Source: Clostridiales bacterium (lineage in GTDB: Bacteria > Bacillota > Clostridia > Oscillospirales > Feifaniaceae). From it: a stretch of DNA of 64,000 bases. The stretch covers positions 1 to 64,000 of the forward strand of contig JAAYBB010000020.1 of the NCBI GenBank assembly GCA_012719075.1, read 5' to 3'. Below the pieces are notes generated by a model. The model was not told where the DNA came from, searched no databases, and was given only the letters and a program-made list of their open reading frames with translations. Within the stretch, counting starts at the first letter, position 1. Each line of letters begins with the position of its first letter. Shown here piece after piece: positions 1 through 64,000 of the stretch. The position numbers and the translations under genes are program-made.

Positions 1-760
1 AAATTCTGGATTGGATGACGACGCCCCCGTTGATGACCAGGCGTGTCCCCAGCAACACGGCCGCGGTGGTGTTGACGTGGTACGAAATGCGGTACAGTCC
101 AGCTGTGGCCACCGTAAACAGGGTGTTGCCGCTTGTCAGGGTGATCCCCGGCGACAACAGCTGTACGCTCGGAAAGGAGAGGTTGGTGCCGGCAACCAGC
201 ACGGTGATGAGTCCCCCCGCGGTGTTGGCGGCAAAAGCTGAGATGGCAGACGGCGGCGGCAGCGGTGCGGGGCCACCGGTTGCGCCGGCGGCACCCGCCG
301 GGCCGTCCGGACCGACAGGGCCCACGGCGCCAGTCGGGCCTGTGGGGCCGATCGGGCCCGGCAATCCCTCCGGTCCGGTGGGGCCCGCAGGGCCCATTGG
401 CCCGGCCGGGCCGGTCGGTCCGATGGCCGAACCGGTCGGTCCGGCGGGCCCCGTCGGGCCGGTTGCGCCATAGAAGACAGGCGCCTGTAAGGCATGGGTC
501 AGTTTTCCGGTCAGGATGATCTGATTTTCCAGGACGTTTCCAAGCGTGTTGCTCACGCTGTCGTTGACACCGGTGACCTCCTCGACCGTGGGGCTCTCCT
601 CCAGTCCGGGGAGGGTGCCGATGGCATACTGGATCTTTTCGCCCTCGGCATTGATGATGTGGCTGAGGGCCAGTTCTTCCGAGGCAATGGAGGAGATGAC
701 CTGGTTGATGGCATCCGGTCTGTTCAGATCGGGCGTCTGCGGAAATTGCGGTATTGACAT
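1..760 (-). CDS. Collagen-like surface/spore protein, C-terminus truncated by window edge
   Basis: Reverse-strand reading from ATG at 760: [52 protein letters not shown]..., then [10 protein letters not shown] repeats and a C-terminal beta-rich region. Open to base 1, so absent from the ORF track. Confidence 0.85.
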
Positions 761-774
761 GGCGATCTCCCTCC

Positions 775-1680
775 CTAACTGAGCCGTGTGATCATCAGCG
801 TGGCGCCCGCGCCATCAGCCAGGGTCAGACTGACGGGTGCCCCGATGATCTGCAGCTGCACAACGGTTGGAACCGTCAAATCCACGAGGATCTCATTGGA
901 GTAGTTGGAGAGGCTGAGGATGGGGTCGACCGTGGAGGCCGTGCTCGGGACTCCGCCCAAGGTGATGCGCGTGCCCACCAACAGCCCGGCGGTGAGATTG
1001 ACGGCATAGGCAATTCGGTAGCGGCCGGGCACAGAGACCGTAAAGTTTGTATTGGTTCCGTCCACCGAGATGCCGGTCGGCAGGATTTGGCCGTTTGGCA
1101 GCGCAACGGGCGTGCCTGTGAGCGAGGCGGAGAGCGTAGAGGACGAGGCGTACGCATAGGCGGAGGTGGCCGTTGTATTGGTCCCGGTCGGCCCGGTGGG
1201 GCCGACGACGCCCACGGCGCCGACCGGACCTTCCGGCCCGTCCGGGCCCGTGGGTCCGGCTTCACCGGTCGGCCCCTGCGGTCCCGCAGGGCCCATTGGT
1301 CCGACGGGGCCCTCGGGTCCGGTGGGGCCCGTTGGCCCGCCGGGATCGCCGGCCGGCCCCTGGGGTCCGGTGGGGCCTGTGGCGCCGGTCATCTCGGATG
1401 CCGACAGCGCCTGCTGCAGCTTGGACTTCAGCAGCAGTTGGTTGTAAGAGGCATTCTGCAGCAGGTTTTGAATGCTCTCATTGGTGCTCAGCAGGTCCTC
1501 GATGGTTGCCGGAGGTCCGGTCAGGCCCGGCAGGGTGCCCAGCACATACTGCAGCTTTTCGCCCTCGGCGTTGATGATATGGCTCAGTCCAAGCTCCTCC
1601 ATGGCGATGGAGGACAGGATCTGGTTGACTGCGTCGTCCCGCGTAATGTCGGGATTATCCGGAAAGGTAGGTCTTGACAA
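775..1680 (-). CDS. Collagen-like (G-X-Y repeat) surface/spore protein with BclA-like C-terminal region
   Basis: ORF 775..1728; likely TTG start at 1680 preceded by AGAAGGGTGATTCAC; N-terminal [44 protein letters not shown]... repeat block. Confidence 0.85.
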
Positions 1681-1771
1681 GTGAATCACCCTTCTGATGT
1701 GGACTTGTAATACATACACAGGGCCCATCGTATGGGTGGGCCCGAAACAATTGGATTTTGCGCGACATTGG

Positions 1772-2530
1772 CTAGAGCTTTGTAAAGCACAGACTGCCCT
1801 GTCTCAGATCAAGCCCCTCCAATGTACGTACAAACACAGATGCATGGCAGGGTGTGCAGGAGCAGGGCATCTGCAGGACGGTCTGTATAAACAGGGTCGG
1901 AGGGCAGGAGGGGCCGCTGAGTTCGATGGGGACGCGAATGGGGTTTCGGTCTCGGCAGGCAATGACCAGTTCCACCTCGGGGGTGGAGCAGCCGATCTCG
2001 GCAAGCTCTGCGCAGAAGTTGATCAGAAAGGAGGCGTTGCCCGGCAGCTCGATCTTGGAGCAGGGACAGGCCCCGGCCGGCAGATCACAGCCGTCGTTTC
2101 TCTGGGTCAGGAGCAGCGGGTCGTTGTAGCCGTACACCCTTGGCACGATGCCAAAGCAGGTCGAGGCCCTAAAGGGGCAGCACGTACAGGATCCGCAGTC
2201 CTCTCCGGGGACGCAGGGGAAGTCGGGCGGGCAGGGAGGCTTGGGCAGGTACTCCAAAACCCGGTCCATCTTGTTTTTCAGGATGAGCTGGTTTTGCAGG
2301 ACGATGTCCAACAGGTTGGACACGCTTCTGTTGACCTCCAGCAGGCCCTGCAAGCTGAAGCGCCCGTCGCCGCACTCGAGCTGGTTCAGCACACATTGGA
2401 TTTTTTCGCCCTCGGCGTTGATGATGTGGCTCAGTGCCACCTCCTCCAGCGCAATGGAGGACAGGATCATGGTCAGCGCCTGCTCCTGGGTGAGGTCAGG
2501 ATTCGGCTTGGGAAATTCGGGCATGGACAT
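1772..2530 (-). CDS. Cys-rich protein sharing the N-terminal module of the two collagen-like neighbours
   Basis: N-terminus [48 protein letters not shown], then [22 protein letters not shown]; no G-X-Y repeats. Confidence 0.8.
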
Positions 2531-2947
2531 GGGGCGACACCTCCCTATTCAATTCATGTTATGACGGTGACGGGAAGGCGGTGCGCGCACGGTTCAAGCC
2601 TGGCCCCAACCGGGCGGCGCCCGCCCGGTTGCCGCGGGGTGAAAAACCTCCGCAGGCGCCCGCGAAAACGGCGGCACTTTGTCGCAAAACAAAGACGGTG
2701 TAACACCCTGTTTGCGAAGGCGAACCCCTGCCGGCCGCCCGTGAAAATCATTTCCAATTTGCCGGGTTTATCTTTGCAAAACGCATTGATTCCCGGTGAA
2801 GAGTGTGCTAAGTTAGAATCAAATTTGGCCTTGCCGCGGGAGGGGCAGATTGGCCTTGAAGCCCCATGTTTTGGCCGCGTTTAACGGCATGTCACCGGAT
2901 CACCGAAGGCTCCTAAAAGTATATTTTTAAGGAGAGAAAAGGGCATC

Positions 2948-4096
2948 ATGATTCTGTTGGACGACGTGGATAAGGTATATCCCGGCGGTGTAAAAGCGGT
3001 CACAGGCGTCAGCCTCAGCATCCGGAAGGGAGAGATCTACGTCCTCATTGGCCCCTCGGGCTGCGGGAAGTCAACCATCCTCAACATGATCAACCGGCTC
3101 ATTTCCGCCACCGGGGGCCGGATTCTGATCGACGGCGTGGACAGCCGTCAAATCGAGCCCACGCTGCTGCGGCGCAGCATCGGCTATGCAATTCAGGAGA
3201 CGGCGCTCTTTCCGCACATGACGGTCAGGGAAAACATTGCGGTCGTGCCCCGGCTGTGCAAGTGGGAGGAGAGGCGCATCGCCGCGCGCGTGGAGGAGCT
3301 GCTCCACCTGATCGGGCTGGACCCCGGCCAATATGCCGACAAGTACCCCGCCCAGCTCAGCGGCGGAGAAAAGCAGCGCGTGGGCGTGGCCAGGGCGCTG
3401 GGCGCCGACCCCCCGATCCTGCTGATGGACGAACCGTTTGGCGCCATCGACCCCATCACGCGCGTGCGTTTACAGGACCAGTTCCTGGAGATCCAGGAAA
3501 AGATCAACAAGACCATCGTGTTTGTCACCCACGACATCGACGAGGCGCTCAAGATGGGGGACCACATCGGCATCCTCAACCAGGGTCGGTTGGTGCAGTC
3601 CGGTACGCCCAAGGACATCCTCTCGCACCCGGCAGATGCGTTTGTCGAGGTGTTCATGGGCACCGGCTGGAAAATGAAGTGGCTCAAGCTGATCCGGGTC
3701 GAGGAGGTGATGGACCACACCGACTGCTTCTGTACGCTCGACGCGGACGGCCCCGAGGTGGCCCGGCGCATGCGCAGACAGGCGCTGTCCAGCCTGCCCG
3801 TGGTCGACGGGGCGCACCGGCTGCTGGGCTATGTCCCGCTCAAAGAGGTTCAGGCCGGGCGGGACTGGCAACGCCGCATCCTGCCCTACGCCCAGGTCCT
3901 GGGCAAGAAGTGGACGCTGTTTGACAGCTTTTTGCCGCTGTTTGCCGATGCCAACAACTACTTGCCCGTGGCCGAAGACAAGGGCACGCTGCTTGGCCTC
4001 CTGACCGAAGCACACCTTAGGGAGTATCTTGGCGATACCTTTATGGAAAGCGAGGAGGGGCTGCAAGATGCAGGCGCTGATCACCCCATCCAGTAA
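2948..4096 (+). CDS. opuCA: Glycine betaine/carnitine/choline-type ABC transporter ATP-binding protein with C-terminal CBS-like region
   Basis: Walker A GPSGCGKST, signature LSGGEKQRVGVARAL, Walker B ILLMDEPFGAIDP; C-terminal region with CBS-like features; RBS AAGGAG upstream. Confidence 0.9.
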   Translation: MILLDDVDKVYPGGVKAVTGVSLSIRKGEIYVLIGPSGCGKSTILNMINRLISATGGRILIDGVDSRQIEPTLLRRSIGYAIQETALFPHMTVRENIAVVPRLCKWEERRIAARVEELLHLIGLDPGQYADKYPAQLSGGEKQRVGVARALGADPPILLMDEPFGAIDPITRVRLQDQFLEIQEKINKTIVFVTHDIDEALKMGDHIGILNQGRLVQSGTPKDILSHPADAFVEVFMGTGWKMKWLKLIRVEEVMDHTDCFCTLDADGPEVARRMRRQALSSLPVVDGAHRLLGYVPLKEVQAGRDWQRRILPYAQVLGKKWTLFDSFLPLFADANNYLPVAEDKGTLLGLLTEAHLREYLGDTFMESEEGLQDAGADHPIQ

Positions 4097-4763
4097 CGCC
4101 GCGCTGGCGGCCGTCTGGACCAAGACCCTGCACTATATCACCGACAACCTGCCCGAAATCCTGGGGCTGTGCCGACAGCACCTCGAGGTGACCGGCGTCG
4201 CCATTGTCGCGGCCATCCTGGCGGCTGTGCCGCTGGGCATTTTTTTGGCCTATCAGAAAAAGCTGGCCGCACCGCTGCTGGGCCTCGCAGGGCTGCTGCA
4301 GACCATCCCCAGCCTGGCGCTGCTGGCCATGATGATCCCGCTGTTCGGCATCGGCTTCACCCCCTCCGTCGTCATGCTCTTTCTCTATTCGCTGCTGCCC
4401 ATCCTGCGCAACACCTACACCGGCATCAACGAGGTGACCGACGAGCTGGTGCTGGCCGCGCGGGGCATGGGGATGACCAACGCACAAATTATCCTCAAGG
4501 TACAGATGCCCATCGCCACACCGATCATCATCGCGGGGATAAGGACGGCCTCCGTCATCTGCGTGGGCACGGCCACGCTTGCGGCCCTGATCGGATTTGG
4601 CGGATTGGGCTCTTTGATTTACAGGGGGATTTCGCAGATCAAAATCGATCTGATCGTGACCGGCGCCCTGTTTTCGGCGCTGCTGGCGCTGGCGGTCGAC
4701 GGGCTGTTTTCGGTGATCGAATACGCGATTACACCCAAGGGGTTGAGGACCCATACGCAATAG
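4068..4763 (+). CDS. opuCB: OpuC-type ABC transporter permease
   Basis: Hydrophobic protein with permease EAA-like region; ATG 4068 preceded by AGGAGGGG; overlaps the ATPase gene. Confidence 0.85.
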   Translation: MQALITPSSNAALAAVWTKTLHYITDNLPEILGLCRQHLEVTGVAIVAAILAAVPLGIFLAYQKKLAAPLLGLAGLLQTIPSLALLAMMIPLFGIGFTPSVVMLFLYSLLPILRNTYTGINEVTDELVLAARGMGMTNAQIILKVQMPIATPIIIAGIRTASVICVGTATLAALIGFGGLGSLIYRGISQIKIDLIVTGALFSALLALAVDGLFSVIEYAITPKGLRTHTQ

Positions 4764-4810
4764 GGCGACAGGGAAATTTGCCGCACAAGTCAACGGGGGA
4801 GTGATATCAG

Positions 4811-5719
4811 GTGAACAGCAGGATCCGACCCATCGCGCTTCTCATGGCCCTTTTACTGCTGCTTCCGGCCTGCTCGGGGGAGGGGCAGAAGGAGGAGGAG
4901 GACCAAAAGGTCATCCATCTGGCGGCCCAGGTGTGGACCGAGGCGACGATTTTGGCCTATGTCACGCAGTATGTCATCGAAGAGAACACCGACTACACGG
5001 TCGAGGTGGTGGAACTGGAGAGCGACGTCTTGGTGTGGGAGGCGCTTGAAAACGGGCACGCCGACCTGTGGCAGGGCTACGCCTCCAGCCTGCTCCCCGT
5101 CATTGGAGAGGAGTCGTCCACGCTGCGCGAATCCGACGAGATCTACGAGCATGTAAAGGCCAAAGCCGATCAGGAGTACGACATCAAGCTGCTGGATAAA
5201 ATGGGCTTTTACAACAACTACGACCTGGCGGTGACCCCCGAGCTGGCCGCGCGGCACAACCTCAAGACCTATTCCGACCTCGCCCGGGTGTCGGCCGACT
5301 ATACGCTGGTGGCCGACTACAACTTTTACGACCGCATCGACTGCTACCCGCTGCTCAAAGAGTTTTACGATTTTGAATTCAAGGACATCCTGGCCGTGGC
5401 GGTGGCGCTGAAGTATCCGACGGTTGAAAATGGCGAGGCCGACATCGTCCACTGCTACACCACCGATTCGGGCATCACCCGGCTGGGGCTTGTGCTGCTG
5501 CAGGACGACAAAAACGCCGTCATGCGCTTTGACGCCGTCTACATCCTGCGCGGCGATTTTTATAGAGACCACCCCGACGTGGTGGAGATTTTGAACAAGG
5601 TCAAGATCGACAACCTCCAGATGTCGCAGCTCAACTACGAGGTGGAGGTCGACGGCAAGACCGCGCAGGAGGTGGCGCGGAGCTTTTTGAGCTCGGCCGG
5701 GCTCATCCCCGAAAGCTGA
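4811..5719 (+). CDS. opuCC: OpuC-type substrate-binding lipoprotein
   Basis: Signal peptide with lipobox LLLLPACSG; HLAAQVWTEATILAYVTQYVIEENTDYTVEVVE typical of the OpuAC/QAT substrate-binding family. Confidence 0.88.
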   Translation: MNSRIRPIALLMALLLLLPACSGEGQKEEEDQKVIHLAAQVWTEATILAYVTQYVIEENTDYTVEVVELESDVLVWEALENGHADLWQGYASSLLPVIGEESSTLRESDEIYEHVKAKADQEYDIKLLDKMGFYNNYDLAVTPELAARHNLKTYSDLARVSADYTLVADYNFYDRIDCYPLLKEFYDFEFKDILAVAVALKYPTVENGEADIVHCYTTDSGITRLGLVLLQDDKNAVMRFDAVYILRGDFYRDHPDVVEILNKVKIDNLQMSQLNYEVEVDGKTAQEVARSFLSSAGLIPES

Positions 5720-5847
5720 GGGGCTGACGGCGGGGGACGGCCGCAGCAGCGGGCATGGCCTTTGTCGGGCTCACCCCGGAGGTGAAGGCGCTGACAGCGG
5801 TGAGTGCCCGCAGCGAATTTTCCTCGTTTGGGTGAAGCCGGTTGCCG

Positions 5848-5944
5848 GGTGGAAAAAGAGGCCGCCGCGACCTGTTTCCGGGCGGGCGGCGGGCAACGCG
5901 GCTGCGGTGGCAAAAAGAGGCCGCCTTGCCTTACTTCCGGGTGG
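5848..5944. repeat. Diverged ~39-bp direct repeat, two copies 58 bp apart
   Basis: ggtggaaaaagaggccgccgcgacctgtttccgggcggg (5848-5886) vs ggtggcaaaaagaggccgccttgccttacttccgggtgg (5906-5944). Confidence 0.7.
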
Positions 5945-5980
5945 CAGGAGAGTTTGGGGACCCATGGATTGGCTCTGCAA

Positions 5981-6002
5981 GGAGACCGGCGTGCCGGTCT
6001 CC
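5981..6002. other. Perfect 10-bp-stem hairpin
   Basis: GGAGACCGGC-GT-GCCGGTCTCC. Confidence 0.8.
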
Positions 6003-6081
6003 CCGCAGGGCCGTCTGTTCGCTTTCAAGGCGGGGTAATCTGGCGATCTTTTTAAAGATAGGATTGTCTGGCCACCCTCAA

Positions 6082-6229
6082 GGCAGAGCCGCCTGGATAT
6101 CTTCGGGGCAGGGTTGTCTGGATGTCTTTGGGGCAGAGCCGTCTGGATGTCTTCGGGTAGGGTTGTATGGATGTCTTCGGGCAGAGCCGTCTGGATGTCT
6201 TTGGGGCAGGGTAGTCTGCTTGTCTTTGG
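6082..6229. repeat. Minisatellite: six ~25-bp tandem units alternating between two variants
   Basis: Units start at 6082, 6107, 6132, 6157, 6181, 6205; odd units gcagagccgtctggatgtcttcgg-like, even units gcagggttgtctggatgtctttgg-like. Confidence 0.9.
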
Positions 6230-6547
6230 AGCGGGAACGCCTTTCTGCCCTTAAAACCAGGTAATCTGGGTGGTTCTCGTGAGGCGATCTGTCTGCCGCC
6301 GTGCCGTCGGCCCTCCCCAGGATTGGCAGATGGTTCGCTTCATGTGAGGGACAGACATTAAAAAATCCCACTTTTTACATTTCGGCCGCCCGGCCTGCTG
6401 AGGGTCGCGGAATCGGAAAATGTTGGGACGCCGCAGGGGTGCGAGCGCCGCGACAGGCTCTGACAGAGGCCGATTTCCCCGTTTTCGGGCCGCCGTTGCC
6501 GGCGCTGCGCGCCCTTGGGCGGCCGCTTGACCGCGGCGCGCTTCGCC

Positions 6548-6576
6548 TTGATATTTGTCGTCGTTTCGTATATACT
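6548..6576 (+). promoter_or_regulatory. Sigma-A-type promoter
   Basis: TTGATA-N17-TATACT, about 130 nt upstream of the 6706 CDS. Confidence 0.65.
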
Positions 6577-6705
6577 GTACTTGTTTAAGGCCTTTGTGCA
6601 TACGGTCTTTACAGAGGAGCGCGGATCGCACCCGCCCGGAAAAGGGAGGGGAGCGCGGTCGGTGCTCGTTTTGGACAGATCAATTCTGCTGGGGGGTGCG
6701 TCAGA

Positions 6706-7050
6706 TTGTTTTTCAAGTACCTGAGAGAATCCGGCTACAAGCGCTGGATTTTTGGCGCCATTTTAGTCGTTGTGCTCTCGGTTGGGCCGGCGTTGACCGG
6801 CAACATGTACAATGCCAGCGGCGTGCTGGGCAAGGGGGATCTGCAGGGCATCGGCATCTTGCTGGCCTGCTTCTCGGTGTTGGTGTTCGGCACCATCGCG
6901 CTGGTCACCGTCGTGATCAAGGCGGTGCGGACGCGCAACGAGCAGGTCCTGGCCATGGAGCTCGAGAGAATGAACAAGGGTAAAAAGGCGCCGCCGAAAA
7001 AGCCGGCGCCCGCGCCGGCCAAACCCCGCGGCATCCCGGTAGACGACTGA
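6706..7050 (+). CDS. Small membrane protein with two predicted TM segments and a Lys/Pro/Ala-rich tail
   Basis: MFFKYLRESGYKRWIFGAILVVVLSVGPALTG...; TTG start preceded by GGGGGGTG. Confidence 0.7.
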   Translation: MFFKYLRESGYKRWIFGAILVVVLSVGPALTGNMYNASGVLGKGDLQGIGILLACFSVLVFGTIALVTVVIKAVRTRNEQVLAMELERMNKGKKAPPKKPAPAPAKPRGIPVDD

Positions 7051-7263
7051 GGCGAGGGCCTGTGGGCCGGGGCGCCCGGATTTGGGCTTGCCAAAGGGTC
7101 TCTTGGGCGTGCCCCGGAAAGGGCTTTTTGGCGCAGCCGATGCCCGGGGTGAGCGCAGGTTTTCAGGCGCCCCTCTCATGGACTTGCCGCTCACCTGCAA
7201 GGGCGCTGTTTTGCCGAGCGGTCCCTTTGGCGGGACCCTGGCTTTCCAATAGGATATTCCGTT

Positions 7264-7478
7264 ACCCACGATCCCAACCAAGGTCGCGGCCAACAGGCCG
7301 CGACCTTTTGAGAAGACAGCGGACCAGGGCGGTGCCTCGTCCGGACGGTAAGGCCTCTCCATGATGAAGACAGCACCTCACCAGGATGCCAACCGAAGTC
7401 GCGGCCTATAACCGCGACCTTTTGAAAAGACAGCGGACCAGGCGGTGCCTCGTCCGGGCTGTAACATCTCTCCATAGG
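7264..7478. repeat. Diverged ~95-bp direct repeat, two copies, each carrying a terminator-like hairpin
   Basis: Copy 1 has GGTCGCGGCC-AACA-GGCCGCGACCTTTT (7282-7309); copy 2 has GTCGCGG-CCTATAA-CCGCGAC (7398-7418); both followed by ga(g/a)aagacagcggaccagg(g)cggtgcctcgtccgg...gtaa...ctctccat. Confidence 0.85.
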
Positions 7479-7597
7479 GTCCCTTTTCGAGGTCGTACTC
7501 GCCGCCCTTTTTGATATCCTTTGCAGAGCCCTTCCGGGACCCTTCCCGGGATTTACCGGGTACCCATCCGGGTCTCGGCCTTTCAACAGGACAACAA

Positions 7598-7624
7598 AAA
7601 GAGCGCCCGCCGGGCGCTCTTTAA
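7598..7624. terminator. Bidirectional intrinsic terminator
   Basis: AAAGAGCGCCC-GCC-GGGCGCTCTTT. Confidence 0.85.
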
Positions 7625-7656
7625 AATATAGCGGATGGATGCGGACAGGCGAAGCC

Positions 7657-7745
7657 CACCGGGATCGCGTGAGCACCCTTGCGGGGATCTCAGCGTTCCC
7701 CACCGGGATCATGTGAGCACCCCCACCGGAATCGCGCAGTCACTC
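7657..7745. repeat. Three diverged direct repeats of about 22 bp
   Basis: caccgggatcgcgtgagcaccc (7657), caccgggatcatgtgagcaccc (7701), caccggaatcgcgcagtcactc (7724). Confidence 0.75.
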
Positions 7746-7814
7746 AACACGGAAGACGCACAAGAGTTGCCCCGCCGGGCCCCTCATCCGGGGACGCCCC
7801 ATGCTAGGCCTTTC

Positions 7815-9845
7815 TCACTGCACCACAAACAGGCTGTTGATGTCCAAAATCAAACTGATGGAGCCGTCCCCCATGATGGCGCAGCCGCTGATGCCATGCA
7901 TGTTGTCGTTGTGGCGCTGCAGATAGGTCGGCAGCGGCTTGACCACCACCTGCTGCTCCTCCACGAGCTGGTCCACAAACAGGCAGTAGCTGCAGTTTTC
8001 GGTGGTGATCAGGATCAGGATGCCCTCGGCGAGGTCGGTGAACTCGGGCGGGATGTCAAAGATCTCGTGCAGCCGCACGATGGGGTAGCAGACGCCGCGG
8101 ATCATGATTTGCTCGTTGCCGTCAGGGTCGAGGAAGACGTCCTTGAGGTTGGGCTTGAAGGACTCCTGGATCAGCAGCATGGGCACGATGAACATCAGGT
8201 CGCCCACCCGCAGCTTCATGCCCTCGATGATGGCCAGCGTGAGCGGGATGCGGATCTGGATCGAGGTGCCCTCGCCCGACGCGCGCTCGATCGAGACGGT
8301 GCCGCCCACCTTTTCGATGTTGCGGCGCACCACATCCAGGCCGACGCCGCGGCCCGAGAACTCGGTGACTTGATCCCGGGTCGAAAAGCCGGGCAAAAAC
8401 AGCAGCGAGAAGGCCTCCCTGTCGGTGAAGTCAGCCTCGGGCTTGGTGGTCAGGCCCCGCTCGGTGGCCTTTTTGATGATGGCCGAGCGGTCCAGCCCGC
8501 GGCCGTCGTCGGTGACGTAGATCACCACGTCTCCGCCGGCGTTGCTGGCCTCCAGCGTGATTTTGCCCTGCGTGGGCTTGCCCTTGGCCAGGCGCTCCTC
8601 GGCCGGCTCAAGGCCGTGGTCAACGGCGTTCCGGATCAGGTGCATCAGCGGGTCGGAGAGGTGGTCGATGATGTTCTTGTCCACCTCGGCCTCCTCGCCC
8701 AGGATGACGAGGTCGACCTCCTTGCCCACCTTTTTGCTCATGTCCCGCACAATGCGGTTCATGCGGTGGAAGGTGCCCGAGACCGGCACCATGCGGATGG
8801 ACATGACGATGTCCTGCAGCTCGTTGATCAGCTTGCGCAGCTGCTGGCTGGAGCGGTCAAAGCTCTCGAGGTTCAGCCGCAGCACCTCGGGGTTCTTGGT
8901 GACCATGGACTCGGTGGTCACGATCTCGCCCACCAGGTCGAGCAGCTTGTCCAGCTTGTTGACGTTGATGCTGATGAAGTTTTGCTTGGCCAGCGCGTCG
9001 GCGCCCGGCGTCCGCACGGCCTCCGCCGCCGTCTGCTGTGCGCGGGCGGCGGGGTGGGCGCCCGTCTTCGGGCGCAGCGACTCGGGCAGCTCGTCGCTGT
9101 CGGGCTCCAGCGCAATGATGCTGGCGCTCTGCAGGAACATGACGTGGTCCAGCAGCGCCTTGAGGTCGTCGGGGTTTTCGGCGCTCTGCACATAGAGCAG
9201 AAAGCCGCCGCTGGCCACCTGCTCGCAGGCCTCCTTGTCCATCAGATTTTCGGGGATGTGGGCCAGGCGGACGCAGTGCGGCGCAAGGTCGTTGACCAGG
9301 CCAAAGGCCCGCAGGTGCTCCATCTGGCTGTCGGGGGCAAAGGTGATCCTGATCTTGTAAAAGGGGGTGTCGGGGTCGTAGGAGAGGTCCTCCTCGGCCC
9401 GCGCCTCGGCCTCTTGGGCGGCCGACGGGCCCCCGCCCTCCGCCTGCCCGCCGAGGATGCGGTGGATCTCCTCGATCAGTGCGTGGGACGCGGGGTCGTC
9501 GGCCTCCGGCGCCCGGCCGGCCGAGAGGCCGACAATGCCGGCGCGCAGGATGTCGGCGGCGCGCAGCACGATGTCGAAGATCGTCCCCCAGGCGCCGGCG
9601 GGCGGCCGCCGTTCGCGGATTTGGGAAAACAGGTCCTCCGCGGCGTGGGAGAGCTTCGACAGGCTGTCGAAGCCCATCATGGCCGAGGAGCCCTTAAAGG
9701 TGTGCATGATGCGGAAAATCTCGTTGATCTGCTCGTCTTCAAGTGAGCGGTCCTTCTCGCCCTGCAGCAGGGTGCTCTCGAGCGTCTCGAGCAGCTGTTC
9801 GCTCTCGTAGAGATAGACCTCCAGCATCGGGTCGCGAGGGTTCAT
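7815..9845 (-). CDS. cheA: Chemotaxis histidine kinase CheA
   Basis: P1 motif FRIMHTFKGSSAMMGF; HATPase region HLIRNAVDHGLE...VTDDGRGLD; C-terminal CheW-like domain. Confidence 0.97.
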   Translation of the reverse strand: MNPRDPMLEVYLYESEQLLETLESTLLQGEKDRSLEDEQINEIFRIMHTFKGSSAMMGFDSLSKLSHAAEDLFSQIRERRPPAGAWGTIFDIVLRAADILRAGIVGLSAGRAPEADDPASHALIEEIHRILGGQAEGGGPSAAQEAEARAEEDLSYDPDTPFYKIRITFAPDSQMEHLRAFGLVNDLAPHCVRLAHIPENLMDKEACEQVASGGFLLYVQSAENPDDLKALLDHVMFLQSASIIALEPDSDELPESLRPKTGAHPAARAQQTAAEAVRTPGADALAKQNFISINVNKLDKLLDLVGEIVTTESMVTKNPEVLRLNLESFDRSSQQLRKLINELQDIVMSIRMVPVSGTFHRMNRIVRDMSKKVGKEVDLVILGEEAEVDKNIIDHLSDPLMHLIRNAVDHGLEPAEERLAKGKPTQGKITLEASNAGGDVVIYVTDDGRGLDRSAIIKKATERGLTTKPEADFTDREAFSLLFLPGFSTRDQVTEFSGRGVGLDVVRRNIEKVGGTVSIERASGEGTSIQIRIPLTLAIIEGMKLRVGDLMFIVPMLLIQESFKPNLKDVFLDPDGNEQIMIRGVCYPIVRLHEIFDIPPEFTDLAEGILILITTENCSYCLFVDQLVEEQQVVVKPLPTYLQRHNDNMHGISGCAIMGDGSISLILDINSLFVVQ

Positions 9846-9909
9846 TACGCGGTCACCTGCCTTCTAAAAATGCCTGTGCGTTCACAAGGGCGGTCCGGCC
9901 GGTGCCCGG

Positions 9910-10266
9910 TCAGGACAGCTTCTTGATGGCGGCAATGATGCCGTTTTCCTTGAAGGGCTTGACGATAAAGCCCTTGGCGCCCGAGAGAATGGCGTCGCGC
10001 ACCATCGCCTCCTGCCCCATGGCCGAGACCATGACCACCTGCGCCTTTGCATTGTAGGCGATGATCTCCTTGAGGGCGTCCAGACCGTTCATGCCCGGCA
10101 TCGTGATGTCCATGGTCACGATGTCGGGCGAAAGCTCCTTATAGCGTTCAACGCCGCTTTCGCCATCCTCTGCCTCGCCGATGACCTCGTAGCCGTTTTT
10201 GGTGAGCATGTTTTTAATCGAGATGCGCATGAAGGCGGCGTCGTCTACAATCAGGACTGTTGCCAT
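9910..10266 (-). CDS. cheY: Chemotaxis response regulator CheY
   Basis: MATVLIVDDAAFMRISIKNML...DIVTMDITMPGMNG...GFIVKPFKE; ATG at 10266. Confidence 0.95.
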   Translation of the reverse strand: MATVLIVDDAAFMRISIKNMLTKNGYEVIGEAEDGESGVERYKELSPDIVTMDITMPGMNGLDALKEIIAYNAKAQVVMVSAMGQEAMVRDAILSGAKGFIVKPFKENGIIAAIKKLS

Positions 10267-10334
10267 GGTGTTGTTCCCTCCCAGTAATGATCGGTCAAAT
10301 ATAAAACATCGGGATGCACGCAGGTTAAGTGCCT

Positions 10335-10820
10335 TCAAATAAAGGCTTCGCCCTTTCCAAGGGAGCGGACCTTGAGCCGGCCGTCCTCGGTGAACAGCTC
10401 GATGGTTCGGCCGTAGTTGCCGCCGGTGTCGTTTGCCAGGATGGGGATTTTGAGAAACTCCAGCACCTGCAGCGTGGCGGCGACGTTGCGCTCCCCCACC
10501 CGCAGGACGTTGGCGCCGCCGCTGTTCCCAAACATGTGGGCGCCGCCGGCCAGCTTGGCGACCAGCGCGGTCCGCTGTGCGCCGGCATTGCCCATTTTCT
10601 GCAGCAGGTCGACGATGGCGGTGTCGGCAAACTTGGCGCGGTTGACGCCCGCGCCCACCTGGCCGCCCGAGCTGGGCAGCATGATGTGCGCCATGCCGCC
10701 GATCCTGCGGATCGTGTCGAACAGCGCAATGCCGACGCAGGAACCCAGCCCCAGCGTCGTGAGGGTGTCGGGCGCCTGCGCAATGTTGAGGTCCGCCATG
10801 CCGACCAGGATAACCGCCAC
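10335..10820 (-). CDS. cheD: Chemoreceptor glutamine deamidase CheD
   Basis: TLGLGSCVGIALFD...GGMAHIMLPSS; Cys/His motifs present. Confidence 0.95.
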   Translation of the reverse strand: MAVILVGMADLNIAQAPDTLTTLGLGSCVGIALFDTIRRIGGMAHIMLPSSGGQVGAGVNRAKFADTAIVDLLQKMGNAGAQRTALVAKLAGGAHMFGNSGGANVLRVGERNVAATLQVLEFLKIPILANDTGGNYGRTIELFTEDGRLKVRSLGKGEAFI

Positions 10821-10822
10821 GG

Positions 10823-11455
10823 TCAGTCGAGCCTCAGCGAACGGATCAGGACGTGGTAGGAGTCAAAGTCGGGGATCAGGAAGAAGTGCCCGGTCATGGC
10901 CTTGTTCACGTCGGTGAAGCGGGTCTTCAAAAAGAGCACCGAGTCGCCGATCTTGCCGTACTCGATGGCGACAATGCTCATGATGGCGCCCACCATGTCG
11001 ATGGCCATCTGGGGGACGGCGGGGCGCACGGTCAGCCCGGTCATGGTGCAGATGGCCGACAGGTAAGTCCCGACAATGATGTTGGCTAGCTCCTCGAGCG
11101 CCGACTGCTCCAGCGCGCTGAGCGCGGGGTTCCGGGGGTCAAAGGGCGGGCCGTTCCGCTGCCCGGTGGCGGTGCGGGCCATCTCGTAGGCGTCGCCCAT
11201 CTCCAGCACCAGCATGATGGAGCCGTTCAGGTCGCCCGACATGCCAACCAGCAGGCCGACCACCAGCGTCTCCGGCCCGTTGAGGATGTTGACAATGTCG
11301 TTGAAGGGCACAAACTGGACGGTCGGCGTCTCCATGCGAATTTCGGTGTTCAGGACGCTGGCCATGGCCGTGGCGGCGTTGCCGGCGCCGATGTTGCCGA
11401 TCTCCTTAAAGACGTCCATGCGCTGTGATTCGTTCTGGTCCCTCTCGTCGATCAC
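10823..11455 (-). CDS. cheC: CheY-P phosphatase CheC
   Basis: MDVFKEIGNIGAGNAATAMASVL...SALEELANIIVG; GTG start 11455 with RBS GGAGGTGAC. Confidence 0.93.
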   Translation of the reverse strand: MIDERDQNESQRMDVFKEIGNIGAGNAATAMASVLNTEIRMETPTVQFVPFNDIVNILNGPETLVVGLLVGMSGDLNGSIMLVLEMGDAYEMARTATGQRNGPPFDPRNPALSALEQSALEELANIIVGTYLSAICTMTGLTVRPAVPQMAIDMVGAIMSIVAIEYGKIGDSVLFLKTRFTDVNKAMTGHFFLIPDFDSYHVLIRSLRLD

Positions 11456-11568
11456 ATTGTCACCTCCGGCAAACATGGGCGGCAGCCGTCTGGGCCGCCC
11501 TGTAAAATGGCAGACAGGCAACCCCCCTCGCCAGGACCCTGCGGTCACGGGGAGAGGCGGCTCCATTC

Positions 11569-11595
11569 TTAAGTTTCGGATGTTTTTACCGATAT
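11569..11595 (+). promoter_or_regulatory. Sigma-28 (SigD)-like promoter upstream of the FliK-like gene
   Basis: TTAA-N15-ACCGATAT, 10 of 12 matches to TAAA-N15-GCCGATAT. Confidence 0.6.
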
Positions 11596-11622
11596 CTTAG
11601 CTGAAGCGACAAAAAACTTCAA
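11594..11622 (-). promoter_or_regulatory. Sigma-A-type promoter for cheC-cheD-cheY-cheA
   Basis: Minus strand TTGAAG-N17-TAAGAT. Confidence 0.65.
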
Positions 11623-11719
11623 GCACATAAATCACAAAATGGTGATAAAAAGTTTTGACTTATAAAAATTTGTGCCTTTTTCATCGGGAAACGGCCACTT
11701 GCGGCAGGGGGGACTGGCA

Positions 11720-13393
11720 ATGAAGGTGGAGTTGATTTCCGCGCCGCAGATGCAGACGGGCGGCCCTGAGGGGCCGCGATCCGGTCCGCTGCCCGCCTCG
11801 CTGCAGCAGGGCGCCCGCGTGCAGGCCGAGGTGCTGCGGGTCTCGGAGGAGGGCGTACAGCTGCGCCTCGAAGACGGGACGCTGCTGCAGGCCCGCGTGG
11901 AGGGAGAGCTGCCGCTGGCGCCCGGCCAGCAGGTGACGCTGACGGTCACAGCGCGCAGCGAGGCCGCCGTGAGGCTGGCCGTCGAACCGGATGCGGGCGG
12001 CGGCGCCGCGGGGGTGCAGCGTGACCCGCCGGGCCCCTGGGTGCACCGCCTGCAGGCCATGGGGTTGCCGAGCGACCCGGCCATGCTCGCGCGCCTGCAG
12101 CGGCTGCTGCAGCACCACCCCACATGCTCGTTTGAGGAGGCCGCGCTGCTGGCCGCCAACCGGCTGACGGAGGCCGAACAGGTCGAGGCGGCGCTGCCGC
12201 TGCTCAGGGGACAGGGCGGGGCCGCGGAACAGCTGGAGCGGCTGCTGGGCATGCTCGCAGAGGCAGAGGGGGCGACACCGGTGCCAACGCCGGCGGAGCA
12301 CACGGCCGTCGAGACGGCCCCCAAACGCTGGGTGGCGCTGGTCGAGTCGCTGCTCGCGGGGGCGCTGCCGCCACCCGAGGAGGTGCCTGCCCCACCGCCC
12401 GCGCCCCCAGCCGAGGCCGCGCCGCAGTCCGAAGCACCGGCGCCGCAGGACCTGTTTGCCGGGGAGCCCGGCCTGCCCCAATTAAATCCCGACCAGTTGC
12501 CCCTGCCCGCGGAGGCAGGCGCCCGGCTGGCCCCGCAAGAAGCACTGCCGGCCGCACAGGCGCCGCCCGACCGGCAGAAGTCGGTACGGGCCGAACGCCA
12601 CCCCGCAGCGGCCGACCGGCCGGCGGTGTCCGGGGACAGCGCCCGCCTGCTGGCGCTGCTCGATCAAATTCCCGCGCTGCAGGGACTGCCGGCGCGCAAC
12701 CTGCGCCTGCTGGCCGGGCTGCTGCAGCGCACGGCCGCAGAGCTGGCCGGGCAGGCGGAAGAGGCGCCCGATGCGGCGGCCGGGCTCGGCCGCTTTCTCG
12801 ACGGCCTCTTTGCCGGGCTCGAGCGCGGCGGGGCCGAGACGGCCGGGCAGCTGCGCCGGGCCCGGGAGGAGCTCTACCTGCGGCTCTCGCTCTTTCGCGA
12901 CGCCCTCTCGCAGTCGGCGCTGCCCCGCAGGGAGGCGCTGCTGGACGAGACCCAAAAGCTGATCGGGCAGGTCAAGCTGCTCGACCGGATGGAGCAGGCG
13001 GTCTGCCTGCAGCTGCCGGTGCGCATCGACGGGCGGGCCGAGACGGCCGAGCTCTATGTCTTTCGGAACAGACAGGGCGGCCGCGGCCGCATCGATCCCG
13101 AAGACGTGCAGATCCTGCTGGCGCTCGAGCTCTCGAGCATGGGGCGGCTGGAGTCGAGGATCCGCATCCGGGGCCGCGAGGTCAGCCTGCAGTTCACGGT
13201 GCAGGGCGACGGCGCGGCGGCCCATCTGGAGCGCTGCACGCCGCAGCTGCACGCGCTGCTGCAGGAGGCCGGCTTTAAGCTGACCGACGCCCGCGTGGGC
13301 CGCGCCGAGCCGCCCCCGGCGGCCGGCGGCGCGCTGCCGGGCCTGCTGTGCCCCGGGCGAAGCGGCGCGGCGCGCTGCGACCTGATGGCCTGA
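11720..13393 (+). CDS. FliK-like (hook-length-control-domain) protein, first of two in the window
   Basis: Pro/Ala-rich centre; C-terminal LQLPVRIDGRAETAELYVFRNRQGG...LELSSMGRLESRIRIRGREVSLQFTVQG resembles the FliK C-terminal domain. Confidence 0.75.
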   Translation: MKVELISAPQMQTGGPEGPRSGPLPASLQQGARVQAEVLRVSEEGVQLRLEDGTLLQARVEGELPLAPGQQVTLTVTARSEAAVRLAVEPDAGGGAAGVQRDPPGPWVHRLQAMGLPSDPAMLARLQRLLQHHPTCSFEEAALLAANRLTEAEQVEAALPLLRGQGGAAEQLERLLGMLAEAEGATPVPTPAEHTAVETAPKRWVALVESLLAGALPPPEEVPAPPPAPPAEAAPQSEAPAPQDLFAGEPGLPQLNPDQLPLPAEAGARLAPQEALPAAQAPPDRQKSVRAERHPAAADRPAVSGDSARLLALLDQIPALQGLPARNLRLLAGLLQRTAAELAGQAEEAPDAAAGLGRFLDGLFAGLERGGAETAGQLRRAREELYLRLSLFRDALSQSALPRREALLDETQKLIGQVKLLDRMEQAVCLQLPVRIDGRAETAELYVFRNRQGGRGRIDPEDVQILLALELSSMGRLESRIRIRGREVSLQFTVQGDGAAAHLERCTPQLHALLQEAGFKLTDARVGRAEPPPAAGGALPGLLCPGRSGAARCDLMA

Positions 13394-13426
13394 CCGTCAA
13401 AATCCCAAAGCCGGAGGTGCCTTAGG

Positions 13427-13729
13427 ATGGACAAGCAAGCGAAGCGGCGCGCGGCCGCGCTGCGCTACGACCCCGAGCGGGACGCGGTGCCGGTGCTGGC
13501 CGCCTTTGGCGAGGGGCATGTGGCCGAGCGCATCGTGGAGCGGGCAAGGGAGGCCGGCGTGCCGGTGATGCCCGACCCCGACCTGGCCGGCATGCTGGCC
13601 AGGCTCAGCGTCGGGGACGACATCCCGCCGGCGCTCTACGAGGTCGTGGCCAGGGTGCTGATCTTTGTCGGCGAGGTCAACCGGGGCTACGGGCACAGCC
13701 TGCAGCAGGCGGCCGAGCGGCAGGAGTGA
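13427..13729 (+). CDS. FlhB C-terminal-domain paralogue (FlhB2/YlqH-like)
   Basis: MDKQAKRRAAALRYDPERDAVPVLAAFGEGHVAERIVERAREAGVPVMPDPDLAGMLARLSVGDDIPPALYEVVARVLIFV. Confidence 0.88.
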   Translation: MDKQAKRRAAALRYDPERDAVPVLAAFGEGHVAERIVERAREAGVPVMPDPDLAGMLARLSVGDDIPPALYEVVARVLIFVGEVNRGYGHSLQQAAERQE

Positions 13730-13774
13730 CGGGGCCGCCGGGGATGGGGCCGTCCACAAATTTCGCAAAAGGGA

Positions 13775-13803
13775 TTGAAGCGGCCCGTTAAATAAGGTAT
13801 CAT
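13775..13803 (+). promoter_or_regulatory. Sigma-A-type promoter upstream of the CHAP-like gene
   Basis: TTGAAG-N17-TATCAT in an AT-rich stretch. Confidence 0.65.
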
Positions 13804-13982
13804 AAAGCAAATTTAACAGATAATTTTTTATGAATATGTGACTAAACCGGCAGGCGGCCGGGCGTGGCGGCATGTGCTGAACGGGACGGGCAGGCGCCCC
13901 TGGCGCCGATGTCGGCCGGCGGTTCGGACAGGCCCCATCGCCGTTCGCGGGGGGCCTGCCGGGAAAGGACTGGGGGGCGGTT

Positions 13983-15044
13983 TTGCTGAACACCATCGAC
14001 CAGGTCGCCGCGGCGTGCGCCGCGGCCGAACCCAAAATAAAGCAGGGCGCGCCGACGGGCGGCGGCGGGCCGCTGTTTGCCTCGGTGCTGGAGCAGGCGC
14101 TGCAGCAGGAGGCGACCGCCCGCAGCGTCTCGCTGACGGCGGCCCCCACCGGCGCGGGCGGCCTTGCCCAGCTGCCGCAGCGCGGCAGCATTGAGCCGAT
14201 GATCCTGGCCGCCGCCGCGAGCGGCGAGGCCGGCGACATCGAGGCCGCGCTGCTGATGCTCTGCATGACCCTGCAGAGCGAGGGGGCCGAGCGGGAGCTT
14301 GGCCCGCTGATGGGCGTGATGGCCTCGATGGTCGGGCAGGCCAGGACCCGCTCGGGCGGCGACGAGGCCATGGAGGGCGTGCGGCGCACGCTGATGCAGG
14401 CCGACTGTGCGCCGGCCGCCCTCGGCCGCGTGGAGGCGCGGGTGTTCGGCGCCGCACAGGGGACCTTTTTGCCCGACGAGGCCTGGAAGCCGACCAACCC
14501 GCAGATCTGCGGCCGCCCGGGGGAGCGCAGCGCCGAGCGGCTTGACCAGGTGCTGGACCAGTTTGCGGTCGAGTCGGCCGAGCGCTACCGGGCCCACCGG
14601 CGCACCGGCAGCGACACCTACTGCAACATCTATGTCTGGGACGCCACCAGCGCGCTCGGCTGCGAGATCCCGCACTATGTCGACGCCGCCACCGGCGCGC
14701 CGCGCAGCTACCCCGACGTCGCAGGGGCCGTCGAGCTCGGGGCCAACTCGCTGCACGACTGGCTGGTCTCCAGCGGCCAAACCTACGGCTGGCGCGAGGT
14801 GTCGGCCGCCGAGGCGCAGGCCCTCGCCGACCAGGGCTATCCGGCCGTCACGGCCTGGCGCAACCCCAACCCGGCCAGGGCCGGGCATGTGCAGATGGTC
14901 CGTCCCTCGCGGGAGGGCGGCTACGACCCTGCACGCGGCGTCGCGGTGGCGCAGGCCGGCGCCCGCAACAGCCGCTACACCTACACCTCCGACGTCTTCG
15001 GGGCCGACGCGCTCAGGGCGGTGCGCTACTTTGTGCACGACTGA
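13983..15044 (+). CDS. Putative peptidoglycan hydrolase with CHAP/NlpC-like C-terminal domain; no obvious Sec signal
   Basis: C-terminal DTYCNIYVWDATSALGCEIPHYVD...GWREV...GYPAVTAWRNPNPARAGHVQMVRP; Cys and His placed as in CHAP amidases. Confidence 0.6.
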   Translation: MLNTIDQVAAACAAAEPKIKQGAPTGGGGPLFASVLEQALQQEATARSVSLTAAPTGAGGLAQLPQRGSIEPMILAAAASGEAGDIEAALLMLCMTLQSEGAERELGPLMGVMASMVGQARTRSGGDEAMEGVRRTLMQADCAPAALGRVEARVFGAAQGTFLPDEAWKPTNPQICGRPGERSAERLDQVLDQFAVESAERYRAHRRTGSDTYCNIYVWDATSALGCEIPHYVDAATGAPRSYPDVAGAVELGANSLHDWLVSSGQTYGWREVSAAEAQALADQGYPAVTAWRNPNPARAGHVQMVRPSREGGYDPARGVAVAQAGARNSRYTYTSDVFGADALRAVRYFVHD

Positions 15045-15083
15045 CGGCGCCCGGCACGGGCGCGAAGGGCGGGGGTGAGGAGG

Positions 15084-16211
15084 ATGCGCAGGGCGCCGGA
15101 TTACTACCAGATCCTGCAGGTGCCGAGCGGCGCCTGCCGCGAGGAGATCGTCCGGGCCTATCGGCGGCTGGTCAAGCTGTACCACCCCGACGTCAACGCC
15201 GACGCCGGCGCCGAGCGGCTGATGAAGGCCATCAACGAGGCCTACGACATCCTGCAGGACGACCTCCGGCGCGAGGCTTACAACCGCGCCCGCAGCGGTA
15301 CGCCGACCAGGGGGCCGGCCGCCGGCCGGGGGGCTGCGCCGCCCGACCCGGAGGCGGCCGCGGCGGTGCTGGCCAACTACCTGCTGTGCCTGCGGTCGGG
15401 CGCCTATGGCGAGGCCTACCTGCTGCTCTGCCGGCAGGACCGGCAGCTGGTGACCGAGCAGAGCTTTGTCCGCTGGCGGCAGGCCGTGCAGCAGCTCTTT
15501 TTAATTCGGGACTTCTCGATCCGGCAGGGGGAGTGGCTGCCCGACTTCGCGCCCCAGGGCAGCCCGCTGCAGGCCGCGCTTCAGCTGCACATCGACCTGT
15601 GCGAGAAGACCCGCGCCACCGGGCGCGTGGAGCGCTACAGCCTCTCCAAGGTCATGCTGTGGGAGGAGGGGGGCTGGCGGGTCTACCTCGGGCACCGCGA
15701 CCTCGACGAGATCGTGCGGCTGCTCGAGGCGCAGCTGGCCCGGCAGGAGCAGGAGGAGATGCGCCTGCACTGGGCGGCCCACTGCCGGGAGGTCTGCCGG
15801 GAGCTGGACCTGCTCAGCACGGCTGGGCTGCTCAAGGCGGCGCAGCTGGAGCAGTACCGCTGCCGCCGGTACGGACAGAGCATGACGCTGGCCTGCTTTT
15901 CGCTGACGCCGGCCGGCGGGCGCTGCGCCGAGGCGGCCATGGCCGACCTGCTCGAGACGGCCGCCCGGCTGATGCGCGGCGCGCTGCGCAAGACCGATCT
16001 GGCGGCCTACCTCGGCGGCGGCCGCTTTGCCGTGCTGCTGATCGAACTCAAGCCGCGCTACACCGCAAGGATTGTCGAGCGGCTGCTGGCCGCGTTGCGC
16101 GAGGGGCTGCGGGCGGGCTGCGGCATCGAGGTTTCGACCCGGTACGCCTTTGCGCGCTACGGCGGACAGCCGGTGCAGGAGCTGCTCGACCGCCTGAGCC
16201 GGCAGGTTTGA
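15084..16211 (+). CDS. J-domain protein with C-terminal degenerate GGDEF-like domain
   Basis: N-terminal DYYQILQVPSGACREEIVRAYRRLVKLYHPDVN...AINEAYDIL (HPD motif); C-terminal RRYGQSMTLACFSL...LMRGALRKTDLAAYLGGGRFAVLLIEL. GTG at 15075 is an alternative start. Confidence 0.8.
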   Translation: MRRAPDYYQILQVPSGACREEIVRAYRRLVKLYHPDVNADAGAERLMKAINEAYDILQDDLRREAYNRARSGTPTRGPAAGRGAAPPDPEAAAAVLANYLLCLRSGAYGEAYLLLCRQDRQLVTEQSFVRWRQAVQQLFLIRDFSIRQGEWLPDFAPQGSPLQAALQLHIDLCEKTRATGRVERYSLSKVMLWEEGGWRVYLGHRDLDEIVRLLEAQLARQEQEEMRLHWAAHCREVCRELDLLSTAGLLKAAQLEQYRCRRYGQSMTLACFSLTPAGGRCAEAAMADLLETAARLMRGALRKTDLAAYLGGGRFAVLLIELKPRYTARIVERLLAALREGLRAGCGIEVSTRYAFARYGGQPVQELLDRLSRQV

Positions 16212-16281
16212 GGCAGGGCCTGAAAACGGGCTTTGCTGGGGGAGGCCTTTCCCGCAAGTGGCCGCCCGCAGCGGGTCGAAG

Positions 16282-16304
16282 AAAGGGGCGATGGGCCCCT
16301 TTTT
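16282..16304 (+). terminator. Intrinsic terminator after the J-domain gene
   Basis: AAAGGGGC-GATGG-GCCCCTTTTT. Confidence 0.8.
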
Positions 16305-16618
16305 GGCGGCCCTGCACGGGTCAAAGAACCTGGGGTGACCCGTGTGCGCGCCCCGCCGAGCTGCTCCCCGCGTTTGCTTGTGTTGCGGGCTTTTCCCGTT
16401 ACCTAGCAGACGGTTTGCATCCCTCAATGCGATTGTGGCATAAACCCGGTCCACATCCTCTGTCGGCCGGCGCCGTGTTTCCCCGCCCCGCAGGGGCCCA
16501 AATGCGCAGGCCCGCCGTTGCCGCACCGTTGACATGGAGGCGGCCCTCCCCGCCGGCGCTTGGGGTGGCCGCCTGTTTGAATGGGCGGCGCGCCCGGCTC
16601 ATTTTGCACGAATGACAC

Positions 16619-16646
16619 TAAAGTCAACGGGGCCATCTGCCGATAT
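16619..16646 (+). promoter_or_regulatory. Sigma-28 (SigD)-type promoter upstream of fliD
   Basis: TAAA-N16-GCCGATAT; all 12 consensus bases, spacer one longer than the usual 15. Confidence 0.75.
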
Positions 16647-16761
16647 AGACGTGTAGAGGGGAGCGACCATCGCCCCGCACGCTCGGCACAGATGGGACCA
16701 AAACCGACTGTCCTGCGGCGCAGACCTGCGGCGCGGGCACGACATGAGCGAGGTGCTTTTC

Positions 16762-18336
16762 ATGGCCATCAACCCGCTGTACAACACCACCCGGCTGACC
16801 GGGCTGTCCTCCGGCATGGACACCGACACCCTGGTCCAAAACATGATGCAGCTCGAGCAGCTCAAGCTCAACCGCGAGCTGCGCGCCCAGACCAAGCTGG
16901 AGTGGAAGCAGCAGGCGCTGGGCAGCGTCAAGGACGACCTGAGCGCCTTCCGGCAGACCTACATGAGCGTGCTGAGCGCCTCCAACATGCTCAGCGGCAA
17001 GGTCTACAACAGCTTTACGATCGCCTCCAGCGACAGGGACAACGCCTTTGTGACCGTGTCGGCCAACGAGTACGCCTCGGCCGGCACCTACAAGCTCAAC
17101 CACATCACGCAGCTGGCCAGGGGCGCCCGCCTGACCTCGGGCAGCCGCGTGTCGCAGAGCGGCGAACACGAGCTCGCGGCCAACAACACCGCCCAGCTCA
17201 AGGACCTCAAGTTTGCAACGCCGCTGGTCTTTGAGGCAAACCCCGAGACCGGCGCGCGGGAGATCTCCTTTTCGATCAACGGCGAGGTCTTCAGCTTCCA
17301 GGAGACCGACACGCTGAGCAAGGTCCTCTCGACCGTCAACGGCAACGCGGCGGCCGGCGTCACGATAAAGTACGACCGCCTGACCGACAGCTTCACGCTC
17401 GAGACCACCAAAATGGGGCCGGACGCCACGCTCGAGGTGCTCAACCTGCGCGGCAACGCCTTTGGCGCGGGCGGCGCCTTCAACATCGATCCGGCCGACC
17501 TGCAGGCGGGCCAGAGCGCCATTGTGACCATCAACAACGTCGAGGTCGTGCGGGACACCAACGCCATCACGATCGACGGCGTGACCTTCAAGCTCAACGC
17601 GGCCGCCGAGGCGGGCGAGTCCTTTGCGCCCATCACGATCTCGGTCACCCGCGACATCAATGCCACCGTCGACAAGGTCAAGGCCTTTGTCGAGGGCTAC
17701 AACGCGCTGGTCAAGAAGCTCAACGAGCTGATTGGCGAAAAGGTCGACCGCGACTACCATCCGCTGACCGAGGAAGAAAAGGGTTCCATGACCGAAAAGC
17801 AGGTCGAGCAGTGGGAGACGGCGGCCAAGGCCGGCCTGCTGAGCAACGACGCCGGCATCCGCGGCCTGCTCAGCGAGCTGCGGGGCGCCCTGTTCGAGTC
17901 GGTTGCGGGGGCCGGGCGCTCGCCGGCCGACATCGGGATTTCGACCGGCAACTACTTCCTCTCGGGCACCGGCGAGATCGTGCTGGACGAGGACCGGCTG
18001 CGCAGCGCGCTGGAGCGGGACCCCGATTGCGTCATCAAAGTCTTCACCGACAACTCGGAGGCCACGGACCCTTCGGTGGCCTTCAAGGAGAAGGGGCTGC
18101 TCTACCGCCTCGTCGGGGCGATGGAGAACTACACCAAGGGCAGCCAGTCGGTCACGCTGGCCACGCTGGAGCGCTCGCTGGCCGACCAGCAGGACCGCGT
18201 GACCAAAATGCAGGAGAAGATGCTGGTGCTCGAGGAGAAGTACTACCTCAAGTACGCCGAGATGGAAAAGGCGCTGGCCAAGCTGCAGAGCCAGAGCGAC
18301 GGGCTCTCCGGCCTGCTGCAGTCGGTCACGAGTTAG
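16762..18336 (+). CDS. fliD: Flagellar filament cap FliD
   Basis: MAINPLYNTTRLTGLSSGMDTDTLVQNMMQLEQLKLNREL...; FliD N- and C-terminal regions; RBS GAGGTG. Confidence 0.95.
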   Translation: MAINPLYNTTRLTGLSSGMDTDTLVQNMMQLEQLKLNRELRAQTKLEWKQQALGSVKDDLSAFRQTYMSVLSASNMLSGKVYNSFTIASSDRDNAFVTVSANEYASAGTYKLNHITQLARGARLTSGSRVSQSGEHELAANNTAQLKDLKFATPLVFEANPETGAREISFSINGEVFSFQETDTLSKVLSTVNGNAAAGVTIKYDRLTDSFTLETTKMGPDATLEVLNLRGNAFGAGGAFNIDPADLQAGQSAIVTINNVEVVRDTNAITIDGVTFKLNAAAEAGESFAPITISVTRDINATVDKVKAFVEGYNALVKKLNELIGEKVDRDYHPLTEEEKGSMTEKQVEQWETAAKAGLLSNDAGIRGLLSELRGALFESVAGAGRSPADIGISTGNYFLSGTGEIVLDEDRLRSALERDPDCVIKVFTDNSEATDPSVAFKEKGLLYRLVGAMENYTKGSQSVTLATLERSLADQQDRVTKMQEKMLVLEEKYYLKYAEMEKALAKLQSQSDGLSGLLQSVTS

Positions 18337-18386
18337 CGCAAGTAATTTGGCGGCCCCCAGCCAAAGAGCAAAGGACGATGGGATAA

Positions 18387-18839
18387 ATGGTACAGTCAGG
18401 CGAGACCGGCGCGGCGTACGCCCCGCTGCAGGCCAGGGGCCTGCCGGCGGGCCAGAAGAACCCGCAGGAGGCCTATCGGCGGCAGAAGGTGCTTACGGCC
18501 AGCCCGATGGAGCTCATCCTCATGCTGTACGACGAGTGCCGCAAGCGGCTGCTGCTCGGACAGCGCGCCATGGCCAGGGGCGAGGTCGAGGCCGCCCACA
18601 ACAACCTGGCCCGCGCGCAGGACATCCTCAACGAGCTGATCAACTGCCTCGACCTCACGCTGTCGATCGGCAAGGAGCTGCTCGACCTCTACTGGTTCCT
18701 GTGGCAGGAGATTGGCCGGGCCGACCACGAGAAGAGCGAAAAGCGGGTGGAGGACGTGCTGGAGCTGATCGGCCAGATGCGGGAGACCTGGCAGCAGGTC
18801 TGCGAGACGCAGCGCGGCAGCGTGGCCCTGGAGGACTGA
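18387..18839 (+). CDS. fliS: Flagellin export chaperone FliS
   Basis: AYRRQKVLTASPMELILMLYDECRKRLLLGQRAM. Confidence 0.92.
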   Translation: MVQSGETGAAYAPLQARGLPAGQKNPQEAYRRQKVLTASPMELILMLYDECRKRLLLGQRAMARGEVEAAHNNLARAQDILNELINCLDLTLSIGKELLDLYWFLWQEIGRADHEKSEKRVEDVLELIGQMRETWQQVCETQRGSVALED

Positions 18840-18875
18840 CGGCGCCCCGCCCGGGGTGCATGGGAGGAGCGTTTT

Positions 18876-19313
18876 ATGCAACAGGCAGAGCGGCTCGTGC
18901 AGCTGCTGGAGCGGCGCAATCAGCTGCTGGAGGACTATCTGGCCCTGACCGAGCGGCAGCGGATCCTCCTCGCACAGGAGGCGCCCGAGGGGCTGCTTGA
19001 AAGCCTGGAGGAGCGGCAGGGCGTGCTCGACCGGGTCGAGGCCCTGCAGTCCGAGCTGGTGCAGCTGCAGGCCGACCGGCCGCCGCAGCGCGAAGGGCTT
19101 GACGCGCTGCGGGAGGAGGTCCTGCAGCAGGGCGCAAAGGCGCTGCTGGACCGCATCGCCGGGCTGGATCGGCAAAACCGGGCCGCGGCCGAGGCGCACA
19201 GGGGACACCTGGGCGGCGAGGTCCGGCGGATCAGGCAGAGCCGCCGCGGCATCGGGCTATACCACCAGGGCGTCGAGGCGCTGGGCAGCGAGCTGTTTGA
19301 CAAGAGGCAGTAG
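18876..19313 (+). CDS. FliT-like flagellar chaperone
   Basis: Short coiled-coil-rich protein directly after fliS. Confidence 0.6.
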   Translation: MQQAERLVQLLERRNQLLEDYLALTERQRILLAQEAPEGLLESLEERQGVLDRVEALQSELVQLQADRPPQREGLDALREEVLQQGAKALLDRIAGLDRQNRAAAEAHRGHLGGEVRRIRQSRRGIGLYHQGVEALGSELFDKRQ

Positions 19314-19334
19314 CGCAGAGAGGAATGGCCGCGA

Positions 19335-19784
19335 ATGAAGATCCGCAACCTGGGCGTTGCCGCCCCCGACCTTCAGAGCCTGCACGGACAGGACCGCACC
19401 CCGGCGGCCGACCGGCCGCTGCTCTTTCGCAAGCGGCTGACCGAGCTGACGCAGGAGCAGCACCGGGCCTACATGGAGGATTTGATCGTCCAGATCGACG
19501 AGCAGGGCGGCCGGCTGACCAGGCGGGCGGACCTGCGCGAGTTTGAGCGGTACCGCGCGCTGGTACGCCGCTTTCTGGACGAGGTAGTCAGCAACGGCTA
19601 CGCCTTCTCGCGGGAGAACACCTTTGGCCCAAAGGGGCGGCAGCGCCTCTTTGCCGTGGTCCGGACCGTGGACAAAAAGCTCGACGAGATGGCCGCTTCG
19701 CTGCTGCGCGGCCAGGCCGACAACCTCTCGCTGGTGGAGCAGGTGGACGAGATCCGGGGTCTGATCGTGGACCTGTTTTCTTAA
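19335..19784 (+). CDS. YaaR family (DUF327) protein
   Basis: FRKRLTELTQEQHRAYMEDLIVQIDEQGGRL...FLDEVVSNGYAFSRENTF. Confidence 0.85.
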   Translation: MKIRNLGVAAPDLQSLHGQDRTPAADRPLLFRKRLTELTQEQHRAYMEDLIVQIDEQGGRLTRRADLREFERYRALVRRFLDEVVSNGYAFSRENTFGPKGRQRLFAVVRTVDKKLDEMAASLLRGQADNLSLVEQVDEIRGLIVDLFS

Positions 19785-19882
19785 AATTACGCAGTGAATG
19801 CAGCGTCGCAATGAGCGGCCCCGCGCAAACAGGGCACGGGCCGCCTGTTTTGCGCATCGACTTTTGCCGGGGGTGTACGACC

Positions 19883-20386
19883 GTGAACGAAAACAGTCAG
19901 GCTTTACTGGAGCTCACCGAGGACGGCATGGACGGCATGGAGGGCAAGCACCTGACCTTCCGCGTGGAGCAGGGCAGATATGGCATCGGCATCGGCTATG
20001 TGACCGAGATCATCGGCCTGCAGGACATCACGCCGGTGCCGCACACCCACCCCTATGTCAAGGGCATTGTCAACCTGCGGGGCACGATTGTGCCGGTGGT
20101 GGACATGCGCCTGCGCTTTGGCTTGCCCGAGAGCGCCTACACTGACCGCACCTGCATCGTCGTGCTCAGCAAGGACGACATGAGCATCGGCCTGGTGGTG
20201 GACGAGGTGCTCGAGGTGGCCGCCATCGGCGAGGAGAGCACCAAGCCGCCGCCGCAGCATGGCGGCACCCGCAAGAACCACTTTGTCAAAGGCATCGGCG
20301 TCACGGCCGACGGGGTCAAGCAGCTGCTGGACATCAACCGCATCTTTGAGCTCGAGGAGGCGCAGGAGGCGGCCGGGACGGGCTGA
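19883..20386 (+). CDS. cheW: Chemotaxis coupling protein CheW
   Basis: YGIGIGYVTEIIGLQDITPVPHTHPYVKGIVNLRGTIVPVVDMRLRFGL; GTG start at 19883. Confidence 0.93.
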   Translation: MNENSQALLELTEDGMDGMEGKHLTFRVEQGRYGIGIGYVTEIIGLQDITPVPHTHPYVKGIVNLRGTIVPVVDMRLRFGLPESAYTDRTCIVVLSKDDMSIGLVVDEVLEVAAIGEESTKPPPQHGGTRKNHFVKGIGVTADGVKQLLDINRIFELEEAQEAAGTG

Positions 20387-20445
20387 GCGGGCGGACCAAG
20401 CCGCCCCACCAGGACGGGGCGATTGCCCAATGAGGAGCAACGAGC

Positions 20446-21270
20446 ATGAACGGAAACCTTGCCGAGCAGGACTTCATCCGCCTGATGACCTTCATCAGGG
20501 ACAACTACGGGGTCAACCTTGAAAAAAAGAAGACGCTGGTGGAGGGCAGACTCCGCAATGTCATTGCACAGGCCGGCTATGCCGACTTTCACGACTACAT
20601 CGAGGCCGCGCTGGGCGAGCCCTCGGGCGAGCTGCTCAACACCATCATCACGCGGCTGACCACCAACTACACGTACTTTATGCGGGAGGAGACCCACTAC
20701 CAGTTCATGCAGCAGCAGATGCTGCCCGAGTGGACGGCCCGCATCCGCGACCGCGACCTGCGCACCTGGAGCGCCGGCTGTGCAACCGGCGAGGAGGCCT
20801 ACACGGCGGCCATGGTCATCCAGGAGTACCTGGGCGGCGAGGCCGGCCGCTGGGACGCCACCATTCTGGGCACCGACATCTCCACCAGGGTGCTGGACGA
20901 GGCCAGGGAGGGGGTCTACACCGCCGCCGCGCTCGAGCGGCTGCCGCCGCCCTGGCGCAGCAAGTACTTTGTCGACGAGGGTGGGGACCGCTTTCGGGTT
21001 TCAAAGCGGCTGGGCGAGCAGGTGGCCTTTGCCAGGCAGAACCTGATGGAGGCCTCCTACAGCGCGCGGTTTAAGCGCAAGTTTCACCTGATCTTCTGCC
21101 GCAATGTGATGATCTACTACAACGCCGAGACGAAGGCGGCCGTCGCGGGCCGATTCTTTGATGTGCTGGAACCGGGGGGCTATCTCTTCATCGGACTCAG
21201 CGAGACCCTCTCGGGGCTGAACAGCCGCTTTGAGCAGGTTGCGCCGTCCATCTACAGAAGGGGACTTTGA
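20446..21270 (+). CDS. cheR: Chemotaxis methyltransferase CheR
   Basis: TRLTTNYTYFMREETHY...TWSAGCATGEEAYTAAM...HLIFCRNVMIYY. Confidence 0.96.
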   Translation: MNGNLAEQDFIRLMTFIRDNYGVNLEKKKTLVEGRLRNVIAQAGYADFHDYIEAALGEPSGELLNTIITRLTTNYTYFMREETHYQFMQQQMLPEWTARIRDRDLRTWSAGCATGEEAYTAAMVIQEYLGGEAGRWDATILGTDISTRVLDEAREGVYTAAALERLPPPWRSKYFVDEGGDRFRVSKRLGEQVAFARQNLMEASYSARFKRKFHLIFCRNVMIYYNAETKAAVAGRFFDVLEPGGYLFIGLSETLSGLNSRFEQVAPSIYRRGL

Positions 21271-21272
21271 GC

Positions 21273-22313
21273 ATGCCGCACAGCGATCGATTGCGGATCG
21301 TTTTGATTGAGCCGGCCGCCCACCCCCTTCCGGGGCTGGCCCCGGCACTGCTCGCGGAGCCCCGGCTGGAACTGACGCCGCTCGACCTGCAGCCCGGCCG
21401 GCTGGCCGAGCAGCTGCTCGAGCGGCCGGCCGGCGTGGCGGTCGTCTACCTGCCCATCTGCGGCGAGCTGGAGGCGGCCGAGATCGAGCGGGCCGTCGGC
21501 GCGGGCGGCGCCGTGCTGCTGCTCTCGATCAGCGAGTGGCCGGCCAGCCGCCCTGTGCAAAGCGGCCGTCTGGAGCACATCCAGCTGCGCGTCCCCGGCA
21601 ATCGGCAAGCCGAGCTCCAGGCCGCCGTCGAGGCGGTCCTGCGGCTCGGGGGGCGTGCCCGCGTGCACGGCCGCCCCTCCGCGCCCGCGATGGCCCGGCC
21701 GGCCGGCACCATGCTGCCCGGCGAGGCAGCGCTTGCGCGCAGGCTCATCGCGGTGGGCGCCTCGACCGGCGGCACCGAGGCGATGGCCAAGCTGTTTCGC
21801 CTGCTGCCGGTGCAGCTGCCGGGCATCGTGGTGGTGCAGCACATGCCGCCGGTGTTCACGCGCATGTACGCCGAGCGACTGGACGAGGAGCTGCCCTTTT
21901 CGGTCCGCGAAGTTTCCGGGGAGGCGCTGATCGAGCCCGGCAGCATTCACATTGCGCCGGGCGGGCGCCACCTGCTGGTCGAGCGCCGCAAAGACCGCTT
22001 TTACACGCGGCTGGGCGACACAGAGAAGGTCGGCGGGCACTGCCCCTCGGTCGACGTGCTGTTTCGCTCGGTGGCGGCCGCGGCGGGGCCATCGGCCATC
22101 GGCCTGCTGCTGACCGGCATGGGGGCCGACGGCGCCGCCGGCCTGGTCGAGATGCGGCAGGCCGGCGCCTACACCATCGGGCAGAGCGAGCGCAGCTGCG
22201 TGGTGTACGGCATGCCCTGCAAGGCCTATGAGCTGGGCGGCGTGGAGCAGCAGGCCGACCTGGAGGACATGCCGCAGCTCCTGCTGGACCGCCTGGCCAA
22301 ACCCGGCCCCTGA
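21273..22313 (+). CDS. cheB: CheB methylesterase with a degenerate receiver-like N-terminal domain
   Basis: Catalytic motifs GASTGGTEAM, VVVQHMPPVFTRMYAERLD, LTGMGADGAAG; N-terminal region lacks the phosphoacceptor motif. Confidence 0.9.
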   Translation: MPHSDRLRIVLIEPAAHPLPGLAPALLAEPRLELTPLDLQPGRLAEQLLERPAGVAVVYLPICGELEAAEIERAVGAGGAVLLLSISEWPASRPVQSGRLEHIQLRVPGNRQAELQAAVEAVLRLGGRARVHGRPSAPAMARPAGTMLPGEAALARRLIAVGASTGGTEAMAKLFRLLPVQLPGIVVVQHMPPVFTRMYAERLDEELPFSVREVSGEALIEPGSIHIAPGGRHLLVERRKDRFYTRLGDTEKVGGHCPSVDVLFRSVAAAAGPSAIGLLLTGMGADGAAGLVEMRQAGAYTIGQSERSCVVYGMPCKAYELGGVEQQADLEDMPQLLLDRLAKPGP

Positions 22314-22472
22314 GGGCCGGCCGCCCCGGCTGCGGCGCCGCCGGAATGCCGGGCCTGCGCCACCGTTTTCGCACCGGCCTTTGGATCTGTGCACACAGCC
22401 CCGAAGACACAGAGGGGCGGCGCGCGCGAACGGGGGCCCCCGCCCAAAGCCGCCTGTTTTTACGATCAATTC

Positions 22473-22497
22473 AGCCGCTGCGTGCAGCGGCTTTTTT
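22473..22497 (+). terminator. Intrinsic terminator after cheB
   Basis: AGCCGCTGC-GT-GCAGCGGCTTTTTT. Confidence 0.88.
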
Positions 22498-22624
22498 GAT
22501 GTGCAAAAGGCCAAAATCGCCCTGCCGTCACAGCGACTGGGAAGTTCAGTCAATTCAGGCGGCTCAAAAATCACAGAATTTTCTCAAACGATCACAAAAT
22601 GAATGCCATTTTTGTTTAAAAAGG

Positions 22625-22653
22625 TAGATTTATAGAAAACAACATGGTATAAT
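22625..22653 (+). promoter_or_regulatory. Sigma-A-type promoter for the flgB operon
   Basis: TAGATT-N17-TATAAT in an AT-rich region; -35 element weak. Confidence 0.55.
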
Positions 22654-22733
22654 TCTCAAGAAATGAGTTTTTTGACCAAAACGATGTGACAAATTCGCTT
22701 CATGTGACAATTTGTTCGACGGGAGGACCTACC

Positions 22734-23141
22734 GTGTGGGACAAACTTTACGCGCCGGCCGACCTGCTTCAGCAGGGGCTCTCGGCCACCTGGACCCGCA
22801 ATGCGGTAATCCGCAACAACCTGGCCAACAGCGAGACCCCCAACTTCAAGGCCTCCGAGCTGGACTTTGAGACGCTGCTCGCGCAGACCCTCGAGCAGAA
22901 CTCCTTCACCGGGCGCAGGACCAGAGAGCGGCACCTCCAGATCGGCGGCCCGCAGGTGGGCGAGCTGCGGCCGGTGCTGCGCCAAAGCGACCAGTATTCG
23001 ATGCGCATGGACGGCAACAACGTCGATGTCGAGGCCGAAAACGTCAAGCTGGCGCAGAACAGCCTCCAGTACAACACGCTGCTGGTGAAGCTCAACAGCG
23101 AGCTCTCGCGGCTGCGCATGGCCATCAACGAGGGGAGATGA
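22734..23141 (+). CDS. flgB: Flagellar proximal rod protein FlgB
   Basis: ATWTRNAVIRNNLANSETPNFKASELDFE; GTG start after GGAGGACCTACC. Confidence 0.93.
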   Translation: MWDKLYAPADLLQQGLSATWTRNAVIRNNLANSETPNFKASELDFETLLAQTLEQNSFTGRRTRERHLQIGGPQVGELRPVLRQSDQYSMRMDGNNVDVEAENVKLAQNSLQYNTLLVKLNSELSRLRMAINEGR

Positions 23142-23149
23142 GGTCACAG

Positions 23150-23593
23150 ATGGGATTTCTGGACTCGATGAACATCAGCGCGTCGGCGTTGACCGCCACC
23201 CGCCTGCGCATGGACGTGATCGCCGAGAACATGGCCAACCTCAACACCACGCGCACCGCCACCGGCGACCCCTATCGCCGGCGCTATGTGGTGTTTGAGC
23301 CGCGCGGCGCCGCCCGCTCCTTCGGCGACTACTTTGACCGCGCCGCCGGGCGGGGCGTCGGCGGCGGCGTGCGGGTCACCGCGATCGGCGAGGACCCCTC
23401 GGCCTTCAAGCTCGACTACAACCCCACCCACCCCGACGCCGACGCCGACGGCTATGTGAGGCTGCCCAACGTCGACGTCGTGCAGGAGATGGTGGACATG
23501 ATGTCGGCCTACCGGGCCTACGAGGCCAACATCACGGCGCTGAACACCTTTAAGGACATGGCGGTCAAGACGCTGGAGCTCGGCAAGGGCTAA
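23150..23593 (+). CDS. flgC: Flagellar rod protein FlgC
   Basis: MNISASALTATRLRMDVIAENMANLNTTRT...VQEMVDMMSAYRAYEANITALN. Confidence 0.95.
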   Translation: MGFLDSMNISASALTATRLRMDVIAENMANLNTTRTATGDPYRRRYVVFEPRGAARSFGDYFDRAAGRGVGGGVRVTAIGEDPSAFKLDYNPTHPDADADGYVRLPNVDVVQEMVDMMSAYRAYEANITALNTFKDMAVKTLELGKG

Positions 23594-23639
23594 GCGCCGC
23601 CGCCGGCGGCACAGACCGCAGAAAGATGGGGGACGCCAC

Positions 23640-23942
23640 ATGAATGTCAATCCGCTCTCCGGCAGCCTGATCAACCTGATCAGCAGCGAGGCCGCCAGTC
23701 CCGCCGAGCCGCAGGCGTCGGCGCACAGCTTTTCAAGCATCCTGACCGAGGCCATGGACAACGTGCGGCAGACCGACCTAGCGGACAAGGGCTCGGCGCT
23801 GCAGCTGCTGACCGGGCAGGCCGACGACATGTCCGGCCTGCTGCTGGACGCCCAAAAGGCCGAAATTTCGCTGAACCTGGCGCTGCAGCTCCGCTCCAAG
23901 GTCCTTGAGGCCTACAACGAGATCATGCGCATGCAGCTGTAG
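23640..23942 (+). CDS. fliE: Flagellar hook-basal body protein FliE
   Basis: FSSILTEAMDNVRQTD...ISLNLALQLRSKVLEAYNEIMRMQL. Confidence 0.93.
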   Translation: MNVNPLSGSLINLISSEAASPAEPQASAHSFSSILTEAMDNVRQTDLADKGSALQLLTGQADDMSGLLLDAQKAEISLNLALQLRSKVLEAYNEIMRMQL

Positions 23943-23986
23943 CCTGCGGCGGGGCAATCACGACAGAGGGGGGCGAGGGGGAGGCC

Positions 23987-24439
23987 ATGACGGCGTTTGA
24001 AGTCGCACGCGGGCTGATCGGCATTGTGGCCGTCATCGCCCTGGCCTACGGCGCCACCTGGTATGTGGCCTCGCGCTCGCAGCGCCTGCAGCCGGGGCGC
24101 ATGATCCGGATTTTAGACCGCTTTTCGCTCTCGCGGGACAAGGCCTTCTACCTGCTCGAGGTCTGCGGAAAGCTCTACCTGGTGGCGGTCACCAACCAGA
24201 GCGTGACGCTGCTGGACAGGCCCGACCCCGCCGATGTGGCCGCAATGGTCAAGTCGGAGGCCCGGCCGGGCGGCCTTGCGGCGATGGCGACCCGCGGCTT
24301 TTCGGCCGTGTTCAGGGGTGCCGGGGCGGAAGAGCCGGTCCCGCCGCAGGAGGCGCCCTATACGGTATACCGCGGACAGGGGGCCGGCCGGACGCAGGGC
24401 CGGGACCCGGCCGAGGGGGAGGAGGGTCCGGCGCCGTGA
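23987..24439 (+). CDS. fliO: FliO-like flagellar export protein
   Basis: N-terminal TM then GRMIRILDRFSLSRDKAFYLLEVCGKLYLVAVTNQSVTLL; directly before fliP. Confidence 0.8.
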   Translation: MTAFEVARGLIGIVAVIALAYGATWYVASRSQRLQPGRMIRILDRFSLSRDKAFYLLEVCGKLYLVAVTNQSVTLLDRPDPADVAAMVKSEARPGGLAAMATRGFSAVFRGAGAEEPVPPQEAPYTVYRGQGAGRTQGRDPAEGEEGPAP

Positions 24440-25185
24440 GAAAAGGCAAGCTCGGACCCTGGCTCCTCGCCGCCTCGGCGGCGCTTGCGCTGCCCTGCCT
24501 CGTGCTGACCAGGGCCTCTGCGGCCGGCGCCCTGAACGGGATGGTCACCTCGCTGTTCGGGGAGAACGCCGGGACGCTGGACATCCTGCTGCTGCTCACG
24601 ATCCTGACGCTGCTGCCCTCGATCCTGATCATGCTGACCGGCTTTACGCGCATCATCATCGTGCTCTCCTTCATGCGCAACGCCATCGGCATGCAGCAGA
24701 CGCCGCCCAACCAGGCCCTCGTGGGGCTGGCGCTGTTCCTCACGCTGTTTGTGATGGGGCCCATCACGACCGACATCTACCAGAACGCCTACCTCCCCTA
24801 CGAGGAGGAGCGCATCACGCAGCAGGAGTTCATCGACCTGGCCATGGAGCCGGTCCGCGGCTTCATGATGCGGCAGACCAAGAGCGAGGACTTGCAGTTC
24901 TTCATCAACCTCTCGGGGGAGCCGGTCGAGGACCGCGCGCAGACTCCGAGCCGCGTGCTGATTCCGGCCTTCATGATCAGCGAGATCAAGCAGGCCTTTC
25001 TGATCGGCTTCTTCATCTACATTCCCTTCATTGTGATCGACATGGTGGTGGCCAGCACGCTGATGGCCATGGGCATGATGATGCTGCCGCCCGCCATGAT
25101 CTCGCTGCCCTTCAAGGTGCTGCTCTTTGTGCTGGTGGACGGCTGGCAGCTCGTGATCGGCACGCTGATCCGGAACTTTCGATAG
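24436..25185 (+). CDS. fliP: Flagellar export protein FliP
   Basis: LTGFTRIIIVLSFMRNAIGMQQTPPNQALVGLALFLTLFVMGP. Confidence 0.97.
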   Translation: MRKGKLGPWLLAASAALALPCLVLTRASAAGALNGMVTSLFGENAGTLDILLLLTILTLLPSILIMLTGFTRIIIVLSFMRNAIGMQQTPPNQALVGLALFLTLFVMGPITTDIYQNAYLPYEEERITQQEFIDLAMEPVRGFMMRQTKSEDLQFFINLSGEPVEDRAQTPSRVLIPAFMISEIKQAFLIGFFIYIPFIVIDMVVASTLMAMGMMMLPPAMISLPFKVLLFVLVDGWQLVIGTLIRNFR

Positions 25186-25272
25186 TTGGCGCGCAGCGCG
25201 GCGCCGGATGTGACGGCTGCTGCTGCGCGGGCACAGGGGTACGGGATACACTCGTTACAGGGAGGGCTTGCC

Positions 25273-25542
25273 ATGACCCAGGGCGACGTCATCGCCATCC
25301 TGCAGGACGCCATTTTCACCACGATCAAGGCCTCCATGCCCATGCTGCTGGTGGCCATCGTCGTGGGGCTGATCGTCTCGATCTTTCAGGCCACCACCCA
25401 GATCAACGAGCAGACGCTGGCCTTTGTGCCCAAGATCCTCTGCATCCTGCTGTCCATCCTGTTCTTCGGCGGCTATATCTTAAACACGCTCAGCGACTTT
25501 GTCGTGCGGCTGTACGGCTCGGTCGGCGGCTTTCTCGGGTAG
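25273..25542 (+). CDS. fliQ: Flagellar export protein FliQ
   Basis: MTQGDVIAILQDAIFTTIKASMPMLLVAIVVGLIVSIFQATTQINEQTLAFVPKI. Confidence 0.96.
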   Translation: MTQGDVIAILQDAIFTTIKASMPMLLVAIVVGLIVSIFQATTQINEQTLAFVPKILCILLSILFFGGYILNTLSDFVVRLYGSVGGFLG

Positions 25543-25547
25543 CCGGC

Positions 25548-26345
25548 GTGGCTGCGCAGGCGCTGCTCGACAGCCTGCTCCGGCAGGCCGACTACTTTGT
25601 GCTGCTGCTGTTTCGGGTCGGGGGGCTGGTGGTCTCCTCGCCGCTGTTCGGGCGGGTGGGGGTGCCGGCACAGGCCAAGACCGGGCTGGTGCTCTCGCTG
25701 ACGCTGCTGTTCTTCACGCTGCTGCCGCAGCCGGCGCCGATTGTCTACTCCTCGCTGTTCGGCTACGGGCTGATCCTGTTTCGCGAGGTGCTGATCGGCA
25801 TTGCGCTGGCCTTTGTGACCAACCTGTTCTTTTCGCTGACCTTTGTGGCCGGCCAGCTGATCGACATGCAGATCGGCTTTGGCATTGTCAACGTGTACGA
25901 CCAGCAGAACAACACGCAAATTCCGATGGTCGGCAACCTCTACAACCTGACGCTGCTGATCGTCTTCTTCGCGGCGGGCGGGCACCGGCGCCTGTTCGCC
26001 ATCTTGTACACCACGCTGCAGCGGCTGCCGGTGGGCAGCCTGTCGGCGGCGCCGCAAATCGGGCTGGTGGCGCTCGAGCTCTTTTCCAAGAGCTTTTTGC
26101 TGGGCGTGCAGGTGGCGCTGCCCATCATCGCCTCGGGGCTCATTTTGGAGCTGTGCTTCGGCGTGCTGATCCGCACGGTGCCCCAGATGAACATGTTTGT
26201 GGTGGGCATCCCGGCCAAGATCGTGATCGGCTTTGTGATCCTCTGGGCCTGCGTGCCGGTCTTTGTCCACTTTGGCGAGCAGCTCTTTGACCAGATGTTC
26301 CTGGGCGTGGAGCAGATGTTTGCCACCTTTGCGGGGGTCCCATGA
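25548..26345 (+). CDS. fliR: Flagellar export protein FliR
   Basis: C-terminal part of ORF 24234..26345; FVLLLFRVGGLVVSSPLFGRVGVPAQAKTGLVLSL...QIGFGIVNVYDQQNNTQIPMVG; GTG 25548 is a plausible start. Confidence 0.9.
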   Translation: MAAQALLDSLLRQADYFVLLLFRVGGLVVSSPLFGRVGVPAQAKTGLVLSLTLLFFTLLPQPAPIVYSSLFGYGLILFREVLIGIALAFVTNLFFSLTFVAGQLIDMQIGFGIVNVYDQQNNTQIPMVGNLYNLTLLIVFFAAGGHRRLFAILYTTLQRLPVGSLSAAPQIGLVALELFSKSFLLGVQVALPIIASGLILELCFGVLIRTVPQMNMFVVGIPAKIVIGFVILWACVPVFVHFGEQLFDQMFLGVEQMFATFAGVP

Positions 26346-27430
26346 ACCAGGGCGGCGGAGAAAAAACCGAAAAGGCAACCCCCAAAAAGCGGCGTGAGGC
26401 CAGGGAGCGCGGACAGGTGCTGCGCAGCACCGAGCTCAACACCGCCTTTTGCTGCCTCGTGATGTTCGGCTTTTTGCTGCTGTACTGGCCCACCTTCATG
26501 GAGCAGATGGCCGGGGTGCTGCGCGGCTACCTGGGCGCCGCCGTGCAGAGCGGACAGGGCGGGGTGTTCGACACCCGGGCGGTGGGGCGGCTGTTCCTGA
26601 ACGTGCTGCTGAGCTTCTGCCGGTTGGTGCTGCCCATCTTCGGGCTTTCGATCCTGGCCGGCCTGCTGGTCAACCTGCTGCAGGTGGGCACGCTGTTCAC
26701 CACCAAGACCCTTGAACCCAAGCTCGAGCGCATCAGCCTGGTCAAGGGCTTTGCCCGCATCTTCTCCACGCGCACGCTGTTCGAGCTGGCCAAGTCCATG
26801 CTCAAGGTCGTCGTGCTGGGCTACGTGCTCTACCAGGAGTACCGCAAGCGGCTGTTCACCTTTCCGGCCATGGTGGGGCAGGCCCTGGGCCCCGGACTGC
26901 TGGCCGTGATGAACACGGCCTTTTCGGTGGCGCTGCGCATGAGCATGGCGCTGGCCGTGCTGGCCGCGCTGGACTTTTTGTACCAGTGGTGGAAGTACGA
27001 GCACGACTTGATGATGAGCAAGCAGGAGGTCAAGGAGGAGTACAAGCTGACCGAGGGGGACCCCAAGATCAAGGGGCGCATCCGCCAGAAGCAGCGCGAG
27101 ATGAGCGCCATGCGCATGATGGACCAGGTGCCGACCGCCGACGTGGTCATCACCAACCCCACCCACTACGCCATTGCGCTGCGCTACCGCGAGGGGATCG
27201 ACAGCGCGCCGGTCGTGGTGGCCAAGGGCAAGGACTTCCTGGCCCGCAAGATCAAGGAGCGGGCGCGCGAGCACCGCATCGAGCTGGTGGAGGACCGCGC
27301 GCTGGCTCAGGCCCTCTACCAGGTCTGCGAGCCGGGCAGTGAGATCCCAGCCGAGTTCTACCAGGCCGTGGCCGACATCCTCGTGTTCATCTACCGGCAG
27401 AAAAACCGCATCAGGAGGGAAGCGCAGTGA
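26342..27430 (+). CDS. flhB: Flagellar export protein FlhB
   Basis: EKTEKATPKKRREARERGQV; autocleavage motif NPTHYAIALRY; ATGA overlap with fliR. Confidence 0.97.
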   Translation: MNQGGGEKTEKATPKKRREARERGQVLRSTELNTAFCCLVMFGFLLLYWPTFMEQMAGVLRGYLGAAVQSGQGGVFDTRAVGRLFLNVLLSFCRLVLPIFGLSILAGLLVNLLQVGTLFTTKTLEPKLERISLVKGFARIFSTRTLFELAKSMLKVVVLGYVLYQEYRKRLFTFPAMVGQALGPGLLAVMNTAFSVALRMSMALAVLAALDFLYQWWKYEHDLMMSKQEVKEEYKLTEGDPKIKGRIRQKQREMSAMRMMDQVPTADVVITNPTHYAIALRYREGIDSAPVVVAKGKDFLARKIKERAREHRIELVEDRALAQALYQVCEPGSEIPAEFYQAVADILVFIYRQKNRIRREAQ

Positions 27431-29469
27431 ACCGCATCAAGACGACCGACGTGGCCTTTGCCATCGGCATCATGGGCGTGATCATGCTGTTCATCATCCG
27501 GCTCTCCCCCTTTTTCATGGACACGCTGCTGATCATCAACATCGCGCTGTCGCTGCTGATCATGATGATTGCGCTCAACATCAAAGAGCCGCTTGAGTTT
27601 TCGATCTTCCCCACGCTGCTGCTGCTCATCACGCTGTTTCGGCTGGCCCTCAACTTCTCCTCCACCCGCCTGATCCTGGGCAACGGCGGCAACGCCGGCA
27701 ACGTGATCCGCACCTTCGGCAGCATCGTCATCGGCGACAACCTCGTGGTCGGCATCATTTTATTCGTCATCATCCTGTTCATCCAGTTCATCGTCATCAC
27801 CAAGGGCGCCGAGCGCGTGGCCGAGGTCTCGGCCCGCTTCACGCTGGACGCCATGCCCGGCAAGCAGATGGCCATTGACGCCGACCTCAACAGCGGCACC
27901 ATCGACGAGGGCCGCGCCAGGGAGCGCCGCGCCGCCGTGCAGGCCGAGGCCGACTTCCACGGCGCCATGGACGGCGCCAGCAAGTTCATCAAGGGCGCGG
28001 CCGTGGCCAGCCTGCTGATCACGGTCATCAACATCGTGGGCGGGCTGATCATCGGCATGGTCACGATGGACCGCACGGCCGGCGAGGTGGTGCGCATCTT
28101 CACGCTGGCCACGGTCGGCGACGGCCTGGTCAGCCAGATTCCGGCGCTGCTGATCTCGACGGCCTCGGGCATCCTGGTCACCCGCTCGGCCGGCGAGACC
28201 ACCTTCGGCGCCCAGGCCCTCGGCCAGCTGTTCGGCAACCCCAGCGTGCTGGTCATCACCGGCCTGCTGGTGCTGTTTTTAAGCCTGGTCTCGGGCCTGC
28301 CGCGCACCCCGATCTTCGCGATTGCGGCCGCGCTGATCTCTGTCGGCTACAGCCGCATGCGCGCGGTGCAGCAGCAGGCCGGCATCGTGCAGGAGGACCA
28401 GGCCGAGCAGGCGGCGCAGGAGAAGCGCCGGCCCGAGAGCGTGACCGCGCTGCTGCAGGTCGACCCCATCGAGCTGGAGTTCGGCTACGGCATCGTGCCG
28501 ATGGTGGACGTCTCGCAGGGGGGCGATCTGCTCGACCGCGTGGTCATGATCCGCCGGCAGTGCGCGCTCGACCTCGGCGTCATCGTGCCGGCCATCCGCC
28601 TGCGCGACAACATCCAGCTCTCGGCCAGCGCCTACGTCATCAAGATCAAGGGGGTCGAGGTGGCCCGCGGCGAGGTCATGGCCGACTACCTGCTGGCCAT
28701 CTCGACCGGCGAGGTGGAGGAGGAGATCTACGGCATTCCGACCGTCGAGCCCACCTTCGGCCTGCCGGCCCTGTGGATTCCGCGCAGCGAGCGCGAGAGC
28801 GCCGAGCTCTTCGGCTACTCCACGATCGACCCGCCCTCGGTCATCGCCACGCACCTGACCGAGGTCATCAAGAAGTACGGGCACGAGCTGCTCAACCGCC
28901 AGATGGTGCAGACGCTGATGGACAACCTGCGCCGGCAGCAGCCGGCCCTGGTCGACGAGGTGGTGCCCAAGCTCTTCTCGCTCGGCGAGGTGCAGAAGGT
29001 GCTGGCCGGTCTGCTGCACGAGAACATCCCGATCCGCGACATGGCCACCATCGTCGAGACGCTGGGCGACTACGGCGGCCTGACCCGGGACACCGACCTG
29101 CTGACCGAGTACGCGCGCCAGGCGCTGCGCCGCACCATCTCAAGGCGCTTTATCCCCGAGGACGAGGCCCACGTCATCACGCTGGACCCCTCGCTGGAGC
29201 AGCTGGTGGTGGAGCACACCAAGCAGTCGGAGCACGGCAGCTACCTGGCGCTGGAGCCGGCGCAGATCCACACGATCTTCGACCGGCTGCGCGAGCTGCT
29301 CGAGCGCCTGCGGGACCGGGGCCTGTCGCCCATCATCCTGACCTCGCCGCTGGTGCGGCGCCAGTTCCGCCGGATTGCCGAGCAGGTGTCCCCCGAGCTG
29401 GTGGTGCTCTCCTTCAATGAAATCGAACAGGGCGTTCAGGTCTATTCGGAAGGGGTCGTGAGACTGTAA
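27427..29469 (+). CDS. flhA: Flagellar export protein FlhA
   Basis: FHIPEC-type N-terminal membrane region and full-length C-terminal domain, 680 aa. Confidence 0.98.
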   Translation: MNRIKTTDVAFAIGIMGVIMLFIIRLSPFFMDTLLIINIALSLLIMMIALNIKEPLEFSIFPTLLLLITLFRLALNFSSTRLILGNGGNAGNVIRTFGSIVIGDNLVVGIILFVIILFIQFIVITKGAERVAEVSARFTLDAMPGKQMAIDADLNSGTIDEGRARERRAAVQAEADFHGAMDGASKFIKGAAVASLLITVINIVGGLIIGMVTMDRTAGEVVRIFTLATVGDGLVSQIPALLISTASGILVTRSAGETTFGAQALGQLFGNPSVLVITGLLVLFLSLVSGLPRTPIFAIAAALISVGYSRMRAVQQQAGIVQEDQAEQAAQEKRRPESVTALLQVDPIELEFGYGIVPMVDVSQGGDLLDRVVMIRRQCALDLGVIVPAIRLRDNIQLSASAYVIKIKGVEVARGEVMADYLLAISTGEVEEEIYGIPTVEPTFGLPALWIPRSERESAELFGYSTIDPPSVIATHLTEVIKKYGHELLNRQMVQTLMDNLRRQQPALVDEVVPKLFSLGEVQKVLAGLLHENIPIRDMATIVETLGDYGGLTRDTDLLTEYARQALRRTISRRFIPEDEAHVITLDPSLEQLVVEHTKQSEHGSYLALEPAQIHTIFDRLRELLERLRDRGLSPIILTSPLVRRQFRRIAEQVSPELVVLSFNEIEQGVQVYSEGVVRL

Positions 29470-30641
29470 TGCTGGTCAAACGCTATCAGGCCGCCGACAT
29501 GCAGGCGGCCATGGACACCATCATCAAGGAGCTGGGGTCGGACGCCGTGGTGCTCGACAGTAAAAAGGTGCGCCCAAAGGGGCTGGCCCACCTGTTTACC
29601 AAGCCGCTGGTGGAGGTCATGGTGGCCTACGACCCCGGCAAGACCCCGGCGGCGCTGCGCAAGGCGGCCTACCAGGGGCAGGGCGTCGGACTTCCCCCCG
29701 AGCGGCCTCGCCGCGAGCCGCCGGCGCCCGTGCGCGAAGCGGCGGGGGGCGCCGCGCAAAACGGGGAGCAGCTGCAGGAGCTGGACCGGCGCATCAGCTC
29801 GCTCGACCGGATGCTGGGGGACTTCATGGACAAGTTCTCCTACGTCAAGCGGGACATCACCTACGACTACGCCCCCGAGGTGCAGGCGCTGGTCGGCAAG
29901 CTGGTTGAAAACCAGGTCAGGGAGGAGCTGGCCCACGCGCTGGCCAGGGAGACCGAGGCCATTTTGCGCACGCAGCCCGAGTCGCCCCCGCGCGAGGTCA
30001 TGGAGCATTTGCTGCTGGAGCTGCTGGGCCAGCCAGAGCCCATCTCGCCCAAGAAGTTCAAGCGCAAGGTCATTTTGCTGGTGGGGCCCACCGGCGTCGG
30101 CAAGACCACCACGCTGGTCAAGCTGGCCGCCAACTTTTCGGTCAAGCAGAAAAAGCGGGTCGGCATCATCAACACCGACACCTTCCGCATTGCGGCGCAG
30201 GAGCAGATCAAGACCTACGCCGACATCCTGAGCATCCCGCTGGCCGTGGCCTATCAGAAGTCGGAGCTGGCCGAGGCGCTGGCCTCGATGGAGGACCTCG
30301 AGGTGGTCTTCATCGACACGGCCGGCAAAAAGCCGGGGGACGTCCAGCACCAGGAGGACATCGGCGGCATCATCGCTGTGGCCAACCCCGAGGACGTGCT
30401 GCTCTGCGTGTCGGCCGCCACCGGCTTTGCCCCGCTCAAGGAGGTGGTGGACACCTACGCCTTCATCGAGGACTTCAGGCTGCTGGTGACCAAGCTGGAC
30501 GAGACCCGCTACCGCGGCGGCATCCTCAACCTGCGCTGGTACGCCAAAAAGAATCTGGCCTACGTCACGACCGGACAAAATGTGCCCGACGACATTGAGA
30601 AGATCGACATACAGTCCATTGTGGACGAGTTGCTGCGATAG
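29469..30641 (+). CDS. flhF: Flagellar SRP-like GTPase FlhF
   Basis: KVILLVGPTGVGKTTTLVKLAANF...INTDTFRIAAQEQIKTYADI. Confidence 0.97.
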   Translation: MLVKRYQAADMQAAMDTIIKELGSDAVVLDSKKVRPKGLAHLFTKPLVEVMVAYDPGKTPAALRKAAYQGQGVGLPPERPRREPPAPVREAAGGAAQNGEQLQELDRRISSLDRMLGDFMDKFSYVKRDITYDYAPEVQALVGKLVENQVREELAHALARETEAILRTQPESPPREVMEHLLLELLGQPEPISPKKFKRKVILLVGPTGVGKTTTLVKLAANFSVKQKKRVGIINTDTFRIAAQEQIKTYADILSIPLAVAYQKSELAEALASMEDLEVVFIDTAGKKPGDVQHQEDIGGIIAVANPEDVLLCVSAATGFAPLKEVVDTYAFIEDFRLLVTKLDETRYRGGILNLRWYAKKNLAYVTTGQNVPDDIEKIDIQSIVDELLR

Positions 30642-30731
30642 ACGGTCCTGTGCACAGCTGGCGGGACGGCCAAAAGGCGCCCGCGGGCTGAGCCCGACAG
30701 CGGGGGGACCGGGAGATTTTCAAAGAGGCGT

Positions 30732-31604
30732 GTGGATATGAGAAAAGAGTTGCAGGATCAGGCGCAGCCGCTGCGCGACCTGATGAACCGGCAGGAACGG
30801 CCGCCAGGGCAGGTCGAGGTCATCGCCGTCGCCAGCGGCAAGGGGGGCGTCGGCAAGTCCAGCCTCAGCGTCAACCTGGCCATTGCGCTGAGCACCCTCG
30901 GCCGGCGGGTGCTGGTGGTGGACGCCGACTTTGGGCTGGCCAATGTCGACGTCATGCTGGGGGTCAGCACGCGGTACAACCTGGGCCACCTGCTGCGCGG
31001 CGAGCGCAAGCTGACCGAGATCATCCAGGAGGGGCACGCGGGCGTGCGCTTCATCTCGGGCGGCTCGGGCGTCTACGAGCTCACCCGCATGGGGGAGGAG
31101 CAGCTGCAGGCCGTGGTGGGGGGCCTGCTGGGCATGCGGGACCCGGCCGACATCATCCTGTTCGACCTCGGGGCCGGCATCAACGAAAACATCCTGCAGC
31201 TGATCGGGGCGGCCTCGGAGCTGGTGGTGGTGGCCACGCCCGAGCCCACCGCCATCCTCGACGCCTACGCGCTGGTCAAGACGGTCTGCGAGCGCTGCCC
31301 CTCCACGCCGATGCGGCTGGTCATGAACAAGGGCGAGAGCCGCAAGGAGGCGCAAAACGCCATGGACAGCTTTCAGCTCATTGTCAAGCGATACCTCAAC
31401 CGGGACATCTGCGCGCTTGGCCACGTGCTGTTCGACAGCGAGATGACCCGCGCCATCAAGCGCCAGGTGCCGCTGGTCATCAGCCACCCAAACAGCGCGG
31501 CGGCCAGGGACATCCGGGCCATCGCCCAGTCGCTGCTGGACCTGCCCAAAGAGCCGCGCCCGGCCAACCTGCTGTCAAGGCTGTTTTCAAAGTGGCTGGG
31601 CTGA
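30732..31604 (+). CDS. flhG: MinD-like ATPase FlhG/YlxH
   Basis: VASGKGGVGKSSLSVNLAIALSTLGRRVLVVDADFGLANVDVMLG; start could be 30738. Confidence 0.95.
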   Translation: MDMRKELQDQAQPLRDLMNRQERPPGQVEVIAVASGKGGVGKSSLSVNLAIALSTLGRRVLVVDADFGLANVDVMLGVSTRYNLGHLLRGERKLTEIIQEGHAGVRFISGGSGVYELTRMGEEQLQAVVGGLLGMRDPADIILFDLGAGINENILQLIGAASELVVVATPEPTAILDAYALVKTVCERCPSTPMRLVMNKGESRKEAQNAMDSFQLIVKRYLNRDICALGHVLFDSEMTRAIKRQVPLVISHPNSAAARDIRAIAQSLLDLPKEPRPANLLSRLFSKWLG

Positions 31605-31623
31605 GGGAAATTCGGGTGCGGTT

Positions 31624-32391
31624 GTGCCCTTGTCTGTCAAACTGTCTAGAGTGGGATGTTGCGGTGTGAATATTGGAAAAAAAGCGTTGAATTTCAAAGC
31701 GATGAACGACAGCAAGCTCCCGGTGATCGGGGACAAGCTGGAGCTCTGCATGGAGAAGGCCCCCCCCTATCGAACCCAGCTCGAGGACATCGATCGGGAG
31801 GGGAACTACCTGGTGCCGCCGCCCCAGTACCGCAGGGTGCAGATGGAGTACGAGGTTGGGCAGGCGCTCGAGGCCTTCTATTTCCGGCACAACGGGCGGT
31901 ATGGCTTTCGGGCGCAGGTGGTGGGCACGAAGGAACAGGGCGAGCTGTGCTTCCTGGTGCTGCGGCGCACGTCGGAGCCCTACCGGCAGCAGCGCAGGGA
32001 GTCCTTCCGGCTGCCGATCTCGCTCAAAATCGTGGTGCGGCCGGCCGTGGCCGGCCCCTTTCCGCTGCACCCCGACGGCGAGGACATGCGGCTCGAACGC
32101 ATGTTCAAGACCGAAAACCTCAGCGAGACCGGGCTTGGCTTCAAGACCAGCAGGAGGAGCTACGAGGTGGGCGAGCTCCTCTACATCAACCTCTACTTCG
32201 GCAGCAAGGCAACCTCCGCGCCGATCGAGTTTTACGCACAGGTCTGCCGCCGGGAGCTGGTCGACCGCGAGGCGCAGACCTACTTTATCGGGGTCAAGTT
32301 TCTCAGGGTCGGCGAGGATGTGCGGCAGATGATCGCGCGCTTTGTGCTGCGGGAGCAGCAGGAGCTCATCCGGCGCAGGCCGCCCCCGTAG
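31624..32391 (+). CDS. YcgR-like PilZ-domain c-di-GMP receptor (flagellar brake family)
   Basis: RRESFRLP (RxxxR-type) and NLSETGLGFK (D/NxSxxG-type) PilZ motifs; start may be 31702. Confidence 0.88.
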   Translation: MPLSVKLSRVGCCGVNIGKKALNFKAMNDSKLPVIGDKLELCMEKAPPYRTQLEDIDREGNYLVPPPQYRRVQMEYEVGQALEAFYFRHNGRYGFRAQVVGTKEQGELCFLVLRRTSEPYRQQRRESFRLPISLKIVVRPAVAGPFPLHPDGEDMRLERMFKTENLSETGLGFKTSRRSYEVGELLYINLYFGSKATSAPIEFYAQVCRRELVDREAQTYFIGVKFLRVGEDVRQMIARFVLREQQELIRRRPPP

Positions 32392-32489
32392 GGGGGGGCC
32401 GACAAGGCCGGGGAGGACGAGCCCAAGAAAACGGACTGATTGACGGCAGCCAAAGCGTACGGGCAACAATGCGGAAGGGGGTGAGCCGG

Positions 32490-33266
32490 ATGACCGAACG
32501 GGCGCTGAAGACGGTGGGCATGCTGGACGAGGAGGAGCTCTTCAGGCTCTGGAACCGGTTTAAGCAGACCGGCGACGAGCGGGCCAAGGATGCGCTGCTG
32601 CTGCACTATGTGCAGCTGGTCAAGCGGGTGGTCCGCCGCATGATGCCCAAGTACAACGGCTACATCGAGTATGACGACCTGGTCAACTCCGGCATCCTCG
32701 GGCTCATCGACGCCGTGGACAAGTTCGACCTCAAGCAGGGCGTCAAGTTCGAGACCTACGCGATCATCCGCATCCGCGGAGAGATCTTGGACCACATGCG
32801 CGCGCAGGACTGGGCGCCCTCGAGCATGCGCAAAAAGCTCAACACGATTGAGAGCGCCTACGAGCTTTTAGAGAGCGAGCAGGGGCGGCCGCCGACCGAC
32901 GAGCGGCTGGCGGAGGCCGTCAACATGTCAGTGGGCGACGTACAGAAGATGCTGGCCAAGAATCACCTGTTCAGCGTGGTCAGCTTTGAGGACGCCCTCA
33001 GCACGGGGCAGCAGGCCGCCGACCTGGCCATGACCGAGGACCAGACCCCCGAGAGCATCCTGCTGCGCAGCGAGCTGAGGCGCATCCTGGCCGACGCCAT
33101 CGAGGAGCTGCCCGAAAAGGAGCGGCTGGTCATCACGCTCTACTACTACGAGGAGCTGCTGCTCAAGGAGATTGCCGAAATCCTCGGCGTGACCGAGTCG
33201 CGGGTGTCGCAGGTGCACTCCAAGGCGCTCGCCCGCATGAGGGGCCGGCTTGAGAAGTCGTTGTAA
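32490..33266 (+). CDS. sigD: RNA polymerase sigma-28 factor (SigD/FliA)
   Basis: LVKRVVRRMMPKYNGYIEYDDLVNSGILGLIDAVDKFD...YYEELLLKEIAEILGVTESRVSQVHSKALARMR; ATG 32490 after GGGGGTGAG; ORF track extends spuriously upstream. Confidence 0.96.
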   Translation: MTERALKTVGMLDEEELFRLWNRFKQTGDERAKDALLLHYVQLVKRVVRRMMPKYNGYIEYDDLVNSGILGLIDAVDKFDLKQGVKFETYAIIRIRGEILDHMRAQDWAPSSMRKKLNTIESAYELLESEQGRPPTDERLAEAVNMSVGDVQKMLAKNHLFSVVSFEDALSTGQQAADLAMTEDQTPESILLRSELRRILADAIEELPEKERLVITLYYYEELLLKEIAEILGVTESRVSQVHSKALARMRGRLEKSL

Positions 33267-33361
33267 ACGGCTGCGCGGGGCGAGGGGCCTTGATGGGCCG
33301 CACCGGCGGCAAGGGGAGGCAAAAACAGCGCTCGGAGAGCGCGGCGAGGGGAGGGCCCTGT

Positions 33362-35125
33362 ATGCGGGCGCGCTTTTTCAGTGGAGAGGACCGACAGGCG
33401 GCCGCAGCTGCGGCTGCGGCCTTTTTTCAAATGGAGGTCGGCCAGCTGGTCATCGAGGAGGTCCGGCCGGTGGAGGGCGCACCGCCCGTGCAACTGCTGG
33501 CCATTGATCCCGAGGGGGCCCCGATCGACCAGATGAACGGCGGTTTCGCGCTGCGCTTTGAGGCCGACGGCGTGTATTTGGAGCTGCTGCCCCCGCGGGG
33601 GCAGGGCCTTCCGATCGACCGCGGCGGGCTGCAGGAACGCCTTTCGCGCAAGGGCGTGTCCGGCCTGGACCGGCCGCTGCTCGAGGCCCTGCTGGCGCGC
33701 GGGGTGGGCTGTGCCCGCATTGCGCCGCCCCAGCGGGAGCGCCTGCTGCAGGAGGAGGCCGTGGTCAGGCTGTCGGCGGACGCCATGGAGGCGACGCTGG
33801 AGCTGCTGCCCCCCGAGCCGGGCGGCGCGCTGATGGGCGCCGCGCAGATCAAACAGGCCCTGCGGGAGGCCGGCGTCGTCGCCGGCCTGCAGGAGGAGGA
33901 GATCGCGCGGGCCGCGAGGGAGCACACCTACGGGCGGAGCTACCGCGTGGCGGTCGGCCGGCCGCCGCAGGACGGCAGGGACGGCGAGCTGATCTACCAC
34001 TTTGACCAGAGCGGCATCGGCGTGCCCACCGTGGACAAGGAGGGGAAGGCCTACTTCCGGGAGCTGAACCTGTTTGTCCCGGTCGAGCGGGGGCAGCTGC
34101 TGGTCACGCGCGTACCCGCGACCGAGGGGGTGCCGGGCGTGACGGTCACCGGCCAGGAGCGCAGGCAGCGCAAGGGGCGGGAGGTGCCGCTGCCGCGCTC
34201 GACCAACGCGGTGGCCGACGAGCACAAGACCACGCTGCACGCCGCCTGCGACGGCATGGTGGAGCTGGTGGGGGGCGTCGTGCAGGTCTCGGGCGTCTAC
34301 ACGGTCAAGGGCGACGTGAACATGGGGATCGGCAACATCGACTTCAACGGCTCGGTCGTGGTCAACGGCTCGGTGATGGCCGGCATGACGGTGCAGGCCA
34401 CCGGCGACCTCACCGTTGGCGGCGGTGCCGAGGGCTGCACGCTGGAGGCCGGCGGCAACATCAAGATCGCCCGGGGCATGCAGGGCATGGACAGGGGCGT
34501 GATCCGGGCCGGGGGCAGCGTGACCGCGCAGTTTGTGGAGCGGGCCTCGGTCTCGGCCGGCGAGGACATAAAGGTCGACATGCTGGTCCACAGCACGGCC
34601 GAGGCCGGCCGGAATTTGCTGGCCGCCGGCAAGCGCGGCAGCATCGTGGGCGGCCTCGCCCGTGCCGACAAGCTGGTGGTGGCCAGGACGGTCGGCACCG
34701 AGGCGGCCATCCGCACCGAGGTCGAGGTGGGCCTGCAGCCCGTCCGCCGCAAGCGCATTTTGTTTTTGGAGAAGGAGCAGGCGGGCCTGGCGGCGGAGTA
34801 CGAGAAGCTGGCCACGCTGCACGGCTATCTCGAGAAGGCCGACCCCGCCGACGAGGCCAAACGGGCGCTCAGGGCCTCGGTGGTCGGCAGCCTCCGCAAA
34901 AACCGCGCAGCCCATCAACGGCAGCAGCAGGAGCTCGAGGCCCTGCGGCAGGAGCTCGAGTGCGCCGGGGCGTGCAAGCTGCACGTCCTCGGCAAGATCC
35001 ACCCCGAGAGCCACATCGGCATCGGGCCGGCCAGCCTGCGCATCGATCAGCCGGTCTCGTTTGCCACCTTTACCTGCCGCGACGGCAAGATCGTCTTTGG
35101 GGCCTGCGAGTACACGAGAGACTAG
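33362..35125 (+). CDS. FapA/DUF342 family protein
   Basis: NIDFNGSVVVNGSVMAGMTVQATGDLTVGGGAEGCTLEAGGNIKIARGMQG, beta-helix repeats typical of DUF342. Confidence 0.85.
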   Translation: MRARFFSGEDRQAAAAAAAAFFQMEVGQLVIEEVRPVEGAPPVQLLAIDPEGAPIDQMNGGFALRFEADGVYLELLPPRGQGLPIDRGGLQERLSRKGVSGLDRPLLEALLARGVGCARIAPPQRERLLQEEAVVRLSADAMEATLELLPPEPGGALMGAAQIKQALREAGVVAGLQEEEIARAAREHTYGRSYRVAVGRPPQDGRDGELIYHFDQSGIGVPTVDKEGKAYFRELNLFVPVERGQLLVTRVPATEGVPGVTVTGQERRQRKGREVPLPRSTNAVADEHKTTLHAACDGMVELVGGVVQVSGVYTVKGDVNMGIGNIDFNGSVVVNGSVMAGMTVQATGDLTVGGGAEGCTLEAGGNIKIARGMQGMDRGVIRAGGSVTAQFVERASVSAGEDIKVDMLVHSTAEAGRNLLAAGKRGSIVGGLARADKLVVARTVGTEAAIRTEVEVGLQPVRRKRILFLEKEQAGLAAEYEKLATLHGYLEKADPADEAKRALRASVVGSLRKNRAAHQRQQQELEALRQELECAGACKLHVLGKIHPESHIGIGPASLRIDQPVSFATFTCRDGKIVFGACEYTRD

Positions 35126-35168
35126 CCGATGGACCCGCCGTCAGCGATGGAGGGGAGGAGTTGCCGAC

Positions 35169-35498
35169 ATGTCGATCAAGGGCATCGACGCACAGATGAT
35201 GGTGACCCGCGCAGTTGATTACGCCAGGGAGAGCAGCGCCCAGCTCAAAAAGAGCGAGCTGATGCAGGACTACATGGCGGTGCAGGGGCGCCTGCTCGAG
35301 CAGCAGGGGCAAAAGTCGGTCGGCGGCGCGCAAAAGGCCGAGCAGGCCGGCATCCACCCCGACCGGCAGAGGGGGGGCGGGCAGGCCGCCTCCGACCAGG
35401 AGCGGGGGACGGCCGAGGATTCGGCCGCGCACTCCGAACGGGAGCTCAGCGAGGCGCTGGGCGAGCCGGAGGCGCACCTGATCGACATCCGCGCCTGA
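35169..35498 (+). CDS. Small hypothetical flagellar-operon protein
   Basis: MSIKGIDAQMMVTRAVDYARESSAQLKKSELMQDYMAVQ...; C-terminal part of ORF 34662..35498. Confidence 0.7.
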   Translation: MSIKGIDAQMMVTRAVDYARESSAQLKKSELMQDYMAVQGRLLEQQGQKSVGGAQKAEQAGIHPDRQRGGGQAASDQERGTAEDSAAHSERELSEALGEPEAHLIDIRA

Positions 35499-35546
35499 GG
35501 GCGGGGGCAGCGCCCCGGCCGATTCAAAACGAGAGGGGAAACCGCC

Positions 35547-36098
35547 TTGACCTTGCTGGAACGCTACCTGTACACCCTGTTTGTCTTCGCGCTGGCCGGG
35601 CTGCTGCTGCTGCTGCACCGGCGCATCGGGTCGGATGTGCGGCGGCAGAAAAAGCTGCTCGACGAGCGCGAGACCGGGATTTTGAAGCGCTATGCCGGCC
35701 TGGAGGATGCGATGGACGAGTTCGCCGGCACCGTGGCCGCCTCCCAGGAGGAGCTCTGCCGGCAGGTCGACGAGCTGCAGCGGCTGCTCGCGCAGGCGCG
35801 CGGGCAGGTCGGGGCGTCGCTCCCCGCGGCCGCGGAGCCGCCCGCGAGGGGCCGCGTGTGGGAGGTGCAGGAGCCGCCCGACGAGGCGCCGGCCGCCGAG
35901 GGCGGTTTTCAGCTGCTGTTTGAACAGGCCGCCGAGCGGCCCGCGGGGCCCGAGCCGGCAAGGGCGTCGGCCACCCGCTACGAGCGCATCAAGGCGCTGG
36001 CGCTCGAGGGCCTGCAGCGGCCGCAGATCGCCCGGGAGCTGGGCATCACGCAAAACGAGGTCGACCTCGTGATCGGGATCGGACGGGCGCAGCCATAG
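35547..36098 (+). CDS. SwrB/DUF6115-like protein with N-terminal TM segment
   Basis: TM segment plus C-terminal RYERIKALALEGLQRPQIARELGITQNEVDLVIGI; located after sigD as in B. subtilis. Confidence 0.7.
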   Translation: MTLLERYLYTLFVFALAGLLLLLHRRIGSDVRRQKKLLDERETGILKRYAGLEDAMDEFAGTVAASQEELCRQVDELQRLLAQARGQVGASLPAAAEPPARGRVWEVQEPPDEAPAAEGGFQLLFEQAAERPAGPEPARASATRYERIKALALEGLQRPQIARELGITQNEVDLVIGIGRAQP

Positions 36099-36211
36099 AC
36101 TGAAAGGTCATAGAAAAAAGTCACAAATTGCCGTAAATTTTGGCTTGCTACCAAAGTCTGCGGCAGTTGCCCTTTTTTGCCCGGCTGTAAGAAAAAACGG
36201 CGTCAAAGTCC

Positions 36212-36238
36212 TCAAGTTTTTCGCGGAAATTCCGTTAT
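36212..36238 (+). promoter_or_regulatory. Weak sigma-28-like promoter upstream of the flgF/G pair
   Basis: TCAA-N15-TCCGTTAT, 9 of 12 matches to TAAA-N15-GCCGATAT. Confidence 0.4.
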
Positions 36239-36297
36239 AGTCTTTAAGGGATTTGACAATGCACGCCGGGCACGGAAGCCCCAGAAAAGGAGAGCCT

Positions 36298-37065
36298 ATG
36301 CTTCGAGGCCAATACATGGCCGGCACCGGCATGATGCTGCAGCGCCGGCTGATGGAGAACATCACCCACAACATCACCAACGCCGACACCACCGGCTACA
36401 AGAAAAACCACCTGGTGTCGCGCAGCTTCGACGACGTGCTGATCCAGCGCATCCGCGACGGCGGAGACGCCGCGGGGTCCGCGCGGGCACAGGCGGTCGG
36501 GCCGCTGAACTTCGGCACCCGCGTGGACCAGGTCTACGTCTCGTTTGAGCAGGGCATATTGGAGCAGACCGACCTGAACACCGACCTGGCGCTGACCGGC
36601 GAGGGCTTCTTCGTGCTCGAGACGCCGCAGGGCGAGCGCTACACCCGCTCGGGCGCCTTCTACCTGACGCAGGACGGGTATCTGGTGGACAGCCAGGGCC
36701 ACTTCCTGCTGGGGACCGAGGGACGGGTCCAGGTGGGCGGCGAGGACTTTGCGGTCGGCGGGCGGGGCGAGGTGTCGGTGGGGGACGAGGTCGTCAACCG
36801 GCTGCGGCTGGTGACCTTTGCCAATCCGCAGGCGCTGCGCAAGCAGGGGGACAGCCTCTACGCCGCGCAGGGCGAGGCCCCGCTCGAAGAGGCGCCGGAG
36901 GCCGCAGTCAAGCAGGGCTTTCTCGAGGGCTCCAACATCGAGATCGGGCGCGAGATGGTGGACATGATGACGGTCTACCGCGTCTACGAGACCAACCAGC
37001 GCATTTTGAGCATGATTGACGAGACCGTCGGCAAGGCGGTCAATGAGATCGGGAGGCTGAGGTAG
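36298..37065 (+). CDS. flgF: Flagellar rod/hook-basal body protein (FlgF/FlgG family)
   Basis: QRRLMENITHNITNADTTGYKKNHLVSRSFDD...GREMVDMMTVYRVYETNQRILSMIDET. Confidence 0.85.
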   Translation: MLRGQYMAGTGMMLQRRLMENITHNITNADTTGYKKNHLVSRSFDDVLIQRIRDGGDAAGSARAQAVGPLNFGTRVDQVYVSFEQGILEQTDLNTDLALTGEGFFVLETPQGERYTRSGAFYLTQDGYLVDSQGHFLLGTEGRVQVGGEDFAVGGRGEVSVGDEVVNRLRLVTFANPQALRKQGDSLYAAQGEAPLEEAPEAAVKQGFLEGSNIEIGREMVDMMTVYRVYETNQRILSMIDETVGKAVNEIGRLR

Positions 37066-37893
37066 ATGTTTGAGGCCATCCTGATTGCGGCCACCGGGCT
37101 GAGCGGCCAGCAGCGCCGGATCGACACAATCGCCGACAACCTGGCCAACGTCAACACCGCCGGCTTTAAGGCCGCGCGCCTCGACTTCAAAGACGCGCTG
37201 CACACGGCCGGCTTCGGGCAGGCCGCCACCCCCGCCCCCGCGGGCAACCAGCAGAAGGGGCACGGCGTCATGACGGCGGCCATCACGCGCCGCTTTCAGG
37301 ACGGCGCCATGATGAAGACCGACAACCCGCTCGACTTCGCCATGGAGGGCGGCGGCTTTTTTGCCGTCCGCACGGCCGAGGGCGAGCTTGCCTACAGCGC
37401 CGGCGGGCCGCTCTACCTGGGCGGCGGCGAGGAGGGGCGCTTTTACCTGACAACCGCCAGCGGGCACCGCCTGCTCGACCGCGAGGACAACCCGATCGAG
37501 GTGCCGGCCGGCACCGCCCAAATTGAGGTGGCGCAAAACGGCGAGATCCGCTTTTCAGACGGGCGGACCCCGGCCGCGCAGGCCGAGGGAGAGGTGGGTG
37601 AACCGCAGGCCCCCGCGCCGCCGGATGCCGTGATCGGGCTGTACGCCTTTTCAAACCCCGGCGGGCTGGAGGCGGGGGGGAGCGGGCTCTTCAAGCCGAC
37701 CGCCGCCTCGGGCGAGCGCCTGCAGGCGGGCGAGGGGGTCCGCCTCTGCCAGGGCGTTCTCGAGAGTTCCAACGTGGAGCTGTCGGCCGAGTTCACCCGC
37801 CTGATTCGCGCACAGAGGGCCTTTTCGCTGGCGTCGCGCGCACTGACCCTCGCCGATGACATGGAGGGCATTGCCAACAACCTGCGCAGATAG
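37066..37893 (+). CDS. flgG: Flagellar rod/hook-basal body protein (FlgF/FlgG family)
   Basis: SGQQRRIDTIADNLANVNTAGFKAARLDFKDAL...LSAEFTRLIRAQRAFSLASRAL. Confidence 0.82.
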   Translation: MFEAILIAATGLSGQQRRIDTIADNLANVNTAGFKAARLDFKDALHTAGFGQAATPAPAGNQQKGHGVMTAAITRRFQDGAMMKTDNPLDFAMEGGGFFAVRTAEGELAYSAGGPLYLGGGEEGRFYLTTASGHRLLDREDNPIEVPAGTAQIEVAQNGEIRFSDGRTPAAQAEGEVGEPQAPAPPDAVIGLYAFSNPGGLEAGGSGLFKPTAASGERLQAGEGVRLCQGVLESSNVELSAEFTRLIRAQRAFSLASRALTLADDMEGIANNLRR

Positions 37894-37932
37894 TTCTGTA
37901 CAGGGCGGTATCGTTGAAAAGGAGTGTCGAAC

Positions 37933-38358
37933 ATGAACAACATTGTACAGTGCCGCCTTTGCAAGAAACCGTTTCAGTCGACCGGCGGCATGCTCTGCCG
38001 GGACTGCCTCCTGCAGCTGGACGAGGACTTTGTCAAGGTGCGGGACTACCTCGAACACAACCCCGGCAACGCCGGCATCAACGAGATTGCCGAGGCCACC
38101 GGCATCTCCAAGCGCAACCTGATCGAGCTGCTCAACGAAGAGCGCCTGACCAGGAACACCGTCTCGGCCGACCTGCTGCTCTGCTCGGTCTGCAAGCAGC
38201 CCATCCTCGTGGGCAGCATCTGCGAAAAGTGCAAAAAGGACCTGGCCTCGGCGCTCAACGCCACGCTGCCCAAGTCGCCCACACCCGAGCAAAAGCGGAG
38301 GGCACAGGCGGGCGGGGGGCCCCGCATGCACGTCAGATCCAAACTGCTCGACGACTGA
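37933..38358 (+). CDS. YvyF-like flagellar operon protein
   Basis: Two CxxC zinc-finger-like motifs (CRLCKKPF...CRDC; CSVCKQPI...CEKC) around an HTH; adjacent to flgM. Confidence 0.85.
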   Translation: MNNIVQCRLCKKPFQSTGGMLCRDCLLQLDEDFVKVRDYLEHNPGNAGINEIAEATGISKRNLIELLNEERLTRNTVSADLLLCSVCKQPILVGSICEKCKKDLASALNATLPKSPTPEQKRRAQAGGGPRMHVRSKLLDD

Positions 38359-38461
38359 ATGCGACCGGCGCGCCGGCCAAACCGGGCCGGCGTCACAGGG
38401 GGCCCGCAGCGCTGCAGGCGGGCAAAACCGATGGTGACGGATAGAAAGCGAGGTCAGGCCA

Positions 38462-38749
38462 TTGAAGATCAATCCCATTCCGCCAAGTTGGATCCAGGGG
38501 AGCTACCCCGTACAGCGGGCGCGTCCGGCCGAACAGGCGGTGCCCGAGGCCGCCGACCAGGTCACGGTCTCGGAGCAGGCCGCCGGCCTCTCGAGGCTGT
38601 CCGCCTGCGCCAGGCAGGAGGGTCCCTGCAATGCGGCCGAGCGGCAGCAGCGGGTGGCCGAAATCGCCCGGCAGATTGAGGCGGGGACCTACCACGTGTC
38701 GGCCGACGACCTGGCCGAAAAGATCCTTGGGGACATCCTGCCCAAGTGA
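38462..38749 (+). CDS. flgM: Anti-sigma-28 factor FlgM
   Basis: C-terminal RQQRVAEIARQIEAGTYHVSADDLAEKILGDIL; TTG start. Confidence 0.88.
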   Translation: MKINPIPPSWIQGSYPVQRARPAEQAVPEAADQVTVSEQAAGLSRLSACARQEGPCNAAERQQRVAEIARQIEAGTYHVSADDLAEKILGDILPK

Positions 38750-38772
38750 CGCCGAAGGGGAGTGCGCCGCAG

Positions 38773-39294
38773 GTGAATGTTGCACAGGGGCCCTATGAAC
38801 AGATGATTGCGCTGCTGGAGGACTGCGGCCGCATGCAGCGGGAGCTGCTGGCGCTGTCGGTCGAAAAGCGGCAGGTCGTCACCGCGGGGCAGACCGGCCG
38901 CCTGAGCGAGATCACGCAGCTCGAGCTCAAGGCGCTGGCCGGGCTGAACGCACTTGAAAAGAGGCGCGGGGGCCTGGCTGCGGCCATTGCGGCCGAGACC
39001 GGAGCCGACCCGCAGGCGCTGACCGTCGGCCGGCTGGCCGAGCTTGCGCCGGACCCCGACCTGAAGAGACGCCTGCTGCAGCTCCAGCGGGAGCTGACGG
39101 CACTGGTGGGCCGACTGCAGGAGCTCAACCGGCAAAACGGGGAGCTGATCAAAACCCACCTCGACTACGGCGAGACCATGCTCAACCTGATGGTGGAGGA
39201 CGCCGCCTCCCCCTACAACCTGTACGACGAGCACGGAGGTGCCGCCTCTGGCGGCGGGACAATCCGCCCCGGTCTGTTTGACCGGGAGACATGA
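38773..39294 (+). CDS. flgN: Flagellar chaperone FlgN
   Basis: Coiled-coil protein between flgM and flgK. Confidence 0.82.
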   Translation: MNVAQGPYEQMIALLEDCGRMQRELLALSVEKRQVVTAGQTGRLSEITQLELKALAGLNALEKRRGGLAAAIAAETGADPQALTVGRLAELAPDPDLKRRLLQLQRELTALVGRLQELNRQNGELIKTHLDYGETMLNLMVEDAASPYNLYDEHGGAASGGGTIRPGLFDRET

Positions 39295-39305
39295 GGTAAC
39301 CACAG

Positions 39306-40835
39306 ATGAGATCGACTTTTTCCGGCATTGAGATTGGCAAGTCCGGTATCCAGTACAGCCAGAAGGGGCTGGACGTGACGGGGCACAACATCGCCAACGT
39401 CGATACCGCGGGATATACAAGGCAGCGGCTGGTCGGCAGCGCACGGGAGCCATTTGGGGCCATCGCCCGCTACCTGCCGCTCGAGCAGGGCCGCGTGGGC
39501 GCCGGCGTCCGCGTGCAGATTTTGGACCAGATCCGGGACAGCTTTCTCGACCGACAGTTCCGCAGCGAGCAGACGCTCTACGCCGAGTGGGTCACCCGCA
39601 CGCAGGGCCTGACCTATGTCGAGTCCCTGCTGCAGGGCGACGCGACGGCCAGCCTGAGCGGCAGCCTCAAAAACCTGTTCGACGCCTTCAACGACGTGGC
39701 GGGCGCCCCCTTTGACGCCGCCCAGCGCAGCGTGCTGCGCCAGCGCGGCCTGCAGATCTGCCAGGACATCCGCAAGGTGTACACCCGCATGACCGAGATG
39801 CTCAGCGAGCAGGAGCTCTGCGTCGAGACGGTGGTGGGGCAGATCAACACCGTCACCGGCAGCATCGCGCGGCTGAACGAGAGCATTTACTTTGCCGAGC
39901 TGGACGGCCAGCCGGCCAACGACCTGCGCGACAAGCGCAACCTGCTGCTGGACGAGCTGTCGGGCTACATCAACATCGAGTACCGCGAGACCGCCGAGGG
40001 CAAGCTGGTGGTCACGACCGACGGCGGCCGCGAGCTGGTCAACCACAAGGCGGTCAACCGCATCGGCCTGATGGACAACGCCGACGGCCTCAGCATACCC
40101 TGCTGGGCGGCCGACACCTTCGGCCCCGGCGACCCCGCGGCCGACACCGCGCTGGACAGCAGCCTCATGGGGGGCGAGCTCAAGGCCCACCTCGACCTGA
40201 TGACCGGCACCTCGGTCGACCAGCCCGGCATCCCCTACTTCATCAACCTGCTCAACGCCTATGCGCAGACGCTGGTCACCTCGGTCAACGACATCCACAA
40301 CCAGGGCTTCCGCCACCCGAACGGCAACGAGGGCGACCCCGACACAGCCCCCTCGACCGGCATGGGCATCGACTTCTTCTGGGACGGCGGCGGCCAGCCC
40401 ATCACGGCCGGCGACCTGCGCCTCAGCGACGCCATCGCCGACGAGGTCTACGGCATTTACAACATCTGCGCCTCGAGCCAGATTGTCTCCTCGCCCGACC
40501 CCGAGGACCTCAACAGCGGCAACAACGAAATTGCCAAGGCCCTCTTCCAGCTGTACGGGGACACCACGGTCGGCCTGTTCGGGCTGGTCAGCAGCATGGT
40601 GCTCGAAATCGGCACCACGCTCGGGCACAGCAAGACCATGACCTCCACCCAGCAGAGCCTGCTGCTCTCGGCCGACCAGCAGCGCACCTCGATTTCGGGG
40701 GTCTCGCTGGACGAGGAGATGACCAGCCTGATCATGTACCAGCACGCCTACTCGGGCTCCAGCCGCGTCATCACGGCCATGGACGAGGCGCTGGAGGTGC
40801 TGATCAACAAGATGGGGCTTGTGGGGCGCGCCTGA
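39306..40835 (+). CDS. flgK: Hook-associated protein FlgK
   Basis: FSGIEIGKSGIQYSQKGLDVTGHNIANVDTAGYTRQR...SGVSLDEEMTSLIMYQHAYSGSSRVI. Confidence 0.96.
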   Translation: MRSTFSGIEIGKSGIQYSQKGLDVTGHNIANVDTAGYTRQRLVGSAREPFGAIARYLPLEQGRVGAGVRVQILDQIRDSFLDRQFRSEQTLYAEWVTRTQGLTYVESLLQGDATASLSGSLKNLFDAFNDVAGAPFDAAQRSVLRQRGLQICQDIRKVYTRMTEMLSEQELCVETVVGQINTVTGSIARLNESIYFAELDGQPANDLRDKRNLLLDELSGYINIEYRETAEGKLVVTTDGGRELVNHKAVNRIGLMDNADGLSIPCWAADTFGPGDPAADTALDSSLMGGELKAHLDLMTGTSVDQPGIPYFINLLNAYAQTLVTSVNDIHNQGFRHPNGNEGDPDTAPSTGMGIDFFWDGGGQPITAGDLRLSDAIADEVYGIYNICASSQIVSSPDPEDLNSGNNEIAKALFQLYGDTTVGLFGLVSSMVLEIGTTLGHSKTMTSTQQSLLLSADQQRTSISGVSLDEEMTSLIMYQHAYSGSSRVITAMDEALEVLINKMGLVGRA

Positions 40836-40878
40836 TTGCCCCCCTGCCGGCCACGGCATTTGAAAGGAGAATCCCGCC

Positions 40879-41913
40879 ATGCGTGTCACCAACTCCATGC
40901 TGGTGAGCAACTACATGAACAACCTCAACGGCAGCCTGGGCAGGCTGGACCGCTACCAGGGACAGCTGGCCACCAACCGCAAGTGGGCGAACGTCAGCGA
41001 CGACCCCGTGAGCGTCATTTACAGTCAGCAGGCCAACTACCGTCTGGACCGGCTGCGCCAGTACCAGGGCAACGTCGGGCAGGCGCTCAAGTGGGCCACC
41101 CAGGTCGAGGGCGGCATCATGGAGCTCAACGAGGTCATCAAGTCGGCCTACGAGGCCTGCGTCGGCGCCGCGACCGACATCATGGACAAGCGGGACATGA
41201 CCAACGCCGCGCAGTACGTCAAGCAGCTGCGCGACCACATCCTGCAGACCCTCAACACCACCTACGGCGACAAGTATGTCTTCGGCGGCTACAACGCCTC
41301 CGGCCACGTCGACGCCAACCGGCAGATCGGCCCCTTTTCGGCGCAGGAGGTGACCGACCCGGTCACCGGCGAGGTGACCGGCAGCCAGCTCTGCTTCAAC
41401 GGCATCCCGATCTCGGCGCTCGAGGCCAACGCCGCGCTGCCCGCCATCGACCAGGACCCCCAGCTGAGCGAGGTCTACGCGCACTTCCAGGGCCAGGTCA
41501 TCCGCTACGACGTCGGGGTCGGGCTGGAGATGGAGGTCAGCTACAACCCCTCCAATCTGGTGCAGACCGGCGGCACCAACCTCTATGAGCTGGTCTCGGG
41601 GCTGTACTTTGAGATGGTCCGGGACGGGGCCACGGCCGAGGACATCAGCAGCCACATCCAGGGGCTGCAGAGCGCCCAGAGCCACCTGCTGGCCTCGGCG
41701 GCCGAGGTGGGCGGCCGGGTCAACCGGCTCGAGATCCTCGAGGCCCGCTACGAGCAGGACGAGATCGCCTACCTGCAGATGAAGTCGGACGCCGAGGACG
41801 CCGACCAGGCCGAGGTCATCATGCACTACAAGATGGCCGAGTCGGTCTACAAGGCCGCCCTCTCGACCGGGGCCTACATCATTCAGCCCACGCTGATGGA
41901 CTTTCTGCGCTGA
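40879..41913 (+). CDS. flgL: Hook-associated protein FlgL
   Basis: MRVTNSMLVSNYMNNLNGSLGRLDRYQGQLATNRKWANVSDDPVSV. Confidence 0.95.
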   Translation: MRVTNSMLVSNYMNNLNGSLGRLDRYQGQLATNRKWANVSDDPVSVIYSQQANYRLDRLRQYQGNVGQALKWATQVEGGIMELNEVIKSAYEACVGAATDIMDKRDMTNAAQYVKQLRDHILQTLNTTYGDKYVFGGYNASGHVDANRQIGPFSAQEVTDPVTGEVTGSQLCFNGIPISALEANAALPAIDQDPQLSEVYAHFQGQVIRYDVGVGLEMEVSYNPSNLVQTGGTNLYELVSGLYFEMVRDGATAEDISSHIQGLQSAQSHLLASAAEVGGRVNRLEILEARYEQDEIAYLQMKSDAEDADQAEVIMHYKMAESVYKAALSTGAYIIQPTLMDFLR

Positions 41914-42008
41914 CCGGTGGGGCGCAGCTTGAACAGGGGACGACAATTTCCTTCACCGATTGAAACCGCAGGGGTGTGCAAGATCGCAAAGGGCAGGTGT
42001 ATGACGAC

Positions 42009-42629
42009 ATGAGCACGGTTTCAAAAATTGTAATCGACCAGCAGTACGCGGCCATCGGCATCAGGACCACGCCGGCCAAAATGCACATCACAATGCCCAG
42101 CCCGACCATGAGAATCCGCAACGAGCTGCCCGAGATGCAGATCGAGCGCCGGCCGCCGAGCTTTGAAGTGAACTGGCAGAAGGTGCATGACGAGTCCGGC
42201 CTCAAGGGCCCCATCACGCTGATCAAGACCATCCGGGACGAGGTGCGCGAAGGGGTGCTCGGCCACATCGCGGACAAGGTGCGCGAGTACGACGAAATCG
42301 GCGACCTCACCCGCCCCGGCAACCGGGTGGCCGAGCAGTGCCGGGCCGCATCGCTGCGCACCGCCGGGACGACCATCAACCTCGGCAGCATGCCCCAGAG
42401 CCTGCCCGAGATGAGCTGGGACAGGGGCAGCATGCACGTCTCCTGGAGCCGCGGCCGCGTGGTCGTCGAGTGGGAGGACGTGAGCAACCGGGCCGAGATC
42501 GAGCTCGACCCCCCCTTCTCAATCGAGGTCTACCTGCGGCAAAAGCCCTTCTTCCGCGTCACGGTCGAGGATGTGCAGGGGCCGCAGGTCGATGCGGCCG
42601 GCAACTCGGTGGACCAGTACGTCGGATAG
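42009..42629 (+). CDS. DUF6470 (YviE-like) protein
   Basis: PAKMHITMPSPTMRIRNELPEMQIERRPPSFEVNWQK; between flgL and fliW. Confidence 0.8.
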   Translation: MSTVSKIVIDQQYAAIGIRTTPAKMHITMPSPTMRIRNELPEMQIERRPPSFEVNWQKVHDESGLKGPITLIKTIRDEVREGVLGHIADKVREYDEIGDLTRPGNRVAEQCRAASLRTAGTTINLGSMPQSLPEMSWDRGSMHVSWSRGRVVVEWEDVSNRAEIELDPPFSIEVYLRQKPFFRVTVEDVQGPQVDAAGNSVDQYVG

Positions 42630-42739
42630 GGGGCCAGGGGGCGGCACCCCCCGGCGCCCGTAAAACAGGGGAGCGCCAGGTGCCTTTTGAAACATGGACG
42701 CCCGCGCGGCAGCGCCGCGCCGGGCAGAAGGGAAATCGT

Positions 42740-43222
42740 ATGCGTATACAGACCGTTCGCTTTGGGGAGGTCACCATCGACGAGCAGAAAATCATCACCT
42801 TTGCCGCGGGGCTCCCGGGGCTCGAGGCGTACAGCCGCTTTGCCGTGCTGCAGTTTGACGAGAGCTATCCCATCACCTGGCTGCAGTGCGTGGACGAGCC
42901 GTCCATCTGCCTGCCGGTGGTGGATTCGTTTCTGGTCATGCCCGACTACGCCTTCAACCTGGCCGACGAGGACGTCAAGGAGCTGGAGCTCCGGGGGCCG
43001 GAGGATTTGCAGGTGCTCAGCGTGATGGTCATCCCCGACAACATCGAGCAGATGACGGTCAATCAAGTGGCGCCGGTGGTCATCAACATGCGCACCGGCG
43101 CGGCCCGCCAGATCATCCTCAACGGGGGGGATTTCAACGCCCGGCTGCCCATCTTTGAAGAGCTCATCAAGCGAATAAAGGAGGGCCGCGCCGATGCTGG
43201 TGCTGTCGCGCAAGCTGAATGA
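42740..43222 (+). CDS. fliW: Flagellar assembly factor FliW
   Basis: [47 protein letters not shown]-terminal part of ORF 42338..43222. Confidence 0.94.
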
Positions 43223-43430
43223 GACCATCCTGATCGGCGACGAAATCCGGGTGACGCTGCTGGGCATCGAGGGCGACAAGGTCAAGCTGGGCATTGATGC
43301 ACCGAGGGCGACCAGGATTTTCCGCGAGGAGCTGCTGGAGGCCACGCGGGCCACCAACCGCCAGGCGCTGGAGGCCCCGGTGGTGACCTTTGACCTCTCG
43401 CGGCTTGCCGGGCGGGAAGAGGACACGTGA
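43194..43430 (+). CDS. csrA: Carbon storage regulator CsrA
   Basis: [47 protein letters not shown]. Confidence 0.98.
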
Positions 43431-43487
43431 GTCAATCCGGCGGGCAGAAGATACGTGCGTAAACGAGGGGGCGCCCGGCGCCCCCTG

Positions 43488-43547
43488 AAAAGGCCCCCGG
43501 CCGCCCCAGACAGGGCGCGGCCGGGGGCCGGTGTTTTTGACGGTGCC
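43488..43547 (+). terminator. Intrinsic terminator after csrA
   Basis: GGCCCCCGGCCGC...GCGGCCGGGGGCC followed by GGTGTTTTT. Confidence 0.75.
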
Positions 43548-43776
43548 TTTGCCGGTATCAAGGCGAAAGGTACAGGGACACGTGAGGGGGGAGCCGGTAT
43601 CCCGGGCGGGGCTTTTCCCTAACCTGTATGCCGGGGACGGTATTTCGGACAGGGCTTCTCGAAGCTGGGCTCGCCGGCGCATCCACAGGGGCGCTTGGTG
43701 CGCTGTCCTGGATGATGGAGGGGCCCTGCCAAGTGGGCTTATACCGGGGCATCCAAAGCACTCCCCAAACGCAAAA

Positions 43777-43803
43777 GAACCCGGGCGCAGGCCGGGTTCC
43801 TTT
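43777..43803. terminator. Terminator-like hairpin downstream of flagellin, possibly bidirectional
   Basis: GAACCCGG-GCGCAGG-CCGGGTTC, inside a longer imperfect inverted repeat CACTCC...GGAGTG. Confidence 0.75.
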
Positions 43804-43891
43804 GCTTGGAGTGTGGTTTTGCTGTTTTTTTGCTGGGGTGTGGGTATGCCATAGGATAAAAGGAGGGACTGAATGGAAGAGCGGCCCTGTC

Positions 43892-45445
43892 TTAGCCGAG
43901 CAGCTGCAGCACGCCCTGGGGCAGTGCGTTGGCCTGCGCCAGCATGGCGGTAGAGGCCTGGGCCAGAATGTTGTTGCGGGTGAACTGGGTCATCTCCTTG
44001 GCCATGTCGACGTCGCGGATGCGGCTCTCGGCGGCACTCAGGTTCTCGGCCGAGGTGTCGAGGTTGGCGATCTTGAACTCCAGGCGGTTCTGCAGGGCGC
44101 CGAGCGCGGCGCGCTGGGTCGAGACCTGGTTGATGGCGCCGTTGACCTCGGTGATGGCCTTGGAGGCCCCTTCGCGCGTGCGGACGGAGGAGAAGCCGAT
44201 GCCCAGCGCATAGCTGTCCATCTTGTCGACGTTGATGGCCAGCTCGTCGCCCTGGTTGGCGCCGGTCTGGATGACCAGCGCGCGGCCCTCGACCGACTTG
44301 ACCTCGATGATGCCCTGGAGCTTGTCGGGCTTGACAAAGTTGGCGTCGTCGGCATGCTCAAGGCCGTCTGCGCCGGTGTCGGTTACCTTGGCGAGGTCGG
44401 CCGCGCTCAGCGCGGTGCCCAGCTTGACCGTGATGCCGTTGTTGAAGGTGACGTGGTCGTCGCCGACCTTGACCTCGACGCGCTCGGCGCCCAGGCAGGT
44501 GGCGTAGAACTTGGTGGTGCCCGCATTGTAGTCCTTGGCGCCGCCCAGCGCAAAGGTCGAGTTGGTCAGGTTGTTGGCCAGCGTCTGGCGACCGGTCAGT
44601 GTGCCCAGATTGACAGCATCCTTGACTTCAAAGGTGAAGTCACCCAGTCCGGTGAAGTTGACGGTCGCGGTGCCGTTGGCCGCAAGATCTGCCTCCGTAA
44701 AGCTGCCCGCGACCGAGACGCCGGTGGTCAGGTTGACGGCCGAGAGCGTGCCGTCGGCATTGCCGCGGATTTCCCAGGTGCCGTTGTACAGCGCGTTGGC
44801 GTTGATGGCTCCCGAGATGGTGAAGTCGGCATTGGCGCCGACTGCGGCAGCGACATCGGCCGAGTCGGTGACATAGGTGGGGGCCTCGGCCACGACGGCG
44901 CCGGTGGTCACCTGCACGATGTCGATGGCGTAGTTGCCGGCCTTGGCGTTGTTGGCCAGGAAGATGGAGGGGCTGTCTGCGGCCATCGCGCCGGTGGCGC
45001 CGCCGATGTTGCGCTTGCCGGCGAAGTAGCCGTCGATCAGGTTCTGGTCGTTGAAGCGGGTCTTGGAGGCCGTTTCGTTGATCTCGTCGCGCAGTTGCAT
45101 AAACTCCTGCTCGAGTGCGCCGCGGTCGATGCTCTGCTCGTTGGTGTCGGAGCCCGACTGCACCGCGAGCTCGCGCATTCTCTGCAGGATGTTGTGGGTG
45201 CTCTGCAGGGCGCCCTCAGCGGTCTGGACCAGCGAAATGGCGTCCTGGCTGTTCTTGGAGGCCATCTGCAGGCCGCGGATCTGGGCGCGCATCTTCTCCG
45301 AAATGGCCAGGCCGGCCGCGTCGTCGCCGGCGCGGTTGATGCGGTAGCCGGAGCTCAGCTTTTCGACGTTCTTGGCGATGTTGGCATTGTTGATGCCGTA
45401 CTGGCGATGGGCGTTCATCGCCGTGATGTTGTTGTTGATACGCAT
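43892..45445 (-). CDS. hag: Flagellin
   Basis: MRINNNITAMNAHRQYGINNANIAKNVEKLSSGYRINRAGDDAAGLAISEKMRAQIRGL...DMAKEMTQFTRNNILAQASTAMLAQANALPQGVLQLLG; ATG 45445 with SD AAGGAGGAG. Confidence 0.97.
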   Translation of the reverse strand: MRINNNITAMNAHRQYGINNANIAKNVEKLSSGYRINRAGDDAAGLAISEKMRAQIRGLQMASKNSQDAISLVQTAEGALQSTHNILQRMRELAVQSGSDTNEQSIDRGALEQEFMQLRDEINETASKTRFNDQNLIDGYFAGKRNIGGATGAMAADSPSIFLANNAKAGNYAIDIVQVTTGAVVAEAPTYVTDSADVAAAVGANADFTISGAINANALYNGTWEIRGNADGTLSAVNLTTGVSVAGSFTEADLAANGTATVNFTGLGDFTFEVKDAVNLGTLTGRQTLANNLTNSTFALGGAKDYNAGTTKFYATCLGAERVEVKVGDDHVTFNNGITVKLGTALSAADLAKVTDTGADGLEHADDANFVKPDKLQGIIEVKSVEGRALVIQTGANQGDELAINVDKMDSYALGIGFSSVRTREGASKAITEVNGAINQVSTQRAALGALQNRLEFKIANLDTSAENLSAAESRIRDVDMAKEMTQFTRNNILAQASTAMLAQANALPQGVLQLLG

Positions 45446-45455
45446 GTTGTTGTTA

Positions 45456-45508
45456 CTCCTCCTTGATTTTCTGTCGGCGTTGCCGCCTCTTTGCGGGCAT
45501 CCTTGCCC
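45456..45508 (-). promoter_or_regulatory. Predicted CsrA target in flagellin leader: GGA-loop hairpin plus SD-overlapping GGAGGA
   Basis: Minus strand GGGCA-AGGA-TGCCC hairpin (45495-45508) containing CAAGGAUG, and AAGGAGGAG SD (45456-45464). Confidence 0.6.
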
Positions 45509-45683
45509 TGTTGCCCTGTGCCGGCCGCGCGGCCCTTGGGCACGGCTCGGCGGCCAGGTCCCCCCGCATCTCAAACAGGGGGCTCTTTCCGCCGAGGGCC
45601 GGCCCGCCTTCCGCGGGAGCACCTTCAACCTGACTGAACCGCCTTCAGTGCCCTTCGGGCGGCCCAAATTGGGTTCGACAAAA

Positions 45684-45710
45684 TTATCGGCATATTTTTC
45701 GGTAACTTTA
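45684..45710 (-). promoter_or_regulatory. Sigma-28 (SigD) promoter for flagellin
   Basis: Minus strand TAAA-N15-GCCGATAA. Confidence 0.85.
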
Positions 45711-45894
45711 GTGTTCAAATATCGACAAGAATATTTTTTTATGTGACGATTACAAAAACACCTGTTTGGGCACAAAAATGCAGGAACAGGCGGTCTTTTC
45801 AATGGGAAATTAAATTTGCGAATAAAATAACACAGAAATTCCCGGATGAATTCGGCATATTTGACAAATTTCTGTAAAAATTGATTGAAATATG

Positions 45895-45923
45895 GATACA
45901 AAGGTGGTAAGATGTGTTTATTA
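45895..45923 (+). promoter_or_regulatory. Sigma-A-type promoter for the fliF operon
   Basis: TTGAAA-N17-TAAGAT. Confidence 0.65.
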
Positions 45924-46123
45924 AAAAGAAATTTATTACTAAAAAATAAGATTTTATTACCAAGTTACAAGACCAAATACGGATTGTGTAAGAGGTTGTG
46001 CCATCCGGAGGTCAGGGGCATTTGCCGAGCGGCTTTCCCGTGTCGATAAACGGGGACTGATGTGGCCAATAACAGTGTGGAATCGGCCTGTTTGACGCGG
46101 GCCGTACAGGGGGGATTGGGCAG

Positions 46124-47755
46124 GTGAGGGCTTTTTTCAGCTCACTGGTACACCAGTTGAAGGACTTTTGGTCGGGGCTGACCAAGCGGGAGCGCAACCG
46201 CTTTGCCGTGCTGACGGCGCTGATTGTGCTGCTGGGGACCGGGGCGGCCTACCTGCTTGGCCGGACCGAGTACGGCGTGCTGTACCAGAACCTCGAGGCC
46301 AAGGAGGCCGGCGAGGTGCTCGCGGCGCTCGAGGAGATGGGGGTGTCGGTCCGGACCGAGGGGGCGGGCACCATCCTGGCGCCGCGCGAGCAGGTGGGCG
46401 AGCTGCGCATGCGCCTGTCGGCCGAGGGCTACCTCAGCCAGAACTACCTGCCCGACATCTACAGCGCGGGCTCCTCGGGCATGGGCCGCACGGCGCAGGA
46501 GCAACTGGTCTACTATACGTATCAGAAGCAGGCCGACATCCGCCGCGCCATCTTGCAGATGGACAAGGTCGAGGAGTGCGTGGTGCTCATCAACATGGCC
46601 AAGGAGTCGAGCTATGTGTGGGACCCCAACGCGCAGCCCACCAGCGCCTCGGTGCTGCTGGAGATAAGGCGGGGCGAGCTGCTTGAAAACGGAGAGGCAA
46701 ACGCCATCGCGGCGCTGGTCTCCACGGCGCTGCCCGGCCTGAGTTACGAGAACATCCACCTGGTGGACAGCAAGATGAACCAGTACCACCTCGGCGCGCC
46801 CTCGGCCGAGGGGGGCGGCGCACAGGAGATCGGCAAGCAGTTCGAGCTGGAAAACATGGTGCGCGACCGCCTGCAAAAGCAGGTGCTCAACCTGCTCAGC
46901 CCGGTCTTTGGCACTGACAGGGTCAACGCCTCGGTCAACGTGCGGCTCAACTTCGACCGCGAGCGCATCCAGTCGGTCGAGTTCTCGCCGCCCGAGGGCA
47001 TGGACAGCGAGGGGCTGGTCATCAGCATGTCGGAGCTGTACGAGAACGCGCGGGACGGCAGCACGGCCGGCGGCATCCCCGGCACCGACGCCAACGGCAT
47101 GGGCGCCGCGCAGTACCCCTACGGCGACCTTGGCGAGGACGAGTACTACAGCAAGGTGCTGCGCGAGATGAACTACGAGATCAACGAGACCACCACCGAG
47201 GTCGAGCGGGCGCAGGGCGTCATCAAGAGCCTGTCCATCGCCGTGCTGGTCGACAGCGAGGCGGTGGGCGAGGACCACACGGCCGACGTGACCACGCTGG
47301 TGGCGCAGGCCCTCGGCGTCAACGAGAACTACGTCTCGGTGCGCAGGCTGCCCTTCCAGAGCGACCCGAACCCCTATGCCGAGCTGCTGGCCGAGCAGCG
47401 CGCGAGCGAGCGGCAAATTCGCATGTGGGAGATGGCGCAGGTGCTGATCAAGGCCGCGGTGATTGTGGTGCTGGCGCTGCTGCTGTTCCTGATGGTGCGC
47501 AGCGTGCTGAAGGCCAGGGAGGACCGGGAGCGGGTGATCCTGATGCCGGGCGGCGCACAGGAGGGCGAAGTGCCGGTCGGGATCGACTACCTGGCCGGCG
47601 AGGGGGAGGACGGGCCGGAGGAGGAGAACTTCTATGCCGACGTCAAGCTGAGCGCCAAGTCGGCCGGCATCGAGCAGCTTGAGCGCATCATCGACAAAAA
47701 TCCGCAGGCGGTGGCCATGTTGCTGCGCAACTGGCTGTCGGAAGAGGCCAAATAA
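46124..47755 (+). CDS. fliF: Flagellar MS-ring protein FliF
   Basis: LTALIVLLGTGAAYLLGRTEYGVLYQNLEAKEAGEVLAALEEMGV...; C-terminal TM and FliG-binding tail. Confidence 0.96.
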   Translation: MRAFFSSLVHQLKDFWSGLTKRERNRFAVLTALIVLLGTGAAYLLGRTEYGVLYQNLEAKEAGEVLAALEEMGVSVRTEGAGTILAPREQVGELRMRLSAEGYLSQNYLPDIYSAGSSGMGRTAQEQLVYYTYQKQADIRRAILQMDKVEECVVLINMAKESSYVWDPNAQPTSASVLLEIRRGELLENGEANAIAALVSTALPGLSYENIHLVDSKMNQYHLGAPSAEGGGAQEIGKQFELENMVRDRLQKQVLNLLSPVFGTDRVNASVNVRLNFDRERIQSVEFSPPEGMDSEGLVISMSELYENARDGSTAGGIPGTDANGMGAAQYPYGDLGEDEYYSKVLREMNYEINETTTEVERAQGVIKSLSIAVLVDSEAVGEDHTADVTTLVAQALGVNENYVSVRRLPFQSDPNPYAELLAEQRASERQIRMWEMAQVLIKAAVIVVLALLLFLMVRSVLKAREDRERVILMPGGAQEGEVPVGIDYLAGEGEDGPEEENFYADVKLSAKSAGIEQLERIIDKNPQAVAMLLRNWLSEEAK

Positions 47756-47777
47756 CTGGGCGAGGTGAACTTTGAAC

Positions 47778-48785
47778 ATGGCGACAACCAACCTGACCCC
47801 GCGCGAAAAGGCGGCCGTTTTGCTCATCAGCCTGGGGACCGATTACTCGGCCAAGCTCTACCGGCACCTGTCGGAGGAGGAGATCGGGCAGATGACGCTG
47901 AGCATCACCACCACAAGGCGGGTGGAGCCCGAGGTCAAGGAGCAGATCATCAGTGAGTTTTACGAGATGTGCCTGGCCCAGAAGTTCATTTCGGAGGGCG
48001 GCATCGACTATGCGCGCGACGTGCTCGAGAAGGCGCTGGGGCCCGAGAAGGCCGACGAGCTGGTGGCCAGGCTGTCCTCCTCGCTGCAGGTGCGGCCCTT
48101 CGACTTCATCCGCAGGGCCGACTCGCAGCAGATTTACAACGTCATCAACAACGAGCACGCCCAGACCATCGCGCTGGTGATGTCCTACATCTCGCCCAAG
48201 CAGGCCGCGCAGGTGCTGACCGAGCTGCCCCCCGAGCGGCAGACCGAGGTCATCGGCCGCATTGCCTACATGGGCAGCACCTCGCCCGAGTACATCAAGG
48301 AGGCCGAGCGCATCCTCGAGCGCAAGATCACCTCGATGGGCTATGCCGACCAGATCGCGGTGGGCGGCATCGACACGATCGTGGAGATCGTCAACTCGCT
48401 GGACCGCGGCACCGAAAAGCACATTTTCGAAGAGCTCGAGCTGGTGGATGGCGAGCTGGTCGAGGAGATCCGCCGGCGGCTGTTCGTGTTCGAGGACATC
48501 GCAAAGCTCTCGAACCAGGCCATTCAGCGCACCCTCAAGGAGGTCAACAACACCGACCTGGCCGTCGCCCTCAAGATGGCGGGCGAGGAGGTGTCGAAGG
48601 CCATTTTCAACAACGTCTCCAAACGCATGGCCGAGCTGCTCAAGGACGACATGGAGGTCATGGGCCCCGTGCGTGTGCGGGATGTTGAGGAGGCGCAGCA
48701 GAAGATCGTCAACGTCATCCGCAAGCTCGAGGAGGAGGGCGAGATCATCGTTGCGCGTGGGGATGGAGATGAATTTATTGTTTAG
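47778..48785 (+). CDS. fliG: Flagellar motor switch protein FliG
   Basis: LTPREKAAVLLISLGTDYSAKLYRHLSEEEIGQMTLSI...NNEHAQTIALVMSYISPKQAAQVLTELP. Confidence 0.97.
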   Translation: MATTNLTPREKAAVLLISLGTDYSAKLYRHLSEEEIGQMTLSITTTRRVEPEVKEQIISEFYEMCLAQKFISEGGIDYARDVLEKALGPEKADELVARLSSSLQVRPFDFIRRADSQQIYNVINNEHAQTIALVMSYISPKQAAQVLTELPPERQTEVIGRIAYMGSTSPEYIKEAERILERKITSMGYADQIAVGGIDTIVEIVNSLDRGTEKHIFEELELVDGELVEEIRRRLFVFEDIAKLSNQAIQRTLKEVNNTDLAVALKMAGEEVSKAIFNNVSKRMAELLKDDMEVMGPVRVRDVEEAQQKIVNVIRKLEEEGEIIVARGDGDEFIV

Positions 48786-49593
48786 AATCGACCGCAGGCT
48801 GGTCAACGTGGAGAACTTTGAGCTGATCAAGGCCAACGCCTCGGCGCCGTCGGTGACCGACTCCACGCTGGTGGCCGTCCTCTCGATGGTGGAGCGGGAA
48901 CGGCTGCTGGACGCGCGGCAGGCCGAGCTCGAGGCGCAGCTTGCGCGGCTGGAGCAGGACGAGGCCGACCTGCGGCAGCGCATGAGGCAGTCCGAGGAGG
49001 AGGCCCGCCGGCGGCTGGAGCAGGCCGGGGCCGAGGCCAAACGCGTCCGGCTGGAGGCCGAGGTCGAGGCCGTGGAGATCCACAGCCAGGCCAGGCACCT
49101 GGGGTACAGCGAGGGGCTGCAAAACGCGACCCGGGAGGCCGACGCGCGCCTGCAGGCCGCACGGGCCGAGGACGGGCAGGCGGTGGGTGCGCTGCTGGCC
49201 GAGATTGCGCGGGCGCGCAGCGAGGCCGTCGAGGGGCTCGAGGCCGAGCTCATCGAGCTGGTGTTTGCCGTGGCCCGAAAAATCGTTAATGTCGCCATAC
49301 AAAAGGACGATATTATCTATGAGTCCCTGGTGAAAAATGCCCTGAGCCAGATCACGCGCGAGGGCAAGATCACCGTCCGCGTCAGCACGGGCTGCTACGA
49401 GCGCCTCTTCCCCGAGGGCAGCGCCACCTTTGTGCTGGGGGACGAGTCCATCGCGGCGGCCATTGTCAACGACCCGCTGCTCCCCGAGGGGGGCTGCATG
49501 GTGGAATCGGACGGAGAGACCATCAATGCCGGCGTTGACTCGCAGCTCAAGTACATCAGCATCGCCTTCCGGCAGGCGGACAAATCCGGATGA
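48769..49593 (+). CDS. fliH: Flagellar assembly protein FliH
   Basis: Coiled coil plus AVARKIVNVAIQKDDIIYESLVKNALSQI...; overlaps fliG end; start approximate. Confidence 0.85.
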   Translation: MNLLFRIDRRLVNVENFELIKANASAPSVTDSTLVAVLSMVERERLLDARQAELEAQLARLEQDEADLRQRMRQSEEEARRRLEQAGAEAKRVRLEAEVEAVEIHSQARHLGYSEGLQNATREADARLQAARAEDGQAVGALLAEIARARSEAVEGLEAELIELVFAVARKIVNVAIQKDDIIYESLVKNALSQITREGKITVRVSTGCYERLFPEGSATFVLGDESIAAAIVNDPLLPEGGCMVESDGETINAGVDSQLKYISIAFRQADKSG

Positions 49594-50909
49594 GCGGCAA
49601 CATCGACCTTGCAAAGTACCGGCAGATCCTGGCCCGGCTGGACCCGCTGGAGTACGGCGGCCGGGTGACCAAGATCGTTGGGCTCACCGTCGAGTCCAGC
49701 GGGCCGGCCTCGAAGATCGGCGACATCTGCAACGTCTGCAACCTTCGGATGGAGACGGCCGTGCAGGCCGAGGTGGTGGGCTTTCGCGAGAACAAGGTGC
49801 TGCTGATGCCCTTTGGCAGCCTCGAGGGCGTGGGCCTGGGCAGCCGGGTGGTCAACACCAACAGCGCGCTGCGCGTGCCGGTGGGCAAAAACCTGGTCGG
49901 GCGCATTTTGGACGCGCTCGGCAACCCGGCCGACGGCCTGCCCGCCCCGGCGCCCGACGCCTACTACCCGGTCGACAACATGCCCCCCGACCCGCTGAGC
50001 CGCGAGCGCATCAAGGAGGCCCTGCCGCTGGGCGTCAAGTCCATCGACGGGCTGCTGACGGTGGGGCGGGGACAGCGCCTGGGAATCTTTGCTGGCTCGG
50101 GCGTCGGCAAGAGTACGCTGCTGGGCATGATCGCGCGCAACGCCGTGGCCGACATCAACGTCATCGCGCTGGTGGGCGAGCGCGGACGCGAGGTGCGCGA
50201 CTTTGTCGAAAAGGACCTCGGCCCCGAGGGGCTCAAAAAGTCGGTGCTGATCGTGGCCACCTCCGACCAGCCCGCGCTGATTCGCCTCAAGTCGGCCATG
50301 GTGGCCACGGCGGTGGCCGAGTACTTCCGCGACGAGGGCTTTAAGGTGCTGCTGATGATGGACTCGCTGACCCGCTTTGCCATGGCCCAGCGGGAGATCG
50401 GCATGGCGGCCGGCGAGCCGCCGGTGTCGCGCGGGTACCCGCCCTCGGTCTACACCATCCTGCCCCGGCTGCTCGAGCGCAGCGGCACCTCGGACAAGGG
50501 CTCCATCACCGGGCTCTACACCGTGCTGGTGGAGGGCGACGACATGAACGAGCCGGTGGCCGACACCGTGCGAGGCATCCTGGACGGGCACATCGTGCTC
50601 TCCCGCGCCATTGCCAACAGCAACCACTACCCCCCGATCGACGTGCTGGCCAGCGTCAGCCGCGTCATGCCCGACATCGTGCCGCCGGAGCAGCTGCGGG
50701 CGGCCGGCTTTATCAAAAACAAGATGGCGGTCTACCGCGAGGCGCAGGACCTCATCAACATCGGCGCCTACCAGCAGGGGGCGAACCCCGACATCGACGA
50801 GGCCGTCCGCCTGCACGGCGCCATCGAGCACTTGCTATGGCAGGACATGAGCGAACACTTTACCTATGGGCAGACGCTTGCGATGATGGAGGCCATCCAC
50901 CGCGGATAG
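49590..50909 (+). CDS. fliI: Flagellar export ATPase FliI
   Basis: GIFAGSGVGKSTLLGMIARNAVADINVIALVGERGREVRDF. Confidence 0.98.
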   Translation: MSGNIDLAKYRQILARLDPLEYGGRVTKIVGLTVESSGPASKIGDICNVCNLRMETAVQAEVVGFRENKVLLMPFGSLEGVGLGSRVVNTNSALRVPVGKNLVGRILDALGNPADGLPAPAPDAYYPVDNMPPDPLSRERIKEALPLGVKSIDGLLTVGRGQRLGIFAGSGVGKSTLLGMIARNAVADINVIALVGERGREVRDFVEKDLGPEGLKKSVLIVATSDQPALIRLKSAMVATAVAEYFRDEGFKVLLMMDSLTRFAMAQREIGMAAGEPPVSRGYPPSVYTILPRLLERSGTSDKGSITGLYTVLVEGDDMNEPVADTVRGILDGHIVLSRAIANSNHYPPIDVLASVSRVMPDIVPPEQLRAAGFIKNKMAVYREAQDLINIGAYQQGANPDIDEAVRLHGAIEHLLWQDMSEHFTYGQTLAMMEAIHRG

Positions 50910-50944
50910 CGCCTTTGCGCCAGGACGTTTGAAATGGGCGTGCC

Positions 50945-51394
50945 ATGAAGAAGTTTACGTTTTCGCTGCAGCCGCTGCTCGCGTACAAGCGGACGCTGGA
51001 GAACCAGCAGAAGGGGGCGCTGGCCGAGGCCCAGGGCGCGCTGCGCCGGCTGCAGGCGCTGCACCGGGCCGTTTTGGAGCAAATTGAGCGCACCGGGGCC
51101 GAGCTCGAGCACCGTCTTGACGGCGGCAGCCGCGCCGACGACCTGCGGGCCTACAGCTTTTACCTGCACCACCTGGGCGAGCGGCGCCTGGCGCTCGAGG
51201 CCCAGATTCGGGAGGCCGTGCAGGCGGTCAGGGCCTGCCAGGAGGCGCTGGTGCTGACCATGAAGGAGCTCAAGGCGCTCGAGCGGCTCAGGCAGGAGCA
51301 GTACCAGCGCTACCTCGAGGAGCTGCGGGCCGAGGAGGCCAAGGAGATCGGCGACCTGGTCTCCTTCCGCACCATCGCGGGGCAGTCCGATTGA
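50945..51394 (+). CDS. fliJ: Flagellar export protein FliJ
   Basis: MKKFTFSLQPLLAYKRTLENQQKGALAEAQ...; follows fliI. Confidence 0.9.
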   Translation: MKKFTFSLQPLLAYKRTLENQQKGALAEAQGALRRLQALHRAVLEQIERTGAELEHRLDGGSRADDLRAYSFYLHHLGERRLALEAQIREAVQAVRACQEALVLTMKELKALERLRQEQYQRYLEELRAEEAKEIGDLVSFRTIAGQSD

Positions 51395-51424
51395 GGCGCA
51401 GAGGGTTTGAATGAGGAGGACGGC

Positions 51425-52084
51425 ATGAACAGAGCCAGCGGTCCTGAACTGAACAGGGCGGAGTATCCGCCCGAGGCCGACGGACAGCCGGCCGGCAAGA
51501 AGGGGCGGAAAAAGGCCGACAAGAAGCGCGCGCGGGGCGACAAAAAGGGCCGCCGCGGCTTTTGGGGCCTGCTGGCGCTGGTGGTGCTGATTTTCTTTGC
51601 GGCCGGCTTTCTGGTCGCCTCGGTCAAAAAGGACCTGGGCGGCGTGCGCAGCAAGCTGATCGAGACGGTCAACCTGTTGGACCCGGCCTACGCCGACCTG
51701 GTGGCCCGGGAGCAGCAGGTCGAGCTGCTGGAGGCCGGGCTGGCCACGCGGGAGCAGCAGGTCGCGCTGCTGGAGGAGGCCCTCAACGCCCGCGCGCTGC
51801 TGCTGGACGAGCGGGAGGCGGCCGCCCTCTCGAGGGAGCTCGAGCGCCTGCCGATCTACCGCCGCAACCTCGACGAGGACAAGCAGGAGGAGATCAGGGC
51901 GCTGGGCAAGACCTACGCGAACATGGACGCCGAAAAGGCCGCCTCGATCATGGGCGAGCTCTACAACGTCGAGGACATGGCCACGATCCTCTATTATATG
52001 AGCAGCCGCAGCGCCGCCGCCGTGCTCGAGCAGATGGACCAAAAGCTGGCGGCCCAGATCACCGACGAGCTGCTGAAAAATTGA
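51425..52084 (+). CDS. MotE/YlxF-like protein with MgtE-N-like C-terminal domain
   Basis: TM segment, coiled coil, C-terminal YANMDAEKAASIMGELYNVEDMATILYYMSSRSAAAVLEQMD. Confidence 0.8.
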   Translation: MNRASGPELNRAEYPPEADGQPAGKKGRKKADKKRARGDKKGRRGFWGLLALVVLIFFAAGFLVASVKKDLGGVRSKLIETVNLLDPAYADLVAREQQVELLEAGLATREQQVALLEEALNARALLLDEREAAALSRELERLPIYRRNLDEDKQEEIRALGKTYANMDAEKAASIMGELYNVEDMATILYYMSSRSAAAVLEQMDQKLAAQITDELLKN

Positions 52085-52152
52085 GATTACGGTCGTAATT
52101 CATTACGATTTGTAATATAAACTCGAAAATATACGAAAAAGGAGGTGAACAC

Positions 52153-53349
52153 ATGCTGAATGTACAATCCATTCCGACCTCCGTCAAGGCGCCGGGGCCC
52201 GCGGCCCGTTCAGGCGGGCAGGCCGATGCGGCGGTGGAGGGCGCGCTGTTTTTGGCCTGCATGGCCGCCTCGCAGGGGGCTTCGCCGCAGGCCGGCCGGC
52301 TGAGGCCGGGGCAGCCGCAGGGGCGGGGCAGGCCGGCGGGGCAGCCGCCGGAGCCGGAGCAGGAGGCGCCGCTGGCGGCCGACCTGCAGGGGCTGGCCCC
52401 GCCGCCGGTGATCCTGCCCGAAGCCGCAGCCGAGCAGGTCCAGGCGCCCGAGGAGGCCGGAGTGGTCGTCACCATGCTCGAGGGCGAACAGCAGCGCGAC
52501 AGTCATACGGATATGGACCCCCTGATGCAGCACATGGAGCCGGTTTCGGAGTCGGAGCACCCGCAGGTGCAAGCGGAGCCGGAGCAGCCGGCCCCTGCGC
52601 AGGCCTCGGAGGGAATGGCACGGATGCCACAATCGGCCGGGCAGGCGGCACCCGCGGACAAACCGCAGGGGGCGCCTGATCGGCCACAGCAGGCGGAGGG
52701 CGTTCCGTGCCCTCTGGAGCATGCGGACGACCGGGATATCCCCCGGCCGGCAGCGGCCGGCGGAGGGGCAGAGGAGGCCCCGGAGCCGGCGCGGGAGCAG
52801 CGGCCGGCCGGCGAGGCGCCAATCCACATCGCCGCCGCCCGCGCGGCCACAGGCCAGCAGCTGCAGGCCGCGTCGGCCGGGCTGCAGGCGCCCGAGGCGC
52901 CAGTCGAGGCCGGGCAGCTGCTGCAGGAGCTCGCAGAGCGCCTGTCGGTCTCGGAGCAGCAGGGGCAAAAGCAGCTGGAGATCCGGCTGAGGCCCGAGCA
53001 CCTCGGCCGGGTCTCGATCCAGCTGACCCTCGGCGAGGGGGGGCTGCAGGCCCGCATCCGGGCCGAGGACGCCGGGGTGCGCAGCGCCATCCAGGGGCAG
53101 CTGGGCAGCCTGATGGAGGCGCTGTCTGAAAAGGGGGTCAAGGTGGCCGGCATCGAGGTGGTCTACGCCGCGGTGACCGGGCAGGACTTTGACCGACCGG
53201 GCCCCGACCAGCGCGGCGGCGAGCCGCGGGAGGGCCGCGGCGACAGCCCGCGCAGGATCGGCGCCCCGGCCGAGGCTGCGGCGCCGGTGCAGGAGGCCCT
53301 GCAGGCCCTGCCGGACAGCGGCCTGAGCACGGTGGAGTACCGCGTCTGA
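52153..53349 (+). CDS. fliK: Flagellar hook-length control protein FliK
   Basis: C-terminal LEIRLRPEHLGRVSIQLTLGEGGLQARIRAEDAGVRSAI; upstream of flgD. Confidence 0.88.
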   Translation: MLNVQSIPTSVKAPGPAARSGGQADAAVEGALFLACMAASQGASPQAGRLRPGQPQGRGRPAGQPPEPEQEAPLAADLQGLAPPPVILPEAAAEQVQAPEEAGVVVTMLEGEQQRDSHTDMDPLMQHMEPVSESEHPQVQAEPEQPAPAQASEGMARMPQSAGQAAPADKPQGAPDRPQQAEGVPCPLEHADDRDIPRPAAAGGGAEEAPEPAREQRPAGEAPIHIAAARAATGQQLQAASAGLQAPEAPVEAGQLLQELAERLSVSEQQGQKQLEIRLRPEHLGRVSIQLTLGEGGLQARIRAEDAGVRSAIQGQLGSLMEALSEKGVKVAGIEVVYAAVTGQDFDRPGPDQRGGEPREGRGDSPRRIGAPAEAAAPVQEALQALPDSGLSTVEYRV

Positions 53350-53402
53350 CCCCGGTCGGCCGGACACTTTACCCGATGGACTTCTCAAAAGGAGACAGTG
53401 CG

Positions 53403-54098
53403 ATGTCAAATGTCGGCGCATCCTACACCACCCCCATCGACTGGAAGGACCTGCTGGCCACCCGCTCGCTGGACAGCGTTGCGACCAAGCAGCGCGTGGC
53501 CAAAAACGAGCTGGACCGCAGCGACTTTCTCCAGCTGCTGGCGGCCCAGCTGCAGTATCAAAACCCGCTGGAGCCCATGTCCGACACCGAGTTTGTGGCC
53601 CAGCTGGCGCAGTTCAACTCGCTGCAGCAGATGGAGCAGCTCAACACCACGATGACCAACGCGCAATATTACAACATGGTCGGCAAGTACGTCTATGCCG
53701 AGCTCAATGTCGCCGGGCAGCTGGTGGCGGTCTCGGGCGTGGTGGACAGCGTCTTTGTCGACAAGGGCGTCACCTACTTCGAGGTGGGCGGCCAGTACTA
53801 CGAGGCGGCCAAGTTCAACCAGGTCTACGACAAGGACCTGTTCACCGGCGGCCTGTCGCTGCTGGAGGCTGGCACGCTGATCGGCCGGCAGGTCGAGGGC
53901 CTTCACCAGGGCGAAGACGGCGACATGGTCAAGGTGACGGGCAAAATCACCCGCGTCGAGATGGAAAAGGGCATCCTGACCGTCACGCTGGACGGCGATC
54001 CGGGCAAGAAGCTCTACGCCGCCAACATCACGGTCATCGCGGACGCGGCCGGGGCAGAGGCGCCCGAGCCCGACCCCGACCCCGACCCCGCGCCCTGA
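53403..54098 (+). CDS. flgD: Hook scaffolding protein FlgD
   Basis: ELDRSDFLQLLAAQLQYQNPLEPMSDTEFVAQLAQFNSLQQMEQLN. Confidence 0.95.
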   Translation: MSNVGASYTTPIDWKDLLATRSLDSVATKQRVAKNELDRSDFLQLLAAQLQYQNPLEPMSDTEFVAQLAQFNSLQQMEQLNTTMTNAQYYNMVGKYVYAELNVAGQLVAVSGVVDSVFVDKGVTYFEVGGQYYEAAKFNQVYDKDLFTGGLSLLEAGTLIGRQVEGLHQGEDGDMVKVTGKITRVEMEKGILTVTLDGDPGKKLYAANITVIADAAGAEAPEPDPDPDPAP

Positions 54099-54170
54099 CC
54101 CGGGCCAAAGCCCCCGGCAACCGAATTACATGAGCGAATTACCGTGAATTACCATGAGGAGGAAAGCACC

Positions 54171-55106
54171 ATGATGCGATCCCTTTATTCCGGCATCTCC
54201 GGGCTGCGCAACCACCAGACCCGCATGGATGTCATCGGAAACAACATTGCCAACGTCAACACCGCCGGCTACAAGACCAGCCGCGTGGTCTTTCAGGACA
54301 TCTACAGCCAGAACCTCAGGGGGGCCTCGGCCGGCGGCACCAACATCGGCGGCACCAACCCGATGCAAATCGGCCTCGGCGTCACGCTGGCCGCGATCGA
54401 CGTGCTGCACAACCCCGCCGCCACCCAGATCACCGACAACCCCACCGACCTCGCGATGGAGGGGGACGGCTTCTTCGTGATCCAGGGCTCCACGGTGCCG
54501 GTCGACGACGGCAGCGGCAACATCACCTATGAGCACGAGCTGCTCTACACGCGGGCCGGCAACTTCTATGTCGACAACGCCGGCAACCTCGTGACCTCGG
54601 GCGGCAACTTCGTGCTGGGCTACGCCATGGGGCATGACGATACGACCGGTCTCTACTTTCCGGTGGCGGACCCCGCTGATCCCACCTCCGGGGACGCGCT
54701 CGACTTCACGGATCAGGCCGCGGTAAAAGGCGCCCTGACCAACATCAACCTGCAGGACAAGACCGGCATCTACTTTGACCAGGACGGCGTGGTCTGGTGC
54801 ATCGAAGGCGAGGAGCGCGTGGCGCTGTTCCAGGTGTCCATCGGCATGTTCACCAACAACGGCGGCCTTGAAAAGCGGGGCGAGAGCTTCTATGCCGTGA
54901 CCGGCAACTCGGGCGGCGCCAAGTTCACCATCGCCTCGAACGACGGCGCCGGCAAGGTCAAGCCGGGCGCGCTCGAGATGTCCAACGTCGACCTCGCCTC
55001 CGAGTTCACCGACATGATCGTGACCCAGCGCGGCTTCCAGGCCAACTCCCGCATCATCACCACCTCCGACACGCTGCTTGAGGAGCTGGTCAACCTCAAG
55101 CGCTGA
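54171..55106 (+). CDS. flgE: Flagellar hook protein FlgE
   Basis: MMRSLYSGISGLRNHQTRMDVIGNNIANVNTAGYKTSRVVFQD; RBS GAGGAGG. Confidence 0.93.
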   Translation: MMRSLYSGISGLRNHQTRMDVIGNNIANVNTAGYKTSRVVFQDIYSQNLRGASAGGTNIGGTNPMQIGLGVTLAAIDVLHNPAATQITDNPTDLAMEGDGFFVIQGSTVPVDDGSGNITYEHELLYTRAGNFYVDNAGNLVTSGGNFVLGYAMGHDDTTGLYFPVADPADPTSGDALDFTDQAAVKGALTNINLQDKTGIYFDQDGVVWCIEGEERVALFQVSIGMFTNNGGLEKRGESFYAVTGNSGGAKFTIASNDGAGKVKPGALEMSNVDLASEFTDMIVTQRGFQANSRIITTSDTLLEELVNLKR

Positions 55107-55274
55107 GGATAAGTACAGGCAAGGGGCAAGAGAAGGGCCGCCGGGCAGGGGATGATGCCCGCGCGGCAGAGCCAACGGGCAGGACATCACAGTGGGGCCG
55201 GCGGCCTGTGACAGGCCGCCGCGCCCGCCCCTGCCGCCCCTCCGTGGGACAGGTAACCAGAAGGGGGACAAGAC

Positions 55275-55484
55275 ATGATTTTAGTGACCCGGATCAACAA
55301 GGTGGAACAGTTTTACGTCAATGAGAACCTGATTGAGTTCATCGAGGAGACACCCGACACCATCGTCTCGATGGAGTCGGGCAAGAAGGTCGTGGTCATG
55401 GAGCCTGCGGCACTGCTGATCGAGCGCATCATCGAGCAAAAGCGCAGGATTCTGGCACTCAGGGACCCCATGTCGGAGAGCTAA
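55275..55484 (+). CDS. flbD: FlbD/SwrD family protein
   Basis: MILVTRINKVEQFYVNENLIEFIEETPDTIVSMESGKKVVVME. Confidence 0.93.
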   Translation: MILVTRINKVEQFYVNENLIEFIEETPDTIVSMESGKKVVVMEPAALLIERIIEQKRRILALRDPMSES

Positions 55485-55541
55485 ACACGCCCAAGGTCCC
55501 AAGCAACACGCGACAGGCGAACAAGAGGAGATGGAACGCAG

Positions 55542-56345
55542 ATGGATATGATGACGGCGGGCGGATTGCTCTGGGGCGCGTTTTGCGTCATTGTCAGCAT
55601 CCTGCTCTCGGGCGACCTGGGGATGTATTTCGACATACCCTCCATCTTTATCGTGTTTGGCGGCGTGATGAGCGCCACGATGGTCTCGTACCCACTCAGT
55701 ACGCTGAAGACCCTTCCACAGCTCATTGGCAACGCCTTCCGAGCCAAGCAGATCGACTACGGCGAAGACATCGAGATGATCATCAACATCGCCAACATCG
55801 CCCGGCGCGAGGGCATCCTCGCGCTCGAGGAGTCGGTGGACTCGACGGGGGACCCCTTTCTCAAAAAGGGCCTGATGCTGATTGTCGACGGCTCCGACCC
55901 CGAGCTGGTGCGCAACATCATGGAGACCGAGCTGGCCTTTATCTCGGAGCGCCACAGCAACGGCCAGGCCGTGCTGCTGAGCATGTCCTCCTTCTCGCCG
56001 GCCTTCGGCATGGCCGGCACGCTGATCGGCCTGATCAACATGCTGCAGACGCTTGAGGACATGGACTCGCTGGGGCCCAACATGGCGGTGGCGCTGGTCA
56101 CCACCTTCTACGGCGTGCTGCTGGCCAATTTGGTCTTCACGCCGATGGCCACCAAGCTGCGGGTGCAGAGCAACGGCGAGTACCTGCGCAAGGAGATGAT
56201 CCTCGAGGGCATCCTGTCCATCCAGGACGGCGAAAACCCGCGCATCATCCGCGAAAAGCTCAGCGCCTTTTTGTCCAACGCGCAGCTTCGGCGCCGGGAG
56301 GTCGAGACCCCGCAGAAAGAAACCCAGTACGCAGAGGATGCATGA
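55542..56345 (+). CDS. motA: Flagellar stator protein MotA
   Basis: FFDIPSIFIVFGGVMSATMVSYPL-type region; FGMAGTLIGLINMLQTLEDMDSLGPNMAVALVTTFYGVLLANL. Confidence 0.96.
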   Translation: MDMMTAGGLLWGAFCVIVSILLSGDLGMYFDIPSIFIVFGGVMSATMVSYPLSTLKTLPQLIGNAFRAKQIDYGEDIEMIINIANIARREGILALEESVDSTGDPFLKKGLMLIVDGSDPELVRNIMETELAFISERHSNGQAVLLSMSSFSPAFGMAGTLIGLINMLQTLEDMDSLGPNMAVALVTTFYGVLLANLVFTPMATKLRVQSNGEYLRKEMILEGILSIQDGENPRIIREKLSAFLSNAQLRRREVETPQKETQYAEDA

Positions 56346-56372
56346 GGGGCGGAAAGAGAGGGCTGATGGGCC

Positions 56373-57134
56373 ATGGCCAGAAAGAAAAAAGAGCAGGACA
56401 GTGGCGGCGGCGCCAACTGGATGGACACCTATGGCGACCTCGTGACCCTGCTGCTCTGCTTCTTTGTCATGCTCTTCTCCTTCTCCAACATCGACCCGGC
56501 CAAGTGGGAGGCGCTGGTGGGCTCCCTGTCGGGCAGCCCGATCGTCTCGATCCCGATCATCACGACCGAGATCGCGGCCGAAAACCCCATTCCGCTCGAG
56601 TACCAGACCGTCGACCCAGAGACCGAGGACCTGTCCGAGGAGGCCCAGGTCGAATACCAGCTCTTTTTGGAACTCTATGAGAACGTGGAGACCTACATCG
56701 ACCAAAACGCGCTGCAGGAGTTTGCCGAGGTCATCCCGCTCTACAGCTCGCTGACGCTGATCATCCGGTTCAAGGACTCCATCCTCTTCAATTCGGGCAG
56801 CTCGGTGCTGCTGCCCGAGGCGGTTGAGACGCTCGGGCACGTGGTGAGCCTGCTTGGAAAAAACCAGGGCCTGATCTCGATGATCCGCATCGAGGGGCAT
56901 ACCGACAACCGGCCCATCCACAACGCCCAGCACCGGGACAACTGGGAGCTCTCGGTCCACCGCGCGACCAGCGCGCTGCGCTTTGTGCTGGAGTCGGGGG
57001 ACATCGACGATGGCAAGATCTCGGCCGTCGGGTACGGGGAATTCCACCCGGTGGCCACCAACAGCACGGCGGAGGGACAGGCGCAAAACCGCCGGGTCGA
57101 CTTTGTGGTCGAAAGCTACCGGAAGATCTCCTAG
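56373..57134 (+). CDS. motB: Flagellar stator protein MotB
   Basis: WMDTYGDLVTLLLCFFVMLFSFS; OmpA-like RIEGHTDNRPI. Confidence 0.96.
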   Translation: MARKKKEQDSGGGANWMDTYGDLVTLLLCFFVMLFSFSNIDPAKWEALVGSLSGSPIVSIPIITTEIAAENPIPLEYQTVDPETEDLSEEAQVEYQLFLELYENVETYIDQNALQEFAEVIPLYSSLTLIIRFKDSILFNSGSSVLLPEAVETLGHVVSLLGKNQGLISMIRIEGHTDNRPIHNAQHRDNWELSVHRATSALRFVLESGDIDDGKISAVGYGEFHPVATNSTAEGQAQNRRVDFVVESYRKIS

Positions 57135-57244
57135 GGCCTCCGTTAAAAAGGCCCTCTGAAAAAGACTTTTAGCGCGCAAGTGATTTTCAGAGCGCCTTTT
57201 GCGGCACCGCCGCGACAACGGCAGATTTGGAAGGAAGTGCAGCC

Positions 57245-57652
57245 TTGAAAAAAAAGCAGACCACCCTTGTCATCCTGGTCGTTTTGCTGCTCTGCGCCGC
57301 CGCGGGCGCGTATTGGTTCTACTCAAACCGCGAGGTGCCCGAGACCTTTTTCGACTACTCGCCGGGCGACTACTTTGTGACCAACGTCAAGGACTCCAAG
57401 CGCCTGTTCAAGGTGTCCGTCGTCCTGCGCCTGACCACCGACGACGACAAGGTCATCGCGGAGGTGTTCACCCGAAACAACGCGCTGATCCGGGACATCA
57501 TCATCTTTACGCTGCGCGAGATGAACGAGGGCGCCCTGGTCGACATCAATATGCATAACCTCGTCCGGGAGCAGCTTCGACTCAAGATCGGCGAGGCGCT
57601 GGGGACCGACTTGATTGGAAAGGTCCTCTTCAACGACTACGTGATGCAGTGA
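57245..57652 (+). CDS. fliL: Flagellar basal body-associated protein FliL
   Basis: N-terminal TM, C-terminal LRLKIGEALGTDLIGKVLFNDYVMQ; TTG start after GGAAGGAAG. Confidence 0.9.
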   Translation: MKKKQTTLVILVVLLLCAAAGAYWFYSNREVPETFFDYSPGDYFVTNVKDSKRLFKVSVVLRLTTDDDKVIAEVFTRNNALIRDIIIFTLREMNEGALVDINMHNLVREQLRLKIGEALGTDLIGKVLFNDYVMQ

Positions 57653-57728
57653 GGGCCGCCTGGGCAGCGGCGCAGGGGCCCTGCTGCCTGGCAAGATCCC
57701 ATTTCAAAGACCGGGAGGGAGGAAGACG

Positions 57729-58745
57729 GTGACCAACATCCTGACCCAGGAAGAGATCGATGCGCTGCTGCTTGCGCTCACTCCCGGCGCGGAATCGGAA
57801 CCGGAGTTGGAGCCCGAGATCAAGGTGGACGAGCGGGCCATCAAGCGCTATGACTTCAGGACGGCCAACAAGTTTCCCAAGGATCAGCTGCGCACGCTCA
57901 AGGTTGTCTTTCAGAGCTTTGGGCAGCTGTTTTCAAACCGGCTCACCGGTATTTTGCACACCTCGAGCGAGTGCGAGGTGCTGTCGGTCGAGGAGCTCTC
58001 GTTTAACGAGTTCAACAACTCGCTGCCCTCGCCGGTCATTTTGACCATCATGCAGATGGAGCCGATGTACGGCTCCCAGATCCTGCAGATCTCGCCCGAG
58101 GCGGCCTACCTCATCGTCACCCGGCTGCTCGGGGGCTCCACCCCGCTGCGGGAGAGCAACAAGCCCTTTACCGAAATAGAGGTTGCGCTGGCCGAGCGGG
58201 TGGTCCGCCAGATCATGCCGGTGCTCGAAGAGGCCTGGGACAAGGTCATCGCCATCAAGGCCAGCGTGGAGCGCATTGAGACCAGCCCGCAGTTTGCCCA
58301 GATCGTGGCGCCGAGCGAGGCCGTTGCCGTGGCCACGCTCAACCTGCGCATCGGCGACGAGGAGGGGCTGATCAGCCTGTGCATCCCGCATACGGCCATC
58401 GAGCCGGTGGCCAAGCGGCTGAACACCCGCATGTGGTTTTCGGCGCAGGAGGTACGCCGCATGCCGGGGCAGGCCGAGAGCCTGAGCAAAAAGGTCCAGC
58501 ATGCGGCGGTGACGCTGACCGCCTACTTTGACGATACGCCGGCCGCGGTTGCGGACATCATGCACTTGCAGGTGGGGGATGTGATCCGGCTGAGCCAGCC
58601 GGTCAGGGAGCCGCTCAAGGTCAAGATACAGCACATTCCCAAGTTTACCGCGCTGATGGGCCGGATGGGCAGGCACTATGCCGTCAAGCTCGTAGATTTG
58701 ATCAGGGAGGAAGAGAAAGATGAATCTGTCTCAAGAGGAGATTAA
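57729..58745 (+). CDS. fliM: Flagellar motor switch protein FliM
   Basis: LTQEEIDALLLAL...RYDFRTANKFPKDQLRTLKVVFQSFGQLFSNRL. Confidence 0.96.
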   Translation: MTNILTQEEIDALLLALTPGAESEPELEPEIKVDERAIKRYDFRTANKFPKDQLRTLKVVFQSFGQLFSNRLTGILHTSSECEVLSVEELSFNEFNNSLPSPVILTIMQMEPMYGSQILQISPEAAYLIVTRLLGGSTPLRESNKPFTEIEVALAERVVRQIMPVLEEAWDKVIAIKASVERIETSPQFAQIVAPSEAVAVATLNLRIGDEEGLISLCIPHTAIEPVAKRLNTRMWFSAQEVRRMPGQAESLSKKVQHAAVTLTAYFDDTPAAVADIMHLQVGDVIRLSQPVREPLKVKIQHIPKFTALMGRMGRHYAVKLVDLIREEEKDESVSRGD

Positions 58746-59994
58746 CGATCTGCTGGGCAGTGTGCAGGATGACGGCACAGCGGATTCGCCGGACCGGCCC
58801 CCCGAGATCGACGAGCAGAGGACGCAGCAAGACCTGCCGGCATCGGCGCCGCCCGCTGTGACCGAAATCCTCGAGCTGCCCTCCTCACTGGGGCCCGAGT
58901 ATGCGCTGACCCCCGAGGAGATCGACACGCTAGGCGAGGTGGGCAACATCTGCATGGGGGCCGTGGCCACCACAATGTACACGCTGCTGGAGCGCCGCAC
59001 CAGCATCACGACGCCGCGCGTGGCCGTCCACACCACCGAAGAGGTGTTGCGCATGTACCAGGTGCCCTTTCTGGTGGTGGACGTCAAGTACATCGAGGGC
59101 ATCGAGGGCAAGAACCTGCTGCTGATCAAGGAGAAGGACGCCGCGCTGATCACCGAGCTGCTGATGGGCGGCGACGGCGAGAACATCGAACAGGTCGAGC
59201 TCAACGAGCTGCACATCAGCGCCCTGAACGAGATCATGAACCAGATGATCGGCGCCTCGGCAACGGCTCTCTCCAAGCTGCTCGAGGCCCAAATCAACAT
59301 TTCGACGCCAGTCTCCCGCCACATCGGACAGCACCTTGAGGGCGAGCAGCTCGAAGACATCAACGGCGGCGAAATCGTGGTCAAGATCAGCTTTGACATG
59401 GTGATCGAGGGCCTGCTGAGCAGCCAGCTGCTGCAGCTGATCCCCTTTGACCTGGCCAGGAAGCTGGCCGGGGAGCTGCGGGGGGTGGCCGGCAAGGGCG
59501 AGCCGGCGCCGGTGTTTTTGTACCCGCCAGAGCCTGAACCCGAACCGGTGCCCGAACCCGAGCCCCTGCCCGCGCCCGAAGCCACGCCACTGCCCCCGTC
59601 GGCGCCAAGGCCGGCGGAGGGGCCCGCTGTGGCCACCCGGCCCATGGCGCCGCAGGCGGCCTACCCGCCGCCCCCGCCGCCGCCCGAGCCGGGCGACCTG
59701 GTCAGTGTGCAGGCCGCGCAGTTTGGCGCCTTTGACGAGGCGGAGCCGGCTCCGCCCAGCAGCCAGGGCATCCACCTGATTCAGGACATCCCGCTGCAGG
59801 TCTCGGTCGAGCTGGGCAAGACCAGGCAGCAGATCAGCGACGTGCTGGCCTTTGGCCTCGGCACGGTGGTGGTGCTCGAAAAGCTGGCCGGCGACCCGGT
59901 CGAGGTGCTGGTCAACGGCAAGCTGATCGCGCGCGGCGAAGTGGTGGTCATCGACGAGTACTACGGCGTGCGCATCACCGAGATCATCCACTGA
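58720..59994 (+). CDS. fliY: Flagellar motor switch phosphatase FliY (CheC-like + FliN/SpoA domain)
   Basis: N-terminal LSQEEINDLLGS; two CheC phosphatase-type motifs (DTLGEVGN, SALNEIMN); Pro-rich linker; C-terminal SpoA domain. Confidence 0.95.
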   Translation: MNLSQEEINDLLGSVQDDGTADSPDRPPEIDEQRTQQDLPASAPPAVTEILELPSSLGPEYALTPEEIDTLGEVGNICMGAVATTMYTLLERRTSITTPRVAVHTTEEVLRMYQVPFLVVDVKYIEGIEGKNLLLIKEKDAALITELLMGGDGENIEQVELNELHISALNEIMNQMIGASATALSKLLEAQINISTPVSRHIGQHLEGEQLEDINGGEIVVKISFDMVIEGLLSSQLLQLIPFDLARKLAGELRGVAGKGEPAPVFLYPPEPEPEPVPEPEPLPAPEATPLPPSAPRPAEGPAVATRPMAPQAAYPPPPPPPEPGDLVSVQAAQFGAFDEAEPAPPSSQGIHLIQDIPLQVSVELGKTRQQISDVLAFGLGTVVVLEKLAGDPVEVLVNGKLIARGEVVVIDEYYGVRITEIIH

Positions 59995-60021
59995 CCAATC
60001 GCGACGGAGGGGCTGGTTGAT

Positions 60022-61482
60022 TTGATAAGGGCGCTTCGCAGGCTTGCCGGCGCCGTCCTGGGGATCCTTGTGCTGGTGACGGCCCTGCTGTACCTCTGGG
60101 CCAACGCCAACCGGCTGACTGCGGCGGCAAAGTCGCTGCTGCCCGAAAAGGCGCCGCCCGAAGAGGTTGTGGCGGCGTCGGCGCCCGGCTGGCCCCCTGC
60201 GGGGACGGCGCAGGACGACCAGGCCCCCGGGCCCCGGCCGGCCTTCCCCCACCCGGCCTACCTGAAACAGCTGCCAAACGAGACGCTGCAGGCGGTGCTG
60301 ATCTTGGGCGAGGGCGCGCAGGGGAACCTGTTTTTGCTCGAGCGGGGGCAGGGCTCCTGGCTGGAGGGGGCCACCTGGATGGTGGCGGGCGGGCCTTACG
60401 CCTGCCGCCTCGGCAGCGGGGGGCTGGCCCACGCCAAGCAGGACGGGGACAAGACGACGCCGATGGGGTGGACCGCGCCCGGTCAGCTCTATGCCCTCCG
60501 CAGCCCCGCAACCACCTGGCCCTGCACCACGCTGTCGATCGGCGATGCCTGGGTGATTGACCCCGAATCGGAGGCCTACAACCGGCTGCGCCGCGCAGAG
60601 GGGACGGCGCTTGCCGCCGTCGACCCCGGCGCCCTGCCGCTGGCCACGGCGGCCGACAGCCTGCACCTCGACATCGGCTACAATCCGGAAGGCCTGGTCG
60701 GCCTCGGGGCGGGCGTGCTGCTCACGGTCACGCGCTATGCCCTGCCGACCGACGGCGAAATCGCCGTCTCCCACGAGGTCATGAGACGCGTGGCCGCCTT
60801 TCTGAACCCGCTCAAGCGGCCGATGGTGGGGGTCTTCGGCGCCGGCGAGGAGGGCTGGCATCTCGAGGAGGGCATGCCCGAGGCCTTTGTCTTTTTGAGC
60901 GAGGTGGCGCCCGGCATCGGGGAGCAGGCCCGCTACGCCACCGACGACAACTTCATGGGCCGCCCACTGGAGGGCTACTTCGGCCGGCGCCTGGTCATCC
61001 GCAGGGAGCTTGCACAGGCGCTGCTGCAGGTGCAGGAGGCGCTGGCGCCGCAGGGCTACGGCCTGCTGGTGTACGACGCCTATCGGCCCGCCCGCGCCGT
61101 CGCCGACATCTCCCGCTGGCTGGACGACCTGCGCGACACCGCAACGGCCGGCCGCTTTTACCCCGAGCTGACCAAGGGCAAGCTGCGCGGCACCTACCTG
61201 GCCGACCCCAGCCCCCACTCGAGGGGGGTGTCGGTGGATGTGACGCTCTGCGCGCTCGAGGATGGGCAGCCGCTGGACATGGGCACCGAATTTGACTTTT
61301 TCTCGCCGCTCTCGGGGCAGGGGGCCCACGGGCTGAGCCGCGAGCAGCAGGCCAACCGGGCGCTGCTGCGCGAGGAGATGGCCAAGGCCGGATTTGCGCC
61401 CTACGACCTCGAGTGGTGGCACTTCAACTACACGGCCCTCTGGGGCAGGGAGCCGCTCTACGACTTCATCATCCCGCAGTAG
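60022..61482 (+). CDS. Membrane-anchored fusion of an inactive-looking YkuD-type domain and a VanX-type D-Ala-D-Ala dipeptidase
   Basis: N-terminal TM; KQDGDKTTPMG...HLDIGYN...LPTDGEIAVS (YkuD-like, Cys replaced); C-terminal YDAYRPARAV, SPHSRGVSVDVTL, EWWHF (VanX/M15D motifs). Confidence 0.78.
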   Translation: MIRALRRLAGAVLGILVLVTALLYLWANANRLTAAAKSLLPEKAPPEEVVAASAPGWPPAGTAQDDQAPGPRPAFPHPAYLKQLPNETLQAVLILGEGAQGNLFLLERGQGSWLEGATWMVAGGPYACRLGSGGLAHAKQDGDKTTPMGWTAPGQLYALRSPATTWPCTTLSIGDAWVIDPESEAYNRLRRAEGTALAAVDPGALPLATAADSLHLDIGYNPEGLVGLGAGVLLTVTRYALPTDGEIAVSHEVMRRVAAFLNPLKRPMVGVFGAGEEGWHLEEGMPEAFVFLSEVAPGIGEQARYATDDNFMGRPLEGYFGRRLVIRRELAQALLQVQEALAPQGYGLLVYDAYRPARAVADISRWLDDLRDTATAGRFYPELTKGKLRGTYLADPSPHSRGVSVDVTLCALEDGQPLDMGTEFDFFSPLSGQGAHGLSREQQANRALLREEMAKAGFAPYDLEWWHFNYTALWGREPLYDFIIPQ

Positions 61483-61539
61483 CGGCCCCCGACCGCACCG
61501 GATTCAACCGTCCATTCGGCAGATTGTGAGGGAGAACCA

Positions 61540-62481
61540 ATGATCGAAACCGATATCCTGCACGAGGCCGGCACCAATGAGTTCGAGGTGCTGGAGTTCA
61601 CCATTTCGGGCAGCCGCTTTGGCATCGACGTGGGCGCGGTCACCGAGCTGATGCAGGCCCAGCCGGCGCAGCCCATGCCAAATGCGCACCCCTGTGTGGA
61701 GGGGGTCTTCAAGCCGCGCGAGGAGGTCTACACCATCGTCGACCTGGCAAAGTACCTGGGGCTGGGCGGATCGGCGCAGCTGGACAAGGACATCTACATC
61801 ATCACCGGCTTCAAGGGCATGAACGTGGCCTTTCACGTGCATGCGGTCGAAAACATCCACCGCCTCTCGCGGCAGGCCGTTGAAAAGCCGGACGCCCTGC
61901 TCTACGGCGAGGAGGAGGGCGTGGTGACCGGCATTGCCAAGGTGGGGGAACACATCCTCTCGATGCTGGACCTTGGGAAGATCACCGACGACATCAGCCC
62001 CCCGGCCGGCGGGCGTCCCTCGGGCGGCGGCCGGCACGGAGCCGCCGCGCGGACCGCTGCCCCTATCCTGGTGGCCGGGCACGCGGCGCCGCTGCGCGAA
62101 CGGCTGGTGGAATCACTGCGCGAGGCGGGCTACACCCACCTTGTGATGACCACCAACGGCGCCGAGGCCTGGCAGTACCTGCTCGACGCCAGGGAACGGC
62201 ATCCGGACGAGTTGGGGCGGGCGGTGCGCTGCGTCGTCGCCGACCTCGAGATGCCCCAGCTGGACGGCCACCAGCTGAGCCGGCGCATCAAGGGGGATGC
62301 GCTGCTCAAAGGGCTGCCGGTCGTGCTGGTCTCGAAGCAGCTCGACGAGGCCGCGCGGACCCGGGGCGAGGAGGCGGGGGCGGACGCCCAGCTCTCCGCG
62401 CCGCAGCTGGCCGGTCTGCCGGGCCTGGTCGACCGCCTGCTGGCCGGGGCCGGATCGCCGGATCGCCGGACAGTCGACTAG
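61540..62481 (+). CDS. cheV: Chemotaxis protein CheV (CheW-like + receiver)
   Basis: EFEVLEFTISGSRFGIDVGAVTELM...; C-terminal receiver-like VRCVVADLEMPQLDGHQLSRRIK. Confidence 0.92.
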   Translation: MIETDILHEAGTNEFEVLEFTISGSRFGIDVGAVTELMQAQPAQPMPNAHPCVEGVFKPREEVYTIVDLAKYLGLGGSAQLDKDIYIITGFKGMNVAFHVHAVENIHRLSRQAVEKPDALLYGEEEGVVTGIAKVGEHILSMLDLGKITDDISPPAGGRPSGGGRHGAAARTAAPILVAGHAAPLRERLVESLREAGYTHLVMTTNGAEAWQYLLDARERHPDELGRAVRCVVADLEMPQLDGHQLSRRIKGDALLKGLPVVLVSKQLDEAARTRGEEAGADAQLSAPQLAGLPGLVDRLLAGAGSPDRRTVD

Positions 62482-62493
62482 AAGCCGTCAATG

Positions 62494-62521
62494 CAAAAGC
62501 GCCGGGCGACCGGCGCTTTTT
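62494..62521. terminator. Intrinsic terminator after cheV
   Basis: AAAAGCGCCGG-GCGA-CCGGCGCTTTTT. Confidence 0.85.
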
Positions 62522-62631
62522 GACAGTTCGAGGGGAGGCCCTGACCGGCCCCGTGTTTGTGTGCTCCGGGCGGCCGGGCACGGCGGTGCGAGCAGGGGTC
62601 CCTCCGGTCAAAAAAACGGCTTTCTGCATAT

Positions 62632-62659
62632 AAAAAGCGCCGGGCTCCCGGCGCTTTTT
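62632..62659. terminator. Second bidirectional terminator between cheV and the EAL/HDOD gene
   Basis: AAAAAGCGCCGGG-CT-CCCGGCGCTTTTT. Confidence 0.88.
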
Positions 62660-62791
62660 GGGGTATTTGGACAAACAAACCACCTGTTGGAGAATTGGGT
62701 TCTCTCGCGCTGGAAAACGGCGCATTTTGTCGCATCGGGACAAAGGGCCGCCCGCGGGCAGGGAACAGCCCCGCCCTGTGCCAAAGTCCCT

Positions 62792-64000
62792 TCAAAAGCG
62801 ATTGCTCCAGTTGAGGGCCTCGAAGTAGTAGTCGGGCAGGCTGTCGACCGAGAGCTTGTAGCGCCGGGCAATCGCAAAGGCCTCGTCCCACTCGCTGCGC
62901 TCGTAGTGGATCACCAGCTGCAGCAGGTCGTAGAGGGGGCCCTGCCGCGTGAGCAGCGGCTCGGAAATCGAGACCGAGATCTGGGTCTGCGCGATGATTT
63001 CGGCCATGGGCTGGTCCATGATGGCGTCCATCAGCGAGAGCAGCCCCATCATGAACAGGTTGTCGGCCATGCGGCCAAGCCCCACCTTTGGGGCCAGCAG
63101 CTCGAGGAAGCGCGCCCGCACCAGCGACATGGTGATCAGCTCCTCGGGCTTGTCGTCGCGGATTTCGGAGAGCGAGATCAGCGTGATCCACTTTTTGATC
63201 TCGTCCATGCCGAGGATGGCCAGCGCCTGCCGAATGCTCTTGATGTTGTAGCGCAGGCCGAAGAAGGCCGAATTGACCACCCGCAGCAGCCGGTAGGACA
63301 GCGCGACGTCGTGCTTGATCAGGTTGGCCATCTTGGTGAAGTTGACGCTCTCCTGGTTGACCAGCCGGATGAGCTGCAGGCAGTTGAACTTGATGGGGCT
63401 GATGGCCTTGCTGCTGTTGACGATGGCCGGTCGGCTGAAAAAAAAGCCCTGAAACAGCGTGAACTTCATGGCCACGGCCGCGTCGAACATCTCCTGCGTC
63501 TCCAGCTTTTCGGCCAGCAGCGTGATGGGCTTGTGCTCCAGGGTCTTGGCAAAGACCTCGATCACCGGCAGCGGCGTGCCCAGAAAATCCACCTTGATGA
63601 TGTTGGCCACCTCGAGTAGCGGCAGGTATCTGGGGTCGATGATAAAGTCGTCCAGCGCGATCATGTAGCCCATCTTGCGCAGCTTCTGGCAGGCCTCCAG
63701 CACCTCGGGCGTCGGCTGGGTGCCCTCCAGCAGCTCGATGACCAGGTGCTGGCTGGGCAGCAGCGTGGGAATTTCCTGGATCAGCAGCTCGGGCGTAAAG
63801 TTGATAAAGGCCCGCTTGCCGCGCACCACCTTTTCGATGCCGATGTTGTGAAAGGCGTTGATGATGGTTTCGGAGGTGGCGGTGTTGGGGTCGACGTCGC
63901 CAAAGGCCACCGATTCGGCGGTGTGGCGGTAGAGCAGCTCGTAGCCGTAAATGCCCAGCGCCTGGTTAAAAACGGGTTGTCTCGCAACAAAACTGGCCAA
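62792..64000 (-). CDS. EAL-HDOD (YuxH-like) protein; N-terminus at or beyond window edge
   Basis: FVARQPVFNQALGIYGYELLYR...; HDOD region LIKHDVALSYRLLRVVNSAFFGLRYNIKSIRQALAILG. Confidence 0.88.
   Translation of the reverse strand: MASFVARQPVFNQALGIYGYELLYRHTAESVAFGDVDPNTATSETIINAFHNIGIEKVVRGKRAFINFTPELLIQEIPTLLPSQHLVIELLEGTQPTPEVLEACQKLRKMGYMIALDDFIIDPRYLPLLEVANIIKVDFLGTPLPVIEVFAKTLEHKPITLLAEKLETQEMFDAAVAMKFTLFQGFFFSRPAIVNSSKAISPIKFNCLQLIRLVNQESVNFTKMANLIKHDVALSYRLLRVVNSAFFGLRYNIKSIRQALAILGMDEIKKWITLISLSEIRDDKPEELITMSLVRARFLELLAPKVGLGRMADNLFMMGLLSLMDAIMDQPMAEIIAQTQISVSISEPLLTRQGPLYDLLQLVIHYERSEWDEAFAIARRYKLSVDSLPDYYFEALNWSNRF

Follow-up and report, generated by a model that had tools for sequence, protein, structure and literature searches.

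A J-domain protein family of the Bacillota with an NTF2-like domain and a degenerate GGDEF domain predicted to bind c-di-GMP

Cells respond to c-di-GMP through several kinds of output, and those known so far are mostly transcription, enzyme allostery, motor brakes and RNA switches. In product-inhibited cyclases c-di-GMP cross-links two GGDEF domains (PMC8041772), and in PleD the I-site is built from R359, D362 and R390 together with R313 of the partner subunit (PMC7288161). Such a site can be retained in a domain that has lost catalysis. The Myxococcus protein SgmT has an A-site that reads GGGVF and is judged catalytically dead, its I-site consists of the motif RHPD plus R794, and it binds c-di-GMP via this site, binding being abolished by the exchange R763A (PMC3509222). 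A connection between c-di-GMP and the Hsp70 machinery has been described in Myxococcus xanthus, where CsdK1 and CsdK2 are PilZ-DnaK chaperones and c-di-GMP binding is likely for CsdK2 only (PMC10313047). In Sinorhizobium meliloti, a connection of DnaJ with motility on surfaces has been reported (PMC10055731). We describe here a gene at 15084-16211 (plus strand) of the window, the whole 64-kb stretch of DNA that was analysed, encoding a 375-aa protein in which a J-domain and an NTF2-like domain are followed by a GGDEF-fold domain that has kept the I-site only. Similarly to SgmT, this protein has a C-terminal GGDEF fold, a near-identical A-site (GGGRF) and an RxxD motif plus an Arg at +31, the motif being RKTD instead of RHPD, and by prediction from these residues the domain works like the SgmT receptor domain. 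However, SgmT is a histidine kinase, and PopA, a c-di-GMP receptor of the same type whose GGDEF domain has a degenerate A-site next to an intact I-site, is a response regulator, whereas the output part is here a J-domain with an NTF2-like domain and c-di-GMP binding is predicted. The closest functional precedent are CsdK1 and CsdK2, as in both cases a c-di-GMP-type domain is fused to the Hsp70 machinery. A main difference is that these carry PilZ on DnaK itself, while in the family described here a GGDEF-derived domain sits on a J-domain co-chaperone; according to Pfam, the window protein contains neither a PilZ domain nor DnaK. The two belong to different phyla, are not homologous and represent independent fusions. 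Among J-domain proteins, the window protein resembles class C (type III), in which the J-domain is combined with unrelated specificity domains and the Gly/Phe-zinc finger-CTD architecture is absent. Features of class A/B DnaJ, the G/F region and the C-terminal substrate-binding domains, were not found, and DnaJ models match the J-domain part only. An earlier note, made from the sequence, knew of no described family with this architecture. The open-access literature that we searched likewise yielded no such family, no DnaJ-GGDEF fusion, no class C member with NTF2-like and GGDEF-fold domains and no homologue characterised with another function, an absence that in a search of this kind is no proof. 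As far as this search goes, the family is previously undescribed and combines two known kinds of protein, degenerate-GGDEF receptors and J-domain proteins.

The reading frame is intact from the ATG at 15084, and an in-frame GTG at 15075 is counted as an alternative start because an AGGAGG abuts the ATG. The J-domain comprises residues 6-67 (15099-15284; Pfam DnaJ, E 3.4e-19) and is complete, with its HPD exactly where the earlier note had placed it (15183-15191) and invariant in all 24 aligned homologues; stimulation of DnaK by this domain is strongly predicted from the sequence. A linker of low model confidence follows (residues ~73-88, 15300-15347; pLDDT <50 at residues 73-83), which in homologues is variable in length and of low complexity. 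The NTF2-like domain covers residues 89-200 (15348-15683), and a long helix, residues 207-236 (15702-15791), joins it in the AF2 model to the GGDEF-fold domain (residues 240-375, 15801-16208), which lacks the cyclase active site. By analogy with the stalk helices of diguanylate cyclases, this helix may serve as a stalk and possibly as a dimer helix. AlphaFold modelled the whole protein with a mean pLDDT of 88.4 and a pTM of 0.48, hence the relative orientation of the domains is unsure. The model consists of the J helices, a disordered linker (73-83), helices 89-138 packed on strands 139-200, the long helix and a GGDEF fold from 246 to 374. Modelled separately, the middle region reached a pLDDT of 90.5 and was matched by Foldseek to the N-terminal NTF2-like region of PBP2a/PBP3 and to ketosteroid-isomerase-like and limonene-epoxide-hydrolase proteins (best E 3e-4, TM ~0.4-0.5). 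The structural match thus agrees with the NTF2-like superfamily, in which helices pack against a curved sheet of four strands, and the support from sequence is weak, a match to Pfam MecA_N (NTF2-like) in five homologues with a best value of 0.005. For the C-terminal domain, Pfam GGDEF gives E 4.7e-4 with the window protein alone, which is under the curated cut-off, and matches 16 of 17 homologues with a best value of 2e-12. Compared with solved diguanylate cyclase domains, the whole-family profile reached E 1.9e-18 (3ign) and the C-terminal profile alone E 1.9e-16, and all top Foldseek matches of the whole model are GGDEF cyclases or GGDEF-domain proteins. All three domain assignments of the earlier note, the J-domain, the NTF2-like middle and the GGDEF-like C-terminus, are therefore borne out. 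The best Foldseek and HMM matches, PleD, WspR, DgcR and SiaD, share the helical stalk, the GGDEF fold and the I-site with the window protein, but they have a catalytic GG[DE]EF motif, which is missing here, and different input domains.

This architecture is widely distributed. Full-length homologues with the three domains number at least 28; they are diverse and occur across the Bacillota, most with an identity of only 22-45%. Of these, 24 were aligned, most of them sharing 22-37% identity with the window protein, and with four further homologues found later 28 were compared. At a threshold of E <= 1e-20 and with a match over all or nearly all of the protein, 17 of 394 genomes of the order count as carriers; the gene was also found in 4 of 391 of the class and 3 of 399 of the phylum, the source genome being included each time. 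A scan of GTDB contigs added many Oscillospiraceae MAGs, Anaerovorax-like and Lachnospiraceae-like genomes and other Clostridia MAGs. A cultured carrier among these matches is Pseudobacteroides cellulosolvens ATCC 35603, and the isolate codes of the Oscillospiraceae MAGs suggest an origin from termite guts. A one-off fusion or assembly artefact is ruled out, since full-length homologues span many genera, families and independent assemblies. Domain order is identical in all members, with a longer linker in two of them (G449 and G476), and we regard the three-domain architecture and the family as real with near certainty. Members of 530 and 564 aa (L163:373-1965 and L164:1834-3528) carry a long low-complexity linker rich in Gly, Ala, Ser and Thr after the J-domain, which recalls the G/F linker of DnaJ.

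The GGDEF-fold domain is very probably unable to synthesise c-di-GMP, since it has lost both the GG[DE]EF signature and the metal/GTP loop. In the window protein the signature has become GGGRF (residues 311-315, 16014-16028), precisely at the position given in the earlier note, and an intact GG[DE]EF occurs in none of the 24 aligned members. An active diguanylate cyclase is rejected on these grounds. Among the 136 columns of the domain, G311, G312, G313 and R314 rank only 38, 67, 35 and 57 in conservation, and residues at the positions of the motif vary. The I-site behaves differently. Its RxxD motif, R302-K-T-D305 (15987-15998), has R and D in 24 of 24 aligned members, so that R302 and D305 make up two of the three invariant columns of the domain, and RxxD is found in all 28 homologues. 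Arg333 (16080-16082) is the equivalent of R390 in PleD and R794 in SgmT. It lies 31 residues behind the Arg of RxxD, the same spacing as 359/390 in PleD and 763/794 in SgmT, and is R or K in 22 of 24 members, the two exceptions having N or H. Arg259 (15858-15860) corresponds to R313 of PleD and is R in 22 members, K in one and L in one; this equivalence rests on an HMM alignment with a 3-residue gap before RxxD and is less sure than that of the other three residues. The sequence hallmarks of degenerate-GGDEF receptors, a lost A-site with RxxD and an accessory basic residue retained, are thus present, and we consider it probable that the domain binds c-di-GMP at the retained I-site. The link to c-di-GMP that the earlier note had proposed is stronger than its author could know, as all homologues have lost the A-site while conservation within the domain is highest at the I-site.

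Two other readings of this domain have to be weighed. It might have lost all nucleotide binding and serve as a scaffold for dimerisation or client recognition, RxxD being kept for structural reasons. Many degenerate GGDEF domains are indeed known as protein-interaction modules, the metal/GTP site is gone, and E256, Y263, R262 and E321, which are likewise highly conserved in the 24-member alignment, may be structural too. We nevertheless hold this to be unlikely. In 39 canonical GG[DE]EF domains from the same or related genomes, an Arg at the RxxD position occurs in about half (19 by a strict pattern search, in which one domain was misplaced, and 21 by fixed offsets), hence the Arg is not required by the GGDEF fold; these domains argue against RxxD as a simple fold requirement. 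In the J-domain family the Arg is invariant together with the Asp and, mostly, both accessory basic residues. The difference between 28 of 28 in the family and 20 of 39 in canonical domains (Fisher p 3.5e-6) is only indicative, because the sequences within the family are related. The full four-residue site was counted in 2 of the 39 canonical domains, by an ungapped comparison at -46 that is unreliable where loop lengths differ. Alternatively, the A-site may have been remodelled to bind a different ligand, for example GTP, ppGpp or a dinucleotide other than c-di-GMP, and in line with this the Gly residues of the A-site loop are retained in about half of the members. Binding of such a ligand is nevertheless very improbable, as the A-site varies between members and lacks the acidic metal ligands and, of the strongly conserved polar clusters, that of the I-site alone coincides with a known ligand site. 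In the source genome, four other GGDEF domains (C7, C59, C18 and C82) keep GGDEF and are without an RxxD I-site. Of the GGDEF-fold proteins detected in this genome, the J-domain protein alone shows a recognisable I-site.

The earlier note had also tentatively tied the protein to flagellar biogenesis. In the window, the gene lies in a row of plus-strand genes that begins with a fliK-like gene (11672-13393; Pfam Flg_hook 4.1e-11) and flhX, a stand-alone gene resembling the C-terminal part of FlhB (13427-13729; Pfam Bac_export_2 3.6e-18, TIGR00789 1.2e-23). Directly upstream of the J-domain/GGDEF gene a 353-aa protein is encoded (13983-15044) that is conserved in six flagellar loci, and downstream follow fliD (16744-18336; Pfam FliD_C 1.2e-45), fliS (18387-18839; Pfam FliS 1.6e-28), a flgN/fliT-like gene, a DUF327 gene and cheW. 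This neighbourhood recurs in whole or in part in loci L037-L040 and L053, and in L047 the gene lies among chemotaxis genes. In a second group (L049, L050 and L056) the J-domain/GGDEF gene directly precedes a gene in the fliK position, which in L050 has no Pfam match, and flhX. In a third, represented by L059, it closes a flagellin-flaG-fliD-fliS cluster. The pair of flhX and a fliK-like gene recurs beside the family in two branches. The 353-aa protein has no Pfam, NCBIfam or PDB match, and one member has a marginal PHROG match (E 0.03). Its conserved motifs (TYCNIYVWD...GxEIPHYVD...HVQxVxPS) look like those of a CHAP/NlpC-type cysteine peptidase or amidase, which makes it a candidate flagellar peptidoglycan hydrolase of the FlgJ type. 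Flagellin is present in all 17 carriers of the order sample compared to 68 of the 394 genomes overall (hypergeometric 1.7e-14), an association that is confounded by ancestry because 13 of the 17 carriers belong to one family. Overall, flagellin occurs in all tested carriers but one; G1071 carries the gene and no flagellin was detected in its genome. Conversely, no copy was detected in the flagellated relatives G002, G007, G119, G179 and G199, hence flagella as such do not depend on the gene. A flagellar neighbourhood was thus seen in three groups of loci, and several other branches have non-flagellar neighbours. For the branch of the window it is good, and for the family as a whole it is suggestive and not general.

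From these parts a mechanism can be proposed. Sequence and model establish the four parts described above, namely the J-domain with its HPD, the NTF2-like domain, the long helix and the GGDEF-fold domain. The latter would, by strong inference, make no c-di-GMP and yet bind it at R302, D305 and R333, with R259 contributed by the partner subunit. As in product-inhibited cyclases, c-di-GMP may then cross-link or reorient two subunits through the long helix, which would alter how well the J-domain can reach DnaK or how well the NTF2-like domain can reach a client. FliK, FlhX, FliD and FliS, which serve flagellar export or assembly and are encoded close by, could be the clients or docking partners, as the gene neighbourhood suggests for the lineage of the window and two others. 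In this way c-di-GMP would strengthen or weaken the action of DnaK on the assembly of flagella when cells switch from motile to sessile life. That the window protein is a soluble DnaK co-chaperone switched by c-di-GMP, with flagellar clients in its own lineage, we consider the most likely of the readings weighed here, at about even odds. Control of DnaK in flagellar biogenesis by a protein of this kind is somewhat more tentative. Still more doubtful is the extension to a Bacillota-wide family in which c-di-GMP on the dead GGDEF domain gates the J-domain allosterically, so that DnaK becomes the direct effector controlling flagellar assembly or export after translation. A c-di-GMP-regulated co-chaperone might instead have had a non-flagellar ancestral task, in general proteostasis or that of the envelope or biofilm, the flagellar context being chance operon capture or a derived role. 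The neighbours vary by branch: termite-gut Oscillospiraceae have a metallophosphoesterase, G241 has folate and amino-acid genes, G449 has argG/argH-like genes and Pseudobacteroides has a REC-GGDEF gene, and the carrier without detectable flagellin fits this as well. Against it stand the flagellin in every other tested carrier and the flagellar neighbours in three groups, which on the tree, whose deep forks are weak, lie three changes apart, where a single origin followed by losses is also conceivable; we rate a non-flagellar ancestry as rather unlikely. Should the proposed c-di-GMP switch be correct, a second messenger would directly control the Hsp70 system through a J-domain that carries a c-di-GMP receptor of its own, and the private co-chaperone of some flagellar operons would have a testable explanation. 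The prediction is sharply defined, as it names four I-site residues, one HPD motif and one DnaK partner.

Most carriers also have other parts of c-di-GMP signalling. Of those tested, nearly all encode further GGDEF domains and most encode PilZ proteins; G008 keeps the J-domain/GGDEF gene, and no other GGDEF domain or PilZ protein was detected in it. In Pseudobacteroides and a relative, a REC-GGDEF gene with the signature GGDDF lies directly upstream of the J-domain/GGDEF gene (L063:5032-5964 and L064:4781-5704). Its metal/GTP loop is intact by sequence, and the two proteins possibly form a dedicated pair of cyclase and receptor. No c-di-GMP riboswitch was found in the 64-kb window. At 63428-63790 (minus strand) the window has a partial-length match to EAL phosphodiesterases within a 406-aa frame, which may be of the YuxH/HDOD-EAL type. 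A PilZ protein whose c-di-GMP motif (RESFR, NLSETG) looks intact is encoded at 31624-32391 (plus strand), and its gene directly precedes that of a FliA-like sigma factor.
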